This document shows positions 1-64,000 of a stretch of DNA of 64,000 nt, one piece after another. The notes beneath the pieces are model-generated. The model worked only from the letters and a program-made list of their open reading frames with translations. It was not told the DNA's origin and made no database searches. The translations under genes were made by a program, and so were the position numbers. The stretch's first letter is position 1. Each line of letters opens with the position of its first letter. Origin of the DNA: Bacteroidota bacterium (lineage in GTDB: Bacteria > Bacteroidota > Bacteroidia > Palsa-965); the NCBI GenBank assembly GCA_003153435.1, contig PLYR01000066.1:16168-80167 (forward strand), read 5' to 3'.

Positions 1-108
1 TTTTTGCTGGATTTGAAGCTTTCTAGGCTGATAAAAATGAACAGAGAGCCATTTGATTTCGGCAGAAGGGGGCCTTTTTCTTGTAATTTTAAGCATTAAT
101 AGGAACGT

Positions 109-849
109 ATGCACGATTTTGCCTCCGACTGGGCCTCCTTATTCAGTCTTTCCTCTCTCATCAGTTTGCTGACACTCACCGTGCTGGAGATTGTACTTGG
201 CGTTGATAACGTTATTTTCATTGCTATCGTTGCCGGCAAACTTCCGAAAGACCAGCAATCCCGTGCAAGGACAATGGGTCTTTCGCTTGCTTTGATTTTC
301 AGAATCGGTTTACTCATATCTATTACCTGGATACTTGGACTGAAGAAACCTTTACTGAGCCTTTGGGGCTTTGATGCAACAGGAAGGGACCTGATCCTTT
401 TTGGAGGAGGAATCTTTTTGCTTATTAAAACAATAGGGGAGATTCTTTCTAAACTCCGCGGTGAAGATGAAGCAGCTTCCCTGAAACTTAAAACAATTTC
501 TCTCTCTGCGGTGATCATGCAGATTGTCTTTATTGATATTATTTTTTCGTTTGATTCGATCCTTACTGCAGTAAGCATGGTTTCGAATGTGCTGATCATG
601 ATTGGTGCTGTCATCGTGGCCATGTTTCTGATGTTGGCATTTTCGGGAAGAGTAAGCGATTTTATAAACCGTCATCCGACCATCAAAATGCTGGCTCTGG
701 CATTCTTACTGATGGTCGCATTTATTCTTTTTATGGATGCTCTTCATTTTAATGTAGCGGCGATCAAACCTTATATCTATGTATCTATGGCTTTTGCTTT
801 AGGCGTGGAACTGCTCAATATGAGGGAACGTAGCGCTAAAGGCAAATAA
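109..849 (+). CDS. TerC family integral membrane protein
   Basis: A 246-residue polytopic membrane protein of the TerC/YjbE family. Members are linked to tellurite resistance or to metal (manganese, calcium) export; the substrate here cannot be read from sequence. The hallmark EIVLGVDNVIFIAIVAGKLP lies near residues 27-46, and a second acidic half-motif FIDIIFSFDSILTAV lies near residues 141-155, so the two intramembrane Asp-containing repeats typical of the family are both present. Seven or so hydrophobic segments fill the length, which is normal for the family. The stop codon directly abuts the ATG of the lipocalin-like gene, so the two are probably co-transcribed. No convincing promoter was found in the 108 bases before it. 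Confidence 0.93.
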   Translation: MHDFASDWASLFSLSSLISLLTLTVLEIVLGVDNVIFIAIVAGKLPKDQQSRARTMGLSLALIFRIGLLISITWILGLKKPLLSLWGFDATGRDLILFGGGIFLLIKTIGEILSKLRGEDEAASLKLKTISLSAVIMQIVFIDIIFSFDSILTAVSMVSNVLIMIGAVIVAMFLMLAFSGRVSDFINRHPTIKMLALAFLLMVAFILFMDALHFNVAAIKPYIYVSMAFALGVELLNMRERSAKGK

Positions 850-1419
850 ATGAAACAGGGTCTGCACTCATTCCTTATTGCATTTTTTTTATACTCCGCA
901 TTCTGTATCTCTGAAGGATATGGACAAAAGTCGCTTCCCAACTACAATGCACTATTTAAACGCGAAGCATTGGAAGGAAAATGGTATCTGGTCATGACAA
1001 ATGCCAGGCACTGGAACTCGGACAAAACAACCAATATCATTTTTGATTTCGTTACCCTGAAATCACCTTCCGGAGAAGCAACAGATCATTTTAACGAAAC
1101 AATTTCCTATCTCGAATCTGGCAAGGCAAAAGAACGGACAAAAGCACTGTACCCAAAAGCAAACAAGAAATTCGGTGAGCAGAAATTGTATAGAGGAAAA
1201 CATTCCCAGGTGCACTGGTATATTGTAGCTACAGCAACTGACAACCATTGGCTGGTTGTTTATCTTCACGGCGGTTTATTCAGGAAAGACGCAATAGAAG
1301 TCATTTCAAGAAACCCCAACCTCGATAAGGAAGACCTGGAACAGATCCGGAAATTATTTGAGGAGAGTTATTTTCTTCAGTCTAAGACCAAGAAGATCAG
1401 GGAAAATATTCAGAAGTAG
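850..1419 (+). CDS. Secreted lipocalin-like protein
   Basis: A 189-residue protein with an N-terminal signal peptide (about residues 1-25, ending near GYGQ). The mature start carries LEGKWYLV (residues 41-48), matching the G-x-W signature of bacterial lipocalins of the Blc type. The C-terminal part (IEVISRNPNLDKEDLEQIRK) resembles the ILSRTP...-helix end of Blc. Such proteins bind lipids or other hydrophobic ligands in the periplasm or outer membrane. There is no lipobox, so it is probably periplasmic rather than a lipoprotein. It begins on the base after the TerC stop codon. The assignment rests on short motifs; the ligand is unknown. Confidence 0.7.
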   Translation: MKQGLHSFLIAFFLYSAFCISEGYGQKSLPNYNALFKREALEGKWYLVMTNARHWNSDKTTNIIFDFVTLKSPSGEATDHFNETISYLESGKAKERTKALYPKANKKFGEQKLYRGKHSQVHWYIVATATDNHWLVVYLHGGLFRKDAIEVISRNPNLDKEDLEQIRKLFEESYFLQSKTKKIRENIQK

Positions 1420-1451
1420 ATGAATGATATGTCAGATTGTTTTTAGAATCT

Positions 1452-2351
1452 CTAAAAACCATGGAATGTTGTTCCAAGATGCCGGAACCAGAGTTCGGAA
1501 ATAACAAATACAGAGAAAATAATGCTCGCAATACCATTCAGGGTCATAAATGCGAGATTGATCCTACTCAGGTCATGGGGCTTTACAATAAAATGCTGGT
1601 AAATAAGCAGGAGTATAAATATAGACGCTCCGATCCAGTATAATATTCCAAAGCCTGCATAGACTCCAGCCTGAATCACAAGTAAAGCAGAACCTAGGTG
1701 AAGGAATGATGATAATATCAAGGTTCTTTTTTTACCTAACCAAACAGGGATAGATCGCAGATTTTGGGATCGGTCAAATTCTTCATCCTGTAAAGCATAA
1801 ATCATGTCAAATCCGCTGACCCAGCAGAGTACCGCAAATGAATACATCAGTGGCATAATATTGAATTTGCCGGTTACAGCGAGGAATGCTCCGATGGGAG
1901 CGAGGGATAAACCAATACCCAGTATAAGATGACAAAGTGCCGTAAAGCGTTTCGTATAGCTATATCCAAGAATGATTATCAGAGCCACAGGTGATAACTG
2001 AAAACAAATAGGATTAATAAACCAGGTAGTAAGGATGAAGAGGGCACAATTTAAAATTACAAAAAACAGGGCGTTCCTCGTGGAAATAATCCCTGCAGGA
2101 ATTTCACGGATTGCGGTGCGGGGATTCGCTGCATCATATCTGCGGTCGATATACCTGTTAAAACCCATCGCTGCACTTCTGGCAAAAACCATACAGAGAA
2201 TAACCAGCCCGAGCAGAGACCAGGAAAAGCGGGTTGTACTCATTGTTAATGCAAGAAAAAATCCGATCAGTGCAAAAGGAAGGGCAAAAACGGTATGACT
2301 GAACTTGATGAGTGAAAAATAGCTTTTCACCTTTGGAGCAGATTCGTTCAT
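1452..2351 (-). CDS. UbiA-family prenyltransferase, MqnP-like
   Basis: A 299-residue membrane prenyltransferase. The first Asp-rich motif is N65-x3-D69-x3-D73 in FNRYIDRRYDAANPRT, and the second is YALQDEEFDRSQNLRSIP; both coordinate the magnesium and polyprenyl diphosphate. The wording of the motifs fits the subgroup of putative 4-hydroxybenzoate polyprenyltransferases now linked to the futalosine route of menaquinone synthesis (MqnP), rather than MenA. About eight transmembrane segments are visible. Its 5' end overlaps the small membrane protein gene upstream by four bases (ATGA), indicating one transcript. A small inverted repeat (1440-1458) straddles its stop codon. Placement as MqnP rather than another UbiA member is inference. 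Confidence 0.85.
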   Translation of the reverse strand: MNESAPKVKSYFSLIKFSHTVFALPFALIGFFLALTMSTTRFSWSLLGLVILCMVFARSAAMGFNRYIDRRYDAANPRTAIREIPAGIISTRNALFFVILNCALFILTTWFINPICFQLSPVALIIILGYSYTKRFTALCHLILGIGLSLAPIGAFLAVTGKFNIMPLMYSFAVLCWVSGFDMIYALQDEEFDRSQNLRSIPVWLGKKRTLILSSFLHLGSALLVIQAGVYAGFGILYWIGASIFILLLIYQHFIVKPHDLSRINLAFMTLNGIASIIFSVFVISELWFRHLGTTFHGF

Positions 2352-2626
2352 GAACTGTGAAGGGCTTTAACGATCAGAATCATAATGATGGGAGCTGAAC
2401 AAAGCAAGATGCCAAGAGTCCCCGGCGTAACCTTCTTCTCACTGACCTTATAACGGAGATTCAGGAAAATATAAACATTGGAAGCCAGAAAGCCGATGAG
2501 CCCGCTGAGCATCGCAGCGAAAAGAAAGAACCTAATTGGTTTAACTAGAAAAAGTAAAGTGGTGGTAGCTGCGAGAACGCCGATAATGATCGAACAGGTA
2601 CCCAGAATCCGGGTGATTTTTTCCAT
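2348..2626 (-). CDS. Small membrane protein of unknown function
   Basis: A 92-residue protein with three hydrophobic segments (about residues 9-28, 31-55 and 70-88) and short polar loops. I do not recognise a family. Its stop overlaps the start of the UbiA-type gene by four bases and its start lies two bases after the stop of the subtilase gene, so it sits in the middle of a compact minus-strand transcription unit. The regular spacing, ATG start and good coding character argue that it is real. A small accessory membrane protein for the prenyltransferase is possible but unproven. Confidence 0.7.
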   Translation of the reverse strand: MEKITRILGTCSIIIGVLAATTTLLFLVKPIRFFLFAAMLSGLIGFLASNVYIFLNLRYKVSEKKVTPGTLGILLCSAPIIMILIVKALHSS

Positions 2627-2628
2627 AC

Positions 2629-4785
2629 TCAGTGAACGGCAATTTTTCGGGTTTCGCTTTTCATTCCTTTCCGGTCGAGGGTCAGGAAATAAATACCGCT
2701 TCCCATATTGCTACGGGGTAAAGTTAAGGACTTTGTTCCCTCCGGAACGGTAAAATGTATGATTTCCTTACCCAGCACATCAAAGACCCTGATTCCGGCA
2801 CTACCCTGTATTTCATCAAACGAAACGGTCGTGCTCTCCCCAAAGGGATTAGGCCATATTTCCAGATTTCCTCCTCTGTTAATGATCTCTGAAATGGCTA
2901 ATGGATTACAGAGAGTCATAGCTCCAAAAGCATTTGCTTTACCATATCCCCACTTGTTATCAGGCAGGGAAGATCCTGTATATACATCCTGTGTAGCGGA
3001 GCAGGTAATAGCCGCTTTAATATCGAGATTTGTGGCCCCTGGAGTCTGTTGGAGTAGAAGAGCCGCAATTCCGGTGATAACAGGTGAGGATTGAGAAGTC
3101 CCCCCTCCTACCAGATGCATCCCTCCATAACCAATCTGAGTGGCTGGTGAATAGTATTGCTTCTGAGACATGACCATGCAGGAGATTACATAATCACCGG
3201 TTGCGGCAATGTCTGGTTTTAGCAAGCCAGTTCGGGTTGGCCCGTGACCCGAAGAAGGAGCAAGTCTTCGCGGTCTGAAGATGAAACTGGTATCACACCA
3301 TACCGTATCATTCTCTGCAAGAAAACAATTCTTATTTACATAATTGGCTACACTGATCACATTCGGAGAACACTGAAAACCTGTTTCCATTGTTTTGTCG
3401 AAGTCTGGTAGCTTACCATTTGCAGCCGGAGGATAGATTACAGGAGATGGAAGAGGCCCTGGGAAGAACTGAAAACACCAGGCATCAAAGGTTCCTGTCC
3501 CGGAGGTAATTACCCTAAAATTATCATAAGTAGAATCGGGAGTCACGATATATTCAATGGAATATACATTTCCCTTTTTCTGCTCGAACGACTGGATTAC
3601 AGCCACACGATTGGAATTGCTGAAGATAGTATCATATACAATGACCCCTACCTGAGAGGTGAATGAACGAAAAGGGGTCCTGCCCCTGAATGAATAGGAA
3701 GGACTAACCTGATCGGCTCCGATCGCAAAATTAAGTCCTTTCATAGAAGAGGAGTCACCGTAAATCTGAACATCCATTACCGTATTGCCGTTGGCCGTGT
3801 CGCTGCTGTTAAAACGCATCCAGGTAAAGGAGGAGTCGTTGGTCAGGGAATTTGTTGAATGGTAAGCAATGTCGCCACTGTTACCGGTAGCAGCCACAAA
3901 CACCCTTCCGGGTTGGCCCGTAACAAGACTGTCAATGATTTTTGCTTCAAGATCCGTTCCATCATGCGATCCCATTTCTGATCCCAAACTGCAATTGATG
4001 ACACAAGGTTTCCCAAGGGCTTTTGCTTTGGAGAAAATATATTCAGCCCCGTCTGCAATAGTGGGTCCTGGGTTATTGAAATCCACGGCTACCATAATGA
4101 TATCAGCCTTGGGAGCGACACCTGCATAACGGTTAACAGCTCTTCCGTTTCCCGCTGCTGTTCCTGCCACACGTGTTCCATGACCATAATAAGGGGTATC
4201 CACTTCAGTGCACTTACCACTGTCAATCTGGATGTTCGTCCATTCCTGACCAAAGTTGAAAGGCTGGGGCGTATTCGCTGCAATAGGCATTTTCTGATCC
4301 CAGATATACAGAATTCTGGTTTTGCCAAGACTATCCTTGAAATCAGGATGTGTGAAATCTATACCGGTGTCAATAAACCCGCAGACAATACCTTTACCAT
4401 CATAAGCCTGGGAAAGGGGGGCTGTCCCGTTGTGTACTTTCACAATATTATTCAGATAAACCATCGTGTCATTGAGGGGATGAAGGCGGATACTACCTTG
4501 TTCTATCCGGGTAATGAAAGGTACGGATGCTAACTTAACGAGTTGATTGGCTGGAATAGTTACTGAGGAGATGGTACCTATGTGATATTTGTAGTGACCA
4601 CCACACTGCTCAACGGCCCGCTGAACACCAACAGTGTTACCTTGAATGAGTACACCGATCTGGGTATAATTTTTTGATTTGTTATGAGAGAGGCGGTAGA
4701 GCTCCATAGACATTTTGCTCTGCTGTCCATAGATACAGGAAACGCAGAGTAAAAAGAGAACTGAAAAAGAGATGCGGATATACAT
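2629..4785 (-). CDS. Secreted subtilisin-like serine protease with type IX sorting domain
   Basis: A 718-residue S8-family protease. A signal peptide covers residues 1-20. The catalytic triad is visible: Asp139 in GFIDTGIDFTHPDF, His202 in YGHGTRVAGTAAGN and Ser564 in GGTSQSSP. A long insertion of about 150 residues lies between the Asn-containing region (ATGNSGD, near 300) and the Ser block. The last 85 or so residues (WPNPFGESTTVSF..., ending with a beta-rich segment) match the type A C-terminal domain that directs export by the type IX secretion system and cell-surface attachment. It is the first gene of a minus-strand group with the small membrane protein and the UbiA-type gene. A protease acting outside the cell is the likely role. 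Confidence 0.93.
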   Translation of the reverse strand: MYIRISFSVLFLLCVSCIYGQQSKMSMELYRLSHNKSKNYTQIGVLIQGNTVGVQRAVEQCGGHYKYHIGTISSVTIPANQLVKLASVPFITRIEQGSIRLHPLNDTMVYLNNIVKVHNGTAPLSQAYDGKGIVCGFIDTGIDFTHPDFKDSLGKTRILYIWDQKMPIAANTPQPFNFGQEWTNIQIDSGKCTEVDTPYYGHGTRVAGTAAGNGRAVNRYAGVAPKADIIMVAVDFNNPGPTIADGAEYIFSKAKALGKPCVINCSLGSEMGSHDGTDLEAKIIDSLVTGQPGRVFVAATGNSGDIAYHSTNSLTNDSSFTWMRFNSSDTANGNTVMDVQIYGDSSSMKGLNFAIGADQVSPSYSFRGRTPFRSFTSQVGVIVYDTIFSNSNRVAVIQSFEQKKGNVYSIEYIVTPDSTYDNFRVITSGTGTFDAWCFQFFPGPLPSPVIYPPAANGKLPDFDKTMETGFQCSPNVISVANYVNKNCFLAENDTVWCDTSFIFRPRRLAPSSGHGPTRTGLLKPDIAATGDYVISCMVMSQKQYYSPATQIGYGGMHLVGGGTSQSSPVITGIAALLLQQTPGATNLDIKAAITCSATQDVYTGSSLPDNKWGYGKANAFGAMTLCNPLAISEIINRGGNLEIWPNPFGESTTVSFDEIQGSAGIRVFDVLGKEIIHFTVPEGTKSLTLPRSNMGSGIYFLTLDRKGMKSETRKIAVH

Positions 4786-4829
4786 AGGTGAATTACCATT
4801 TAAAGGTAGTCAAAAAAATGAAATATTCG

Positions 4830-4837
4830 TATATTTA
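4830..4837 (+). promoter_or_regulatory. Candidate -7 element for the Dlt-like operon
   Basis: The octamer TATATTTA matches the Bacteroidota TAnnTTTG element at seven of eight positions. It ends eight bases before the ATG, so a transcript would be almost leaderless. No clear TTTG is seen at the -33 distance. Confidence 0.3.
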
Positions 4838-4845
4838 CTTCCCAC

Positions 4846-6333
4846 ATGCCGAATGAAACTTCCGCTCCTTATACCCTTCGTTTTCTCAATGCTTGCAGGT
4901 CTTTTGGAGACAGGCCCGCCCTTGTTGATGCGGTAAAGTCCTATTCATATTCAGAACTGAAAGGAATAGTCTCTGGAATTATGAATTTGCTGACGGAACG
5001 ATTTCCAGATGAAACCATGATCGGAGTAGTCGATCAGAATGACGTCTATACTTATGCCTCGATTCTGGCCATCAATCTTTGTGGGAAAACACATGTGCCA
5101 TTCAATATCCGATACCCAGAGGAAAAGTTGGTTGTGATAGCTGAAAAAGCTTCGGTAAGGATAATCCTTTCCTCTTATGCTTTTCAGTGTGGGAATTTAC
5201 ACATACTATTGACGCTGGGTATAACAGGAGGCATTTCAGAGGATTTTGTTCCGGTAAAAAAATCTGTTAATCCTGCATATCTTCTTTTTACTTCAGGCAG
5301 CACCGGGGAACCGAAGGGTGTTCCCATTTACAATCATCATCTGAACGCATTCTTTGATTTTTTTCTTGACGGGGGAGTTTTTTATTTTGATGAAAAGGAC
5401 AGATTTCTGCAAGTCTATGAAACAAGCTTCGATGTGTCTGTATTTTCAGCTTTCACACCATTGCTTTCGGGTGGATGTTTTTACCTGCTTCCCAGGAAGA
5501 CTTTTGCCTATCTCGAAATCCCGAAAATACTTTCTTCTTGTGAAATAACAGTGCTGAGTATGGTCCCCTCCATGCTCCATTTTCTTTCTCCCTATTTTAA
5601 ACAGCTAAGATTTGAAAAACTGAGGTATAGTTTTTTCTCCGGCGATAAACTTCTGAATTCCCTATTGCAAGACTGGAGTACCTGTGTACCTCATTCAGTA
5701 ATCGTAAACTGTTATGGACCTACCGAAACAACCATCGTCTGTTCTCACTACCTATGGGATGCACAAAAAGCGGTGAAAGATTCTTTTGAAGGGATCGTAT
5801 CCATAGGAAAGCTTTTCCCTGGAACCAATTATGTTCTGAGAAATGCAAAGGAAATCGGGCCCGGCCTCCTGGAAGGGGAGCTCTGTCTATGCGGCCAACA
5901 AGTAATAGACGCCTATCTGAACAAGGAGAACTCGGAAAAATTTATGGAATGGACGCTAGACGGAAAAGAATGCCGGTTTTATTGCACTGGTGACCGGGTA
6001 AGGGTTAATACCGAGGGAAATCTTTTGTTTCTTGGCAGGACGGATCATCAAATCAAAGCAGGAGGTTATCGGGTGGAACCCGCAGAAATTGAGACCGCTC
6101 TGAGACAGGTGTCAGGAAACAGTCTCTGCGTTGTAATGGGTGTTGATTCGCTGCAAGGTTCTACCCAGGTTGTGGCGTTTGTGGAAGGAAAAGGAGATGA
6201 AACTGAACTTATCAGGAAGTTAAGGAAAAAACTTCCTCCTCACTGCATCCCTTCCCGAATTACCTTTCTTGATCAGCTGCCTTTGAACATCAACGGGAAA
6301 GTGGACCGCCGGGAATTGTGTAAATTTGTTTAA
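4846..6333 (+). CDS. DltA-like amino-acid/acyl adenylating ligase
   Basis: A 495-residue stand-alone adenylation protein, close in length to DltA (about 505). Core motifs are present: the P-loop TSGSTGEPKG (residues 149-158), NCYGPTETT, YCTGDRV, the hinge GRTDHQIKAGGYRVEPAEIE and the C-terminal NGKVDR with its catalytic Lys. It should activate an amino acid or small acid with ATP and load it onto a carrier protein. The downstream genes (carrier, MBOAT, SGNH-like protein) reproduce dltA-C-B-D content, so D-alanine is one guess, but the substrate pocket cannot be decided by eye. It starts a five-gene operon with gaps of 27, 2, -1 and 12 bases. Confidence 0.88.
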   Translation: MPNETSAPYTLRFLNACRSFGDRPALVDAVKSYSYSELKGIVSGIMNLLTERFPDETMIGVVDQNDVYTYASILAINLCGKTHVPFNIRYPEEKLVVIAEKASVRIILSSYAFQCGNLHILLTLGITGGISEDFVPVKKSVNPAYLLFTSGSTGEPKGVPIYNHHLNAFFDFFLDGGVFYFDEKDRFLQVYETSFDVSVFSAFTPLLSGGCFYLLPRKTFAYLEIPKILSSCEITVLSMVPSMLHFLSPYFKQLRFEKLRYSFFSGDKLLNSLLQDWSTCVPHSVIVNCYGPTETTIVCSHYLWDAQKAVKDSFEGIVSIGKLFPGTNYVLRNAKEIGPGLLEGELCLCGQQVIDAYLNKENSEKFMEWTLDGKECRFYCTGDRVRVNTEGNLLFLGRTDHQIKAGGYRVEPAEIETALRQVSGNSLCVVMGVDSLQGSTQVVAFVEGKGDETELIRKLRKKLPPHCIPSRITFLDQLPLNINGKVDRRELCKFV

Positions 6334-6360
6334 AGAATCTGCCTTACTTTACAGAAATCC

Positions 6361-6600
6361 ATGACCATGATTCTTGATGAGTTGAATAAAGTGTTTTGCA
6401 GGGTGTTTCATACAAAGGATCTGGTGATCACCCTGCATTCAGATGCATCTTCCCTGGATGGGTGGGATTCTCTGACGCATGTTGCACTTATTTCGGAAAC
6501 GGAGAAGCATTTTAAAATTACTTTTTCATTTAATGAAATGATGCAGTTTCGGAATGTGGGCGATCTGGTGAAAGCCATTGAAAAACACCTACAGCATTAA
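6361..6600 (+). CDS. Acyl/peptidyl carrier protein, DltC-like
   Basis: A 79-residue carrier protein. Ser37 in GWDSLTHV is the expected phosphopantetheine attachment site, in a helix followed by the usual acidic stretch. Its length and single-domain form fit DltC or the carrier proteins of related stand-alone ligases. It lies 27 bases after the adenylating ligase and two bases before the MBOAT gene, so it is almost certainly the acceptor for that ligase and the donor for the membrane acyltransferase. The start could also be the second Met two codons in. Fatty-acid AcpP is unlikely given the surroundings and the WDS rather than DSL(D) context. Confidence 0.88.
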   Translation: MTMILDELNKVFCRVFHTKDLVITLHSDASSLDGWDSLTHVALISETEKHFKITFSFNEMMQFRNVGDLVKAIEKHLQH

Positions 6601-6602
6601 GT

Positions 6603-8033
6603 ATGCATTTTCTCTCTGTTCCCTTCTTTTGTTTTCTTGCAGTGGCAGGGTTTCTTTCCCACTTTCTCCCTTACAAACAAAGGTGGAAACTACTGTTGAT
6701 CCTAAGTCTCTTTTATATCGGGCTATGGAACCCGGGGGCTTTGCTTGTGCTGATCTTTTCTTCCCTGTTTACATTTTATACCGGGCTTCTAATTGCACAA
6801 AATCGGAAATTTCGAGTCTGGGTTTATCTGTTATCAGTGACGATCCAGGTTCTAAGCCTCTTTCTACTTAAGTATGTAGAGTCTGAGAGTACGGGTTTGC
6901 ATTTTTTATTCCATGAAGCGGGATTCCGGCTGGATCTCATCCTCTACGCTGTTGGTTTTTCATTTTACACCTTACAACATATTGGGTATATTACGGAGAT
7001 TTATTATTCAAGAGCAGAGCCGGAAAAGAATCCACTGGATTTTCTTCTCTTCTCCTCCTTTTTCGCCAAATTCTCATCAGGTCCATTGGAGCAGGCTCCG
7101 AAACTAATTGCTCAGTTCAGGAATCCTTCAGCAGATTTGACTCTGATCTATGAAGGAATTCAACGGGTCGTGCTGGGAATCTTCAAAAAAATGGTCCTCG
7201 CCGATCGCCTTGCCCCTTCGGTAGCGCGCGTTTTTGAAGCAGGGCAAGGGCAGGGGAGTGCTGTCACGGTGGCCGGAGCCTGTTTGTTTACAGTTCAGCT
7301 TTATTTTGACTTTTCTGCTTATAGTGATATAGCCATTGGCGCTGCAAAGATTTTTGGGATCAGCCTCACAGAGAATTTTGACAGACCCTTTCTTTCCACC
7401 TCTGTTTCAGAATTCTGGAGGAGGTGGCACATTTCTCTTATCAGCTGGTTCAGCAATTATATTTATTATCCGCTAGTTTTTCGTCTCCGAAGGTATAAAG
7501 GGACAGCTGTCCTGGTTGGAATCCTGGTTACTTTTCTTCTCTCTGGATTCTGGCACGGCCTGGGTTTTACTTTTTTTATCTGGAGCTTACTGCACATTTG
7601 TTTCCTCTGTTTTGAAAGCCTCACTAAAAATATTCGACTGAATGCATCACGAAGTATTCCCGCGTTAATTTACAAGCCCTTCAGTATCCTGATTACATTT
7701 CTGTTGGTCTGTTTCAGTAATCTCTTTTTTCGGGCTCCGGATATTACAGTCGCCAAGCAATTGTTTCGGCAGCTTTACGGCCCACTCTTTCAGGGTAAGG
7801 GATTTATGGAAGGGTTTCTTTCTATCCTTGCCGGAGGTGGTTATCAAGAAGTATTATTCAATTTTTACTTGACACTGATGCTCGTAGGAGGATTTCTAAT
7901 TCTTGAAAAACACCTTTTGAAGCCACTACTTCCAAGCAGGGGACTCTTTCTGCGCACCTTCTTTCTGGTCACACTGATTTTTGTATTCGGAGTATTTAAA
8001 CATGCAGAATATTTTATCTATCAGCAATTCTAA
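6603..8033 (+). CDS. MBOAT family O-acyltransferase, DltB/AlgI-like
   Basis: A 476-residue polytopic membrane protein with the DltB/AlgI signature: YFDFSAYSDIAIG, then the EFWRRWHISL segment, then LLSGFWHGLGFTFFIWSLLH with the likely catalytic His318 and a second conserved His331. Proteins of this family take an acyl group from a cytoplasmic carrier and pass it across the membrane to a polysaccharide or teichoic acid. AlgI acts on alginate with acetyl; DltB acts with D-alanyl-DltC. The neighbouring ligase and carrier favour a Dlt-type route. Its TAA stop shares a base with the next ATG (TAATG), implying translational coupling. Confidence 0.92.
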   Translation: MHFLSVPFFCFLAVAGFLSHFLPYKQRWKLLLILSLFYIGLWNPGALLVLIFSSLFTFYTGLLIAQNRKFRVWVYLLSVTIQVLSLFLLKYVESESTGLHFLFHEAGFRLDLILYAVGFSFYTLQHIGYITEIYYSRAEPEKNPLDFLLFSSFFAKFSSGPLEQAPKLIAQFRNPSADLTLIYEGIQRVVLGIFKKMVLADRLAPSVARVFEAGQGQGSAVTVAGACLFTVQLYFDFSAYSDIAIGAAKIFGISLTENFDRPFLSTSVSEFWRRWHISLISWFSNYIYYPLVFRLRRYKGTAVLVGILVTFLLSGFWHGLGFTFFIWSLLHICFLCFESLTKNIRLNASRSIPALIYKPFSILITFLLVCFSNLFFRAPDITVAKQLFRQLYGPLFQGKGFMEGFLSILAGGGYQEVLFNFYLTLMLVGGFLILEKHLLKPLLPSRGLFLRTFFLVTLIFVFGVFKHAEYFIYQQF

Positions 8034-8989
8034 TGTATAAACGAATTATACTTTTCATTGCTCTCCTACTGGTGCTACTCCTTGGCTTGGAAAAGCTTTA
8101 TGACCATTTTCTTCTGAAAAACGTAGACCTCAAAAGTTCCTTCGTTACTTCACAACCGGTCAATGCAGATGTGCTCTTCCTCGGTCCCTGCGAACCCTTA
8201 TGGATGATGAATCCTGCTCTGTTTCAAAAGTATGCCGGTTTGAAAGGCTTTAATCTCTCCACCGTTCATGCCAATTTTGCAGAGAACGAAGGCATGCTAC
8301 ATCTGTATCTGGAGCATAACAAAACTCCTCAATATCTTTTTCTGTATGTTACAACAGAATCAGTAGATGGAGCGTTCAACGTATTCAATTCCTATTCCTT
8401 TTCTCAGTTTGTTTCTGATCCGTTCATAAAAAAGATGATCGAAGCTCAGGACCCGCAATATTACCGGTGGGTGGACTGGCCCTTTATGAAGCATGCATAT
8501 TATAATAGCTTTATTACCTTCAATATGGTTCAAGGCATAAAGCATGGCCTTACCGGAAGAATGATTCCGTATTATCCCGATGGATATGTTCCTCCTCATG
8601 GGATAACCTGGGATATGCGATATGAACATTTTGTAAAGGAATTTCCGCTTGGCAGGCATTTTGAATGGAACACCAGTGAAGTGAAGGCTTTGCAGTCGCT
8701 TCTGGACCTTGCGAAAGCACATGGAATAAAGATAGTACTCTATGAATCCCCTATGCTGAACGAAATCAAGCCATTTATTCTTAATAGGGATGAAATCAAG
8801 CAGAAGATCGCTAAATTCGCCATGCAGAACAAGGTGCCTTATTGGGTGTTTGATACCATGCAAATTTCAAATACCCGATCCTGTTTTTTTTCAATTCTGA
8901 ATACAAACAATAAGGGATCGGCTATCTTTAACAAAACTTTCGCTGATTACTTCCTTCGGGAAGTGAGGCGTGATTCATTGCTTCATTAA
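8033..8989 (+). CDS. DltD-position SGNH-like protein with altered nucleophile
   Basis: A 318-residue protein with one N-terminal membrane anchor (about residues 4-20) and an extracytoplasmic domain. The segment VLFLGPCEPLWMMNP (residues 47-61) sits where SGNH hydrolases and DltD/AlgX-like partners of MBOAT proteins carry G-x-S; here the residue is Cys53. The C-terminal D-x-x-H-x-N block expected of the fold is not recognisable: the matching region reads NTNNKGSAIF. It is translationally coupled to the MBOAT gene and lies where dltD would be. A scaffold or transfer partner for the acyltransferase is the natural inference. The fold assignment comes from context and one motif and needs structure prediction. 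Confidence 0.65.
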   Translation: MYKRIILFIALLLVLLLGLEKLYDHFLLKNVDLKSSFVTSQPVNADVLFLGPCEPLWMMNPALFQKYAGLKGFNLSTVHANFAENEGMLHLYLEHNKTPQYLFLYVTTESVDGAFNVFNSYSFSQFVSDPFIKKMIEAQDPQYYRWVDWPFMKHAYYNSFITFNMVQGIKHGLTGRMIPYYPDGYVPPHGITWDMRYEHFVKEFPLGRHFEWNTSEVKALQSLLDLAKAHGIKIVLYESPMLNEIKPFILNRDEIKQKIAKFAMQNKVPYWVFDTMQISNTRSCFFSILNTNNKGSAIFNKTFADYFLREVRRDSLLH

Positions 8990-9001
8990 ACCTTCGGGAT
9001 T

Positions 9002-10090
9002 ATGATAAAATTCAGATATATATTTCTTTTATCCGCGTTGATGTTTTCTCAGGTAAGCAGGGCTCAGAACCTGAATGCTTATTCGGATAAGGTAACTCAA
9101 TACTTTTATATCTTCGACGATGGAAAATTGGTGGAGGCTGAGTACCTCCCTGTAACCCAATCTGCCGTTGGTGGTAATTGCGTTGCATATGTAGACAATT
9201 CTTCAAACTTTAAAATTTACTACGACGGAAATACAAATGTAGAAGCTGATAACGCCCCAGATAAATTTTTTGCTACTGATAATCTGATCGTATATGATTT
9301 TCAAAAAAGACTGAGTGTATTTGAACGGGGGAGGAGTACTTTACTTACCTACCAGCATGGTATTTACGCTGCAGGCGATAGTATGGTTGCCTTTTATGAC
9401 ACGATATCTTATGCGCTGAAATTCTATAAAGACGGAGTCATCAAAGAAGGAGAAGCCTTGTATGACAAATCACCTCCAAAGAGCCTTCAGGTGGGTGATA
9501 ATATCGCTGCCTATGTAAACTACAATGACCTTTTCAAAGTTTATTACAACGATCGATTATACGATCTCGAGTCTGCAGGACCGACACAATATAAGGCCGG
9601 ATGCAATACAGTAGCTTATATTGACAGATACACCCGTAATTTCAAAGTGTTTTATCATGGCAATCTTCTTCAGTTGGAAAGCTTTCCTCCTTCCAGCTTC
9701 AAAGTGGGCGATGACATTGTTGCTTACATTGATAACACGGGTAGTTTCAAGGTTTTTTGCATGGGACAGCTCTATACAGTTCAAACGTATGAACCTCAAT
9801 TCTTTGATGTAACAGATCACATGATCGTTTTTGGAGACGTGCAGAACTTCAATGTTTTTTACGGCGGCAAGACAACTAAGTTGGAAAGTTATAAGCCGGA
9901 AATTTATCAGATGGATTATAATTCCCTTGCTTATATTGACAGTTTTAACAAGATCCGTTTATTTAGTGATGGAGCAATCAAAGATGTAAGTGGCTCTATT
10001 GTGAACTCCTTCCAGCTTACACGCAATGTACTTATGTACTCAACCGATCTGGAGAGTATGCACTTTTACTGCAACGGAAAAAATTATTAG
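9002..10090 (+). CDS. Secreted repeat protein, probable beta-propeller
   Basis: A 362-residue protein with a signal peptide (residues 1-21, ending SRAQ). The mature part is made of about eight imperfect repeats of roughly 40 residues, each built around a core like VGDDIVAYIDNTGSFKVFY followed by a basic/aromatic turn and LESYxP. Regular beta-rich repeats of this length suggest a propeller. I recognise no named family. It lies 12 bases after the DltD-position gene and ends six bases before the convergent dnaN stop, so it looks like the last gene of the Dlt-like operon. It could bind the modified glycan or the acyltransferase complex; that is conjecture. Confidence 0.75.
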   Translation: MIKFRYIFLLSALMFSQVSRAQNLNAYSDKVTQYFYIFDDGKLVEAEYLPVTQSAVGGNCVAYVDNSSNFKIYYDGNTNVEADNAPDKFFATDNLIVYDFQKRLSVFERGRSTLLTYQHGIYAAGDSMVAFYDTISYALKFYKDGVIKEGEALYDKSPPKSLQVGDNIAAYVNYNDLFKVYYNDRLYDLESAGPTQYKAGCNTVAYIDRYTRNFKVFYHGNLLQLESFPPSSFKVGDDIVAYIDNTGSFKVFCMGQLYTVQTYEPQFFDVTDHMIVFGDVQNFNVFYGGKTTKLESYKPEIYQMDYNSLAYIDSFNKIRLFSDGAIKDVSGSIVNSFQLTRNVLMYSTDLESMHFYCNGKNY

Positions 10091-10095
10091 AGGAT

Positions 10096-11217
10096 TTAAT
10101 TGTTCAACATAACCGGCATCACCAGCATCAGAATATCTTCAGCTGCTAGCGGTTGTTCGGCAGGAATAAGGATACCTGCGCGGTTCGGTGCGCTCATTTC
10201 AATATTCACCTCATCGCTGTCCAAGTTAGCTACCATATCCATCAGGAAACGGGAGTTGAAACCAATCTCCATATCCTCTCCGGCATAGGAGCAAGTAAGG
10301 CGTTCGTTGGCTTCATTGGAGTAATCCAGGTCTTCTGCAGAGATGTTTAACTCACTTCCAGCCATTTTCAGACGTACCTGGTGGGTGGTTTTGTTTGCGA
10401 AAATGGATACACGTTTGATGGAGCCCAGGAATGCACTACTGTCAATGGTCAGTTTATTAGGATTAACTTTTGGAATGACTGCATCGTAGTTCGGGTATTT
10501 ACCATCTATCAGGCGACAAATAAGGCGGGAAGACCCGAATACAAATTGTGCATTTGTGGCATTGTATTCAGCCTTTACAGTTCCTCCAGCAGCACCGAGA
10601 TTATTCTTGAGCAGATTTAGAGGTTTCTTAGGAAGAATAAATGAAGCAGGGGCAGCGGTCTTAATGTCGCTGCGACGGTATCTCACCAGACGGTGAGCAT
10701 CTGTAGCTACAAAAGTTGCTCCTTCGGGAGAAAACTGAACAAAGACTCCCGACATTACCGGACGGAGTTCATCATTTCCGGTGGCAAAAATGGTTTTGTT
10801 AATAGCAGAGAGAAGCGCTTCGGAATCAATTTCTACAGACGCTCCAGCTTCTACTGTTGGAGCTTTGGGATATTCGTCTCCGTTGTGACCTGTCACTTTG
10901 TATTTTCCATAATCAGATGAAATTTCAATACTGAATTTCTTTAGATCAACGGAAAAAGTAAGAGGTTGTTCAGGGAATGCTTTTAAGGTATCAATGAGAA
11001 GTTTAGCGGGGATCGCAATGACTCCTGAATCTTTGGATTCAACATTCATTGTGGTAGTCATGGTTGTTTCTAAGTCTGATGCAGAAATGGTGAGGTCCTT
11101 CCCGTTAACTTCAAACAAAAAGTTGTCCAGAATAGGAAGTGTATTTGAACTGTTCAGAACCCCATTCAGCGATAAGAGATTTTTCAGCAGTGTGGAACTG
11201 GAAACAATAAATTTCAT
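10096..11217 (-). CDS. dnaN: DNA polymerase III beta subunit (sliding clamp)
   Basis: A 373-residue sliding clamp of normal length. It starts MKFIVSSSTLLKNLLSLNGVLNSSNTLPIL and shows the three repeated clamp domains, with the typical TISASDLETT stretch in domain I and a C-terminal LIPAEQ/VMPVML end. It holds DNA polymerase III on DNA. The gene lies on the minus strand downstream of gldF, gldG and the DUF4340 gene, an arrangement common in Bacteroidota, and not beside dnaA, which is some 43 kb away on the same strand. It converges with the Dlt-like operon with a six-base gap. Confidence 0.97.
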   Translation of the reverse strand: MKFIVSSSTLLKNLLSLNGVLNSSNTLPILDNFLFEVNGKDLTISASDLETTMTTTMNVESKDSGVIAIPAKLLIDTLKAFPEQPLTFSVDLKKFSIEISSDYGKYKVTGHNGDEYPKAPTVEAGASVEIDSEALLSAINKTIFATGNDELRPVMSGVFVQFSPEGATFVATDAHRLVRYRRSDIKTAAPASFILPKKPLNLLKNNLGAAGGTVKAEYNATNAQFVFGSSRLICRLIDGKYPNYDAVIPKVNPNKLTIDSSAFLGSIKRVSIFANKTTHQVRLKMAGSELNISAEDLDYSNEANERLTCSYAGEDMEIGFNSRFLMDMVANLDSDEVNIEMSAPNRAGILIPAEQPLAAEDILMLVMPVMLNN

Positions 11218-11277
11218 AAGGTGTTGTATTTGATTAATTTGACCTTCATCCAGTTTATACCGGAATGCGAGAGCCTA

Positions 11278-11285
11278 CAAAATTA
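11278..11285 (-). promoter_or_regulatory. Candidate -7 element for dnaN
   Basis: On the minus strand this reads TAATTTTG, a full match to TAnnTTTG, about 60 bases upstream of the dnaN ATG. No TTTG at the -33 distance is evident. The leader would be roughly 50 bases. Confidence 0.35.
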
Positions 11286-11331
11286 AATTTATAGTGCAGA
11301 TATGAGGGTAGTATGCAGCCATAGTTTTAAG

Positions 11332-12372
11332 CTATTTTTTAACACCCGGACCTTTATTTGCAAAGTATTCAATATCAGTGAGTAGCTTTCCAAAAACATA
11401 ATATTGGGTGACTACAAATTCATCCTTGTTGATAAGTGTATACATCCTGTCCATATCAAATTTTTCCGGCTTCCCTTTGGCATCCAAAGCTTCCCGGTGA
11501 GGCTCCATTCCGAAGAATCTCAGGTTTGTTACTTTATCATTCCTGTCGGTAATAGTCATTTCATAAAGTGGAGTGGAGCTTAAGATGGAATCTTTCCTAA
11601 AGGTCTGCATATCGTTCAGAAATGTCTCGAAACCAACCCCTTGAAAGTAAGAGAGGTATTGCTTCACCGCTAATGTGTCGATATTCGGATAGTTAGAATT
11701 GTTTTTCAGAAAATGAACTTCAAACAGATTGGGGCGGGAAGATTTGACTTCAAAGGAATTTCCGGCAGCACCTATAAATTGAAGTTTAACAGATTTAATA
11801 TTTGGAGGGAAATAGGAGAATGCTGTTTTATCCCTCCATTCGGCTTCGCTAGTCACATAAACAGGAGTCAGGTATCTGGTTTGACCCTCAATACACATGA
11901 CGAAAGGACGGGACGAATTTTGTTTGGTTTCTGGGTTCACGAGTAGCATATAAGTGCCTTCATCATCCGGAGTTGCTCCTCCGATATAATACATTCTCAC
12001 CAGTTTATCCCCCTGGTATAATTCTATCTTCGTAGCCCCTGAAGCGAGGTTCTTGATTACATTTTCCTGGGCCTGGACCCCCACCATACTTTTGATGGAA
12101 AGGTTTTTGACTACAAACAGAAGGTTAAAGATCCCGTCATTTCTCGCTTTGAATTTCTTGTTTACGGTCCAGTTTCCCTTACTTACTTTTTCTAGTGTAA
12201 CCTGATGCCCTCCCTTATCTGCAAGAAAAATTTTGGTGATCGATGCGGTATCTGCAAAAGCAAAATCACGGAGTTCTTTAGGAACAGTGGTACCGGTATC
12301 CTTCTTCAAAAGATAGATGGTAATGCATGCCAACAACAATACTATCAATAAGGCAATCTGATTTTTTTTCAT
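11332..12372 (-). CDS. DUF4340 domain protein
   Basis: A 346-residue protein with one N-terminal membrane segment (about residues 5-22) and a large outer domain rich in beta strands. The region GNWTVNKKFKARNDGIFNLL is characteristic of DUF4340 proteins, which follow GldG-type ABC components in many bacteria. It lies about 60 bases after gldG in the same direction, so it is probably made with GldF and GldG and may be part of that envelope ABC complex. The exact function is unknown. A 114-base gap with a possible promoter separates it from dnaN. Confidence 0.85.
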   Translation of the reverse strand: MKKNQIALLIVLLLACITIYLLKKDTGTTVPKELRDFAFADTASITKIFLADKGGHQVTLEKVSKGNWTVNKKFKARNDGIFNLLFVVKNLSIKSMVGVQAQENVIKNLASGATKIELYQGDKLVRMYYIGGATPDDEGTYMLLVNPETKQNSSRPFVMCIEGQTRYLTPVYVTSEAEWRDKTAFSYFPPNIKSVKLQFIGAAGNSFEVKSSRPNLFEVHFLKNNSNYPNIDTLAVKQYLSYFQGVGFETFLNDMQTFRKDSILSSTPLYEMTITDRNDKVTNLRFFGMEPHREALDAKGKPEKFDMDRMYTLINKDEFVVTQYYVFGKLLTDIEYFANKGPGVKK

Positions 12373-12433
12373 TGTAGGCTTTGATTTAGATAAAGGTTAT
12401 CAGGGGGATGGAGGCGGGGAAAGCATTGCTAAA

Positions 12434-14161
12434 TTACGAACTATATTTCTTTTTACGGATATAATAGCGGGAGATTCCGAAAATAAGGATGAGGAGAATC
12501 GGAACACAGGTATTCACGATTTTCCACTTTAGCTCTTCACTTCTGACTTTCTTCTTATCCAAAAGACGCAACTTGACCTCCCGGGTCCTCACTGAGATCA
12601 GACCCGAGTCGTCACAGAGATAGTTCATACAGTTGAGTAGGAAATTCTTGTTTCCAAAGAGCTGGTTCATATATTTATCCCAGCCCAGTGGAACAATATC
12701 ACCTCGATCTACTTCATTCCGGATAATATCCCCATCGGATACAACAATCATCTTTGTTGGAATTCCTTGTTCACGGAACCCGATTATCTTGCTCTCCCGG
12801 ATGGCAGTAGAAATCCGGTCTTTGTAATTCGATTCAAAAGCTCCTTCCAGTAAGACAGCCACTGGTTGGAATGAATTCCGGAAAAGTTTTTCATTGGGTC
12901 TCATATTCACCATTTCCAGTGAAACGCGGCTGGGTGCTGTAGCTAAACGTGTATATCGGGAAGAGTTTAGCAAAATGGTTTTAGATATTCCCTTGGCTGC
13001 TATCGTGTCTATTCCGCTTACAAATTGGAACTCAATCAGATCGAGATTTTTTACGATCGGATGTTTATTGGTTGGTGAAGGTCCGATAAGGGGAAAGAAG
13101 ATCCAAGGCTCCATCTGAATCCGGGGCTGGGTCCCTGCAATTGCTTTGTTGATTGGGATGCGAGCACATTGCAGGTCCATCAACAGGTTTGCATTCAGTC
13201 TGACCCCGTATTTGAAGAACATATCATCGAGGTTTAGTTTGTTCGGAATGGATAAGGTGTAACCATATCGTCTGAGACTGTCCATTGGAGTGAAAGCAGG
13301 ATCAACAAGCCACAATACCTTTCCTCCATACATGATAAACTGGTCAATAAGAAACTTATCCTTCTCTGAAAAAGCACTATCAGGCTTTGCGATAATGATG
13401 GCTTTATATTTAGGAATGAGGTTAGTGGTATGACCAAGGGTGTCCATAAGGGAATGTACATTCCCATTGATAAGGGTTCGGTCGACACGGTAATATTCGG
13501 CGAGTGAACGTGTGATATCCTTGGTATGAAGAGAGTCGAGCTCTCCATGACCTTCGATGAAAGCAATTTTGGGCTTAAGATCTACTTTTAGTTTACGGAT
13601 GACGTTGGAGAGTTCATATTCCAATCCTTCAATGGAAGCATTTAGTTGTTCCTCAGAACCAATGCCCTTTTGAGTTTTCAGGAGTTGTACAGGGAGTTCC
13701 TTACCCTTGTAGGAAACTAATGCTCCGGGAAACACATACTGTTGCTTGACTCCTGTTTCATCGTTCGATTCTAGGTTGGTGGGTTCAATGCCTTTATCAT
13801 ACAACTGTTTGAAAAGTTCCTTTTGCTGTTTCTTGTCAGGGTTAGCTGTCGGATTGATGAATTCATACTCGATATTGTGAGAATAAGCCCTGAATTCATT
13901 CAGCATTTCTTTGGTCTCGTTTTTTAATCTTACGAAGCCGGAAGGGAAGTCTCCGTCCAGGTAAATCTTGAAATACACTGCATCATTCAGGTTTTTCAGG
14001 AGGTCCTTGGTAACAGGACTGAGTGTATAGCGTTTTTCTTCGGTAAGGTCGAAGCGTTTGAAAACGAATGAGGAGATGAAATTAATAAGCACAATAATCA
14101 CCAGAACCAACATCAGGTTCACCAGATCTCTGCGTTTTTTATTTAGTTTCTTTTGTGCCAT
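12434..14161 (-). CDS. gldG: Gliding-associated ABC transporter component GldG
   Basis: A 575-residue protein with an N-terminal membrane segment (LMLVLVIIVLINFISSFVF), a large outer domain of the ABC_transp_aux type and a C-terminal membrane segment (about the last 25 residues). In Flavobacterium GldG works with GldA and GldF and is needed for gliding. The motif KRYTLSPVTKDLLKNL near the N-terminus is typical. The chosen ATG overlaps the gldF stop as TAATG; another ATG lies two codons earlier (14167) and is also possible. GldA, the ATPase, is not in this window. Gliding itself is not shown by these genes, since GldFG also occur in non-gliding relatives. Confidence 0.92.
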   Translation of the reverse strand: MAQKKLNKKRRDLVNLMLVLVIIVLINFISSFVFKRFDLTEEKRYTLSPVTKDLLKNLNDAVYFKIYLDGDFPSGFVRLKNETKEMLNEFRAYSHNIEYEFINPTANPDKKQQKELFKQLYDKGIEPTNLESNDETGVKQQYVFPGALVSYKGKELPVQLLKTQKGIGSEEQLNASIEGLEYELSNVIRKLKVDLKPKIAFIEGHGELDSLHTKDITRSLAEYYRVDRTLINGNVHSLMDTLGHTTNLIPKYKAIIIAKPDSAFSEKDKFLIDQFIMYGGKVLWLVDPAFTPMDSLRRYGYTLSIPNKLNLDDMFFKYGVRLNANLLMDLQCARIPINKAIAGTQPRIQMEPWIFFPLIGPSPTNKHPIVKNLDLIEFQFVSGIDTIAAKGISKTILLNSSRYTRLATAPSRVSLEMVNMRPNEKLFRNSFQPVAVLLEGAFESNYKDRISTAIRESKIIGFREQGIPTKMIVVSDGDIIRNEVDRGDIVPLGWDKYMNQLFGNKNFLLNCMNYLCDDSGLISVRTREVKLRLLDKKKVRSEELKWKIVNTCVPILLILIFGISRYYIRKKKYSS

Positions 14162-14892
14162 TACCATTTCCGGCTTTCAACCACCGTTCTTGTTGCAAAG
14201 AGAAAAATCCCTATCAGGCTAATAAAATAAAGCATATCCCGGGTATCAATCACTCCACGGCTCATTGATACATAGTGGGTGTTAATGCTCATGGAAAGAA
14301 GGAATGTATCTGCTTTGTTAAAAAAATCAAGGGAGCTGAGGTTGTCGAATCCAATATAACAGAATGCACAGAAAGCTACAGCCATCACGAAAGAGATGAT
14401 CTGATTGTCACTCAGGGCGGACGCAAAAATGCCGATAGCGACGAATGCCCCTCCAAGGAAGAGTAAACCGATGTAAGATCCCCACATCCCTCCAGTATCA
14501 ATATTGCCTGGAGGACTTCCCAACTGATTCACTGAGTAATAATAGACCAGCGTAGGAAGTAGTGAAAACATGACTAGGATGAGGCCGGCTAGAAATTTTG
14601 CAAATACAATCTGTATATCCAGCAGTGGGCGAGTGAGGAGTAATTCAATGGTTCCGCTCTTCCTTTCTTCTGCAAATGACCGCATTGTGATTGCCGGGAT
14701 AAGGAATAAAAAGACCCAGGGAGCAATTTCAAAGAGGGGATTGATATTCGCATAGCCGTTATGAAGTACATTGGAGTCTACAGAAAAAACCCACATGAAA
14801 AGTCCGAGGACCAGCAGGAAGACTACTATAACCACATAGCCGATCAGTGAACTTAAAAAGCTTTTGATCTCTTTCTTTAGGAGTGCGTACAT
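14161..14892 (-). CDS. gldF: Gliding-associated ABC transporter permease GldF
   Basis: A 243-residue ABC-2 type permease with about six transmembrane segments. The stretch TMRSFAEERKSGTIELLLTRP (nearly all conserved in ABC-2 permeases) lies near residues 66-86. It forms the channel part of the GldAFG complex. The gene is first in a minus-strand group gldF-gldG-DUF4340 and its stop overlaps the gldG start. A perfect TAnnTTTG element lies just upstream, so the mRNA may have an extremely short leader. It is divergent from the acyltransferase gene with about 50 bases between starts. Confidence 0.93.
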   Translation of the reverse strand: MYALLKKEIKSFLSSLIGYVVIVVFLLVLGLFMWVFSVDSNVLHNGYANINPLFEIAPWVFLFLIPAITMRSFAEERKSGTIELLLTRPLLDIQIVFAKFLAGLILVMFSLLPTLVYYYSVNQLGSPPGNIDTGGMWGSYIGLLFLGGAFVAIGIFASALSDNQIISFVMAVAFCAFCYIGFDNLSSLDFFNKADTFLLSMSINTHYVSMSRGVIDTRDMLYFISLIGIFLFATRTVVESRKW

Positions 14893-14901
14893 AATTCAGC
14901 G

Positions 14902-14937
14902 CAAATTTAGCATTAAAAGCCGAAATAGATATATTTA
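14902..14937. promoter_or_regulatory. Divergent near-leaderless promoter pair
   Basis: On the minus strand TAAATTTG (14902-14909) is a full TAnnTTTG match nine bases before the gldF ATG. On the plus strand TATATTTA (14930-14937) matches seven of eight positions and lies seven bases before the proposed GTG of the acyltransferase. Both transcripts would begin almost at their start codons. Confidence 0.4.
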
Positions 14938-14944
14938 CACTCAC

Positions 14945-16021
14945 GTGGAAAAAGACAGCTCCCAACGCATATTCGGATTAGATATCCTGCGGACCCTTGC
15001 AATTATTCTTGTCCTCCTCGGGCATAGCTCGGGTATCATCTGTCCTGCATTTCCTGCATTTCCTTGGATTCCAATACCCGATGGAGTAGACCTGTTCTTT
15101 GTGCTGAGTGGATTTCTGGTAGGAGGGATCCTGATGGATGGGATCAGGAGCGATGGCCAATGGAGTTTTACGGATTTGCGTCAATTTATACGGAGAAGAT
15201 GGTTTCGCACACTCCCGAATTATTTTCTCTTCTTATTCATTAATATTATTCTCGTCAACCAGGGGGTCATTTTCGGGGAGCTTAACCGGCACCTAATTAC
15301 CTTCTTTTTCTTTCTCCAGAATTTTCACATTACCTATTTTGATCTGTTTACGGAGTCCTGGAGCCTTTCCGTGGAAGAGTGGTTTTATCTCTCCTTTCCG
15401 ATCCTATGCTTTCTGTCCTTAAAGTTAAGGAAGGTGAAGTTTAGCTCCGTTTCATTACCATTAATCATTAGTGGTTATTTACTCTTCCCCCTTCTTTACC
15501 GCATCCTAACCGCAGGAAGTATAACTACTGATGAGCACTATGAGCTTTTCTTCCGGAAGTTAGTGCTGACCAGACTTGATAGCATAGGTTTTGGAATTCT
15601 GGCGGCATGGTTCAAACGCTGGCGCCCTGTATTTTGGCAGCGTTTTCGGCTTGTGGCTTTCTTTACCGGGATTGTTCTTTTGTTCTTTCTTTGCCGCATG
15701 CATACCATGCCAGCGACTTTTTATCTGAAAACACTTCATCTGACGCTTCTTCCCCTCTCTATAGCCATATTGCTGCCAGCCTTGGATAGTGTGAAAACGG
15801 AGAAGTTGCCGGGTAAACCCTTTGCTTTTATCTCCCGGATTTCCTATTCAATGTATTTCTGCAACAGCCTGATATTTCAGATTTATTACCATTACTTTCA
15901 TCCTGAAACAACAATAATTCGTTTAGTATCTTTTGCAGGGTGCTGGTTCGCAATCATTTTGATATCCTGGTTGAACTTCAGCTTCTTTGAACGTCCGCTT
16001 ACCGGGCTCCGGGATAAGTGA
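14945..16021 (+). CDS. Membrane acyltransferase, acyltransferase_3 family
   Basis: A 358-residue polytopic membrane protein. It opens with FGLDILRTLAIILVLLGHSSG, whose Arg and His are the signature of the acyltransferase_3/OafA family, and continues with about ten transmembrane segments. Such enzymes O-acylate (often O-acetylate) surface sugars or other envelope molecules. I chose the GTG at 14945 because homologues begin just before this motif and because an upstream in-frame ATG (14864) would overlap gldF on the opposite strand. It is preceded by a TATATTTA element. The substrate is unknown; the DltD-type operon 5 kb away suggests general interest in surface acylation. Confidence 0.85.
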   Translation: MEKDSSQRIFGLDILRTLAIILVLLGHSSGIICPAFPAFPWIPIPDGVDLFFVLSGFLVGGILMDGIRSDGQWSFTDLRQFIRRRWFRTLPNYFLFLFINIILVNQGVIFGELNRHLITFFFFLQNFHITYFDLFTESWSLSVEEWFYLSFPILCFLSLKLRKVKFSSVSLPLIISGYLLFPLLYRILTAGSITTDEHYELFFRKLVLTRLDSIGFGILAAWFKRWRPVFWQRFRLVAFFTGIVLLFFLCRMHTMPATFYLKTLHLTLLPLSIAILLPALDSVKTEKLPGKPFAFISRISYSMYFCNSLIFQIYYHYFHPETTIIRLVSFAGCWFAIILISWLNFSFFERPLTGLRDK

Positions 16022-16070
16022 TAATCTGATTTTTTTTATAATTAAAAAAAGGAGAATTTAGCAGCTCTAA

Positions 16071-17399
16071 ATGGTTGAACACAAGTTTATGAAAGTATTG
16101 AAATTTGGAGGAACCTCCGTAGGATCCCCGGAGCGGATGAAAAAACTGGTTCCGTTGATTCAGGCCCCTGAGCCTAAGATTGTTGTGCTCTCTGCGATGA
16201 GTGGGACAACGAATAGCCTGGTCGAAATCTCCAAGGCTCTTCATGACGGACAACCCGGACAAGCCAAACAGCTTATCGGTATTCTGGAAGCGAAGTATAA
16301 AGAAGTCGTAAAGGCACTCTATACAAAAACAGAATCCCTTCAAAAAGGAAGTGAACTTATCAAAACCCATTTTGAATATCTGAACTCCTTTTGCCTGAAC
16401 CCATTCGGCAATAAGGAAGAAAAGGCTATTCTCGCCCAGGGAGAACTGTTATCGACAGCCCTAGTGCATTATTACCTTGAAGAAGTAGGTATTCCTTCAG
16501 TATTGCTCCCTGCTCTGAATTTTATGCGCATAGACGATAATGAAGAGCCAGATCTGCATTATATTGAGGAGCATATTCAGAAAGAACTGAGCAGGCATCC
16601 TTCTGTTCCTGTTTATATCACTCAGGGTTATATTTGCAGGAATGTGTTCGGTGAAATAGACAACCTGAAACGAGGAGGAAGTGATTATACGGGCACACTC
16701 ATTGGTGCTGCCATACAAGCGGAGGAGATTCAGATCTGGACTGATATTGACGGGATGCACAATAACGATCCAAGGGTTGTAGAGAAGACACATCCTGTAA
16801 CTGAATTGTCTTTTGATGAAGCGGCCGAGCTTGCCTATTTCGGGGCCAAGATTCTGCATCCTACTTGTGTTCTCCCGGCACAGTTGCGTAAGATCCCAGT
16901 GAGGTTACTCAATACTATGCAGCCTCAAGCAAAGGGCACATTGATTTCTGAAAAGAACAGCGGAGCAAGTTTTACCGCTGTCGCAGCTAAAGATGATATC
17001 ACTGCAATAAAGATCAAATCTGGACGAATGTTGCTGGCATATGGTTTCCTGCGTTCCGTATTCGAGGTTTTTGAAAGGTATAAAACCCCGATCGACATGA
17101 TTGCCACCTCTGAGGTCGCCGTTTCGCTTACTATAGATAATACTAGAAACCTGAAGAGTATTCTGACTGAATTAAGAGAAATTGCAACCGTGGATGTAGA
17201 TTCAGAGCTCAGCATTATTTGTGTGGTTGGAAATTTTACTGCCGAAAAGGAGGGATCTGCCTTCCGAATACTTCAGTCTATGAAGGAAATTCCAATCCGA
17301 ATGATTTCCTATGGAGGAAGTGAGCATAATGTCAGTATCCTTGTTAAAACGTCACATAAAAAAGCTGCACTCGTTGCCCTCAATAAGGGATTGTTCTAA
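16071..17399 (+). CDS. lysC: Aspartate kinase
   Basis: A 442-residue monofunctional aspartokinase that phosphorylates aspartate, the first step toward lysine, methionine, threonine and diaminopimelate. The kinase start KFGGTSVGSPERM, the RGGSDYTGTLIGAA block and the ITQGYICR segment are present, followed by C-terminal ACT-type regulatory repeats, so feedback control by an end product is likely. A second ATG six codons in (16089) fits homologues that begin directly with MKVLKFGG and may be the true start; a GGAG stretch lies 17 bases upstream of the first ATG. The next gene is lysA, 21 bases on, so this is a lysine/DAP branch operon. Confidence 0.96.
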   Translation: MVEHKFMKVLKFGGTSVGSPERMKKLVPLIQAPEPKIVVLSAMSGTTNSLVEISKALHDGQPGQAKQLIGILEAKYKEVVKALYTKTESLQKGSELIKTHFEYLNSFCLNPFGNKEEKAILAQGELLSTALVHYYLEEVGIPSVLLPALNFMRIDDNEEPDLHYIEEHIQKELSRHPSVPVYITQGYICRNVFGEIDNLKRGGSDYTGTLIGAAIQAEEIQIWTDIDGMHNNDPRVVEKTHPVTELSFDEAAELAYFGAKILHPTCVLPAQLRKIPVRLLNTMQPQAKGTLISEKNSGASFTAVAAKDDITAIKIKSGRMLLAYGFLRSVFEVFERYKTPIDMIATSEVAVSLTIDNTRNLKSILTELREIATVDVDSELSIICVVGNFTAEKEGSAFRILQSMKEIPIRMISYGGSEHNVSILVKTSHKKAALVALNKGLF

Positions 17400-17420
17400 A
17401 CAGAATTCATTTATCTTGCT

Positions 17421-18587
17421 ATGTTTCCAAAAAAAGTGTTTGAGTCATTTCAGAATATTCCTACTCCGTTTTACTACTATGACCTGGAGGTGTTGAAAGA
17501 AGGCCTTAGAAGGATAAAAGCAGAGTCAGAACCTCATGGATATCAGGTTCACTATGCGCTCAAGGCCAATCCCAATATAACTATTTTGAACATTGTAAAG
17601 GGGTATGGTCTTGGAGCTGACTGTGTGAGTGGGAATGAAGTGAAAAGAGCCATCGAAGCAGGTTTTGACCCCAGGCATATTGTATTTGCGGGAGTAGGAA
17701 AGAGCGATGAAGAGATCACCTATGCGATTGGATGTGGGATCTTTTGTTTTAATTGCGAATCAATGCAGGAATTGGAAGTGATTCATAAACTGGCTGTCAA
17801 AGCAGGGAAAAAAGCACGTATAGCACTTAGGATAAACCCGAACGTGAATGCGAATACCCATAAATACATCACTACCGGACTAGAAGAAAATAAATTCGGG
17901 ATCAACCTCTGGGAACTGGAGAGTGTGATGGAGCGTTTGCCTGAGCTCAAATCCCTCGAACTTATCGGTCTTCACTTTCATATCGGTTCACAGATCACTG
18001 ATCTGACTTCCTTCAAGTCACTCTGCCTGCGTGTCAATGAAATTCAGGGGTGGTTTGTAAGCAGGAATATAAAAATTGAGCATATCAATGTTGGCGGAGG
18101 GTTGGGCGTAGATTATCACGAGCCGGACAAGAATCAATATCCCGATTTCAAAGCCTACTTCTCACTCTTTCATGAATTCCTCGAGGTAAGACCAGGGCAA
18201 CAGGTACATTTTGAATTGGGAAGAGCCGTTGTAGCACAATGCGGAACACTTGTTTCCAAAGTGCTGTACATCAAGAAAGGTCAAAACACTAATTTTGCAA
18301 TATTGGATGCTGGCATTACGGAGCTGATCCGTCCTGCCTTGTATCAATCCTATCATTCCATTGATAACCTTAGCAAAAAGTTTATGCCGGCAGGATCCGT
18401 TCCTGTATTGCGTTATGATGTGGTGGGTCCGATCTGTGAATCCTCTGACTGTTTCCGAAAGGCAGTCGATTTGCCGGAGACTGAAAGAGGAGACCTGATT
18501 GCCATTCGCACTGCAGGTGCCTATGGAGAAGTTATGGCTTCTTCCTATAATCTCAGAGACCGTGTCAAGGCTTTTTATTCTGCGTGA
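17421..18587 (+). CDS. lysA: Diaminopimelate decarboxylase
   Basis: A 388-residue fold-type III PLP enzyme that decarboxylates meso-diaminopimelate to lysine. The PLP lysine lies in HYALKANPN (near residue 50), the glycine-rich phosphate-binding stretch in INVGGGLGVDY, and the HFHIGSQ and CESSDCF motifs (the latter supplying the active-site Cys across the dimer) are visible. The length is slightly short of the 400-420 usual for the family but nothing seems missing. It follows lysC by 21 bases and is probably co-transcribed. With dapA at 27.1 kb it indicates lysine synthesis by the DAP route. Confidence 0.96.
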   Translation: MFPKKVFESFQNIPTPFYYYDLEVLKEGLRRIKAESEPHGYQVHYALKANPNITILNIVKGYGLGADCVSGNEVKRAIEAGFDPRHIVFAGVGKSDEEITYAIGCGIFCFNCESMQELEVIHKLAVKAGKKARIALRINPNVNANTHKYITTGLEENKFGINLWELESVMERLPELKSLELIGLHFHIGSQITDLTSFKSLCLRVNEIQGWFVSRNIKIEHINVGGGLGVDYHEPDKNQYPDFKAYFSLFHEFLEVRPGQQVHFELGRAVVAQCGTLVSKVLYIKKGQNTNFAILDAGITELIRPALYQSYHSIDNLSKKFMPAGSVPVLRYDVVGPICESSDCFRKAVDLPETERGDLIAIRTAGAYGEVMASSYNLRDRVKAFYSA

Positions 18588-18617
18588 CAAAGCCTAGCCA
18601 GCTCTCAAATTATAGTG

Positions 18618-18625
18618 TATTTTTG
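18618..18625 (+). promoter_or_regulatory. Candidate -7 element for the glycosyltransferase gene
   Basis: TATTTTTG is a full TAnnTTTG match 22 bases before the ATG at 18647. No matching -33 TTTG is obvious. Confidence 0.4.
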
Positions 18626-18646
18626 CCTTAATCCTCAAAACAAACT

Positions 18647-20269
18647 ATGAAATTTATTTCCGAAAAAAAGTGGGATTTTTTCTTTCTCCTTTTACTGATT
18701 TTCGTTTCCTGGGGTTTCGGCTATCATAAGATCTTGCATTTTCGTCCATCCTCCATTCACCAATGGAGGCAAGCAGATTGTTTATCTTTTGCTATCAATT
18801 ATTACCAGGAAGGGATGCATTTTTTCAAACCGGCCGTTCACTGGATCGGAAACCAGGGGGATGGGAGAACAGTGAGTGAGTTCCCTATTATCTATTATAC
18901 AGTAGCCTTTCTCTGGAAGATATTTGGGTATCATGAATCTATCTTTCGCATGGTGGATCTCCTGATCGTTTTCTCAGGTTTGTTCTCCCTTTACAAACTC
19001 TGCTCCGGCCTTCTTGAGGATAAAGCCTGGGCTTTGATGATTCCCCTCTACCTCTTTTCTTCTCCGATATTTGCCTATTATGGATTCAACTTTCTGGCTG
19101 ATGTTCCGGCCCTTTGTCTGGCCTTGAATGGATGGTATTTCTTCTTTCGTTTCTACCAGACTGAAAAGAACCGTTATCTCAGCATTTCTATGGGATTCTT
19201 TCTGATCGGTGGATTGATCAAGATCACCTCTTTGCTTTCATTTGTCCCACTTATCCTGGTCTTCCTGATTGAAGCCTTGAATTTATTTCCTTTCAAGAAC
19301 GGACGAAAAATATTCAATAATACGAAGCGTTATCTTATTCAGTTCATTCTGGTAATAGCAGCAATAGTGAGTTGGTATGCCTACGCGATCCACTACAATA
19401 AAATTAATAATGCAGGTTTATTCAGTACCTCCATTCTTCCAATCTGGAAAATAACGGCAGCTCAAAGGGAGGTGGTCCTGTTTCGTTTATACAATGAGTT
19501 ACTTCCTCAGTTCTTCAATAAAGCCGGTTTTATGTTCCTGACTGCGCTCCTGCTCGGGATCTTGATTTCCTGGAAGAAGATTAATGCCTTTCTTTTCCTA
19601 ATTACGGCTTCTGTTTTTGTTGGGGTAATTACCTATCTCATCCTTTGGTATCAGGTGTTTACCGTGCATGATTATTACCTTTCAAATCTGCTTATCATTA
19701 TTCCTCTGGTCATGATTACTTTTTTTTCTTTACTGAAAGAGGAATACCCTGCTATTTTCAAGTCTGTCCATGTGAAAGTTGTATTTGGAGTGGTGCTGTC
19801 TATCAGCTTGTACAGTTGTGCAATGCAGATGCGGGTTAAATATAATATTCTGGACCGGTTCGAACTTCCGAAGCATACTTTCATGCTTGAAAAATCGGAG
19901 AAGGAGCTTTGGGATTGGTATCACTGGGATTACAACAATCATTTCAAAGCACTCGAAACAATTACTCCGTACAATCGTTCACTCGGAATAAAAAGGGAGG
20001 ATAAAGTTATCAGTATTCCAGATCAAAGTATAAATATTTCACTTGTGCTGATGGATCAGAAAGGTTTTTCTGAATTCGGTTACGGAGAACTTGTTGGTGA
20101 GACCAGGATACGTACCTTCATCGGCATGGGTGCCAAATATCTGATCATTAATGATGAAGCCTTATTAAAGGCTCCCGACATACAACCCTTTCTTGTTAAT
20201 AAACTTGGACAGTATAAGAATGTTTCTGTCTATGATTTGAAAGGGATAGAAGGGATTGTTCCGAAATGA
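18647..20269 (+). CDS. Family 39-type membrane glycosyltransferase
   Basis: A 540-residue membrane protein with eleven or so transmembrane segments and a soluble C-terminal domain of about 120 residues. The first outer loop contains HQWRQADCLSFAINYY and the acidic stretch GDGRTVSEFP, in the position of the catalytic Asp/Glu region of PMT/ArnT-like GT-C glycosyltransferases. These transfer sugars from polyprenyl-phosphate carriers to proteins or lipid A. Acceptor and sugar are not predictable. It stands alone with its own upstream element, and converges with msrA with a 14-base gap. Confidence 0.8.
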   Translation: MKFISEKKWDFFFLLLLIFVSWGFGYHKILHFRPSSIHQWRQADCLSFAINYYQEGMHFFKPAVHWIGNQGDGRTVSEFPIIYYTVAFLWKIFGYHESIFRMVDLLIVFSGLFSLYKLCSGLLEDKAWALMIPLYLFSSPIFAYYGFNFLADVPALCLALNGWYFFFRFYQTEKNRYLSISMGFFLIGGLIKITSLLSFVPLILVFLIEALNLFPFKNGRKIFNNTKRYLIQFILVIAAIVSWYAYAIHYNKINNAGLFSTSILPIWKITAAQREVVLFRLYNELLPQFFNKAGFMFLTALLLGILISWKKINAFLFLITASVFVGVITYLILWYQVFTVHDYYLSNLLIIIPLVMITFFSLLKEEYPAIFKSVHVKVVFGVVLSISLYSCAMQMRVKYNILDRFELPKHTFMLEKSEKELWDWYHWDYNNHFKALETITPYNRSLGIKREDKVISIPDQSINISLVLMDQKGFSEFGYGELVGETRIRTFIGMGAKYLIINDEALLKAPDIQPFLVNKLGQYKNVSVYDLKGIEGIVPK

Positions 20270-20283
20270 TATTTGTGAAAAGA

Positions 20284-20946
20284 CTACTTCAGTTTCGATT
20301 GAAATACTTTTTTGAATTTATCTACTTTGGGAGCAATCACAAATTGGCAATAGGGCTCTGACCCGTTTTCCTTGAAATAGTCCTGATGGTAGTTCTCCGC
20401 TTTGTAGAATATAGTGTAAGGAACAATTTCAGTGACGATCGGTCCGCTGAAAGCTCCTGAATTATTTAGTTTCTTCTTGTATCCTTCCGCTAGTTTTTTC
20501 TGTTCATCATTGTGAAAAAAGATAACGGAACGATATTGAGTTCCTACATCGTTGCCCTGACGATTCAATGTCGTAGGATCGTGCGCGCTCCAGAAGGCCT
20601 CCAAGAGTTGGTCATAGGTGATGATCCCTTTATCGAAATAGATCTGCGTAACTTCGGCATGTCCGGTTGTGCCCGTGCATACTTCATGATATGTGGGATT
20701 CTTTACGGAACCTCCGGCAAAACCCGATTCAACCTTGGTCACTCCTTTCAATAGCTGAAACTGAGCTTCCATGCACCAGAAACACCCTCCTCCAAAGGTT
20801 GCGGTATCCGGACCAGATAAAGTTGTTACTTGTTTGTTTTCATCTGCTTTGGGAAGATTCATAGGCGCGTTTTTAGGTTGTTGGGCACAGGAAGTGAAGG
20901 CTATGCCCCAAAGAAGTAAACTGCATAATTGGGTGAGCTTTTTCAT
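20284..20946 (-). CDS. msrA: Secreted peptide methionine sulfoxide reductase A
   Basis: A 220-residue MsrA. The catalytic motif FGGGCFWCMEAQF is followed by GYAGG-like SGFAGGSVKNPTY and HAEVTQIYFD, all standard. It reduces methionine-S-sulfoxide in proteins. The N-terminus has a signal peptide ending in a lipobox-like ITFTSCAQQ pattern (here IAFTSC), so it is probably a lipoprotein exported to the periplasm. I chose the ATG at 20946 in preference to a TTG three codons upstream. It is a single-domain MsrA; no MsrB is attached or adjacent. Confidence 0.95.
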   Translation of the reverse strand: MKKLTQLCSLLLWGIAFTSCAQQPKNAPMNLPKADENKQVTTLSGPDTATFGGGCFWCMEAQFQLLKGVTKVESGFAGGSVKNPTYHEVCTGTTGHAEVTQIYFDKGIITYDQLLEAFWSAHDPTTLNRQGNDVGTQYRSVIFFHNDEQKKLAEGYKKKLNNSGAFSGPIVTEIVPYTIFYKAENYHQDYFKENGSEPYCQFVIAPKVDKFKKVFQSKLK

Positions 20947-21066
20947 GATTCGCAATTATTGATTAGTATGCTCTGTCAAAATCTTCTCAAATGTCGCTAT
21001 TTGATACGCGAATATAAGAAACAGGTTTCCTTAATCTTCTTAAACAATGTTAAATCGCTAATAAGC

Positions 21067-21942
21067 TCATGAAAAGGCGATGAGGGCAATGGAAATAATC
21101 GAAAGCACAATCCCTCCTATGTTTAGAGGAGAAAGTTTTTCCTTTAGAAGAAAATATCCCCCTGTTGCACTCAGGATGACTATTCCCATATTATTTATTG
21201 GATAAAGCACCGAACTTTCATAGATATGCGTATTGAGCGCCTTGATCATGAAATAAATGGAAAAGTAATTAGGAATACCCAATGCAATCCCACCAACGAT
21301 ATTCCGGATCGTCACTATCTCTCGTTTAATATAAATTTCTGACATAACCCAAACAAGGCCTATTGTTCCTGCAACAGCAAAAAAAGAGGCCACAAAAAGG
21401 CTGCTTTCTTCCTTTGGTACCAGCTTTTCCTGAGCATAATTGACAAATGCATCTGCAATTCCGCTCCCAAGAAATACAATGAGCGGGAGGATCAGTAAGA
21501 ACGGGTTGGAGGTTTTAGGATGGTCTGTATCTATTCTTTTTTTGGAAGTCATATAAACTGCCACCAGTGCCGTTAAGATGCCAATGGCTTTCAACACTCC
21601 GAAACTGTTATGATAGGCAAGTATGGCGATGGTTACAGGTATGATGACTGACATTTTATTTGCCACTGTAGCCACTGAGACTCCTACTTCCTGAGCGGTT
21701 TTGGCTATGAGAATAAAAACAACTATAAACATACCCCCAAGCAACACTGCTACCGGAGCCCAGGGGGTAAAGGGAACGGAAGTCAATGGTAAGGAAGTAT
21801 GATTGTTCATTAAGCCCAAGGCGCAGGCGCAAAGGTAATTGGTGACAATGGCTTGAAGATTATTGATTCGGAATTTCTCGAAATATTTGAGAATTATAAA
21901 GAGAAGGGCATTGCAGAATATACTAAGGAGGAGATAAATCAT
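21067..21942 (-). CDS. EamA/DMT family transporter
   Basis: A 291-residue membrane protein with about ten transmembrane segments arranged as two similar halves, as in the EamA (drug/metabolite transporter) family. The C-terminal half shows the typical SSVLYPINNMGIVILSATGGYFLLKEKLSP pattern of a late EamA repeat (position of a proline-containing helix and a short basic loop). The transported compound is unknown. Its start lies three bases after the ribD stop, so the two minus-strand genes are probably co-transcribed. No promoter was identified for this gene alone. Confidence 0.85.
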   Translation of the reverse strand: MIYLLLSIFCNALLFIILKYFEKFRINNLQAIVTNYLCACALGLMNNHTSLPLTSVPFTPWAPVAVLLGGMFIVVFILIAKTAQEVGVSVATVANKMSVIIPVTIAILAYHNSFGVLKAIGILTALVAVYMTSKKRIDTDHPKTSNPFLLILPLIVFLGSGIADAFVNYAQEKLVPKEESSLFVASFFAVAGTIGLVWVMSEIYIKREIVTIRNIVGGIALGIPNYFSIYFMIKALNTHIYESSVLYPINNMGIVILSATGGYFLLKEKLSPLNIGGIVLSIISIALIAFS

Positions 21943-21945
21943 AAA

Positions 21946-23016
21946 TTATTTTTGGGATGCAAAAGGATCTTCTTCATTCCGGTAAATCAGGAGCTCATCC
22001 TTTCCGCTTCTTTCTACGGAGTGTGAATAGCCCGGTTTTTCAGGTGCCTTGACACCTGAGCCAATTGTCTCCGGGGAGATGAAGATTCTTGCCTCATCCC
22101 ACAATCCCTGACTTAGAAAGGTATTTAATGTTTCGTATCCTCCCTCTATAAGGACGGAAAGGATCTGACGTTTATAGAGATTTTCCAGTATATCTTCTAG
22201 AACTTGTTCAGGCCTCTGAAAGGCAATCTGAAGATATTCAAGATTTGTTGTTCCTTCCAGCCTCTGACTCGTGAAGACAAGGGTAGGGGTAGAGCCATCT
22301 TTCAGATGAAAAGTCTGTGGGATCCTATTTTTCCTGTCTATCGCAATACGCAATGGATTTTTACCTTTAATGGCCCTCACATCAAGCCTTGGGTTATCAA
22401 GCAGGGCTGTATTGGTGCCTACCAGAATAGCCTGCTCTTCAGCCCTCCATCTGTGAACCAGCTTTTGGGATTCGAATGAGCTAACCGGGTAGGGATGGTC
22501 GTTGCCGGGTGAGCGGAATTTGTCTAGGAACCCATCTGCCGTTTCGGCCCATTTAAGGATCACAAAGGGCCTTTTTTCCTCATGAAATTTAAAGAATCGA
22601 CGGTTCAGATATCTTGATTCTTTTTCGAGGACTCCGATTTTAACGTTAATACCCGCACGGATCATTTTCTCAATGCCTCTTCCCTGAACCTTGGAAAAGG
22701 TATCGATGCAACCGATGACTACAAAAGGAATATTCATAGCAATAATCAGTTCAGCACAAGGCGGTGTTTTTCCGTGGTGGGCACAGGGCTCCAGGTTTAC
22801 ATATAAGGTGGCACTTTTCAGGAGCTCTTTATTCTTTACGCCGTTAATTGCGTTTACTTCGGCATGTGGGCTCCCGAACCTTTCGTGCCATCCTTCACCA
22901 ATAATAATTCCTTCGTGAACAATTACAGAGCCCACCATAGGGTTCGGGGCAACCATACCCATACCCTTGATGGCAAGATCGAGGCAACGCTGCATATAAG
23001 CTTGTTGATAGCTCAT
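21946..23016 (-). CDS. ribD: Bifunctional riboflavin biosynthesis deaminase/reductase
   Basis: A 356-residue two-domain enzyme carrying out the second and third steps of riboflavin synthesis. The N-terminal zinc deaminase has HAEVNAI and EPCAHHGKTPPCAE (zinc His and two Cys). The C-terminal reductase begins with RPFVILKWAETADGF and carries the VEGGYETLN-like LIEGGYETLN motif near the end. Length is normal for the fused form. It is first in a pair with the EamA transporter. No FMN riboswitch is visible in the short upstream space, which it shares with the divergent prmC gene. Confidence 0.96.
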   Translation of the reverse strand: MSYQQAYMQRCLDLAIKGMGMVAPNPMVGSVIVHEGIIIGEGWHERFGSPHAEVNAINGVKNKELLKSATLYVNLEPCAHHGKTPPCAELIIAMNIPFVVIGCIDTFSKVQGRGIEKMIRAGINVKIGVLEKESRYLNRRFFKFHEEKRPFVILKWAETADGFLDKFRSPGNDHPYPVSSFESQKLVHRWRAEEQAILVGTNTALLDNPRLDVRAIKGKNPLRIAIDRKNRIPQTFHLKDGSTPTLVFTSQRLEGTTNLEYLQIAFQRPEQVLEDILENLYKRQILSVLIEGGYETLNTFLSQGLWDEARIFISPETIGSGVKAPEKPGYSHSVERSGKDELLIYRNEEDPFASQK

Positions 23017-23098
23017 TCCGCTAAATTAATCCTTTCCGGCTAAAAGGACATAAGGCAGGTTTAGTCAATTCAATAATATTCCCCAGATTTGTATTAGA

Positions 23099-23968
23099 AT
23101 GAAAATACCCAGTAATAAGATCAAGTCGGTTGTCCACTACTTTTATACCGAACTTGAAGGATTGTATGGAAGGGAAGAAACGGAAACAATGCTTTATTAT
23201 TGCCTCGTCTCTTACTTAGACTTTAAGAGACGGACTGATATCTTGCTTCGGGAAGAAGAAACCATAAGCGAGTCAGACCTGCTTAAATTCAGTTTCGCCG
23301 TAAAAGAACTCAAAAAACATCGCCCTTTACAATACATTCTAGGTGAAGCCCTTTTTTACAAACTTACATTCCTGGTTAATGAATATGTTCTCATTCCAAG
23401 GCCGGAAACTGAAGAACTGGTAGATCTTATTGTGAAGGAAAATGTAGGCAAGGCGCTTCAAGGGTTAGATGTCGGAACAGGCAGTGGCTGTATAGCTATT
23501 GCCCTAAAAAAAAACCTCCCATTCTCTTCGATTACGGGCATTGATATTTCTGAGGAAGCTATTGCAATTGCCAGGCAGAATGCAATACGAAACAATGTAT
23601 CAGTACTTTTTACGAAGATGAATATATTAGACCCAACTGGCTGGCAAGGGGAGGGGGATTTTGATATTATTGTTTCCAATCCACCATACATCATGCTTTC
23701 AGAGAAAGATGCCATGGAGGCGAATGTAAAAGATTATGAACCATATTTGGCTCTTTTCGTTCCGGATGATGACCCTCTTCTGTATTATCGACATGTTGTG
23801 GAGTTCGCTTTCCTGCATCTGAATACCGGAGGGAAGATTTACTTTGAAGTGAACAGGGAGAAAGGAAAAGAGGTAGGCAGACTTTTAGCTTCCGACGGTT
23901 ATAGAGAAATACGGATACTGAAAGATATTCAGGGTATGGATCGAATCGTAACCGGCATTAAAAGCTAA
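23099..23968 (+). CDS. prmC: Release factor glutamine methyltransferase
   Basis: A 289-residue SAM-dependent methyltransferase that methylates the GGQ glutamine of peptide chain release factors. Motif I reads GLDVGTGSGCIAIAL, and the substrate motif SNPPYI is present, along with the family's LIPRPETEELV just before the Rossmann domain. The N-terminal helical domain includes the HRPLQYILGEALFY stretch. It is divergent from ribD with an 82-base gap and converges with the PrcB-like gene; a hairpin at 23977-23997 lies just after its stop. Confidence 0.95.
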   Translation: MKIPSNKIKSVVHYFYTELEGLYGREETETMLYYCLVSYLDFKRRTDILLREEETISESDLLKFSFAVKELKKHRPLQYILGEALFYKLTFLVNEYVLIPRPETEELVDLIVKENVGKALQGLDVGTGSGCIAIALKKNLPFSSITGIDISEEAIAIARQNAIRNNVSVLFTKMNILDPTGWQGEGDFDIIVSNPPYIMLSEKDAMEANVKDYEPYLALFVPDDDPLLYYRHVVEFAFLHLNTGGKIYFEVNREKGKEVGRLLASDGYREIRILKDIQGMDRIVTGIKS

Positions 23969-23976
23969 TATGCAAT

Positions 23977-23997
23977 ACTAACATGTAAGATGTTAGT
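23977..23997. terminator. Hairpin between convergent genes
   Basis: ACTAACAT and ATGTTAGT form a perfect eight-base-pair stem with a five-base loop between the prmC stop and the convergent gene. Neither side has a real T run, so it may be only a weak terminator. Confidence 0.35.
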
Positions 23998-24018
23998 TCG
24001 AATAGGTTATTGGGTTTA

Positions 24019-24471
24019 TTATTTACAATCAACGATTCTGATCCGCTCCTCTTCTTTAACCACATTCCATCCGACTCTGTCGGTTTCAATGATTACGAAA
24101 GGAGTGACCAGTAATTTAGCGTTGTGACAGTTTTTTTCAAAAGAAATGCGTGTGAGAACTATGCAAAGCTTACCTTTCTCATTCCTGAGACTATCAACTT
24201 CTAGTCCATTTGTTTGTGACCCAGCGTAGCAGGCAATAACGACTTTTGCTTTAAAATTAACACTAGGCGGTATATCAGGGAGAGAATAGTCTGATTTCCT
24301 AAGCTCGAGCCACCCCTTTAGAAATTGTTTTTTATTTGAAAATAGAGTGGTTTTACGCTCCATCACCCCGCTGTTTTTGCCAGAAAAAAGAAGTTTCCAT
24401 TCCGGATTTTTATCAGTTAATACAAACCCACAAAAGAGGAAGACTGCAGGGAGCAGAAGAAGTTTGCGCAT
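24019..24471 (-). CDS. Secreted PrcB-like domain protein
   Basis: A 150-residue protein with a signal peptide (about residues 1-19). The mature part contains an F...W segment, then LPDIPPSVNFKAKVVIACYAG, which follows the pattern P-P-x-V-D/N-F-x-x-x-V/A-hhhhhhG of the PrcB C-terminal-like domain found in a Treponema protease complex subunit and in many Bacteroidota secreted proteins. Two cysteines near the middle and end (CHN, VDCK) could form a disulfide. Function is unknown. It is a single minus-strand gene with a possible TATCTTTA element directly before its ATG. Confidence 0.65.
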   Translation of the reverse strand: MRKLLLLPAVFLFCGFVLTDKNPEWKLLFSGKNSGVMERKTTLFSNKKQFLKGWLELRKSDYSLPDIPPSVNFKAKVVIACYAGSQTNGLEVDSLRNEKGKLCIVLTRISFEKNCHNAKLLVTPFVIIETDRVGWNVVKEEERIRIVDCK

Positions 24472-24500
24472 GGTTAAAGATAAGCATGTTTCGGATTTGA

Positions 24501-26528
<2,028 letters not shown>

Positions 26529-26566
26529 TAGGCTAAAAGTAAACCCAGACCCTTAAATTAACTCAT

Positions 26567-27118
26567 TTGGCCCTGATCGATAAAATAAGACAGACTATTG
26601 GCAGGTATTTTCTGAATCAGGAGATGACAACCTTGAAACGGCAGCGAGGCATCGTTAATCTGAACGATGCAAAAACCATAGGCATTCTTTTCGAAGCAAC
26701 AGATAAGGAAGAATTTGAGCTCGTCAAGAAATATGTGCTTTACCTCAAGGAACTGAAAAAGAAGGTTAAGGCAGTCGGCTATTTTAGTACCGGTGATACA
26801 CCCGATTTTACGTACTCCAAGCTAGAGTACGATTTCTTCTCCAAAAAAGATCTGAACTGGTATTCCAAACCCAGCGATAAATTTGTTAGTAATTTTATAG
26901 AAGAAGAATTCGATATCCTAATGGATCTTAATGTTCATGAACACTTCCCGATCCGATATATAGCAGGAACTTCAAAGGCCAGGTTTAAGGTAGGTCGGCA
27001 AAAAGAAGGAGATGATGCAATCTATGACCTGATGATTGAAGGCACAGAAGGGAAGGGCCTCAAATATTTTCTTCGACAGGTGGATACTTATCTTCTAATG
27101 TTCAAAGGCCGGGTTTGA
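26567..27118 (+). CDS. Conserved Bacteroidota protein, DUF6913-like
   Basis: A 183-residue soluble protein of unknown function that by context and pattern resembles the DUF6913 proteins found next to ligA and dapA in this phylum; the name is from memory and not checked. The likely start is a TTG at 26567 (reads ALIDKIRQTIGRYFL), since the first ATG is 19 codons in and would remove a helix that looks well formed. The middle contains NDAKTIGILFEATDKEEFELV and FDILMDLNVHEHFPIRYIA, suggesting an alternating alpha/beta fold. It lies 38 bases after ligA and 21 before dapA. Confidence 0.75.
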   Translation: MALIDKIRQTIGRYFLNQEMTTLKRQRGIVNLNDAKTIGILFEATDKEEFELVKKYVLYLKELKKKVKAVGYFSTGDTPDFTYSKLEYDFFSKKDLNWYSKPSDKFVSNFIEEEFDILMDLNVHEHFPIRYIAGTSKARFKVGRQKEGDDAIYDLMIEGTEGKGLKYFLRQVDTYLLMFKGRV

Positions 27119-27139
27119 TTATTTTATAAAATTCTAAAG

Positions 27140-28030
27140 ATGTCTATTCAAAAAAAACTTACAGGAACCGGAGTTGCTATCATCACTCCTTTCAAGACCG
27201 ATGGATCAGTAGATTTTAAATCACTCACCAAGATTGTGAACCATCTGATAAAAGGGAAAGTGGAATATCTGGTTGTGCTGGGAACCACTGGAGAGTCGGT
27301 TACGCTTGACAAAAAGGAAAAAGTAGCGGTCATAGCTCATGTGCTCGAAGTGAACGCCGGAAGAGTGCCATTGGTGGTCGGAATCGGTGGAAACGATACA
27401 AGGGAAGTAGCGGGTAGCATGGAAAAGATGAACTTGAAAGGATATGATGCGATACTTTCTGCCTCTCCAGCATACAACAAACCAAGTCAACAGGGAATTA
27501 TAGCACATTACAAGGTTTTGGCCAAAGCTTCACCATTGCCATTGCTGCTCTATAATGTGCCAGGGAGAACCTCCAGCAACCTTGTTGCAGATACAACCCT
27601 ACAGCTTGCTGAGGTGAAAAACATTATTGGAATCAAAGAAGCTTCCGGAAATCTGGAGCAGGTAATGAAACTCCTAAAGTACAGACCTAATAATTTTATG
27701 GTCATCTCTGGTGATGATAATCTGAGCCTTCCTATCTTGGGTTGCGGAGGTGATGGTGTGATATCTGTTGTAGCCAATGCATTTCCTCTTAACTTTTCAG
27801 AGATGACACGTCAGGCCCTTAAATACAATATGAAAGAAGCGCAGCGCCTGCACTATAAATTGATCGATATTACGGATCAATTATTTGCAGATGGAAATCC
27901 AGGAGGTGTAAAAGTGGTGATGCAACTGCTGAAACTCTGTACCGACACTGTCAGACTTCCTCTGGTTCCGGTCAACGACACAGTCAGGAAAAAACTGGAA
28001 ACACTATTCAAGGCATATAAGCCTGGATAG
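27140..28030 (+). CDS. dapA: 4-hydroxy-tetrahydrodipicolinate synthase
   Basis: A 296-residue TIM-barrel lyase that condenses pyruvate with aspartate semialdehyde, the committed step toward diaminopimelate and lysine. Visible features are GTGVAIITPF at the start, LGTTGESVTL, the YNVPGRTSSN stretch with the catalytic Tyr, and IGIKEASGN carrying the Schiff-base Lys. Length is normal. It follows the DUF6913-like gene by 21 bases and converges on the ParA-like gene with a four-base gap. Together with lysC-lysA at 16-18.6 kb it covers the start and end of the DAP pathway. Confidence 0.97.
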   Translation: MSIQKKLTGTGVAIITPFKTDGSVDFKSLTKIVNHLIKGKVEYLVVLGTTGESVTLDKKEKVAVIAHVLEVNAGRVPLVVGIGGNDTREVAGSMEKMNLKGYDAILSASPAYNKPSQQGIIAHYKVLAKASPLPLLLYNVPGRTSSNLVADTTLQLAEVKNIIGIKEASGNLEQVMKLLKYRPNNFMVISGDDNLSLPILGCGGDGVISVVANAFPLNFSEMTRQALKYNMKEAQRLHYKLIDITDQLFADGNPGGVKVVMQLLKLCTDTVRLPLVPVNDTVRKKLETLFKAYKPG

Positions 28031-28034
28031 TTCT

Positions 28035-28775
28035 TTACAGGCTCTTCTTAAGCTTTTTCCATAATTTCATGTACATCTCCGAAGCTTCTGCATAGGGATA
28101 TTTGTGGACGATAGGTGCCAAGTACTCTCCCATCCTCTCAATTTCTGAATTGTAAGGAATAGCAATTTTAATGCACTCTGGATAATTTGAGGCAAAAATA
28201 TCCATGCTTTCGTTATGCATGTTTTTTCTCCGTTCATACATTGAGAAAAAAGGGAATAATTTTTTCTTATCAAATCCTTCTTCCTTGAAGAATTCCCGGA
28301 GTTGCTCATATGTACGGATAGACAGAATAGTTGGTATTACAGGCACCAGCATGGCATCTGCATTTTCGAACAGGTTTCGAGATACGGAAGTAATGCTAGG
28401 CGGGCAATCAATGAATACATAATCGTATTGTTTCCTTACCGGACTAAAGAGTTTGCTCAACCACTTATCGCTTTTCTTCATTTCGTAAAGAAAGTGATCG
28501 AGTTTACGATATTTGGAATCAGCAGGAAGGATATCCAACCCTGTGAACTCAGTTTGGCGAATAGCACTTTCAATGGACCTACCTCCAAAAAGTATTTTAT
28601 TGGCATCTCCATCCATGGAAGGCTTGGTTTTGAAATAGAATGAACTCGCGCCCTGAGGGTCAATATCCAGCAATAAAACCTTGTTCCCATCAATGGTAGC
28701 AGCGTAGGATAAATTCACAGCAGTCGCAGTTTTTCCGACTCCGCCCTTTATATTATAAACTGCAATAACCTTCAT
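28035..28775 (-). CDS. Orphan ParA-family ATPase
   Basis: A 246-residue ParA/MinD-type ATPase. The deviant Walker A reads KGGVGKTATAVNLS (residues 10-23), Walker A' is LLLDIDPQG, and Walker B is YDVFIDCPPS-like (YVFIDCPPS). No N-terminal DNA-binding extension is present, so it is of the short chromosomal type. There is no parB-like gene or obvious parS cluster nearby, which makes its cargo uncertain; positioning of a protein complex is as likely as chromosome segregation. It is a single minus-strand gene converging on dapA. Confidence 0.88.
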   Translation of the reverse strand: MKVIAVYNIKGGVGKTATAVNLSYAATIDGNKVLLLDIDPQGASSFYFKTKPSMDGDANKILFGGRSIESAIRQTEFTGLDILPADSKYRKLDHFLYEMKKSDKWLSKLFSPVRKQYDYVFIDCPPSITSVSRNLFENADAMLVPVIPTILSIRTYEQLREFFKEEGFDKKKLFPFFSMYERRKNMHNESMDIFASNYPECIKIAIPYNSEIERMGEYLAPIVHKYPYAEASEMYMKLWKKLKKSL

Positions 28776-28880
28776 GAGGTATATTTTAAAAGTTACTATA
28801 CTGTTCGAAATTTATAAAAGATATTGGAATTTCGGGTACAAACGAGCAGAGAAATCTTTACGTTGTTTGCTGGTGGCTGG

Positions 28881-29597
28881 TTAAAAGGCAAGATAATAAT
28901 CCTTGGTCAGTTCCTTGTATTCTTCGGTATAACTGTGTCTTTCATCTTTTTCAATGACAATGGTCTCCTCCGAAAAGGAACTGGGAGAGAATTCAAATTG
29001 CATCAGATGTCTTTTTTCAGTTTCTTTATCGATGCGTGTCCTGACCCGCAGTAACTTACTCAAATGCAGTCCCTTTTCTTTGGCAAGCTCCCTGAAAATT
29101 GCGGCTTCTTTGACTGGAAGAATAACACAAAACTTTCCTTTTCTATCGAGTAAACAGATTACACTATCAATCAGCTCCACATGTGGAAGCAAATCGGCAT
29201 GCCTGGCGGTGGTCCTTTCTAATCCGCTCGCTTTTGAAGAATCAAGAAAATAAGGAGGGTTGCTAACAATGAGATCGTACCGGGTAGTAGTTTCTTCGCA
29301 ATAACCCTGAAGGGAATGATGCAAAATTCTAACCTGTTCCGACCAAGGACTGAGCCTGACATTTTCTTCAGCCTGGGCACAAGCCAGATCTTCTATATCT
29401 ATTCCATCAATTAGGGCTTCTGTTCGCTGCGCCAGCATAAGAGCAATAACCCCTGTTCCAGTCCCAACGTCCAGGATTCTTTTCGCTCCATTGGTCTTCA
29501 CCCACGCACCGAGCAATACTGCATCGGTACCGACTTTCATAGCGCATTGCTCTTGCCGGATAATAAACTGCTTAAAGGCAAAATGCTGGTTAGCCAT
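28881..29597 (-). CDS. tRNA1(Val) (adenine(37)-N6)-methyltransferase
   Basis: A 238-residue SAM methyltransferase of the TrmN6 (YfiC) type. It begins with FAFKQFIIRQEQCAMKVGTDAVLLGAW, characteristic of the family, followed by motif I ILDVGTGTGVIALMLAQR and the catalytic SNPPYF. The expected product is N6-methyladenosine at position 37 of tRNA-Val. Length is normal (about 240). It is a single minus-strand gene with 105 bases before it on the ParA side and 93 bases on the rimM side; no promoter element stood out. Confidence 0.9.
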   Translation of the reverse strand: MANQHFAFKQFIIRQEQCAMKVGTDAVLLGAWVKTNGAKRILDVGTGTGVIALMLAQRTEALIDGIDIEDLACAQAEENVRLSPWSEQVRILHHSLQGYCEETTTRYDLIVSNPPYFLDSSKASGLERTTARHADLLPHVELIDSVICLLDRKGKFCVILPVKEAAIFRELAKEKGLHLSKLLRVRTRIDKETEKRHLMQFEFSPSSFSEETIVIEKDERHSYTEEYKELTKDYYLAF

Positions 29598-29690
29598 AAA
29601 GAAGTGTTACGAAAGCATGCTCCACATATAGGTATGTAAGGCTAAGTTAATACAAAATAAGGACAAAGAAAACCGTTTTGAAAGATCTTG

Positions 29691-30245
29691 TTATTCTTCT
29701 TCCTCATCCGGTCCTGGCGTGAGATAAATATCTAGAAGGCCATCGGGAGCCTTAAGTAATATAGTTTTCAGATTTCGGTCTATTTTGAGAAGAATGCCTT
29801 CAACTGCCGGAATAAGTATTTCTTTATCATCTTTCATTATGAGGAAGATTTGCTGCATAGGTAAGTCCATGACTTCTTTAACACGTCCAAGTTCACCAGC
29901 AACTAAATCACTTACCAAATATCCAATCACTTCCTGGGCATAAAAATGTTTCTCATCCGGTTCCGGAAGATCGGATGGTTGCATAAAAACTTCTTTCAGG
30001 ACGAATGCAGAAGCTGAAGCTTTATCTTCAATCCCTTCAAGCTGAACTAACAAGATGTTTTTATTCAGAGAAAAAGAAAATGAACTGACGAAGAATGGTA
30101 CAGGTCCTCCGCCTGGATTGATAAAAAGCACCTCAAACATATAATCCTTGAAAAGCTCAGGCTCATGCAGGGAAATGCTTAGTTGACCCTTTACACCGTG
30201 TACACGAGTTATTTTTCCGGCTTTGTATAAAGGCTCTGACTTCAC
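29691..30245 (-). CDS. rimM: Ribosome maturation factor RimM
   Basis: A 184-residue RimM that helps 30S assembly and binds S19. The N-terminal RimM barrel starts with KAGKITRVHGVKGQLSI and the C-terminal PRC-barrel has LPMQQIFLIMKDDKEILIPAVEG. The start is a GTG at 30245 (reads MKSEPLYKAG). It lies downstream of rpsP on the same strand, as in many bacteria, but a strong terminator-like hairpin separates them, and trmD and rplS, which often follow, are absent here. The Asp/Glu-rich tail is unremarkable. Confidence 0.94.
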   Translation of the reverse strand: MKSEPLYKAGKITRVHGVKGQLSISLHEPELFKDYMFEVLFINPGGGPVPFFVSSFSFSLNKNILLVQLEGIEDKASASAFVLKEVFMQPSDLPEPDEKHFYAQEVIGYLVSDLVAGELGRVKEVMDLPMQQIFLIMKDDKEILIPAVEGILLKIDRNLKTILLKAPDGLLDIYLTPGPDEEEE

Positions 30246-30282
30246 TTCGCAAAACTAAGTATTCTTAGGATACTTAAAACGA

Positions 30283-30313
30283 AAAGACCGGCTTCTGAAT
30301 GAAACCGGTCTTT
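30283..30313 (-). terminator. Intrinsic terminator after rpsP
   Basis: AAAGACCGG and CCGGTCTTT form a perfect nine-pair stem with a 13-base loop. On the minus strand it is followed by TTTTCGTTTT. It lies 19 bases after the rpsP stop and upstream of rimM. Confidence 0.7.
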
Positions 30314-30331
30314 AAAACAAAGCTTGTTGTT

Positions 30332-30883
30332 TTAAGCTTCTGTATTTTCTGTTGAAGTTTCAGCAGCAGCTTCTGGAGAACTCTCAGTGGCTGTAGGTGT
30401 AGCTTCCACTTCGGCAGCAGGAGGAGGTGTGTTCTTAATAATGATAGCAGCAGCTTTTGCTTCTTTGGATTTTGCTTCAGCAGCCATACGCTTTTTGTAA
30501 GCCTCTTGCTGTGCTCCACTCAGTCCGTCAATTTTAGCCTGAATCTTTGCATCTTTTTCGCTCAGCCATTTGTTGAATTTTGCATCTGCAACTTCTTGGG
30601 TAACAGCACCTTTAGCAACCCCGATCTGGAGATGATTACGGTACATAACCCCCTTGTATGAGAGAATTGCTCTGCAGGTATCAGTGGGTTGAGCACCATT
30701 ATGGAGCCAGGTCATTGCTTTCTCAAAGTTGAGATCAATGGTTGCTGGATTTGTAGTTGGGTTGTACGTGCCTATTTTCTCGATAAACTTCCCGTCTCTC
30801 GGTGCACGACCGTCCGCAATTACAATGTGAAAGAAAGCCTGAGCCTTTTTTCCATGACGTTGTAATCTGATTTTTACTGGCAT
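30332..30883 (-). CDS. rpsP: 30S ribosomal protein S16, extended form
   Basis: A 183-residue S16. The conserved core ([48 protein letters not shown]) takes up the first 80 residues, and is followed by a long tail from about residue 100 that is rich in Ala, Lys and Glu. Extended S16 tails are common in Bacteroidota, while most other phyla have 80-90 residues. A leader of roughly 60 bases contains a TCCTA/TAGGA inverted repeat. The gene ends in an intrinsic terminator, separating it from rimM. Confidence 0.96.
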
Positions 30884-31012
30884 CTTGTTGTTTTTTAATT
30901 AGTTATGATATCCTAGCTTTTTTAGGACAGCAAATGTCGGAAAAGATATTCAATCCACAAAGGATATATCACTGTTTTAGAGGATCATTTGTTTTGAATG
31001 ATAAATTAGCAT

Positions 31013-31020
31013 TATCTTTG
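31013..31020 (+). promoter_or_regulatory. Candidate -7 element for the stress protein gene
   Basis: TATCTTTG is a full TAnnTTTG match 27 bases before the GTG start. TTTG occurs at 30988-30991 (21-base spacer) and 30993-30996 (16-base spacer), neither at the ideal 19. Confidence 0.45.
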
Positions 31021-31047
31021 CGCCCAAATCATCAAAATCATCGATAA

Positions 31048-31869
31048 GTGGAAAGTAAACCGAATTATTTCCTGATACCCACCGATTTCACGGAGCAAAC
31101 CTATATTGCTCTCGAACAATCGTATAATCTTGCCCGTTTTCATAATGCTCGTCTGCTGCTTCTTTTTGTTTCAGACGAGGAGGATAAAAATGCACGTAAG
31201 AAGCTGGAAGACATGGCGGTTAAGGCACGGAAAGAGTCAGGCCTAGTGGTTGAAACTATGGTTAAGAGAGGTAATATTTATACTGAGATAGAAAAACTTG
31301 CGGATTCCATTGAACCTAAAATGATTGTAATGGGTCTTGAATCCAAAATCGGATTTGATAAACTTATAGGGCCGAACGCTTTTCGACTAATTCGGGAATC
31401 CCGTTTTCCTGTGCTCACAATTCGCGGAAAAGTGCACAAAAAGGGTTGCGAAAACATCCTCCTTCCGCTGGATTTGACTAAAGAAACTCGCGAGAAAGTA
31501 TCTAAGGCTCTGGAACTTGCGAAAGATTATGGGGCTAATATCCGTATCGTTTCCGTACTCTCTTCTACCAAGGAAAGAGATGAAAATAAATTAATGGCTT
31601 ATTCTACTCAGGTACGAGATTATATTAAAAAATCAGGGGTTAAAACCTCTATCCGTACACTTCGCGGAAAAGATGTTCCAAAAATGGTTCTTAATTATGG
31701 GTATAGCATCGATGCGGACCTTATTCTGATCATGAGTAAGGCAGAATTAAACCTGCGGGAATTTTTCATCGGCACAGTTGCACAGAGACTTATTAATGAG
31801 TCAAATATTCCTGTTCTTAGCATAAGACCAACTCCCAAAGCTGTTACAGGATCAACACTTGGTTCCTAG
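31048..31869 (+). CDS. Tandem universal stress protein
   Basis: A 273-residue protein with two Usp domains (about residues 5-130 and 135-265). Each begins with a strand of the form FLIPTDFTEQT or NILLPLDLTKET and ends with a SRFPVLTIRG or SNIPVLSIRP strand. The nucleotide-binding G-x2-G-x9-G(S/T) motif is only partly kept in both halves, so ATP binding is uncertain. The start is a GTG; homologous starts begin just there. A TAnnTTTG element lies upstream and an intrinsic terminator directly downstream, so it is a single-gene transcription unit. Stress-related signalling is inferred from family only. Confidence 0.9.
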   Translation: MESKPNYFLIPTDFTEQTYIALEQSYNLARFHNARLLLLFVSDEEDKNARKKLEDMAVKARKESGLVVETMVKRGNIYTEIEKLADSIEPKMIVMGLESKIGFDKLIGPNAFRLIRESRFPVLTIRGKVHKKGCENILLPLDLTKETREKVSKALELAKDYGANIRIVSVLSSTKERDENKLMAYSTQVRDYIKKSGVKTSIRTLRGKDVPKMVLNYGYSIDADLILIMSKAELNLREFFIGTVAQRLINESNIPVLSIRPTPKAVTGSTLGS

Positions 31870-31895
31870 CGCAAAAGCTGGTATAGCTGTTCAGG

Positions 31896-31936
31896 AAGGG
31901 TGTTGAAAATTACTCACAACATCCTTTTTTTATTTT
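31896..31936 (+). terminator. Intrinsic terminator after the stress protein gene
   Basis: AAGGGTGTTG pairs with CAACATCCTT (ten pairs, one G-U) around an eleven-base loop and runs into TTTTTATTTT. It lies 26 bases after the stop at 31869. Confidence 0.8.
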
Positions 31937-32011
31937 ACCCCTCCTACTTAACTTTAAGTGATGTTAAGGGCTGTAGATACAGCACTCAATGCATTCATCT
32001 TACAATTTCCT

Positions 32012-35000
32012 ATGCCAACATTTTCCCACCTTCATGTTCATACGCAATTCTCACTGCTTGATGGAGCGGCTGATATTTCTTCTCTCTACAAAAAAGCCGT
32101 TGATGACGGAATGCGGGGCTTAGCCATTACTGACCATGGAAATATGTTCGGAGTCTTCAAATTTGTTGCTGAAGCAGGGAAACATAATACACCGGATAAC
32201 CCGAATAAAATAAAGCCGATAGTTGGATGTGAGTTTTATGTAGTAGAAAATAGACATAAGCACCAGTTTACAAAAGAAGATAAAGATGTAAGACGGCACC
32301 AGCTCCTCCTCTCCAAAAATGCGGAAGGATACCGAAATCTTGTGAAATTGTGCTCCCTGGGATATATGGAAGGGCTCTATGGGAAATATCCCAGGATTGA
32401 TAAAGAATTGATTCTTCAATATCATAAAGGACTAATTGCGACTACTTGTTGTCTCGGAGCATCGGTGCCTCAGACTATTCTACGAAAGGGCGAGACGGAA
32501 GGAGAAAAGGAATTCAAATGGTGGCTCGATGTTTTTGGAGAGGATTATTATGTGGAACTACAGCGTCACAGTATCCCTGAACAGAATACAGTGAACGAAG
32601 TACTGCTTCGCTTTGCTATGAAACACAATGTAAAAATTATAGCTTCCAATGATTCACATTATGTAGATCAAGCTGATTCTAATGCACATGATATTCTGCT
32701 TTGTATCAATACTGGCGAAAAGCAAAGTACCCCCAGTATGAAAGAATTTAGTGATGAAGAAGGGTTTTCAAAAGGAAAACGTTTTGCGTTTTACAATGAT
32801 CAGTTCTATTTCAAAACAACCGCTGAAATGTCAGAACTCTTCAGCGACATACCCGGGGCCATAGATAATACTAATGAAATTGTTGACAAGATAACTCCCC
32901 TCAAGCTCAAGCAGGATATACTGCTCCCTCATTTTAAAATACCAAATGGGTTCACTTCGCAGGATGAATACCTCAAGGATATGACCTATAAAGGTGCAAT
33001 TGCAAGATATAAGGAACTTACCCCGGAAATAGAAGAACGGATCAGGTTTGAACTTTTTACCATAAGCACTATGGGTTTTGCCGGATACTTTCTTATTGTT
33101 GCCGACTTTATCCGTGCCGGTCGCGATATTGGTGTGTTGATTGGACCTGGCCGGGGATCTGCAGCAGGATCAGCAGTAGCATACTGCATCGGAATTACCA
33201 ATATTGATCCAATAAAATATAACCTGCTTTTCGAACGATTCCTGAATCCCGACCGAAAGAGTATGCCCGATATAGATACTGATTTTGATGATGAAGGCAG
33301 GCAGAAAGTGATTGATTATGTGGTTGAAAAGTACGGCCGAAACCAGGTAGCTCAAATCGTGACTTACGGTACGATGGCTGCTAAAATGAGCATTAAGGAT
33401 GTCGCACGTGTACTCGACTTGCCTTTGCAGGATTCCAATGCCTTGGCCAAACTCGTTCCGGAACGACCAGGCATTGAACTGAAACGTTTGATTAACGCTC
33501 CAATCTCTGGAGAAAAAAGTCTGGAAGAGAAGGAAGGCTTGAGTAAGGAAGAACTCGATGATGTAAAAAAACTCCGTGAAATCCATAAAGGAAAGGATAT
33601 CCAGGCGGATGTCCTTCGCGAAGCCTTGATCCTTGAAGGCTCTGTAAGAGGTACAGGAATCCATGCAGCTGGGATCATTATTGCCCCTAAGGACCTTACA
33701 GAAATTATCCCGATCTCTACATCTAAAGACAGTGCGCTGCTTATTACCCAGTATGATGGAAAAGTAATTGAGGAAGCGGGTGTAATCAAGATGGATTTTC
33801 TGGGCCTGAAAACGTTGACCATTATTCGTGATGCGCTTAGATTGATTAAACAGAACCATGGAATTGATATCAATATTGATACTATCCCGCTGGATGATAA
33901 AAAAACTTTAGAACTTTATCAACGAGGTGAGACCAATGGGACATTTCAGTTCGAGTCTCCTGGAATGCAAAAGCATCTCATTGCCCTGCATCCCGATAAA
34001 TTTGAGGACCTCATTGCGATGAACGCATTATACCGTCCAGGGCCAATTGAATATATTCCAAACTTTATTGCGCGTAAAAACGGGAAAGAAACTATTACTT
34101 ATGATCTTCCCGAAATGAAAGAATATCTGGAGGATACTTATGGTATTACTGTTTATCAGGAACAAGTCATGCTGCTCTCGCAAAAACTCGCTGGTTTTAC
34201 AAAGGGTGACGCCGATGTTCTCCGGAAAGCGATGGGTAAAAAAGACAAGGCCACCCTTGATAAAATGAAGTATAAATTTGTGGAAGGCATACGTAAAAAT
34301 GGGATGGATGAAAAGATTGCCGAAAAAATCTGGGTCGACTGGGAAGCTTTTGCGCAATACGCCTTCAATAAGTCACATTCTACTTGTTATGCCTTTGTTG
34401 CATTTCAAACGGCCTTTCTTAAAGCTCATTATCCTGCGGAGTACATGGCATCTGTACTTACCCATAATCTTAGTAATATTGATAAAATTACATTCTTCAT
34501 GGAAGAAGCCAAACGTATGGGGATTCCCGTCCTTGGCCCTGATGTGAATGAAAGTGAATACCAGTTTGCCGTTAATAAAAAAGGTCAGATTCGTTTCGGC
34601 TTAGGCGCGGTTAAGGGAGTGGGGGAGGCTGCTGTTATCTCATTAGTCGAAGAGAGAATCAACAAAGGACCTTATGTCAGTGTTTTTGATCTCGTACGGA
34701 GGATAAACCTGCGTGCAGCCAATAAAAAAACCTTTGAAAGTCTTGCATATGCAGGGGGATTCGATTCTTTTGACACGATACATCGGGCTACATATTTTAT
34801 CCCGGACGCAGATGGAAATACTTTCCTTGAAAAAATGATCAGGTATGGTAACACGCATCAGGAAAACCTAAATTCTAGCCAGCATTCACTTTTTGGTGAA
34901 GAGGCCGGAGAAGGTGCCGAGATGCCGGAACCTAAATTCCCTGTGGTGGAACCATGGGACAGTCTAATTAAACTTAAATTCGAAAAGGATGTCATCGGGT

Positions 35001-35620
35001 TTTATATTTCTGGTCATCCACTGGATAACTATAAAATAGAATTGGAAAATTTTTGCCACAATAAAGTCTCCGACCTTAAAGATCTGGCAAAATTTAAAAA
35101 TCGAGATATCACTATCGGGGCAATGATCACCTCTGTTACGCATCGCACCACTAAAACTGGAAAGCCTTTTATGATCTTCACGATTGAAGATTATACAGAT
35201 TCTTTCGAAGTGGCATTGTTCGGAGACAGTTATCAGTTATTCCGCACATCAATTCTGGCTGGAGATCTGGTGTTTTTGAAAGGTAAAATAGGAGAACGTT
35301 TCGGCCAGGCTGACAATCTTGAATTGAAGGTGGCATCCATACAACTGCTCTCGACACTAAGGGATAAACTTGCCAAAAGCCTCACACTTCAGCTAAACCT
35401 TCCGGATGTATCCGAAGAATTCATTCAGAAATTAAATGTACTGATTGAAAGCAATTCCAAACAAGACCATCCCAAGAATTGTAGTTTGAAATTTCTTGTA
35501 AGGGACACAGAGGAGGGCATTCTGGTTGACTTGCTATCCCGAAAGGTGAAAATTAATCCAAGCAACGAGTTTCTGGCTTCATTAGAAGTGCTTGGAACCG
35601 TAAAGTATAAGTTGAACTAA
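32012..35620 (+). CDS. dnaE: DNA polymerase III alpha subunit
   Basis: A 1202-residue replicative polymerase. I chose the ATG at 32012 because the PHP domain starts there (MPTFSHLHVHTQFSLLDGA); an in-frame ATG at 31958 would add 18 unrelated residues. The PHP domain fills about residues 1-280, the palm carries GPGRGSAAGS and the catalytic PDIDTDFDD (near residues 417-425), then come the fingers with FAQYAFNKSHSTCYA, helix-hairpin-helix region, and an OB domain near residues 1030-1110 (DITIGAMITSV). The length is typical for DnaE1. It is a stand-alone gene after the stress-protein terminator. Confidence 0.97.
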   Translation: MPTFSHLHVHTQFSLLDGAADISSLYKKAVDDGMRGLAITDHGNMFGVFKFVAEAGKHNTPDNPNKIKPIVGCEFYVVENRHKHQFTKEDKDVRRHQLLLSKNAEGYRNLVKLCSLGYMEGLYGKYPRIDKELILQYHKGLIATTCCLGASVPQTILRKGETEGEKEFKWWLDVFGEDYYVELQRHSIPEQNTVNEVLLRFAMKHNVKIIASNDSHYVDQADSNAHDILLCINTGEKQSTPSMKEFSDEEGFSKGKRFAFYNDQFYFKTTAEMSELFSDIPGAIDNTNEIVDKITPLKLKQDILLPHFKIPNGFTSQDEYLKDMTYKGAIARYKELTPEIEERIRFELFTISTMGFAGYFLIVADFIRAGRDIGVLIGPGRGSAAGSAVAYCIGITNIDPIKYNLLFERFLNPDRKSMPDIDTDFDDEGRQKVIDYVVEKYGRNQVAQIVTYGTMAAKMSIKDVARVLDLPLQDSNALAKLVPERPGIELKRLINAPISGEKSLEEKEGLSKEELDDVKKLREIHKGKDIQADVLREALILEGSVRGTGIHAAGIIIAPKDLTEIIPISTSKDSALLITQYDGKVIEEAGVIKMDFLGLKTLTIIRDALRLIKQNHGIDINIDTIPLDDKKTLELYQRGETNGTFQFESPGMQKHLIALHPDKFEDLIAMNALYRPGPIEYIPNFIARKNGKETITYDLPEMKEYLEDTYGITVYQEQVMLLSQKLAGFTKGDADVLRKAMGKKDKATLDKMKYKFVEGIRKNGMDEKIAEKIWVDWEAFAQYAFNKSHSTCYAFVAFQTAFLKAHYPAEYMASVLTHNLSNIDKITFFMEEAKRMGIPVLGPDVNESEYQFAVNKKGQIRFGLGAVKGVGEAAVISLVEERINKGPYVSVFDLVRRINLRAANKKTFESLAYAGGFDSFDTIHRATYFIPDADGNTFLEKMIRYGNTHQENLNSSQHSLFGEEAGEGAEMPEPKFPVVEPWDSLIKLKFEKDVIGFYISGHPLDNYKIELENFCHNKVSDLKDLAKFKNRDITIGAMITSVTHRTTKTGKPFMIFTIEDYTDSFEVALFGDSYQLFRTSILAGDLVFLKGKIGERFGQADNLELKVASIQLLSTLRDKLAKSLTLQLNLPDVSEEFIQKLNVLIESNSKQDHPKNCSLKFLVRDTEEGILVDLLSRKVKINPSNEFLASLEVLGTVKYKLN

Positions 35621-35623
35621 TAA

Positions 35624-36790
35624 TCAGTCAACTTTAGCAACTAAAGGAGTTTTGTTTAAAACAAGTTCTTCCTTGCGATAAATTACTTTTCGTTCCTTCA
35701 GATAACTGATGAAGTAGTTGAAGCAGGCTTCATGCTTTCCAACCAGCTCTGGTGGAAAAACCCCCTTTTCGGTAAACAATCCATCAAGGAACATATTGAC
35801 AGCTGCTGTAGCTGTATAGCCTGTGGTACGTGCCATGGAAGAGGTTTGAGTGGTTGCATCATACTCATCATGAAGATAATAGGTTATTTTTTTTTCAACT
35901 CCTTTTTCAGTTCCCTGTACACTCACTCTCATAACAGTAATCTCCTCCTCCTCATCACCCAGCTTCCATTCACTAAAAAGAATTTTGGATGTAAAGTCTA
36001 ATGGGGTAATGTCCACACCATTTATTTTAATTGGAACCTTACTCAGAAATCCAGATTCCCGAAGGGCCAATACTTTCTCAATATGACCAGGATATCTCAA
36101 GGTCTTTTCTTTCATATTAGGAATGTTGGGCATTGTAAAAATGATGGAACGCAACCCATCAGAGTTGAAGGACTCAAGAGTTCCAACACCTTTCATTTCA
36201 ATATGCTCAATATCACTCATAGCTGATTTGGTTATCACCTGACCATTTTCAACATATCGTGCAGGACGGGTATATTCTTCAATTACATCCACTGGTGAAA
36301 AGGGTGCCTTGTAGTTGAAAGGCCATTTTTTGACCTTTGGCAGTCCACCAACAAGACATTCGAAATCAGTTAATTGCATCTTTGCATTGTAATATCCCAA
36401 AATGAGATTATCCATGCCTGGAGCAACTCCACAGTCTGTAATTGCAGTTACTCCTTCCTGCTTCGCAAGAGCATCTAGTTCGAAAACATTTTCGGGAAAG
36501 AAAGAAATGTCAACTACATTTTTACCTGCTTCGATAATGGATTTAAGTGTTTGAAACCCCATAAATCCTGGTACTGCGCAGACAATAATATCGAATGGCT
36601 GAATAGTAGTTTTTAATAATGCAGTGTTCTTGGCATCCAAAACAATTGTGGAAATGGCATTGTTCCGGTTCTTGCTTTTCAGTAAGGCTTGTTCACTAAG
36701 ATCTGCAAGGGTAACTTTATGTTTTTTTGCGAGGTCTAGCGCCATAGCACTACCAACCATTCCTGCACCCAATACGATTATATTGCTCAT
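35624..36790 (-). CDS. Saccharopine dehydrogenase family protein
   Basis: A 388-residue NAD(P)-dependent oxidoreductase. The Rossmann start is NIIVLGAGMVGSAMALDLA, and the saccharopine dehydrogenase C-terminal half follows with GVAPGMDNLILGYYNAKM and YTRPARYVENGQ. The family includes enzymes of lysine breakdown and carboxynorspermidine synthase; the length (about 390) fits the form usually annotated simply as saccharopine dehydrogenase in Bacteroidota. Which amine or amino acid it handles is open. It is a minus-strand gene converging with dnaE across three bases, and marks the edge of the poorly known region that follows. Confidence 0.85.
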   Translation of the reverse strand: MSNIIVLGAGMVGSAMALDLAKKHKVTLADLSEQALLKSKNRNNAISTIVLDAKNTALLKTTIQPFDIIVCAVPGFMGFQTLKSIIEAGKNVVDISFFPENVFELDALAKQEGVTAITDCGVAPGMDNLILGYYNAKMQLTDFECLVGGLPKVKKWPFNYKAPFSPVDVIEEYTRPARYVENGQVITKSAMSDIEHIEMKGVGTLESFNSDGLRSIIFTMPNIPNMKEKTLRYPGHIEKVLALRESGFLSKVPIKINGVDITPLDFTSKILFSEWKLGDEEEEITVMRVSVQGTEKGVEKKITYYLHDEYDATTQTSSMARTTGYTATAAVNMFLDGLFTEKGVFPPELVGKHEACFNYFISYLKERKVIYRKEELVLNKTPLVAKVD

Positions 36791-37027
36791 TGACTAAAAT
36801 TTTGACGATTAAGAAAAGTTAAAAGTAAGCCAATTAAGTGGAATTGGCAAAAGCCATTTTTTCGGCCGGCCAAATCATTTCATATTTAGTACAAAAATCA
36901 ATAAACTAGGATATTCGGTCTGGCAGATTCAAGCATTTGTTGAAGCATCACCTAATTGGGAGGGAGTTTTAAGAAAATATAAAGAAGGTTAGAAAAGAAA
37001 GTCATTGCTTAGTAAAAAGACCATTTT
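36791..37027. other. Intergenic region with a possible gene remnant
   Basis: AT-rich space between two minus-strand genes. On the plus strand a reading frame open up to a stop at 36990-36992 has no ATG, GTG or convincing TTG but reads like protein in its last 35 codons (for example INKLGYSVWQIQAFVEA). It may be the tail of a decayed gene or chance. No promoter, tRNA or repeat was recognised. Confidence 0.4.
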
Positions 37028-37435
37028 TTAGACTGCAGATTCTTCGATTGGAGCTGAATAGTAGGCTTTAAGTGGAAGCTTATAACCTATATTGGAGAGA
37101 ATTATATTTGCAGGGGAATCTGACTTTCCAGTAAGGAGACTCAGGAGATGAGCGCGGTCTTCTGCAGGTTCAACTTTTGCAATTTTTAATAACAACCGAT
37201 TTTCAGCCTCCCTCTTCCAATGATGGAACCGATTGGTATTCATTACAGTATCATACATGTTTGGAGAATCATACAAGTCAATCAGTTTGTAGGAGGTTGT
37301 ATCGAAGCCAATTTTGTTGGGCGTAAATTGTGCATCGATAAGCATTAGTATTCCACCGCTTTCTGGAACGTTTAATGGAGCTTTTTTTTCAGTGATGTCC
37401 CATAAACCTTCCCAAAACAATTTTACTTCTCTCAT
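37028..37435 (-). CDS. Hypothetical protein of unknown family
   Basis: A 135-residue soluble protein with no signal peptide or membrane segment. I do not recognise it. It contains a tract rich in Asp, Tyr and Asn (FDTTSYKLIDLYDSPNMYDT), a basic helix (NRFHHWKREAENRLLLK) and a C-terminal beta-like end. It is a single minus-strand gene with a good TAnnTTTG element 48 bases before the ATG and an inverted repeat overlapping that promoter, which suggests regulated expression. Base composition is lower in GC than in the housekeeping genes nearby. It could be a nuclease- or effector-like small protein, but nothing firm supports this. Confidence 0.6.
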   Translation of the reverse strand: MREVKLFWEGLWDITEKKAPLNVPESGGILMLIDAQFTPNKIGFDTTSYKLIDLYDSPNMYDTVMNTNRFHHWKREAENRLLLKIAKVEPAEDRAHLLSLLTGKSDSPANIILSNIGYKLPLKAYYSAPIEESAV

Positions 37436-37482
37436 GATGGTTAATATTTTAATGTGTTTGTGCTAAAAAGTAATTATACCAA

Positions 37483-37508
37483 CAAAATTAGCGCTGATAC
37501 CCTATCAG
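37483..37508 (-). promoter_or_regulatory. Promoter with operator-like palindrome
   Basis: On the minus strand TAATTTTG (37483-37490) is a full TAnnTTTG match. Four bases upstream of it CTGATA and TATCAG form a six-base inverted repeat with a three-base centre (37494-37508), placed where a repressor would block the -33/-7 spacer. Confidence 0.45.
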
Positions 37509-37575
37509 AGAAATGACAAATAGGAATTTTTTAGACCCTCATCTTAAAGAGATAAAATCTTTGACTCAGAAAATA

Positions 37576-37603
37576 AGCCGAAAACTCTTTAGAGTTTCCG
37601 GCT
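37576..37603 (-). terminator. Intrinsic terminator after the small secreted protein gene
   Basis: AGCCGGAAACTC pairs with GAGTTTTCGGCT on the minus strand (twelve pairs, one G-U) around a TAAA loop and is followed by TTATTTTC. It lies 33 bases after the stop at 37637. Confidence 0.7.
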
Positions 37604-37636
37604 AAGTATTAAATATGAGAATCTAGGTTGCTTAGA

Positions 37637-37924
37637 TTAATTAGGAAGATTTTGTACGGCAACAATACTAAGTCCATGAAGAATAAGAATTTGACCACCT
37701 GCAACAACAGCATCATAGTTTCCGCTTCCATCAGCATTCAGAGAGACTGAGAGCACTGTATAACCGAGCTGATTAAGGTAGTTAGTGATTTGTTGAGTGG
37801 ACAAAAAAGCTTTTTGAGCCGTTGGATTTTCAGTTTCATTAGCCTGGCTAAATGCCGTTTTGTCGAATGATAGCAAAGCTATTGCGAGAGTTACGGTTAA
37901 AAATAAATTGGTTTTCGTTTTCAT
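37637..37924 (-). CDS. Small secreted protein of unknown function
   Basis: A 95-residue protein with a clear signal peptide (about residues 1-26, ending TAFSQ). The mature 69 residues have the stretch QQITNYLNQLGYTVLSVSLNADGSGNYDAVV, giving a helix-strand-turn-strand pattern that loosely recalls PepSY- or other small alpha/beta domains, but I cannot name a family. No cysteines are present. It has its own terminator, so it is expressed as a single unit. The gap upstream (291 bases to the next, divergent gene) contains two inverted repeats that could be operators. Confidence 0.65.
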   Translation of the reverse strand: MKTKTNLFLTVTLAIALLSFDKTAFSQANETENPTAQKAFLSTQQITNYLNQLGYTVLSVSLNADGSGNYDAVVAGGQILILHGLSIVAVQNLPN

Positions 37925-38009
37925 AATCTTAAGTTGTTAGTGGTTAAAAGAAATGAATGATGGTTTGCTGGTTCTGAAACATAAAAAGTGCATAGTACTT
38001 AAAGAGAAG

Positions 38010-38038
38010 CATTGAAAGTGTCTCCCGCAGTTTCAATG
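38010..38038. repeat. Inverted repeat in a divergent intergenic region
   Basis: CATTGAAA and TTTCAATG form a perfect eight-base inverted repeat with a 13-base spacer. It lies about 86 bases upstream of the small secreted protein gene and 178 bases upstream of the TPR-like gene. Operator or RNA hairpin are both possible. Confidence 0.4.
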
Positions 38039-38175
38039 GTTTTCCTCAACTGATACAAAGTACGGGTTGAAATAGTGATATATCAGAGACAAAACAAGAT
38101 AACTTTGACACTCATTTGTTTTATTAAATTGCTGTTAACCTAAACAATTGTTAATATTAGAGCGAAATATTAATA

Positions 38176-38183
38176 TAAATTTG
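38176..38183 (+). promoter_or_regulatory. Candidate -7 element for the helical repeat protein gene
   Basis: TAAATTTG is a full TAnnTTTG match 32 bases before the ATG at 38216. Upstream, at 38143-38152, is the ten-base palindrome AACAATTGTT, near where a -33 region or operator would fall. Confidence 0.4.
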
Positions 38184-38215
38184 GAACTATATCTTGACCC
38201 TCATAACTGTTTCTG

Positions 38216-39721
38216 ATGAACAAAGTCCACGACTTATTACGTAGATTATCAAGCCCTCAGTTAAAAATGTTTCGGGACTATCTACATTATTTTTCAGTAA
38301 GAAAGGATCCAGACACACAGTTGATGAAGTTGGCTGATTTGCTTTTGCAGAGCCAGGAGGAGATTCCCAGCCTGGAGGATTGTTCCCGCGTTATATATGG
38401 GTCAATGAACTATAATGGAATCCAGAAATTGAAATCTCGACTTCAGAAGAAGGTAGAAAATTTAATACTTATGGATACTGGAACGGAAAAGCGGGATACG
38501 GGGTTGGATGAGCTTGATAAATATATTATTATCATTCGAAGGAAAGTAGCCTTATTCCATATTCTTTTACTTTCAGGGACAGATAACAGTTCATTCCTGA
38601 CTTCTGAAATGGAGGATATTATAAGACTCTCCAAGAAGTACGAACTCTACTCTATTTTGGTGGAGCAGCTGAAATATAAAAAATGGATGCTTGGCCTGAG
38701 AGAAGGGGAAAAGGTTCTAATTGAAATTGGTAAACAAATCGCATTCTACCAACGCTGTGACGAGGCCCTGGCTAAAGCCGTGGATTGCTATTATTTGGCA
38801 GTGATCAGAAATGTTCACCATTCTAAATCAAATCAACTGAGCATGCAAAAATTTCTAAAAAGAAATATTACATTTCTTCAAAGGGAAATTAGCTTGACAG
38901 GCTCCGCAATGATTCAATATTATACAAAGCAACTTGAGGCGATGTATTATGATAGCCTCAACAAAGTTGAGCGGGCTCAGGAAGCCGCAATCGAAATGCT
39001 TAAGATTATCCAGTGCAATAAGTCTGTTTACAGAAAGCGAAGATTGGCAATAGCTTATATCTATCTTTCGAACTGCGATATCCGGATAGGTCTCTATGAC
39101 CAGGCTATCGCGTATGCCATTTCCGCCAAAAAGCTTTGTGCCAAAAATTCCGTTAATTATTTCGCTTCCATTGATTATGAATTCTTAGCGAGATTTTATG
39201 ATCTTGATTGGACCCATTGTCAAAGGCTAAGCCAGGAATTACTCAGGAGTGTAAAGAAGGAGATTGGTGATTTTTCATTTGCAAAATATCTTTTTTATCA
39301 AGCCAGTGTTTTCTATGTGAATAAGAAGTATAAAGAAGCACTTCGCTTACTTAATTATAAGTTGCAGTTGTCAAAAGACAAACAAGGCTGGGATGTAAGT
39401 ATTCGGATACTTAAAATTCAGACCCTCGTGGATATGGGTTTGCTTGATGAGGCTTCGACACAAGTGTTGGGCCTTCTTAAACACGTCGAGCGTTCATTTC
39501 CTGAGAGAGAGATGAAGCTTAGAGGGAAACTGATCTTAAAAACCTTAAGATTACTTGAGCATGAAGGTTTTTCAGGACACAGGGTCAAAACTAAACTGGA
39601 AAAATCATTGGAATTACTCAGAGGGAATGAAAATTATAAGTGGGAACCACTCTCTTCCGAACTTTACCCTTTTGAGAATTGGCTAATCGCCAGATTTAGG
39701 TTTCTCAAACTCAATAAATAA
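38216..39721 (+). CDS. Helical repeat protein of unknown function
   Basis: A 501-residue cytoplasmic protein with no signal peptide. It is nearly all alpha-helical. The first 85 residues (LLRRLSSPQLKMFRDYLHYF... LKSRLQKKVENLILMD) form a compact Lys/Leu-rich domain that I have the impression recurs in uncharacterised Bacteroidota proteins. The middle, from about 190 to 420, has TPR-like helical pairs (AIAYIYLSNCDIRIGLYDQAIAYAISAKKL). No enzymatic motif is visible. TPR-like architecture argues for protein binding or regulation. It is a single plus-strand gene followed by the transposase-like gene 230 bases on. Confidence 0.7.
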   Translation: MNKVHDLLRRLSSPQLKMFRDYLHYFSVRKDPDTQLMKLADLLLQSQEEIPSLEDCSRVIYGSMNYNGIQKLKSRLQKKVENLILMDTGTEKRDTGLDELDKYIIIIRRKVALFHILLLSGTDNSSFLTSEMEDIIRLSKKYELYSILVEQLKYKKWMLGLREGEKVLIEIGKQIAFYQRCDEALAKAVDCYYLAVIRNVHHSKSNQLSMQKFLKRNITFLQREISLTGSAMIQYYTKQLEAMYYDSLNKVERAQEAAIEMLKIIQCNKSVYRKRRLAIAYIYLSNCDIRIGLYDQAIAYAISAKKLCAKNSVNYFASIDYEFLARFYDLDWTHCQRLSQELLRSVKKEIGDFSFAKYLFYQASVFYVNKKYKEALRLLNYKLQLSKDKQGWDVSIRILKIQTLVDMGLLDEASTQVLGLLKHVERSFPEREMKLRGKLILKTLRLLEHEGFSGHRVKTKLEKSLELLRGNENYKWEPLSSELYPFENWLIARFRFLKLNK

Positions 39722-39889
39722 TCCATTCTCTTTTTCAAAGCATTGAATTTTCTTTTTTCATTTCAACTATTAATAATGTTTAATCATGGTGCTTGTTAGG
39801 CTTTCTCCATTGTGGGTTTGCTCTGTTTTTGATGAAAATGAGTGTCAAACATTTTTAAATATGTCGTCTGAATTCGATAGTTGTTCTAC

Positions 39890-39897
39890 TACTTTTG
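39890..39897 (+). promoter_or_regulatory. Candidate promoter of the transposase-derived gene
   Basis: TACTTTTG is a full TAnnTTTG match, and TCTG at 39867-39870 lies at the ideal 19-base spacing as a three-of-four -33 match. The ATG is 54 bases downstream, after tandem repeats. Confidence 0.4.
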
Positions 39898-39911
39898 ATT
39901 TATAAAAACTA

Positions 39912-39937
39912 AAGACAACCTAAGACAACCTAAGACT
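39912..39937 (+). repeat. Tandem decamer repeat in the leader
   Basis: AAGACAACCT occurs twice in tandem (39912-39931) and is followed by a partial third copy AAGACT. It lies between the -7 element and the ATG at 39952. It could be a protein-binding site in DNA or RNA. Confidence 0.5.
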
Positions 39938-39951
39938 TAACCCGTAGACCT

Positions 39952-40626
39952 ATGAAAAACAAATATTTCCGGAGGGCTCACATCAGTGAGGCTAAATTTA
40001 AACTCATACTCAAACTATTCTGTGAAGAAAAGACTGCAGTCGAAATTGCTGAGCTTACGGGAATCAGCAGGGTTACCGTAAATAAATACCTTGGAGATAT
40101 CCGAAACATGATTGTGCGATGTGATGATGAACTCTTAAAACAAGACGCTGAATCATTATTCTCTGAAACCTTTTCCGAAATGAAGCCAAGCTTAGGAAAA
40201 ACTGAAAGTAGAGAGCCGATCAAAATGGTTGGAATTGAAGCGGAGGGAAGGAAACTAAGGATCCGTCCGATTGAGCAAGTTCCTCTGAGTAGAATGCTCC
40301 GGATTACAGAGGGTAAACGGATTGGAAAAAAAGAGGAAGAATTGGCTCAACGATTTTGTGGATTTGTAGATTTGAAAGAAAGACAGTTTTATCAGTTCAG
40401 AACGATCTCTCATCGCAAAAATGGGAAACAAATTGCAAAGGATACAGATCGTTTGTGGAGTATCTTCAGAAATCAGATCCACAAAAGTAAAGGCTTAGCT
40501 TCGAATACGATTTACCTTCATTTGAAGGAATCGGAATTGCGCTGTAATTACACCAAAGTGCAAATTTATGCAATGCTCCTGAAGGTTCTAAGTCGAAGAA
40601 ATGTTAGGGTTGACCGGGCAGCATAG
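39952..40626 (+). CDS. IS1595-type transposase-derived protein lacking the catalytic core
   Basis: A 224-residue protein. Residues 8-60 hold a helix-turn-helix (AVEIAELTGISRVTVNKYLG) of the kind that opens IS1595/ISXO2 transposases. Residues 160-215 (DRLWSIFRNQIHKSKG... YLHLKESELRCNY... LLKVLSRR) closely follow the C-terminal pattern of that family (FWS-x-lKnrl...lHLKEcEFRfN...LLklL). The middle is too short and lacks the DDE/N residues, and the whole is 224 rather than about 300 residues. No terminal inverted repeats were seen around it. It reads as an intact open frame, so it may be a domesticated DNA-binding protein instead of a pseudogene. Confidence 0.6.
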   Translation: MKNKYFRRAHISEAKFKLILKLFCEEKTAVEIAELTGISRVTVNKYLGDIRNMIVRCDDELLKQDAESLFSETFSEMKPSLGKTESREPIKMVGIEAEGRKLRIRPIEQVPLSRMLRITEGKRIGKKEEELAQRFCGFVDLKERQFYQFRTISHRKNGKQIAKDTDRLWSIFRNQIHKSKGLASNTIYLHLKESELRCNYTKVQIYAMLLKVLSRRNVRVDRAA

Positions 40627-40648
40627 GAGTTAGACCATTCACCATACT

Positions 40649-42277
40649 TCAGGTCTGGATTACACCAACATTATAAGCCTGTTTAATCGGCGCATGGTTA
40701 GCCATTTCTATTCCCATAGAAATCCATTTACGCGTGTCAATTGGGTTGATAATAGCATCTAGCCAAAGTCGTGCAGCTGCATAGTAAGGTGACGCCTGTG
40801 CATCATATTTGTCCTTAATACGGTTATATAATTCAGATTCGACTTCAGGAGTGATTAATTCTCCTTTAGCTTTCAACGAAGCAATTTCAATCTGCACGAG
40901 CACTTTGGCTGCCTGGGCTCCTCCCATCACGGCTAATTGGGCAGTTGGCCAGCCAATAATAAGGCGAGGGTCATAGGCTTTTCCACACATTGCATAGTTG
41001 CCGGCTCCATAAGAATTACCCACTATCACAGTGAATTTGGGAACAACCGAGTTGCTCATAGCATTGACCATTTTGGCACCATCTTTAATAATACCACCCT
41101 GCTCGGACCTCGATCCAACCATAAATCCGGTCACATCTTGAAGGAATACAAGTGGAATTTTTTTCTGGTTACAGTTCATTATAAACCTTGCGGACTTATC
41201 TGCAGAGTCTGAATAAATTACTCCCCCAAACTGCATCTCCCCTTTCTTGCTTTTTACAACTTTTCGTTGGTTCGCTATAATTCCAACAGCCCAGCCATCA
41301 ATCCTACCCAGGCCACAAAGAATGCTTTGTCCATACCCTTCTTTGTATTCTTCAAACTCTGAATTGTCGACAAGGCGGGCAATTACATCCAGCATGTCAT
41401 ATTGTTTATCACGTGTATCAGGTATGATTCCCATTAATTCCTGAACATCTTTGGCAGGCAATTGAGAGGTAGTGCGGTTGAAACCTGCTTTATCATTTTC
41501 ACCTATTTTATCCATGATCGTCCGGATCCTAGTCAGACAATCTTTATCATCTGTACATTTGTAATCGGTAACCCCGGAGATTTCGCATTGGGTGGTGGCA
41601 CCTCCCAAACTCTCATTGTCTATCGTTTCGCCAATAGCAGCCTTAACAAGATAGGAGCCAGCAAGGAAAATAGTTCCCGTCTTATCCACAATCAAGGCTT
41701 CATCACTCATAATTGGAAGGTAAGCTCCTCCGGCAACACAACTTCCCATGATAGCTGAAATCTGAATAATTCCCTGAGAAGACATGATTGCATTATTCCT
41801 GAATATCCTTCCAAAGTGCTCCTTATCTGGAAAAATTTCATCCTGCATGGGAAGGAAGACTCCGGCACTGTCTACCAGATAAATAATTGGGAGTCTGTTT
41901 TCCATTGCAATTTCTTGGGCCCTTAGACTTTTCTTTCCTGTAATTGGGAACCATGCACCAGCTTTTACAGTTGCATCATTGGCTACTACAATAGTTTGAC
42001 GGCCCTTCACATACCCAATCACGACAACTACTCCTCCAGCAGGGCAACCTCCATGCTCCTGATACATGTCTTCTCCTGCAAATGCTCCAATTTCAATATT
42101 TGGTCTATCTGGATCAAGCAAAAACTCAATGCGTTCACGCGCGGTGAGTTTTCCTTGATCATGTTGTTTTTCAATACGAGTCTTTCCACCACCTAGATAT
42201 ATCTTTTCCAGTTTCTTCTCCATGGAAGAGATTAATAATCTGAGCTTATCTTCGTTTTTGTTAAATTCTATATTCAT
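40649..42277 (-). CDS. Acyl-CoA carboxylase carboxyltransferase (beta) subunit
   Basis: A 542-residue biotin-dependent carboxyltransferase of the methylcrotonyl/propionyl-CoA carboxylase beta type. It carries GGCPAGGVVVVIGYV, the oxyanion-hole region MGSCVAGGAYLP, and in the second half VIVGNSYGAGNYAMCG and the GWPTAQLAVMGGAQAAKVL motif. I chose the ATG at 42277 because the upstream codons do not look coding. In the segment LGGATTQCEISGV a Gln stands where the family usually has His. The biotin carboxylase partner is not adjacent. It transfers CO2 from carboxybiotin to an acyl-CoA, probably in leucine or propionate breakdown. Confidence 0.92.
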   Translation of the reverse strand: MNIEFNKNEDKLRLLISSMEKKLEKIYLGGGKTRIEKQHDQGKLTARERIEFLLDPDRPNIEIGAFAGEDMYQEHGGCPAGGVVVVIGYVKGRQTIVVANDATVKAGAWFPITGKKSLRAQEIAMENRLPIIYLVDSAGVFLPMQDEIFPDKEHFGRIFRNNAIMSSQGIIQISAIMGSCVAGGAYLPIMSDEALIVDKTGTIFLAGSYLVKAAIGETIDNESLGGATTQCEISGVTDYKCTDDKDCLTRIRTIMDKIGENDKAGFNRTTSQLPAKDVQELMGIIPDTRDKQYDMLDVIARLVDNSEFEEYKEGYGQSILCGLGRIDGWAVGIIANQRKVVKSKKGEMQFGGVIYSDSADKSARFIMNCNQKKIPLVFLQDVTGFMVGSRSEQGGIIKDGAKMVNAMSNSVVPKFTVIVGNSYGAGNYAMCGKAYDPRLIIGWPTAQLAVMGGAQAAKVLVQIEIASLKAKGELITPEVESELYNRIKDKYDAQASPYYAAARLWLDAIINPIDTRKWISMGIEMANHAPIKQAYNVGVIQT

Positions 42278-42504
42278 AGTATTCGGTTTGAAATTGCAAA
42301 ATGAAAGGCTAAGATAAGGATGATTTGCATTCACTTTTAATCCAGACCATTAGGTGGCACTTGATTTTATTGTGAACAGTGCCTGCTATTTAGTTCCTGG
42401 ATGTTGAAAACCTCCTGTATTTGAGTCTTAATAGTATGTACAGCCCCAATCAGGGATGTTGATAAACGCAGCGTTAAGACCCACCGGCATCGTTTTAATA
42501 ACTC

Positions 42505-42512
42505 TAATTTTG
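42505..42512 (+). promoter_or_regulatory. Candidate -7 element for the YwqK-repeat gene
   Basis: TAATTTTG is a full TAnnTTTG match 17 bases before the ATG at 42529. No -33 match is obvious. Confidence 0.4.
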
Positions 42513-42528
42513 AGAAACACTGCCTATT

Positions 42529-43830
42529 ATGAAAATGAGCACGAAAATCTTCCTTTTTTTGTTTTTTGTGGCTTATGTATTTCCTGGGGCCGATTGTACA
42601 GCTCAACAAGCTGTTAAGAAGAAAGGTTCCTATCTCGAAAAGTATGCTAATGGCAAGAAAAAACTGGAGGGTAATTTTGCTGATTATTTGAAGCAAGGAG
42701 AATGGAAAAGCTTTGATGAAACAGGAAATTTGATAAAATTAGAAAGCTTTAATAACGGTCTTTGGGATGGTAAATACCAAGAATGGTTCGAGAGTGGAAA
42801 ACCAAAAGTAAGCGGATTTTACGTGTCTGGTAAACGATCCGGCCTTTGGACCATATGGAACTCACAGGGTGGGGTGCTTTCCAAAACACTATTCAGTGCT
42901 GATAAGCCCGACGGAGATTACCAAAAATGGTATCCTAACGGCAATTTGGAAGAAAGTTATGTGTACAGGAACGGTTTGCGTGACGGACGATTTGTAAAAT
43001 GGTATCAGAATGGAAAAACAAAGGAGGATGGAGCCTATCGCGAAGATAAAAAGGAAGGTACATGGACCAAATGGGATGAGTCAGGTTCACTGGAGTCTAT
43101 TAAATCATATAGGGATGACCGCAAAGAGGGACTAAGTAGCTCTTATGAGAAAGGAATCAAAATAGAAGAAATCATCTATAACAATGGAAGAAAAGAAGGG
43201 AATTATACGAAGTATTATATCGACGGTAGCATTAAAGAAAAAGGGAAATATGAGAATGATCACCACGACAGCCTTCGGGAGAAGTGGTATGAGAATGGTC
43301 GACTTTTTGAGCAGGCTTTTTATCTGGACGGAAAAGAGGAGGGAATAAGTCGTACTTGGTACCCTGACGGAGCTCTTAAGGAGCAGCAGTTCTACGTGAA
43401 TGGTAAACTCGATAGTACTAGTATGGAATACTACCCTTCCGGAAAAAGAAAGTTCATGATGAACTACCATAAAGGCAAACAGCAAGGAGAATTCATTACA
43501 TGGCATGAATCTGGGAAGATTCAGATGCAATGCCGGTACGAACGAAACAGGCGCACAGGGCAGCTGATTGCATATTATCCGGATGGTAAAAAGGAGAAGG
43601 AAATTTATTATGATGATGGGGAAATGGATGGTTTGTATTTAGAGTTCTTTCCTAACGGGAAACGGAAGATCCAAAGAACCTTTGAACGTGGAACTCCAAC
43701 TGGAATGTATTACGAGTGGGATGACCGGGGGAAGTTGGTAAAAACCGGAACCAGTGAACAGTTTTCTGGAGAGATTGAAGCTTCCAGCGATCCTGCTATG
43801 TTAGAAGGATCTGATCCGACTAAAGAATAA
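42529..43830 (+). CDS. Secreted YwqK/MORN-like repeat protein
   Basis: A 433-residue protein with a signal peptide (about residues 1-25). The rest consists of some fifteen tandem repeats of 22-24 residues of the form G-x-W-x-x-W-x-x-x-G-x-(L/I)-x-x-x-x-x-Y-x-x-G-K-x-D/E-G, as in the YwqK (toxin-antitoxin-like) and MORN repeats. Beta-hairpin repeats of this kind usually mediate binding. Secreted YwqK-type proteins are frequent in Bacteroidota and their role is mostly unknown. It lies 15 bases upstream of the glutathione peroxidase gene and may share its transcript. Confidence 0.88.
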   Translation: MKMSTKIFLFLFFVAYVFPGADCTAQQAVKKKGSYLEKYANGKKKLEGNFADYLKQGEWKSFDETGNLIKLESFNNGLWDGKYQEWFESGKPKVSGFYVSGKRSGLWTIWNSQGGVLSKTLFSADKPDGDYQKWYPNGNLEESYVYRNGLRDGRFVKWYQNGKTKEDGAYREDKKEGTWTKWDESGSLESIKSYRDDRKEGLSSSYEKGIKIEEIIYNNGRKEGNYTKYYIDGSIKEKGKYENDHHDSLREKWYENGRLFEQAFYLDGKEEGISRTWYPDGALKEQQFYVNGKLDSTSMEYYPSGKRKFMMNYHKGKQQGEFITWHESGKIQMQCRYERNRRTGQLIAYYPDGKKEKEIYYDDGEMDGLYLEFFPNGKRKIQRTFERGTPTGMYYEWDDRGKLVKTGTSEQFSGEIEASSDPAMLEGSDPTKE

Positions 43831-43845
43831 TCTGTAATTTTAAGC

Positions 43846-44424
43846 ATGAAAAAAATCATTTTCTCCTTTTGGAGTTTATTGCTGCTGAACACCGGTTGTA
43901 AGCAGGTTATTAAATTGCGTCCGGTTGGTGACACATCTAAAATGGCTACAACTTCAATCTACGATTTCAAATTGAAGAGTCTGGATGGAACCATTATTGA
44001 TTTTTCCAAGTACAAAGGGAAGAAAATCCTTATTGTTAATACGGCTTCGAAATGTGGGTACACTCCTCAATACGAAGATCTTGAAAAATTAAACAAAGCT
44101 TATGGAGACAAGGTTGTATTGCTTGGCTTTCCTGCCAATAATTTTCTGCACCAGGAGCCTGGAACCAATAAAGAAATAGAACAATTCTGCACTAAAAATT
44201 ATGGAGTGAGTTTTCAGATGTTTGAAAAGATATCTGTGGTGGGATCGGATCAATGCGAACTATACAAATGGTTGACCCGAAAAGAACTGAATGGATGGAA
44301 TGATCAGGCCCCTTCCTGGAATTTCTGCAAATATCTCATCAGTGAAAAAGGAGAGCTATTGGGGTATTATCCTTCGGCCATAAAGCCATTGAGCAAGGAA
44401 ATACTAGATGCAATACAGAAATAA
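43846..44424 (+). CDS. Glutathione peroxidase-family lipoprotein
   Basis: A 192-residue thiol peroxidase. The signal peptide ends in a lipobox-like LLLLNTGC, with the Cys near residue 18, so it should be a periplasmic or outer-membrane lipoprotein. The peroxidatic Cys is in NTASKCGYTPQYEDL, and the WNF motif appears as PSWNFCKYLI. The usual FPCNQF is FPANNF, so the Cys in that motif is lost; the Gln of the catalytic tetrad is not seen there either. It should reduce hydroperoxides, probably with thioredoxin-like partners. It follows the YwqK-repeat gene by 15 bases. Confidence 0.9.
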   Translation: MKKIIFSFWSLLLLNTGCKQVIKLRPVGDTSKMATTSIYDFKLKSLDGTIIDFSKYKGKKILIVNTASKCGYTPQYEDLEKLNKAYGDKVVLLGFPANNFLHQEPGTNKEIEQFCTKNYGVSFQMFEKISVVGSDQCELYKWLTRKELNGWNDQAPSWNFCKYLISEKGELLGYYPSAIKPLSKEILDAIQK

Positions 44425-44465
44425 CCAACTCCGCGTTAACCTTTCCAACAAGAATACCTGATTAG

Positions 44466-45284
44466 TCATTTGATTCGTGAAGTCTCTGGATTCCTTAGTC
44501 CCTTATAGCTGAATAGTTTCACCTTTACGGTGCCTACGATGATAGGTGTCTCCACGTAAAGAGGAACCTTATTCTTGTCGTCAGTCACCCAAACGGTCAT
44601 TCCTTCCCCTCCCCGGAATATGGTTCCTTCGACAAGGAGGGGACTAAATTTGATGCAATTGAATTTACCCAGATCCTTATCGGTGTAAACGCCCTTTCCC
44701 AGATATCTTACGTATATCGGATAGAGTTTGTTGTCGAGAAGCAAGGAGATACTCACAGTATCCCGCACTTTACAATTGGAATAATCGATATTTCGCGCAT
44801 AATAGATAGCAGTAAGTACATCAATAGTATTAGATGCGATATTCATACTGTCAACCCGGGTATGGGCTTTCCCTCTTTGGATAGAAGTGTAGACTTTCTT
44901 AGTAATATTATTAAAGAAGTAATCATGTTTTTCCTTTTTGCCTCCTTCCTGAATATTTGCCCGGAAACGCAAGGGGCGAAAGCTTGAAGAATCGAGGAAA
45001 GTTTCAAATTCATCCTGAACCTTATAGAACCAGGCGTATTTCGGGTAGGTAAAGCCTGTTCCTATCAAATGATAACAGGATCTTCCCTTCACAAGGGCAG
45101 GGGATACGGCAAAGGTTGCTTCAGCAGATTCAAGCCAGATAGCCCCCCAATTATAAATGACCTTGAAATGGAGTTCCTCCCCCGAAGAAAAGGCGGAATT
45201 GGAGGTTACGACACCTGTTTGCGCCAACAGGCTATAACCTTGATATAGAATCAAAATGAAGGAGATGAAGACCTTGTTGAGCAC
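44466..45284 (-). CDS. DUF3108 family secreted protein
   Basis: A 272-residue protein with a signal peptide (about residues 1-21) and the DUF3108 pattern: an early FSSGEELHFKVIYNWGAIWLESA, then repeated beta strands ending with GTVKVKLFSYKGLR. The start is a GTG at 45284 (reads MLNKVFISF); an out-of-frame ATG lies just upstream. The family is periplasmic, beta-rich and of unknown role, sometimes near envelope biogenesis genes. It is a single minus-strand gene converging with the glutathione peroxidase gene. No terminator was seen. Confidence 0.85.
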   Translation of the reverse strand: MLNKVFISFILILYQGYSLLAQTGVVTSNSAFSSGEELHFKVIYNWGAIWLESAEATFAVSPALVKGRSCYHLIGTGFTYPKYAWFYKVQDEFETFLDSSSFRPLRFRANIQEGGKKEKHDYFFNNITKKVYTSIQRGKAHTRVDSMNIASNTIDVLTAIYYARNIDYSNCKVRDTVSISLLLDNKLYPIYVRYLGKGVYTDKDLGKFNCIKFSPLLVEGTIFRGGEGMTVWVTDDKNKVPLYVETPIIVGTVKVKLFSYKGLRNPETSRIK

Positions 45285-45561
45285 ACATTAAAGATAAGGA
45301 TTAAACGAGACCTCTAATGGCTTTCTTCTTCCTTGCTGGTATGCATATTAATCCTCTGTAGTTTTGGGATTTATGTCTGAAGAGTACTCCGGTGGAATAG
45401 TTGGGATCTGATTGCCAGGCCTCTTGCTCTGAGTAAGTCTATAGCTGCGCAGTTCTTACATCCCTTGCATCACGTGCAGTCTTTTGGGATGACACTCTCT
45501 TTTTCAGTATTTTTAGCACTCAGTTATTACACCTTATTGGTGTTATCAAACTCAATAGGAT
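45285..45561. other. Intergenic region between divergent genes
   Basis: A 277-base region between the DUF3108 gene and dgkA. I found no convincing open frame, tRNA or strong hairpin. TATTTTTA at 45508-45515 with TTTG at 45483-45486 is a weak promoter candidate for dgkA (seven of eight match, 21-base spacer), and ACACC/GGTGT forms a small inverted repeat near 45529-45543. Confidence 0.5.
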
Positions 45562-45933
45562 ATGGAACAGGGAAAAGGTAATTATTTAGTGCGTACAATT
45601 CGGAGTTTTGGTTTTGCATTCAGAGGCCTTGGCTTTTTCTTTTCAAAGCCATCTAATGCCTGGATTCATTTGGTGTCAGCAATCTTAGCCTGTTCGGCTG
45701 GCTTTTATCTGGATATAACAAAGATTGAGTGGATAGCCATTCTTTTTGCAATAGCCCTTGTTTTTGTTTCTGAAATGCTCAATTCTGCTCTGGAGACTAC
45801 AATAGATCTGATTTCTCCTGAATTTAACGAGTTTGCTGGCAGAGCTAAAGACATTGCAGCTGGAGCAGTCCTGATTGCAGCTCTAATTGCATTAATTATA
45901 GGAGGGCTTGTGTTTATTCCCAAGTTGCTCTGA
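45562..45933 (+). CDS. Diacylglycerol/undecaprenol kinase family protein
   Basis: A 123-residue small membrane kinase of the DgkA family. It has three transmembrane segments and the signature FVSEMLNSALETTIDLI followed by GRAKDIAAGAVLIAA, which together form the membrane active site. Gram-positive and Bacteroidota members of this size often phosphorylate undecaprenol, and DgkA of proteobacteria phosphorylates diacylglycerol; sequence alone does not decide. It is a single plus-strand gene converging on the YajQ gene with a 17-base gap. Confidence 0.9.
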   Translation: MEQGKGNYLVRTIRSFGFAFRGLGFFFSKPSNAWIHLVSAILACSAGFYLDITKIEWIAILFAIALVFVSEMLNSALETTIDLISPEFNEFAGRAKDIAAGAVLIAALIALIIGGLVFIPKLL

Positions 45934-45950
45934 AGGTGTCCCTTTAGGCT

Positions 45951-46439
45951 CTACTTCATGTTTACAAACTGAACCGGGAGCTCGTATGATTTCTGGCGCA
46001 CAAGGGAAATTATTTTTTGTAATTCATCAATTTTTTTTCCCGTGACTCGTACCTGATCATCCATTAGTTGAGCCTGCACTTTTAATCCGCTGTCTTTTAT
46101 GTCCTTGATAATTTTCCTGGCTGTATCCTTATCAATACCTTCTTTAACTTTCACATCTTTCTTTACCATATTTCCGGAGGCATAAACTTCCTTCCCCGCA
46201 TCCAGACATGTAGGATCAATATTTTGCTTTGCCATCCGGCTCCGGATTACGTCTATTATTGAATTCATTCTCATATCATCTTCCGTAAGAAGGGAGATAA
46301 GGAGGTCCTTCTTATTGAAATTTATTTCAGTTTTAGAATTCCTGAAGTCAAACCGGTTCACAATTTCCTTACGGGCAATGTTTAATACATTGTCAAGAGT
46401 CTGATGGTCCAGTTTGCTTACGATATCGAAGGAAGGCAT
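45951..46439 (-). CDS. YajQ family nucleotide-binding protein
   Basis: A 162-residue protein beginning MPSFDIVSKLDHQTLDNVLN, the standard start of YajQ, and ending with VRQKSYELPVQFVNMK. The family has been reported to bind tRNA or nucleotides, and in Xanthomonas a member binds cyclic di-GMP. I chose the ATG at 46439 because an upstream in-frame ATG would run through the preceding PorP-type gene. The length fits the family exactly. It follows the PorP/SprF gene by 25 bases on the minus strand and may be read from its transcript. Confidence 0.93.
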   Translation of the reverse strand: MPSFDIVSKLDHQTLDNVLNIARKEIVNRFDFRNSKTEINFNKKDLLISLLTEDDMRMNSIIDVIRSRMAKQNIDPTCLDAGKEVYASGNMVKKDVKVKEGIDKDTARKIIKDIKDSGLKVQAQLMDDQVRVTGKKIDELQKIISLVRQKSYELPVQFVNMK

Positions 46440-46464
46440 AGGAAATGGTTTAGCATTGACATCT

Positions 46465-47427
46465 TCAGAAAAGGAAATATTTCTGATGCACAAATTCATT
46501 GTTATGACGGTAGCGGCCATCTGGCCTGACATTTGTTTTGTATACGATTGTAATTTCGTTGGTCCCTTTCTGATAACTTCCCAAGGGAAAAGTAACAAAG
46601 TCATAAGAGTATCCGATCTGAATTTTTCCCATCAGCACCCAGCCTCCTTGTATAGCGATGGCATCTCCCAGGCGGATATCAGTTCCGATATAAACCACTT
46701 TCTTTATATTCAGCTTTAAGTTGTATTCAATGTTGATTGGACTGGCCGCATTATACATTGCAATAAGATTGTTCTCCCAGATGAATTCCGGATTAGCTGA
46801 GTAATTATATCCCACATTGAAATAGTAGTTTGGAGACATGGTATATTTGGCAGTATGGCCAGGGTCATCCTTAAAGAATATGGCATGCTCTTCAAGCATG
46901 TTGATAATGGATAGTCCGAAGTGGAAGCGGTCATTGTATATCAACCCTCCAAAGGAGGCATTGGGTATCCATTTGTATTCAACATAATTGCGGTCAACCG
47001 CAGGATCACCGGAGTTATGGACAGATACAAGTCTCGAATCCCAAAATGTCTTGGTGTCATTTCCGGCAACACCAAGGGAAAGCTCTACATCAGGGAAATG
47101 GATGTGGTAGGCTGCATTGAGAGAATAACTAATTCGTTTATAAGGTCCAGTTTCATCACTAACAATGCCACCCGCAACTCCAACTTTGCCTTTCAATAGA
47201 CGGCTGTCTATCATGAAACTCTGGGTGACAGGAGCACCTTCAAAGCCATACCATTGATTCCTGTAATCCAACAATACATTAATATTCTTCTTGACTCCAG
47301 TAAACGCTGGATTATAAGCTATGTAATAATTAGAGGATTGTGTATAGGCAGGGAGCTGCTGGGCGAAGCCCTGAAGCAGAAATGTGTATAATATAACAAT
47401 CAGAAGTGTAAGAGTTTTCTTTTTCAT
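46465..47427 (-). CDS. PorP/SprF family type IX secretion membrane protein
   Basis: A 320-residue outer-membrane protein with a signal peptide (about residues 1-22). It begins its mature part with QLPAYTQSSNYYIAYNPAFTGV and contains NVLLDYRNQWYGFEGAPVTQ, the defining motifs of PorP/SprF. Such proteins work with the type IX system to place a partner protein with a gliding-type C-terminal domain on the cell surface. The gene directly upstream encodes exactly such a partner and ends six bases before this gene starts. The C-terminal strands look complete (IQIGYSYDFVTFPLG). Confidence 0.93.
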   Translation of the reverse strand: MKKKTLTLLIVILYTFLLQGFAQQLPAYTQSSNYYIAYNPAFTGVKKNINVLLDYRNQWYGFEGAPVTQSFMIDSRLLKGKVGVAGGIVSDETGPYKRISYSLNAAYHIHFPDVELSLGVAGNDTKTFWDSRLVSVHNSGDPAVDRNYVEYKWIPNASFGGLIYNDRFHFGLSIINMLEEHAIFFKDDPGHTAKYTMSPNYYFNVGYNYSANPEFIWENNLIAMYNAASPINIEYNLKLNIKKVVYIGTDIRLGDAIAIQGGWVLMGKIQIGYSYDFVTFPLGSYQKGTNEITIVYKTNVRPDGRYRHNNEFVHQKYFLF

Positions 47428-47433
47428 CTTCTT

Positions 47434-48510
47434 TCATCGGATAATTGAAACAGAACCTTTGTAGGGGTTACTTCCATCTCCCAGATCCAGTTTATAATAA
47501 TAAGTTGCGTCAGGCAGCTTTTCGCCCTGATTTGTACCATCCCAATCATTCATATATCCCACCTTCGTATAGACTAGCTTTCCGTACCGGTTATAAATAT
47601 CAAGTTTGCAATTAGGAAATGAGAGGATATTACCAATATACCAGGTATCATTATTGCCGTCTCCATTCGGAGTAAAAGTGTTGTATATAATTACGGAGTT
47701 ATCCTGAATCACAAAGACAGTAACTGTATCCTGTCCAACGCACCCGTAGGAGTCTTTTGCCTGAACAGTGTAAGTTGTTGTTAAGAGAGGTTCGGCGTCG
47801 GGATTAGCAGAACCATTATAATTGATACTTCCTGATGGACTCCAGGAATAGACGGATGCTCCTGAACCGTGAAGAGTTGTTTTTTCGCCTATGAAAATAA
47901 CGGTCCAATGCCCTGCACTAACCGGGGGGGGCTGATGTATTGTAACCGTAACTGTTTCCTGATGAGGTGGACAAGTTCCCTGATCAACAGTCATTGTATA
48001 AGTAGTTGTGACTGTTGGGGTGGCAACCGGGGAAGGCGAGGTGGTGGAAGATAAGCCTGTTGCGGGGGACCAGGAATAAGTCGGGCCTGCGGTAGGATTC
48101 CCGGCACCAATTGTTGCACTTAGGCCGACGCCTCCGCAGAAAGATTGAGCTGATCCCGCATGAGCATACCACATACTATAATAAGATACGGTTACTGTTG
48201 AAGAGCTGGTCGTACCGGCTGAATCTGTAACGGTCAGGGTATAAGTCATGGTCGGGCTGGCACCTATAGTGGCAACCGGATTAGAAACGGATGTACTGCT
48301 TAGTCCTGACGATGGGGTCCAGGAATAAGTATAAGGCAATTTTCCTCCTGTTGCTGCCGGAGTTCCCCCAATGGTGGCTGAACCGCTGTCGCAAACAAGA
48401 GCAGTCGATCCTGCATGGGCAACCAAAGCCTGAGCCTTCAAGGCTGATCCGGCTGTGGAAACCAAGAAAAGGAGCACGATTAGTTTTAAAATCAGATGAT
48501 TCAGGCCCAT
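47434..48510 (-). CDS. Secreted repeat protein with gliding-type C-terminal sorting domain
   Basis: A 358-residue protein. I chose the ATG at 48510 since a signal peptide starts there (MGLNHLILKLIVLLFLVSTAGS) and the upstream codons overlap the RsmI-like gene. The mature part has three SprB/PKD-like repeats of about 80 residues, each with Y-x-W-x-P-x-x-G-L-S-S and a TYTLTV-like end and some paired cysteines. The last 85 residues begin FTPNGDGNNDTWYI, the gliding-associated C-terminal domain that signals type B sorting through the type IX system. It is paired with the PorP/SprF gene six bases downstream. A surface adhesin is likely. Confidence 0.9.
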   Translation of the reverse strand: MGLNHLILKLIVLLFLVSTAGSALKAQALVAHAGSTALVCDSGSATIGGTPAATGGKLPYTYSWTPSSGLSSTSVSNPVATIGASPTMTYTLTVTDSAGTTSSSTVTVSYYSMWYAHAGSAQSFCGGVGLSATIGAGNPTAGPTYSWSPATGLSSTTSPSPVATPTVTTTYTMTVDQGTCPPHQETVTVTIHQPPPVSAGHWTVIFIGEKTTLHGSGASVYSWSPSGSINYNGSANPDAEPLLTTTYTVQAKDSYGCVGQDTVTVFVIQDNSVIIYNTFTPNGDGNNDTWYIGNILSFPNCKLDIYNRYGKLVYTKVGYMNDWDGTNQGEKLPDATYYYKLDLGDGSNPYKGSVSIIR

Positions 48511-48544
48511 ACGAATAGTAAAAGTAAGGATTATAAACCGAAAA

Positions 48545-49264
48545 TCATAGCTGTTCTCCGGTGCAGAATAGGAAGACACAGGGTCGTTTATGGAGCTCAG
48601 GCTTGTTTTTTTTCCAATTATCAATACTTTGTGTTTGGATCAATTGGGAAGGAAGGGTGATGTCGCATGCAATACAGAGAAGCGTTTGATCTTTGCATTC
48701 CCGGAGTAGGTCTTCCAGCATATGGTCATTCCGGAATGGGGTTTCAATAAAAATCTGGGTTTGCCGAAGCTGAGTCGCCTGCTTTTCCAGTTCCTTTATT
48801 CTACGGATTCGGTCTGGTCTTTCCTTAGGGAGGTATCCGTGAAAACAAAATTGTTGACCATTTGAACCAGATGCCATCAGGGAAAGGAGGATGGAGGAGG
48901 GGCCTGTCAAAGGAACTACCTGGATGTTTTTTTGATGGGCCAGGGCCACGATTGCTGCTCCGGGATCTGCCACACCAGGGCATCCTGCGTCTGATAGCAC
49001 ACCAATGCTTTCACCCTGAAAAATGTTTTTAAGATAGGAGAGATAAAGGTCAGGGTTTGTGTGTTTCCCGACTTCATGAAAGATCAGACTTTCTATGGGT
49101 TTTTTCATTCCCATAAGCTTTAAATGTCTTCGTGCCGTGCGCAGATCTTCAACTATAAATTCTCCGAGTGTATTAATGACTGCAACATTAAAACCCGGTA
49201 TTACTTCCTCCGGGTTGTTTTCTCCCAAGGGTACCGGAATTAAATACAGTTTACCGCTAGTCAT
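48545..49264 (-). CDS. RsmI-like SAM-dependent methyltransferase
   Basis: A 239-residue tetrapyrrole-methylase-fold enzyme. It starts at the ATG at 49264 (MTSGKLYLIPVPLGE). The RsmI signature appears as GVLSDAGCPGVADPGAAIVALA, followed by VPLTGPSSILLSLMASG and the FHGYLPKERPDR stretch. True RsmI methylates the ribose of C1402 in 16S rRNA; the Bacteroidota second copy is shorter and may have another substrate, so I leave the symbol empty. It lies 13 bases after the tyrosine phosphatase gene on the same strand. Confidence 0.88.
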   Translation of the reverse strand: MTSGKLYLIPVPLGENNPEEVIPGFNVAVINTLGEFIVEDLRTARRHLKLMGMKKPIESLIFHEVGKHTNPDLYLSYLKNIFQGESIGVLSDAGCPGVADPGAAIVALAHQKNIQVVPLTGPSSILLSLMASGSNGQQFCFHGYLPKERPDRIRRIKELEKQATQLRQTQIFIETPFRNDHMLEDLLRECKDQTLLCIACDITLPSQLIQTQSIDNWKKNKPELHKRPCVFLFCTGEQL

Positions 49265-49277
49265 CAGCGTTAGTTTA

Positions 49278-49739
49278 TTATTTAAATTTAGCACTGATAA
49301 CCTCACAAGCCTCGTCAAGCAGATTATACACCAGCTCGAAACCTTCTTCTCCTCCGAAATATGGATCGGGGACTGGTCGATCCTCGCCTGGATAAGATTC
49401 GTTCAGAATGAGTCTGACTTTTGAACGATCGTGCTCATTTCTAGCCTTGATGAGTACATCCTTCTGATTCGAATGGTCCATCACATAAATGACTTCAAAA
49501 TCATCAAAATCATGAACGGAAAACTGTCTTCCAAGATGTTTTGAAATATCGATACCATGCCGGAGAGCATTTTCAGTGGATCTTTTATCTGGATGCTCAC
49601 CAATATGGAAACCTGCCGTACCCGCAGAATCAACCATAACATTCTTCACCTTTGCTATACTCAGTTTTTTTCGAAGGATTTCTTCTGCCAGAGGAGACCG
49701 GCAAATATTACCAAGGCAAACCATAACAATTTTAACCAT
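49278..49739 (-). CDS. Low molecular weight protein-tyrosine phosphatase
   Basis: A 153-residue phosphatase. The P-loop VCLGNICRSPLAEE has the C-x5-R-S signature and the general acid lies in PVPDPYFGGEEGF. The protein removes phosphate from tyrosine, often on kinases of capsule export or on small molecules. No tyrosine kinase or polysaccharide export gene is next to it. It begins 23 bases after the sensor kinase gene ends and is followed by the RsmI-like gene, so all three minus-strand genes could share a transcript. Confidence 0.95.
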   Translation of the reverse strand: MVKIVMVCLGNICRSPLAEEILRKKLSIAKVKNVMVDSAGTAGFHIGEHPDKRSTENALRHGIDISKHLGRQFSVHDFDDFEVIYVMDHSNQKDVLIKARNEHDRSKVRLILNESYPGEDRPVPDPYFGGEEGFELVYNLLDEACEVISAKFK

Positions 49740-49762
49740 TTGAAATCAGGAATTTGAAGGCA

Positions 49763-52700
49763 TCAATTCTTCAGAGCTTTAAAAATCATTTTATAATAAG
49801 TGCCATCCATTTCTATCTTCTCAATATACCCGTTTAGCTGATCTGCAAGAATTTTTACAAGTTCCAGGCCCAAGGTTTGATGAAACTGGTCATCAAACGG
49901 GTTACCATTATATCCTTTCCCGTTATCACCAATAATGAGCACAAAGCTGTTCATATCCGTAGCTGTATTAAGGCGAATTACAATTTCTCCTCTTTCCTGA
50001 CCCACAAAAGCATACTTAAGTGAGTTGGATATAATTTCATTGAGCAGCAGTCCAAGCGGGACAGTAGTATTCAGGTTAAGGAACTCTATTTTCAGGTCCA
50101 GTATCAGTGAAATCTTTTTATCGATATTGTAGGTTTTAATCATGCTCTGAACAAGCAACTGAATATAGTCTTTGATGTTTATCCTACCGAAATCCTCTGA
50201 ATTGTAAAGTTTTTCGTGGATCAATGCAATAGCCCTAATTCGGTTTTTACATTCTTCAAACACCTCGAGGGATTTTTTATCTTCTATGAAAGATGATTGA
50301 ATACTGATCAAACTGTTAATGACCTGTAGGTTGTTTTTTACCCGATGATGGATTTCTTTAAGCAGTACCTCTTTCTCTTCTTTTTGCCTCACGAGTTCTC
50401 CCGTTCTTAGGTTGATTACCTTTTCTAGTTCTTCTTTTTCTTCCTGCTGCTTTTGTTTTCTGAATTTGTTGTAGGTATATAATAAACCAGTCAGGGAACA
50501 GAGACATAATCCAATGAACCACCAGGTCTGCCAGTATGGTCGAGTGATGGTAAACGCGAATTCAGAGGGAATGTCATTCCACCCATCTCTCTTGTTAGCA
50601 GCTTTTACACTAAAGACATAGTGGCCCGGGGCAAGGTTAGAATAGGTTGCGAATGGAGTCTCAGTTTCAGGACTCCAATCGGGATCAAATCCACGGAGTT
50701 TAAAGCTGTATTTGATATTATCGGGAGATGTTTTGTTGATGGCCTTAAAGTCAAAAGTAAGGTGATTTTGGTCATGTGGTAGGGTAGGATTTAAAGGAAG
50801 AAAATCCCATGAACTGGTAGAGTCTGTGAACGTGCTCCAGTCTGTGAGTTCATAAAAGAGCCGGACCTTGGAGATATGAACTGAAGGAATTTCATCAAAA
50901 TCCCTTTCCTCCGTGGGGTTGTACCTGATTGCTCCCTTAATAGTACCAAACCAGAGATTGCCACTGTTATCTATACATGTTGAGCGGGAGTTACATTCAA
51001 CACCTCTAAAGCCTTCGGTCTTTCCAAAATTCCGAATTCGTTTAATTTGACCATTTGGATTTAGTTCAATTTTATCAACGCCTTTATTGCTCCCAACCCA
51101 GATGTTTCCATAATCATCCACATTCAAAAGGTAAATGGTTCCGGAGGAAAGTCCATCCACAGTTGAAATACTTGTAAATTTTTTTCCGTCATACCTCATC
51201 ACACATTGGTCTGTACCCATCCAGAGGGCACCGAATTTATCTTTCACCATACTTCCAATATATGCGTTGCAAATGCCTGATTCAGGGCCATAAACCTGGA
51301 TGAGACCTGTTGGCGAATATTTGTACACATCGATCCCTGTGCCAAACCAGATATTCCCCGCATTGTCTTCGCAGATCGAATAAACGTACGGGCTTTTAAG
51401 TCCCTCAGCAGCACCAATATGTTTCACCTTATTTTTATTGTCTATCTGGAAAGCGCCTTGTCCTCGGGTTCCAATCCATAAATTCCCATAGCTGTCTTCC
51501 GCAAAAACGGAAACATTGAGAGGAGTAGTATCTGAAGAGAGGGTAAAAGTTTTAAAAGCATGTCCATCAAAGCTGCGTATCCCTTTCGGTCCGCCTATCC
51601 AGAGAAGTCCGTTATGATCGCAATATATTGCCCTCACTCCGAATCCCTTCAGGAGAGGATTTGAAGAGTAAGAAACTGTTTTGTTCCCGTCATAGCTATA
51701 GAGCCCTTTTGAGGGAGTCCCAGCCCACATGGTCCCTGTATGATCTGAGCAGAGCGCAAAAATGTCACTTTCCTGAAACCCTTCCAGGTTTTCATAATAG
51801 CTGAAAGTCTGGTCCATAAACTTAACGAGGCCAGCCCCACTGGTTCCAATCCAGAAACACCCGATTCGGTCTTCAAAAATGCAGCGAATATTATTGGTTG
51901 GAAGTCCGCTTTTCTGGTCAAAGTGGTTGACTTGGCCTTTATAAAATTTGAAGATACCATTGTTAGTGGTTGTGACCCAGAATTGCCCTCTGCGGTCTAT
52001 GTGCAACGCAGAAATTGTTGAACCTGAAGGAATCAGTATCGTGTCCTGAACAACGGCCTTCAGATTTTCAAATTTTTCGGAGGCATGTGTATCGACATGG
52101 TATATCAATCCGTTTTCTTTGGCAAACCATAGATTTCCTTCATTATCTCCAGTTATGGAAAGGATGTTCCCTTTTCCGAGTATGGGATCTGTCCTGTAGT
52201 CGTGAAGAATTTGTCCTTTCAGCACGAAAACGCCTGCCTGGCTTCCCATCCAGATATTCCCAAGAAAGTCCTTATAAACGCAGGTTATGCTATTCTCTTT
52301 AAGTGTAGGGCTGTCTTCTGAAACGGTTCTAACTTTTTTACCATCATAGAGGGCAATATTCCCTCTGGAACATAACACCAGTTGATCTTGGTTATTAATA
52401 ATAAGTTGATTGATCGTTTCATCGGTGAGGAGGTCTTTCTGAGGAAAGGAGTTGAATTTTTTTCCATTATAGGAGCAGATACCTCCCCAAGTAGTGCTTA
52501 CCCAAACGTTTCCTTTTTTGTCTTCAGCCACTGAAGTAACCAGTTGCCCTGATAATCCGTCTTTTTGTTCAAAGGGATGAAATTCCTTGCCATCAAACTG
52601 GCAAACTCCGCCGCCAGTTGTTCCAAGCCACAGATACCCTCTGCTATCTTCGAGGATACATGAAATTTCAGATTGAGAGAGACCCTCGTCGAGTGAGTAA

Positions 52701-52807
52701 GTCTTGAAATTATAGATTTGGGCAAAACCGGAATTACAAGACAGGGCCATATAGAAGAGGGAAAACCTCAGGTACTTATATACGGATCTATGGGCTAATC
52801 GTCTCAC
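49763..52807 (-). CDS. Two-component propeller sensor histidine kinase
   Basis: A 1014-residue sensor with a signal peptide (residues 1-29, GTG start). About twelve to fourteen Reg_prop repeats (G-x-L/I-W-x-G-T-x-x-G...) form a twin-propeller outer domain up to residue 650, then a Y_Y_Y domain, a membrane segment near 761-779 and a cytoplasmic kinase. The phosphoacceptor is in EIHHRVKNNLQV (His820/821, HisKA_2 type), the N-box is NEIISNSLKYAF near residue 923 and the G-box DNGKGYNG near 961. There is no fused response regulator or AraC domain and no regulator gene adjacent. The signal sensed is unknown. An intrinsic terminator precedes it. Confidence 0.93.
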   Translation of the reverse strand: MRRLAHRSVYKYLRFSLFYMALSCNSGFAQIYNFKTYSLDEGLSQSEISCILEDSRGYLWLGTTGGGVCQFDGKEFHPFEQKDGLSGQLVTSVAEDKKGNVWVSTTWGGICSYNGKKFNSFPQKDLLTDETINQLIINNQDQLVLCSRGNIALYDGKKVRTVSEDSPTLKENSITCVYKDFLGNIWMGSQAGVFVLKGQILHDYRTDPILGKGNILSITGDNEGNLWFAKENGLIYHVDTHASEKFENLKAVVQDTILIPSGSTISALHIDRRGQFWVTTTNNGIFKFYKGQVNHFDQKSGLPTNNIRCIFEDRIGCFWIGTSGAGLVKFMDQTFSYYENLEGFQESDIFALCSDHTGTMWAGTPSKGLYSYDGNKTVSYSSNPLLKGFGVRAIYCDHNGLLWIGGPKGIRSFDGHAFKTFTLSSDTTPLNVSVFAEDSYGNLWIGTRGQGAFQIDNKNKVKHIGAAEGLKSPYVYSICEDNAGNIWFGTGIDVYKYSPTGLIQVYGPESGICNAYIGSMVKDKFGALWMGTDQCVMRYDGKKFTSISTVDGLSSGTIYLLNVDDYGNIWVGSNKGVDKIELNPNGQIKRIRNFGKTEGFRGVECNSRSTCIDNSGNLWFGTIKGAIRYNPTEERDFDEIPSVHISKVRLFYELTDWSTFTDSTSSWDFLPLNPTLPHDQNHLTFDFKAINKTSPDNIKYSFKLRGFDPDWSPETETPFATYSNLAPGHYVFSVKAANKRDGWNDIPSEFAFTITRPYWQTWWFIGLCLCSLTGLLYTYNKFRKQKQQEEKEELEKVINLRTGELVRQKEEKEVLLKEIHHRVKNNLQVINSLISIQSSFIEDKKSLEVFEECKNRIRAIALIHEKLYNSEDFGRINIKDYIQLLVQSMIKTYNIDKKISLILDLKIEFLNLNTTVPLGLLLNEIISNSLKYAFVGQERGEIVIRLNTATDMNSFVLIIGDNGKGYNGNPFDDQFHQTLGLELVKILADQLNGYIEKIEMDGTYYKMIFKALKN

Positions 52808-52829
52808 TTTAGAATGATATACTAAATTA

Positions 52830-52866
52830 AAAAAAAAGGAATCAGTAGCACTGATTCCTTTTTTTT
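52830..52866 (-). terminator. Intrinsic terminator after dnaA
   Basis: GGAATCAGT and ACTGATTCC form a stem extended by A and T tracts on each side, with an AGC loop, giving a bidirectional-looking structure. It lies between the dnaA stop (52883) and the sensor kinase start (52807). Confidence 0.85.
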
Positions 52867-52882
52867 ATCATTTTGATGACAA

Positions 52883-54313
52883 TTATTGAATGCTTAGCTT
52901 TTTATCCAACTCTTCGATATAGGCTTTGAATCGCTTATCGGTATCCATGAGGTTATTGACAGTCCTGCAAGCATGAAGCACAGTTGCGTGGTCTTTTCCT
53001 CCGCAATGCATGCCGATGGTAGCAAGAGAGGATTTTGTCATATTTTTTGCAAAGTACATGGCAATTTGTCTTGCCTGAACGACTTCACGTTTCCGTGTCT
53101 TTGATTTCAGTAGCTCAATGGGTAGATCGAAGTAATCGCAAACTACTTTCTGAATATAGTCAATGGAAACCTCTCTAGCTGTATTCTTGACAAATTTATC
53201 AATCATGCTCTTGGCAAGATCGAGCGTGATCGCCTTTTTATTCAAGGAAGCCTGAGCGAGTAATGAAATAAGAGCTCCTTCCAGTTCACGAATATTGGTT
53301 GTAATACTGTAAGCCAGGTATTCTACTACTTCCTTCGGAAGTTCGATCCCATCCGTATAAAGTTTCTTTTCAAGGATGGCAATCCTGGTTTCCAGACTTG
53401 GGGCCTGCAGGTCAGCACTTAGACCCCATTTGAACCTGGAGAGGAGGCGTTGTTCCATTCCCTGCATTTCAACCGGGGGTTTGTCTGCCGTAAGAACCAG
53501 TTGCTTTCCTGTTTGGTGAAGATGATTAAAGATGTGGAAGAAGACATCCTGAGTTTTATCTTTTCCGGCAAGGAACTGAACATCGTCAATGATCAGGACA
53601 TCGATCATCTGGTAGAAATGAATAAAATCGTTGGTGTTGTTATTCTTAACAGCATCGATGAATTGATGACAGAATTTTTCAGAAGAAAGGTAAAGAACTG
53701 TTTTTCCTGGGTAATTTCTTTTGATTTCAATTCCGATGGCATGAGCAAGGTGTGTTTTGCCGAGGCCGACCCCCCCATATATAAGAAGCGGATTGAAAGC
53801 AGTTCCTCCAGGTTTATTGGCTACTGCATATCCAGCAGAACGTGCAAGGCGGTTGCAATCACCTTCAACGAAATTTTCAAAGGAGTAATTGGGATTCAGT
53901 TGAGATTCAACATTAACTTTTTTAAGTCCCGGAATGATAAAGGGGTTCCGGATGGTATTCTTATTTAAATCGATCGGCATGGAAACCGACGGGTTTTTAA
54001 TATCCCTTGAATTGGATGTAGGTATCTTAACGGTATAAGGCTTTGTACTGTTATGGTTATTTTCCATAATAATACTGTATTCCAGTTTACCGTCTACACC
54101 GAGTTCTTTCCGGATGGTTTTTTTAAGCAGGGAGATATAATGCTCTTCGAGCCACTCATAAAAAAATTGACTGGGCACTTGAATCGTCAGAACGCTTGCT
54201 GATAATTTTACTGCTTTAATAGGTTCGAACCATGTTTTAAAACTCTGTGTGCTGACGTTGTCTCTGATGATTGATAAACAGTTATCCCAAATTTTTTCAT
54301 GCGATTTCTCCAA
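52883..54313 (-). CDS. dnaA: Chromosomal replication initiator DnaA
   Basis: A 476-residue initiator. Domain I begins LEKSHEKIWDNCLSIIRDN, domain III has Walker A YGGVGLGKTHLAHAI and Walker B VLIIDDVQFLAG, and domain IV ends with CGGKDHATVLHAC. No ATG or GTG lies in a suitable place: the nearest upstream ATGs would add over 80 odd residues. TTG at 54313 gives MEKSHEKIWDNC, which fits the start and length of Bacteroidota DnaA; TTG at 54325 is the alternative. A promoter with exact 19-base spacing lies upstream. dnaN is 43 kb away, and there is no DnaA-box cluster next to the gene. Confidence 0.95.
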   Translation of the reverse strand: MEKSHEKIWDNCLSIIRDNVSTQSFKTWFEPIKAVKLSASVLTIQVPSQFFYEWLEEHYISLLKKTIRKELGVDGKLEYSIIMENNHNSTKPYTVKIPTSNSRDIKNPSVSMPIDLNKNTIRNPFIIPGLKKVNVESQLNPNYSFENFVEGDCNRLARSAGYAVANKPGGTAFNPLLIYGGVGLGKTHLAHAIGIEIKRNYPGKTVLYLSSEKFCHQFIDAVKNNNTNDFIHFYQMIDVLIIDDVQFLAGKDKTQDVFFHIFNHLHQTGKQLVLTADKPPVEMQGMEQRLLSRFKWGLSADLQAPSLETRIAILEKKLYTDGIELPKEVVEYLAYSITTNIRELEGALISLLAQASLNKKAITLDLAKSMIDKFVKNTAREVSIDYIQKVVCDYFDLPIELLKSKTRKREVVQARQIAMYFAKNMTKSSLATIGMHCGGKDHATVLHACRTVNNLMDTDKRFKAYIEELDKKLSIQ

Positions 54314-54689
54314 TTTTGCTTTCAATGGTTTGGATTTATATGTTGTTACAAATGATTTTTTTCGAGTTGTAAATGTATGCAAATAAAAATACCGGACTCT
54401 AACTTTTGAACAAAAAAAAATTAAATTATTTTTCTTAAGCCCTTGACTTTTTAGATTATTTGATCTTTGCTTGTTATTTTTCTTTTTTGACCTTGGAAAT
54501 GAAACCCTTAATGAGCTGACTGAAACAGCTATACCCCTTTGCTTTCCTTGCAATATAAGCATTTTGGGAGGTTTCCACAAATTAAATCTGGCTAAAAAAA
54601 GAAAACAGCATTTTATTTTGGGTATTGGTTTTTGCCTATCTTCAAGAAAATTTTTTTCCAGGTTCTTCTTCTTTTATTATTTCCGAATT
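54314..54689. other. AT-rich region between dnaA and the thioesterase gene
   Basis: A 376-base gap between divergent starts, very rich in A and T with several homopolymer runs (for example 54411-54420 and 54647-54658). Open frames reaching into it are extensions of dnaA and the thioesterase gene without good starts. I saw the dnaA promoter (54384-54414) but no tRNA, no small gene and no DnaA-box cluster; GTTTCCACA at about 54572 is only a seven-of-nine match to a DnaA box. Confidence 0.55.
54384..54414 (-). promoter_or_regulatory. Candidate dnaA promoter
   Basis: On the minus strand TTTG (54411-54414) is followed after exactly 19 bases by TATTTTTA (54384-54391), seven of eight to TAnnTTTG. 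The predicted leader to the TTG start is about 60 bases. This is the best-spaced promoter in the window. Confidence 0.5.
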
Positions 54690-55094
54690 ATGGTTCAGAC
54701 TGAAATAGAGATCAGGGTCAGATATGGCGAAACCGACAGGATGGGTTATGTCTATTATGGGAATTATGCACAATATTTTGAAGTAGCCCGGGTAGAATGT
54801 TTAAGGTCGATGGGTGTAAGTTACCGTGAAATGGAGGAGGAAGGAATATTGTTACCTGTCTATACCTATTCTGTTAAATTTCTAAAGCCGGCATTCTATG
54901 ATGATCTGCTTTTCATTAAGACCTTGATTCGAAAAGTTTCAGGGGCCAGGATTTATTTTGAATTCGAGACCTTTAATGATAAAGCGGAGAAGTTGAATAC
55001 CGCAGAGGTTGTGCTCGTATTCTGTGATGCAAAGACCAGGGCCCCATGTGCAGTTCCTGAGAAGTTAATGGTCCTTCTCAATAAGTACTCCTGA
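54690..55094 (+). CDS. YbgC/FadM-type acyl-CoA thioesterase
   Basis: A 134-residue hotdog-fold thioesterase. The ATG at 54690 gives MVQTEIEIRVRYGETDRMGYVYYGNYAQYF (only the central motif RYGETDRMGYVYYGNY is diagnostic), where the Asp is the likely catalytic residue and the following H/Y-N-Y segment lines the pocket. The frame stays open 73 codons upstream but that part is low-complexity and noncoding in character. It should hydrolyse short to medium acyl-CoA. It converges with the monooxygenase-like gene across two bases. Confidence 0.93.
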   Translation: MVQTEIEIRVRYGETDRMGYVYYGNYAQYFEVARVECLRSMGVSYREMEEEGILLPVYTYSVKFLKPAFYDDLLFIKTLIRKVSGARIYFEFETFNDKAEKLNTAEVVLVFCDAKTRAPCAVPEKLMVLLNKYS

Positions 55095-55096
55095 AC

Positions 55097-55417
55097 TCAG
55101 GCAAGGGAGATAAGGGAATTGACACTCCAAGCCTCCGGTTTTTCCGAAAAAAGCACTTTTGTGAGCGCCCAGGTTTCTTGAAATAAGGAGGAAGTACGGT
55201 ATGCCTCCAGATGAGCTTCGGAGATCCACTTACTATAAGTAATGAAAATTTCCGGTCTTTCGGTATCCTGGAATAATTCGAGGTAGACACAACCATCGCA
55301 ATGCCTTATATTGTTCTTACGTTCCATGAAGATCTTCCGGAAGGTTTCAATCTTCTCCACATGGAAGGTCATCTTAACGATTCTGGTCAGGATGGAACTC
55401 GATCCGGATACTTTCAT
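55097..55417 (-). CDS. Antibiotic biosynthesis monooxygenase-like protein
   Basis: A 106-residue ABM-domain protein of the ferredoxin-like fold. The first strand LTRIVKMTFHVEKIETF, the CDGCVYLELFQD strand and the YSKWISEAHLEAYRTS helix (in place of the W/S-x-E-A-x-x-x-H) fit the family; Bacteroidota members are small dimeric proteins of unclear role. The ATG at 55417 is needed to keep the first strand, but it makes the gene overlap the SAM hydrolase gene by 44 bases; an ATG at 55372 would avoid overlap and lose that strand. Translational coupling is likely. The substrate is unknown. Confidence 0.8.
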   Translation of the reverse strand: MKVSGSSSILTRIVKMTFHVEKIETFRKIFMERKNNIRHCDGCVYLELFQDTERPEIFITYSKWISEAHLEAYRTSSLFQETWALTKVLFSEKPEAWSVNSLISLA

Positions 55418-56162
55418 TCATGGTTTTTTTTAAGGATTTAACTGCATTGCCTTTGTTCTGTGCTATTTCCAGAAATCCGCTTGAATTAAAAAAGGCGAGC
55501 ATTTCCCCATCAGCCACATCAGAATATTTGCCTACAATCTTATCAATATTATAGCCTGCAATTTCAATCGTAAAATTTCTTCCCTTTCCGGTTTCTTTGA
55601 AAACAGACTGGGTAATATCCGTAACCAGGTTCCCGGCTGAATCAATGTATATAATATTTCCACGGATATTAAGTTCTCCGGGGGGCTGGTGAAGCCGGCT
55701 CCGCTCGGAGAGTTTCTCCTTCCTCTTACCCAGCATCTCCAAGGTTCCACCGCGTGCCAGATGGCATGCTGCCTTTACAAAAATATCCCGTGTTGGAAAA
55801 GTCAGGGAGTCGCTGTCTTGTCTTAAATTGAACTCTACAATAAGCTCAGGCTTTAAGGGAAAGACCAGGGAAAATAAACCATTGTCATTTCCAATAAAGT
55901 AATGTCCCTTATGAAGGATTCCTACATGAGGATGTTCAATACTGCTGATTGCATTTACAGCAACAATATGAATGGTTCCAGCCGGAAAGTGTGACCAGGT
56001 ATTTGAAAATATGTATGCTCCCTGCAGAATATCACAGGGGGGGATAAGGTGACTGATATCCACAATCTGCGCTTCGGGCAATTCTGAGAAGATAGACCCT
56101 TTGACTGTACCCACATAATGGTCCTTCAATCCGAAGTCAGAGGTGAGCGTTATGATTGGCAT
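55374..56162 (-). CDS. SAM hydrolase / SAM hydroxide adenosyltransferase (DUF62)
   Basis: A 262-residue protein of the duf62 family, which splits S-adenosylmethionine to adenosine and methionine. The start ITLTSDFGLKDHYVGTVKG holds the conserved Asp, and FIGNDNGLFSLVF and IYIDSAGNLVTDI further along are also typical. The C-terminal beta domain is complete. It is first in a two-gene minus-strand unit with the ABM-like gene and is divergent from phoH. Why cells use this reaction is poorly known; fluorinase-like activity is not indicated. Confidence 0.92.
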   Translation of the reverse strand: MPIITLTSDFGLKDHYVGTVKGSIFSELPEAQIVDISHLIPPCDILQGAYIFSNTWSHFPAGTIHIVAVNAISSIEHPHVGILHKGHYFIGNDNGLFSLVFPLKPELIVEFNLRQDSDSLTFPTRDIFVKAACHLARGGTLEMLGKRKEKLSERSRLHQPPGELNIRGNIIYIDSAGNLVTDITQSVFKETGKGRNFTIEIAGYNIDKIVGKYSDVADGEMLAFFNSSGFLEIAQNKGNAVKSLKKTMNESIRIEFHPDQNR

Positions 56163-56257
56163 CAGAAGTAAAAATGTTGATAATTTTAATTCAGGTTAAG
56201 CGCTAAATTACGTTATTTTGTTGGAGTAAAATTAAGAATTTAGTAAAGCAAATCGCC

Positions 56258-57193
56258 TTGGCAGAACGAGTAATTGATATCCGATCGGTAGACCCCGTTG
56301 AGCTGTATGGAGTGAATGATGCGAAGCTTGAGCAGATTCGAAAATACTTCCCTAAGTTAAAATTGATTGCAAGAGGTCAGGCTATCCGCGTTAAAGGAGA
56401 TGAAAAGGAATTGCAACGATTTGAGAAAAGTCTTGATGCGTTCATCAGCCACCATTCCAGATATGGCACCCTTACAGAGTCTATCATTGACCGGATCATG
56501 AGCAAGGGAGAGGAGAAAGAAGAAGGACCTCAAAATAACGATATTATTGTCCACGGTAATGGTGGGTTGATTATTCGTGCGAGGACCGTGAATCAGGCCC
56601 GGCTTGTGGAGAGCTGCACCAAAAACGACATGATATTTGCCATAGGCCCTGCAGGTACGGGAAAAACCTATACTGCGGTAGCACTAGCAGTACGTGCACT
56701 AAAAAATAAAGAAGTAAGGAAAATTATTCTTACCCGGCCGGCAGTGGAAGCTGGCGAAAATCTGGGCTTTCTGCCAGGCGATATGAAAGAAAAGCTGGAT
56801 CCTTATCTCCAGCCCCTTTATGATGCCTTATATGATATGATCCAGCCGGAGAAACTGAATTATTATCTGGAGAATAGAATTGTGGAGATTGCTCCGCTTG
56901 CATTTATGCGCGGACGAACGCTTGACAATGCATTCGTAATCTTAGATGAGGCTCAGAATGCAACAGCCGCTCAGTTGAAAATGTTCCTGACCCGAATGGG
57001 CCCTTCAGCCAAATTTGTTATCACCGGAGACCTCACCCAGATTGATTTACCGAAGCAACAACCATCCGGACTCGAACCTGCCCTTTACAAAGTCAATGAA
57101 ATTGAAGGTGTGGAGGTAATCTATCTCGACGGAAATGATGTTCTCCGACACCGCCTTGTTAAACGAATAATTGAAGCCTACGATAAACCATGA
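56258..57193 (+). CDS. PhoH family ATPase
   Basis: A 311-residue PhoH-like protein. An N-terminal KH-like segment ([30 protein letters not shown]) is followed by the NTPase with Walker [16 protein letters not shown] (near residues 127-141) and Walker [13 protein letters not shown]. The start is a TTG at 56258 ([11 protein letters not shown]); no ATG is near. The family takes part in RNA metabolism and phosphate-starvation or stress responses. Its stop overlaps the purC start region by four bases (ATGA), so the two genes are translationally coupled. Confidence 0.93.
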
Positions 57194-58149
57194 AAACAAC
57201 TATGAACAATGTATTAAAAGCTACGGCTTTTCAACTCCCAGGTCAGGTTTCCAGGTACCAGGGTAAAGTAAGGGATGTATATACGCTCTCCAACAAATTA
57301 CTTGTAATGGTAGCGACAGACCGGATTTCTGCTTTTGATGTCGTCCTGCCGGAAGGAATTCCTTACAAAGGGCAGGTCCTCAATCAGATTGCAGCTAAAT
57401 TTCTTGCCGCTACTTCCGACATTGTACCCAACTGGGTACTTGCTGTTCCAGACCCTGTAGTCACAGTAGGTAAAGCATGCGAGCCGTTTAAGGTTGAAAT
57501 GGTCATCAGAGGATATCTGAGCGGACATGCTGCAAGAGAATATGCTGCAGGAAAGCGGAAAATCTGTGGAGTATCTATGCCTGAAAACATGAAAGAAAAC
57601 GATCGTTTTCCGGAGCCACTCCTCACCCCAACCACAAAGGCCACTGAAGGACATGATGAAGATATCTCCAGGGAGGAGATCCTGGCTCAGGGCCTTGTTT
57701 CCAAAGCGGATTATGAAGCGATTGAAAAGTATACACGTGCTTTATTCAAGCGGGGCACTGAAATGGCGGCATCCCGGGGACTAATCTTAGTCGATACAAA
57801 ATACGAATTTGGCAAGGCGGATGGCAAGATATTTCTTATCGATGAAATTCATACTCCCGATTCTTCCAGGTATTTTTATCTGGAGGGCTATGAGGAACAT
57901 CAGCGAAAAGGGGAACCTCAAAAGCAGCTTTCAAAAGAATTCGTCAGGCAGTGGTTAATTGAAAACGGATTCCAGGGGAAGGAAGGACAAAAAGTTCCTG
58001 AAATGACCGAGAAGGTGATCAATGATATTTCTGAACGATACATTGAGCTGTTTGAACAGATCACAGGAGAAAAGTTCGTTAAATCAGATGCTTTGGATGC
58101 GATGGAAAGGGTAGAAAAGAATGTTCTTTCCTTTCTGACTTCCCTATAG
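57190..58149 (+). CDS. purC: Phosphoribosylaminoimidazole-succinocarboxamide synthase
   Basis: A 319-residue SAICAR synthetase, the longer form typical of Bacteroidota and eukaryotes. It joins CAIR and aspartate with ATP in purine synthesis. Visible are [28 protein letters not shown] (first 15 diagnostic), [17 protein letters not shown], the [15 protein letters not shown] stretch and [10 protein letters not shown] second ATG lies five codons in. The first ATG overlaps the phoH stop, giving coupling. The gene is followed by the M61-like gene after 48 bases. Confidence 0.96.
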
Positions 58150-58197
58150 ACTTGTCCTGATTATCCTTATCTTTCCTGTTCAAACCAAAGCCTGCGA

Positions 58198-60063
58198 ATG
58201 AGGAATTGTATAATCGGTCTTGTCTTTCTTTTATACTCTACCGCAGTCTTTGCACAAGGCAAGTACCTTATTACACTTGATCTGAATAATATCCTGAGCG
58301 ACAGGATCAAGGTTACGATAGTCCCACCCCGGCTGAATGACCGTGAAATACGGTATGTGATGCCTGCCTATATCCAGGGTTCTTATTTCCGGAAAGATTT
58401 TGGGCGTTTTATTTCCGACATGCTCGTGATTACCAAATCCGGCAATTCCCTGGACATCAAAAAAGACGGTGAAAATATATTCGTGATTAAAAATAAGAAT
58501 GCTGAAGAGATTGCCAAAATCGAATACTACATAAGTGATAGCTGGGACATGGAGAAGCCTATTCCCTCTATGACTGATGAGGAGTTTAACTATGTATTTC
58601 AGCCAGGGGGAACCAATATTACTGCCGGCCAGAATGTAGTTATCAATCATTATGGCTTTTTCGGATATATCGATGGATATAAGGATAATCCCTATGAGCT
58701 TCTTATTCAGAAACCAACTTCCTTCTATGGTTCTACAACGCTAAGCAGAAGAAAGGGGACCGCCACCAAGGATTACTTCGCTGCTGAAAACTACACCAAG
58801 CTGGTGGATAATCCGATTATGTACTGTGTACCTGATACAACCAGTTTTAATATCGACAGCACTCATATAAGCATTTCTGTTTATTCGGAAAACGGGAAAG
58901 TGAAAGCAAAAAACCTGACTTATTATCTGATCATGCTTTGCTCAGCTGTTCGGGACAATCTTGGTCACCTTCCTGTGAAGCAATATTCTTATATTATGTA
59001 TTTCGCAAATCCAAACAATCAATCCATAACGAAGTATGGAGGATTTGGAGGGATGGAACACAACTACTGTTCTTTTTATTTTCTTCCGGAGATAGCAAGA
59101 GCTGATAGCCTAGATGGGATACTCAAACAGTTTATTCCGCATAATTTCATGCATATCCTGACCCCTCTGAATATACACAGTGAAAAACTGGATGCTTTTG
59201 ATTACAAGCATGTGCCTCAATCCAAACATCTTTGGTTGTATGAAGGGGTTACTGAATATCTCTCCTATCTAGTGCAGGTTAAAGACTCCATTATGACGGA
59301 AGATGAGTTTATGGATATTTTCCATGAAAAAATGGATAGGGCGGTGACCTATCCGGATATTTCGCTCACGGAGATCAGTAAAAACCTCAACAAAAAGGCA
59401 AACCGGGATGCCTACATGAATATATTTGACAAAGGTGCTGTGACAGCCATGATGATGGATTCCCGCCTGATGGAACTCAGCAACGGGAAGATGGGCTTGA
59501 AGGATGTGCTTTTGAAACTATCTGAGAAATATGGACCTAACAGATCATTCATAGATGATTCCCTTTTTGATGAGATAGTGAAGATTTCCTATCCGGAGAT
59601 GAAAACATTTTTCGATGATTATCTTGTAGCCAACAAACCACTTCCTTACAGAGAATATTTCGGGAAGATGGGTTTGAATTATTATGCATCCAAAGTAGAT
59701 ACGGTGTGGTCTTTCGGCAAATTTAGCATGGCTATTGATCAGGTCAAGGATGAACTGGTGATTATCAAGGTAGAGCCTGGAAATCTTTTCGGATTACAGA
59801 AGGGAGATTTTCTCGTTGCTGTGAATGATATCCCGCTTACCCTGTATAACTTTGAATTGCTGATGATTCCGGTTTATAAGGCAAAGAATGGAGAAAAAGT
59901 AAAATTGGCTTATAACCGCGGGGCTACAAAGCTGGAGAAAGAAGCCTTGCCCCGCTGGATCGTTGAAAAGCGGACGAATGTGCTGACCACCAATGAAGCT
60001 GCCACAGATGAGCAAAAAGCGTTTCGAGAGCGCTTCCTGGGGCCCTCCAATACTAAAAACTGA
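58198..60063 (+). CDS. M61-like protein with altered zinc-binding motif
   Basis: A 621-residue secreted protein (signal peptide about 1-19) with the layout of peptidase M61: a beta-rich N-terminal domain, a thermolysin-like middle and a C-terminal PDZ domain near residues 500-590 (IIKVEPGNLFGLQKGDFLVAVNDIPL, with the carboxylate-binding part recognisable). The HEXXH motif is replaced by H315-N-F-M-H319, so both zinc His are present but the catalytic Glu is Asn; the third ligand Glu349 in WLYEGVTEYL is kept. It should fold and may bind zinc yet be inactive as a protease. It follows purC by 48 bases. Confidence 0.85.
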   Translation: MRNCIIGLVFLLYSTAVFAQGKYLITLDLNNILSDRIKVTIVPPRLNDREIRYVMPAYIQGSYFRKDFGRFISDMLVITKSGNSLDIKKDGENIFVIKNKNAEEIAKIEYYISDSWDMEKPIPSMTDEEFNYVFQPGGTNITAGQNVVINHYGFFGYIDGYKDNPYELLIQKPTSFYGSTTLSRRKGTATKDYFAAENYTKLVDNPIMYCVPDTTSFNIDSTHISISVYSENGKVKAKNLTYYLIMLCSAVRDNLGHLPVKQYSYIMYFANPNNQSITKYGGFGGMEHNYCSFYFLPEIARADSLDGILKQFIPHNFMHILTPLNIHSEKLDAFDYKHVPQSKHLWLYEGVTEYLSYLVQVKDSIMTEDEFMDIFHEKMDRAVTYPDISLTEISKNLNKKANRDAYMNIFDKGAVTAMMMDSRLMELSNGKMGLKDVLLKLSEKYGPNRSFIDDSLFDEIVKISYPEMKTFFDDYLVANKPLPYREYFGKMGLNYYASKVDTVWSFGKFSMAIDQVKDELVIIKVEPGNLFGLQKGDFLVAVNDIPLTLYNFELLMIPVYKAKNGEKVKLAYNRGATKLEKEALPRWIVEKRTNVLTTNEAATDEQKAFRERFLGPSNTKN

Positions 60064-60075
60064 TCCTGTTTTCCT

Positions 60076-60450
60076 GTGTCCCGTTTTTTCAAAAAACAAA
60101 CCCGTTGGTACAAAGTGTTTGAGTCACTTCTGGAGGCCGAAGAGCGAGTGCCTTTATTTCAAACAGAAACAGTCCTTGCCGGCCATAAAAAGATCTGTCT
60201 GGCCCATACACAAGAAGGGATTTTTGCGGTAGGAGATCGTTGTCCGCATAATGGATTTTCCCTGGGTAAGGGTTGGTGTACCCCTGAACAAACAGTTGTT
60301 TGCCCGCTTCACCGTTATGCCTTCGATTTGCGAACGGGCAGGGCGCGAACAGGTTTGGCTGATTATGTTGACACCTATAAGGTGGAGTCCCGCCCCGATG
60401 GCTTTTTTGTGGGAATTGAAGAAACTGTTTTTACCCTTTTCGGGGAGTGA
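60076..60450 (+). CDS. Rieske [2Fe-2S] ferredoxin-like protein
   Basis: A 124-residue Rieske protein. The cluster ligands are Cys56 and His58 in RCPHNG and Cys76 and His79 in CPLHRYAF, with the usual loop between them. The start is a GTG at 60076 (MSRFFKKQTRWYKVFESL). It has no signal peptide or membrane segment, so it is cytoplasmic and resembles nitrite reductase small subunit-type or oxygenase ferredoxins. No oxygenase or reductase partner is nearby. It lies 12 bases after the M61-like gene and converges on the metallo-hydrolase gene. Confidence 0.9.
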   Translation: MSRFFKKQTRWYKVFESLLEAEERVPLFQTETVLAGHKKICLAHTQEGIFAVGDRCPHNGFSLGKGWCTPEQTVVCPLHRYAFDLRTGRARTGLADYVDTYKVESRPDGFFVGIEETVFTLFGE

Positions 60451-60454
60451 GCTA

Positions 60455-61321
60455 TTAAGCCCCGAAACAGTCAGCAAGTGTAAACTTATCCTTCAGCTTC
60501 ACTCCCTTCTCTGTATTCTGCACGGTACAGCATTCTGTAACCGGATCATGCTCAAAGAAGAGGATGTATTCTTCATCTGCCGCTTTACGCAGGAATATTT
60601 CCTTTTCAGTCATCGTAATAAGCGGCCGTGTATCATAAGCCATTACAAAAGGAAGGGGGATATGGGCCGTGGAAGGCAGGAGATCTGCGGTAAAAACGAC
60701 AGTCTTGCCTTTGTAACGTATATGAGGAAGCATCATCGCGTTGGTATGTCCGTTCATAAAGGAAATACCGATTTCCTTTCCAAGTTCTGAGCCGGCACTC
60801 CACTCACTTTCTTTAGAGATCCATTTCAGATGACCACTTTCCTGGATCGGGAGCATGTTTTCTTTGAGAAAACTCGCCTTCTCTCTCGGATTCGGTTTTG
60901 TGGCCCATTCCCAGTGTTGTTCATTGCACCAGTATTGGGCATTCGGGAAGGCCAGTTCAAATCCGGTATGGTCGTTGTTAAACTGGATACTTCCTCCGCA
61001 ATGATCAAAATGAAGATGCGTGAGGAACATATCCGTAATATCTGTTCGGTCGAAGCCTTTTGCCTTCAGAGATTTTTGAAGTGTATCGTTTCCGTGCAGG
61101 TAATAATGGCCCAGAAATTTAGCATCCTGTTTATCTCCAATACCATTATCGATAAGGATGAGTCGGTTGCCATCCTCAATAAGGAGGCAGCGCATGGCCC
61201 AGGAGCACATATTGTTTTCGTCGGGAACATTCGTTTTGCTCCAGATCGATTTTGGAACAACTCCGAACATGGCACCCCCGTCGAGCTTAAAGAACCCTGT
61301 ATCGATTACATGTAATTTCAT
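60455..61321 (-). CDS. MBL-fold metallo-hydrolase
   Basis: A 288-residue metallo-beta-lactamase-fold hydrolase. The zinc motif is THLHFDHCGG (near residues 110-119), with GHTNAMMLP and TADLLPSTAHIPLP supplying later ligands. The layout resembles quorum-quenching lactonases and related esterases, but many family members act on other substrates. No signal peptide is present. It lies ten bases before the M13 peptidase gene on the minus strand in gene order (the M13 gene is upstream), so the two are probably co-transcribed. Confidence 0.9.
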   Translation of the reverse strand: MKLHVIDTGFFKLDGGAMFGVVPKSIWSKTNVPDENNMCSWAMRCLLIEDGNRLILIDNGIGDKQDAKFLGHYYLHGNDTLQKSLKAKGFDRTDITDMFLTHLHFDHCGGSIQFNNDHTGFELAFPNAQYWCNEQHWEWATKPNPREKASFLKENMLPIQESGHLKWISKESEWSAGSELGKEIGISFMNGHTNAMMLPHIRYKGKTVVFTADLLPSTAHIPLPFVMAYDTRPLITMTEKEIFLRKAADEEYILFFEHDPVTECCTVQNTEKGVKLKDKFTLADCFGA

Positions 61322-61331
61322 ATCCAGAAAT

Positions 61332-63395
61332 TTACCAGATTTTAACCCTGTCTTTTACCTCCCTGTACATTTTATCTCCAGGTTTTACATTAAAAGCGGT
61401 ATAGAAGGCTGTAATGTTAGAAAGAGGTCCATTCACCCGGAATTGTGCCGGTGCATGAACATCAGACATAATCTGTTTGGCGAGAGACTCATTCCTTTTC
61501 TGTTGCATCCAGGAATAGGCATAAGCCAGGAAGTAGCGTTGATCGGGGGTTAGCCCATTGATCTTGATCTGCTTTTTCCACTGATCTGTTTTTTTAAAGG
61601 CTTCGTAGCCCATGATTACGCCGCCGAGGTCAGCAATGTTTTCCCCGAGGCAAGCGTAACCTCTGATGTGCATGCTATCGAGAACGGTATACTTGTTGAA
61701 CTGTTCGGCAAGTTTTCTGGAACGTTCGTTGAACTTGCTGCTGTCACTACTGGTCCACCAGTTATTCAAGTTTCCTTTTTCATCATACTGACTTCCTTCA
61801 TCATCAAAACCATGAGTAATCTCGTGACCCATGGTAGAACCACCAACAACTCCGTATAGTGTGGCATCATCCGGCTGCCCCATGCCAAATCCCGGAACAA
61901 TGAGATTGCAGGCAGGGATAACAATTTCATTGTTTGTTGGCTCGTAATAAGCATTATAGGTTTCCGGCGTCATGACCCATTCGGCACGGTCAACCGGCTT
62001 CCCATAACGGGCAATCATGTACTGATAATGCCAGGACCCGATATTCATAATGTTCCCGGCAAGAGAGGTTCGGTTGATGATTAAAGCGGAATGGTCTCTC
62101 CATTTATCAGGGTAGCCCATTTTCATAGTTACTCCATCCAGTTTATGCAAGGCTTTTTTCTTGGTATCGTCCGACATCCAGTCGAGGCTTTTGAGGTGTT
62201 CAGCATATACCGCAAGAATATTCTTGCCCATGGTGGTAAGTCTTTCTTTCGCATCGGCAGGCACATAATGAGCCACATATTCCTGACCCACAATTTCACC
62301 GAGCATGCTTTCGGTCAGGTCAACCATGCGTTTCCATCTTGGTCTCTGAATTTTCGACCCGGTCATCACAGTATGGTTGAAATGAAAATCTTCGAGCTCG
62401 AATTCTTTCCCCATGAATTCTGCAAAACGGTCCAGCAGCTGCCACTTGAAGTAAGGTTTCCAGTTATTATCCGGATCACGAAGGGATTTGTCCATACCAC
62501 TTAGAAACTCAGGTTGACCGGTGATAACGGTATCTACCTTTGGGAGTCCCATGAGCGTAAACATTTCTTTCCAGTTGATAGTCGGGGTCAGGTTGTTGAA
62601 CTTCTCAATCGGCAGTTTATTGTAGTTTTTATAAGGATCCCTGAGATCTTCCATTTTACGGGAGATAGAGGCAAGGTCTGTCTCCAGTGCAAGCACAGAA
62701 TTAGCTTCGGTTCTTGCCTTCGCATCATCATCACCGCTTAGTTTGAACATATTAATCATATGCTCGAAGTAGGCTGTTCTGATTTTAACGGTCCTAGCAT
62801 CATTGTTGAGATAGTAATCTCTGTCAGGTAATCCGATTCCCCCCTGCTGGACGAAGGCCGCATATTTGGAACTCATTTTATCATCTCTGCTGATATAGAA
62901 GGTGAATAAGGTAGGACATCCGAGTGTATGCAGATGAGCGCACTCGCTCAGAATATCGCGGGTGCTTTTCATGTTTTCGATAACTTTCAATTCCTTATCA
63001 AGGGATTTAATTCCTTCTTTTTCCCTGGATATAGTATCCATTGCACTGGCATAGAAGTCACCTATTTTTTGTTTGACCGTTCCTTTAGCTCCTGGATTTG
63101 CGGCACAATCATCACAGATAATATGCAGGATGTGATTGATGCTATCTCCAACGGTAAGGTAGATTCCGTTGCTGCTTTCTGAAGGCGGGATTGGGTTTTT
63201 CCGGAACCATCCGCCATTGGCATAATTCCAGAAATCATTTCCGGGTTTGATGAGGGTATCGCGTTGTGTAGAAAGAGGGTCAGCTTTGAGGATGATGTTC
63301 TCAAAGGAGCTTTTAAGAAACGTGAAGGAACATAAAAGGATTAGGGATCCGAGCAGGATCACGTGGCCTGAACTCAATTTTTTCTTTAAGTGCAT
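61332..63395 (-). CDS. M13 family (neprilysin-like) metallopeptidase
   Basis: A 687-residue peptidase with an N-terminal membrane anchor or signal (about residues 8-27). It is organised as the long helical M13 N-terminal domain followed by the catalytic domain with GHEITHGFDDEGSQYD (zinc motif HEITH) and ENIADLGGV, which gives the third ligand Glu. It should cut short peptides in the periplasm. Length is typical for bacterial M13 peptidases. The second gene of the unit is the MBL-fold hydrolase. Confidence 0.95.
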   Translation of the reverse strand: MHLKKKLSSGHVILLGSLILLCSFTFLKSSFENIILKADPLSTQRDTLIKPGNDFWNYANGGWFRKNPIPPSESSNGIYLTVGDSINHILHIICDDCAANPGAKGTVKQKIGDFYASAMDTISREKEGIKSLDKELKVIENMKSTRDILSECAHLHTLGCPTLFTFYISRDDKMSSKYAAFVQQGGIGLPDRDYYLNNDARTVKIRTAYFEHMINMFKLSGDDDAKARTEANSVLALETDLASISRKMEDLRDPYKNYNKLPIEKFNNLTPTINWKEMFTLMGLPKVDTVITGQPEFLSGMDKSLRDPDNNWKPYFKWQLLDRFAEFMGKEFELEDFHFNHTVMTGSKIQRPRWKRMVDLTESMLGEIVGQEYVAHYVPADAKERLTTMGKNILAVYAEHLKSLDWMSDDTKKKALHKLDGVTMKMGYPDKWRDHSALIINRTSLAGNIMNIGSWHYQYMIARYGKPVDRAEWVMTPETYNAYYEPTNNEIVIPACNLIVPGFGMGQPDDATLYGVVGGSTMGHEITHGFDDEGSQYDEKGNLNNWWTSSDSSKFNERSRKLAEQFNKYTVLDSMHIRGYACLGENIADLGGVIMGYEAFKKTDQWKKQIKINGLTPDQRYFLAYAYSWMQQKRNESLAKQIMSDVHAPAQFRVNGPLSNITAFYTAFNVKPGDKMYREVKDRVKIW

Positions 63396-63569
63396 ACGGA
63401 ATGGGTTTGGTTCTGTTCCTTTCCATCAACGGGATTTTAGGAACTTAGCGAAGATACTAAAAAACACTACGCTTTGCCAGCTCCGAAGGGGTTCTGTAAG
63501 AGGAGGTGAAGTAACACTCTGGTGTTAAAAACTATCTCCATAACGGTTCATGGATTGGCCCCGGTTCTG

Positions 63570-63577
63570 TAAGTTTG
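63570..63577 (+). promoter_or_regulatory. Candidate -7 element for the Mpl-like ligase gene
   Basis: TAAGTTTG is a full TAnnTTTG match 28 bases before the ATG at 63606. The -33 region reads TTCA at 63547-63550, a poor match at the right spacing. Confidence 0.4.
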
Positions 63578-63605
63578 GGTGTATTGGATAAGTAAATATT
63601 TAAAC

Positions 63606-64000
63606 ATGAAAATTCATTTTATTGCTATCGGAGGAAGTGCGATGCACAATCTGGCTATTGCGATGTTCAAGAAGGGATTTGTTATTACGGGCTCAGACGA
63701 CGAAATCGAAGAACCGAGCCGATCGCGCCTTGAAAAGAGCGGACTCCTTCCAGCTCATACAGGCTGGTTCCCGGAAAAGCTGGATAAGAGCCTGGATGCT
63801 GTAATCCTTGGAATGCATGCACGGGCAGATAACCCGGAGCTACTCAGAGCAAACGAACTGGGACTGAGGGTCTATTCTTATCCTGAATATATCTATGAAC
63901 AAACGAAAGATAAAATGAGAATCGTTGTTGGTGGCAGCCATGGCAAAACGACGATTACGGCTATGATCCTTCATGTGCTGGCTGCTTTGAAGATTGATTG
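63606..64000 (+). CDS. Mpl-like Mur ligase, 5' part only
   Basis: The first 131 residues of a Mur ligase, cut by the window end. It opens with HFIAIGGSAMHNLAIAMFKKG and contains SDDEIEEPSRSRLEKSG, then VILGMHARADNPEL and the ATP-binding GSHGKTTITAMILHV. This pattern matches the Bacteroidota form of UDP-N-acetylmuramate:L-alanyl-gamma-D-glutamyl-meso-diaminopimelate ligase (Mpl), which reuses cell-wall peptide. MurC is the alternative, but the IGGSAMHN and EEPSRSRLE wording favours Mpl. A TAnnTTTG element lies upstream. Confidence 0.85.
   Translation, partial: MKIHFIAIGGSAMHNLAIAMFKKGFVITGSDDEIEEPSRSRLEKSGLLPAHTGWFPEKLDKSLDAVILGMHARADNPELLRANELGLRVYSYPEYIYEQTKDKMRIVVGGSHGKTTITAMILHVLAALKID

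Follow-up and report, generated by a model that had tools for sequence, protein, structure and literature searches.

Inactive homologues are present in most peptidase families. Metallopeptidase pseudoenzymes have been reviewed, and include ADAM2, ADAM7, ADAM11, ADAM22 and ADAM23, alpha-MPP, FtsHi and Gone early (PMC11266112). Family M61 has no entry in this review, and no description of an M61 pseudopeptidase was found in the literature searched (subscription journals and MEROPS lay outside the search). M61 comprises glycyl aminopeptidases (PF05299/PF17899), and structures are available as PDB entries 4fgm, 8j9c and 7xyo. M1 aminopeptidases such as ERAP1, IRAP, PfA-M1 and D. radiodurans M1 share the fold; in these, the oxyanion is stabilised by the tyrosine at the YxKG position (PMC8421391).

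The gene described here, M61-B, is located in a stretch of 64,000 nucleotides (hereafter the window) from a Bacteroidota genome available as a 149-contig draft. Its coordinates, and those of all the features discussed, are listed in Table 1. The coding sequence, 58198-60063 on the + strand, spans 621 codons from an ATG start and is uninterrupted and free of frameshifts. An initial annotation had described a full-length gene with a signal peptide and a PDZ domain. Length and signal peptide are borne out, and all the coordinates given in it are correct; the signal peptide, recognized by inspection, reads MRNCIIGLVFLLYSTAVFA, followed by QG. The PDZ assignment is tentative: the single-sequence Pfam score is under the cut-off, but residues 517-586 of the family profile give weak matches to PDZ domains in the PDB, and the C-terminal domain is rich in beta structure in the AlphaFold model. 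The Pfam models of the M61 N-terminal and catalytic domains both score above the curated cut-off (PF17899, 105.6 bits versus 23, E=3.6e-30; PF05299, 48 bits versus 22, E=1.9e-12), and no NCBIfam match was obtained for the protein. The metal-free AlphaFold2 model, built from 40 alignment rows, has a pLDDT of 90.8 and a pTM of 0.86. Against the PDB it matches the three M61 structures best (4fgm, E=1.5e-35, TM 0.68-0.72), and M1 aminopeptidases after them. By domain models and fold, M61-B is a member of peptidase family M61 by descent.

Table 1. Features of the M61-B locus in the window, and corresponding features in related genomes.
Feature	Position	Strand	Basis or remark
phoH, syntenic marker	56258..57193	+	upstream in g1, g2, g3 and L047
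purC, SAICAR synthetase, syntenic marker	57190..58149	+	conserved upstream
M61-family pseudo-aminopeptidase, probable (M61-B), 621 aa	58198..60063	+	AlphaFold model pLDDT 90.8; top PDB match 4fgm
Sec signal peptide, residues ~1-20	58198..58257	+	inspection; hydrophobic core and low conservation across relatives
Peptidase_M61_N domain, residues 26-209	58273..58824	+	PF17899 E=3.6e-30
GGMEH motif (284-288), corresponding to GAMEN of M1; Glu287 kept	59047..59061	+	alignment
HNFMH motif, residues 315-319; Asn316 in place of the general-base Glu, both zinc-ligand His retained	59140..59154	+	codons and alignment
Glu349, third zinc ligand, kept	59242..59244	+	alignment; within LWLYEG
Phe410, replacing the near-invariant catalytic Tyr of YxKG	59425..59427	+	alignment; Tyr in PDB 4fgm
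PDZ-like C-terminal domain, residues ~491-600	59668..59997	+	weak single-sequence Pfam, profile matches, strand pattern
Rieske [2Fe-2S] protein gene	60076..60450	+	PF00355 E=2.8e-11
Site-defective M61-B copies of g3	L129:9640-11973, L021, L028, L029, L036, L038, L039, L040		full length
Inserted gene of ~705 aa	L126:11878-13998, L129:11976-14123, L130:11323-13428, L134:10997-13114

The active site departs from the M61 pattern at two positions. The codons at 59140-59154 (cat aat ttc atg cat) encode His315-Asn316-Phe-Met-His319, so that the general-base glutamate of HEXXH is replaced by asparagine, as the initial annotation had stated. Alignment also upheld its claim that the two zinc-binding histidines and the distal Glu349 are kept. 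A second catalytic loss, absent from that annotation, was found at residue 410, where phenylalanine (motif FDKG) replaces tyrosine in all three known HNFMH proteins; a profile alignment places a tyrosine at this YxKG position also in the solved M61 protein 4fgm. The three HNFMH proteins, all encoded by the genus of the window (g1), have Asn316 in common. Sixty-one alignment columns are near-invariant, being conserved in at least 97% of 101 intact relatives, and 49 of them are kept in the g1 copies. The changed columns include Glu316 and Tyr410, but neither a metal ligand nor Glu287. Conservation is strong along the active-site helix.

The substitution at residue 316 is genuine. Homologues were aligned at the motif site, and HEXXH was not seen throughout the close ones: the two same-genus orthologues found (L004 and L005; identities to M61-B of 77% and 73%) both carry HNFMH. 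The asparagine codon varies, being AAT in the window and in G003 and AAC in G002, and a change from Glu (GAR) to Asn (AAY) requires at least two base changes. Because of these observations HNFMH can be attributed neither to an error nor to a strain mutation. A mistake of sequencing or assembly at the Asn316 codon, for which nothing speaks beyond the draft origin of the window, has a negligible probability and is ruled out as an explanation by the same-genus copies and their differing codons. The three known HNFMH sequences all come from draft or incomplete genomes. When 395 genomes of the class were searched with a degenerate pattern, the HN form of the motif was found in 3, all of g1, and the HE form in 87, spanning 37 genera.

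A genome search and a named genome collection yielded 113 distinct M61 relatives, the counts referring to related sequences and not to independent events. HExxH, the distal glutamate and the tyrosine are all kept in 103 of them, and the catalytic columns are thus otherwise near-invariant: M61-B has lost residues that its relatives retain. The ten exceptions belong to one taxonomic family and one locus. Three are the g1 orthologues, the only relatives combining HNFMH with FDKG. The other seven are M61-B copies of the sister genus g3, in which most of the active site is lost (GDILH, ADMMH and DALMQ are found, among others, in place of HExxH). In these copies the tyrosine is lost, and the glutamate of GxxEH mostly so; in L036 the tyrosine letter is present, but its context is shifted. 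About half of the 61 near-invariant columns are kept in g3.

M61-B directly, or almost directly, follows phoH-purC in g1, g2 and g3, as well as in L047, which lies outside the taxonomic family. The g3 copies are syntenic wherever the contig extends far enough to show the neighbours; the G007 contig is too short for phoH-purC to be visible. Because this locus is syntenic, the M61-B copies are positional orthologues, despite identities that go down to 25%. The ten defective copies and the intact g2 copy, found in G004 (HEFLH, YEKG), make up one clade with HEFLH relatives of other taxonomic families. A tree of phoH and purC joins g2 to g3 with full support (100/100) and leaves g1 outside. As the intact g2 copy groups with g3 in this tree, two losses, one in g1 and one independently in g3, are the more probable history. 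The M61 tree, the weight of which is lowered by the long g3 branches, agrees with the grouping of g2 and g3 (92/90). A single loss common to g1 and g3 is not rejected by the M61 tree (AU p=0.22) and is disfavoured by the phoH and purC tree.

The Rieske gene starts 12 nt 3' of the M61-B stop. The pairing is conserved in g1 and in several g3 genomes, and across syntenic loci a Rieske gene is often found 3' of M61-B. No clear functional link emerged from the genes neighbouring M61-B, and a scan for promoters and terminators gave results near chance. In g2 and in several g3 genomes a gene of ~705 aa lies on the same strand between purC and M61-B; those of L126 and L129 encode a TPR-SpoIIE phosphatase, and no such gene is found at this place in the window. 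The intervening phosphatase gene may hint at a signalling context. The window also hosts an M13 (neprilysin-like) peptidase gene with an intact HEITH at 61332-63395 on the - strand; two tandem M13 copies are found at the corresponding place in the relative G002 (L125:2-2170 and 3164-5317).

The genome of the window carries also an intact M61 paralogue (L002, positions 1251-3080 of the 4875-base contig C138 of G000), which features HEFFH. Among the three HNFMH genes dN (NG86) is 0.16-0.20, versus 0.23-0.26 among intact g1 paralogues, which were taken from a set of three genomes that overlaps only in part. Third codon positions differ by 55-59% between pairs of HNFMH genes, second positions by 12-13%. 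The dS of these genes is saturated, too diverged to be reliable, hence dN and differences per codon position are given and no ratio; omega from codon models is likewise unreadable, because of synonymous saturation, with tree lengths near 25. These figures point to purifying selection on the HNFMH copy, whose divergence is smaller than that of the intact paralogue. In g3 the defective copies are faster than the intact ones (dN 0.34-0.43 versus 0.27-0.33). The excess change falls chiefly in the catalytic domain, where identity is 48% in defective and 76% in intact copies; the N-terminal domain is equally conserved in the two (64% and 63%).

The fast evolution of the g3 copies, with only about half of the conserved columns left, is what would be expected if M61-B were a functionless gene decaying toward loss. 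This is disfavoured, and we regard it as very improbable, as all ten defective copies are open over their full length, synteny is kept, and the constraint on amino acids is in g1 stronger than in the active paralogue. Gene and predicted M61 fold outlast the metal site in g3, hence selection on these copies would not act via catalysis. One g3 protein indeed gives a confident M61 model (pLDDT 87.1), in which the order of strands and helices is unchanged; its alignment contains intact members, which aids prediction. Since the His and Glu ligands have been lost in g3, the function retained by these orthologues would be independent of metal. A function common to g1 and g3 would depend on the scaffold, with the N-terminal domain, the better conserved part, as its most likely seat.

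It is quite probable that M61-B is a maintained secreted pseudo-aminopeptidase, which may bind the amino termini of peptides, perhaps with zinc, without cutting them. The secreted protein would sit in the periplasm or on the surface. In the g1 ancestor, two substitutions in the orthologue of an active M61 enzyme, Glu316 to Asn and Tyr410 to Phe, would have removed the general base and the oxyanion tyrosine. The N-terminal and PDZ-like domains would have been retained, as would the three metal ligands (His315, His319 and Glu349) and Glu287, the anchor for the amino terminus. The old active-site cleft would then bind amino termini of peptides or proteins, perhaps on a bound zinc, holding rather than cleaving them, and M61-B would serve as a sequestering, sensing or partner subunit. 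The g1 proteins fit binding without cutting, because they retain Glu287 and the metal ligands but have lost both residues of the chemistry; binding of a metal by the three remaining ligands is plausible. PDB entry 6ifg shows, according to its title, a tripeptide bound to an M1 enzyme whose general base has been mutated (E323A), and loss of the general base can therefore leave peptide binding. The metal-binding pseudo-protease of the initial annotation is strengthened in its second term by the loss of the tyrosine, the synteny and the purifying selection; the chaperone role that it offered beside a binding one found no specific support.

Asn316 could orient water, and weak activity could follow. 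M61-B would then be a residual or altered enzyme, in which Asn316 or Glu287 orients the water for slow catalysis or for another zinc reaction. The conserved helix, the three metal ligands and Glu287 of g1 suit such an enzyme, as does the fact that in the M1 enzyme PfA-M1 the GAMEN glutamate also contacts the nucleophilic water (PMC3244404). It is nevertheless unlikely, as the base and the tyrosine, separate parts of the chemistry, have been lost together, and the sister-genus orthologues do without the entire site. Most genomes of the taxonomic family hold one intact and one site-defective M61 copy (in G001, G003 and G011, which are 59-66% complete, one of the two was found). M61-B might accordingly regulate the intact C138 paralogue or form a heteromer with it, like the inactive alpha subunit of the mitochondrial processing peptidase (PMC11266112). 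We view this as a tentative option, somewhat doubtful since the two M61 copies are unlinked and 37% identical, and G004 carries both of them intact; being one specific form of pseudoenzyme, it overlaps in probability with the pseudo-aminopeptidase preferred here. For the fuller account, in which an M61 orthologue group has been inactivated at least twice in one taxonomic family at a fixed locus, giving a peptide-binding HNFMH/Phe form that retains the metal site and a form with a dismantled site, the chances appear about even.

If this fuller account is true, M61-B and its orthologues would form a natural series that leads from an enzyme (HEFLH, in g2) to a scaffold, and no pseudopeptidase of family M61 was found described in the literature searched. 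Bacterial secreted pseudopeptidases have been little studied. With intact, half-dismantled and fully dismantled orthologues at one locus, and an intact paralogue elsewhere, a non-catalytic scaffold role becomes directly comparable. Caution is also advised in annotating M61-B genes as aminopeptidases, as the HNFMH form passes the Pfam cut-off.

M61-B shares with the M61 glycyl aminopeptidases domain order, fold, metal ligands, the GxxEH motif and, tentatively, the PDZ-like C-terminus, but differs from them in that general-base glutamate and catalytic tyrosine are both replaced. The L002 paralogue is equal to it in length and domains and is similarly secreted, but has HEFFH, glutamate and tyrosine all intact. 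M1 aminopeptidases have the same gluzincin catalytic fold, and their HEXXH...E, GAMEN-like motif and YxKG tyrosine position correspond to M61-B sites; they belong however to another family and match the fold distantly (E 1e-14 to 1e-16), and M61-B lacks the M1 C-terminal domain. The metallopeptidase pseudoenzymes reviewed in PMC11266112 have similarly lost HEXXH residues and retained fold and gene, but are eukaryotic and belong to other families. Pseudopeptidases are well known from that review; what is of interest here is the occurrence at one locus of graded sites, intact, half-lost and fully lost.
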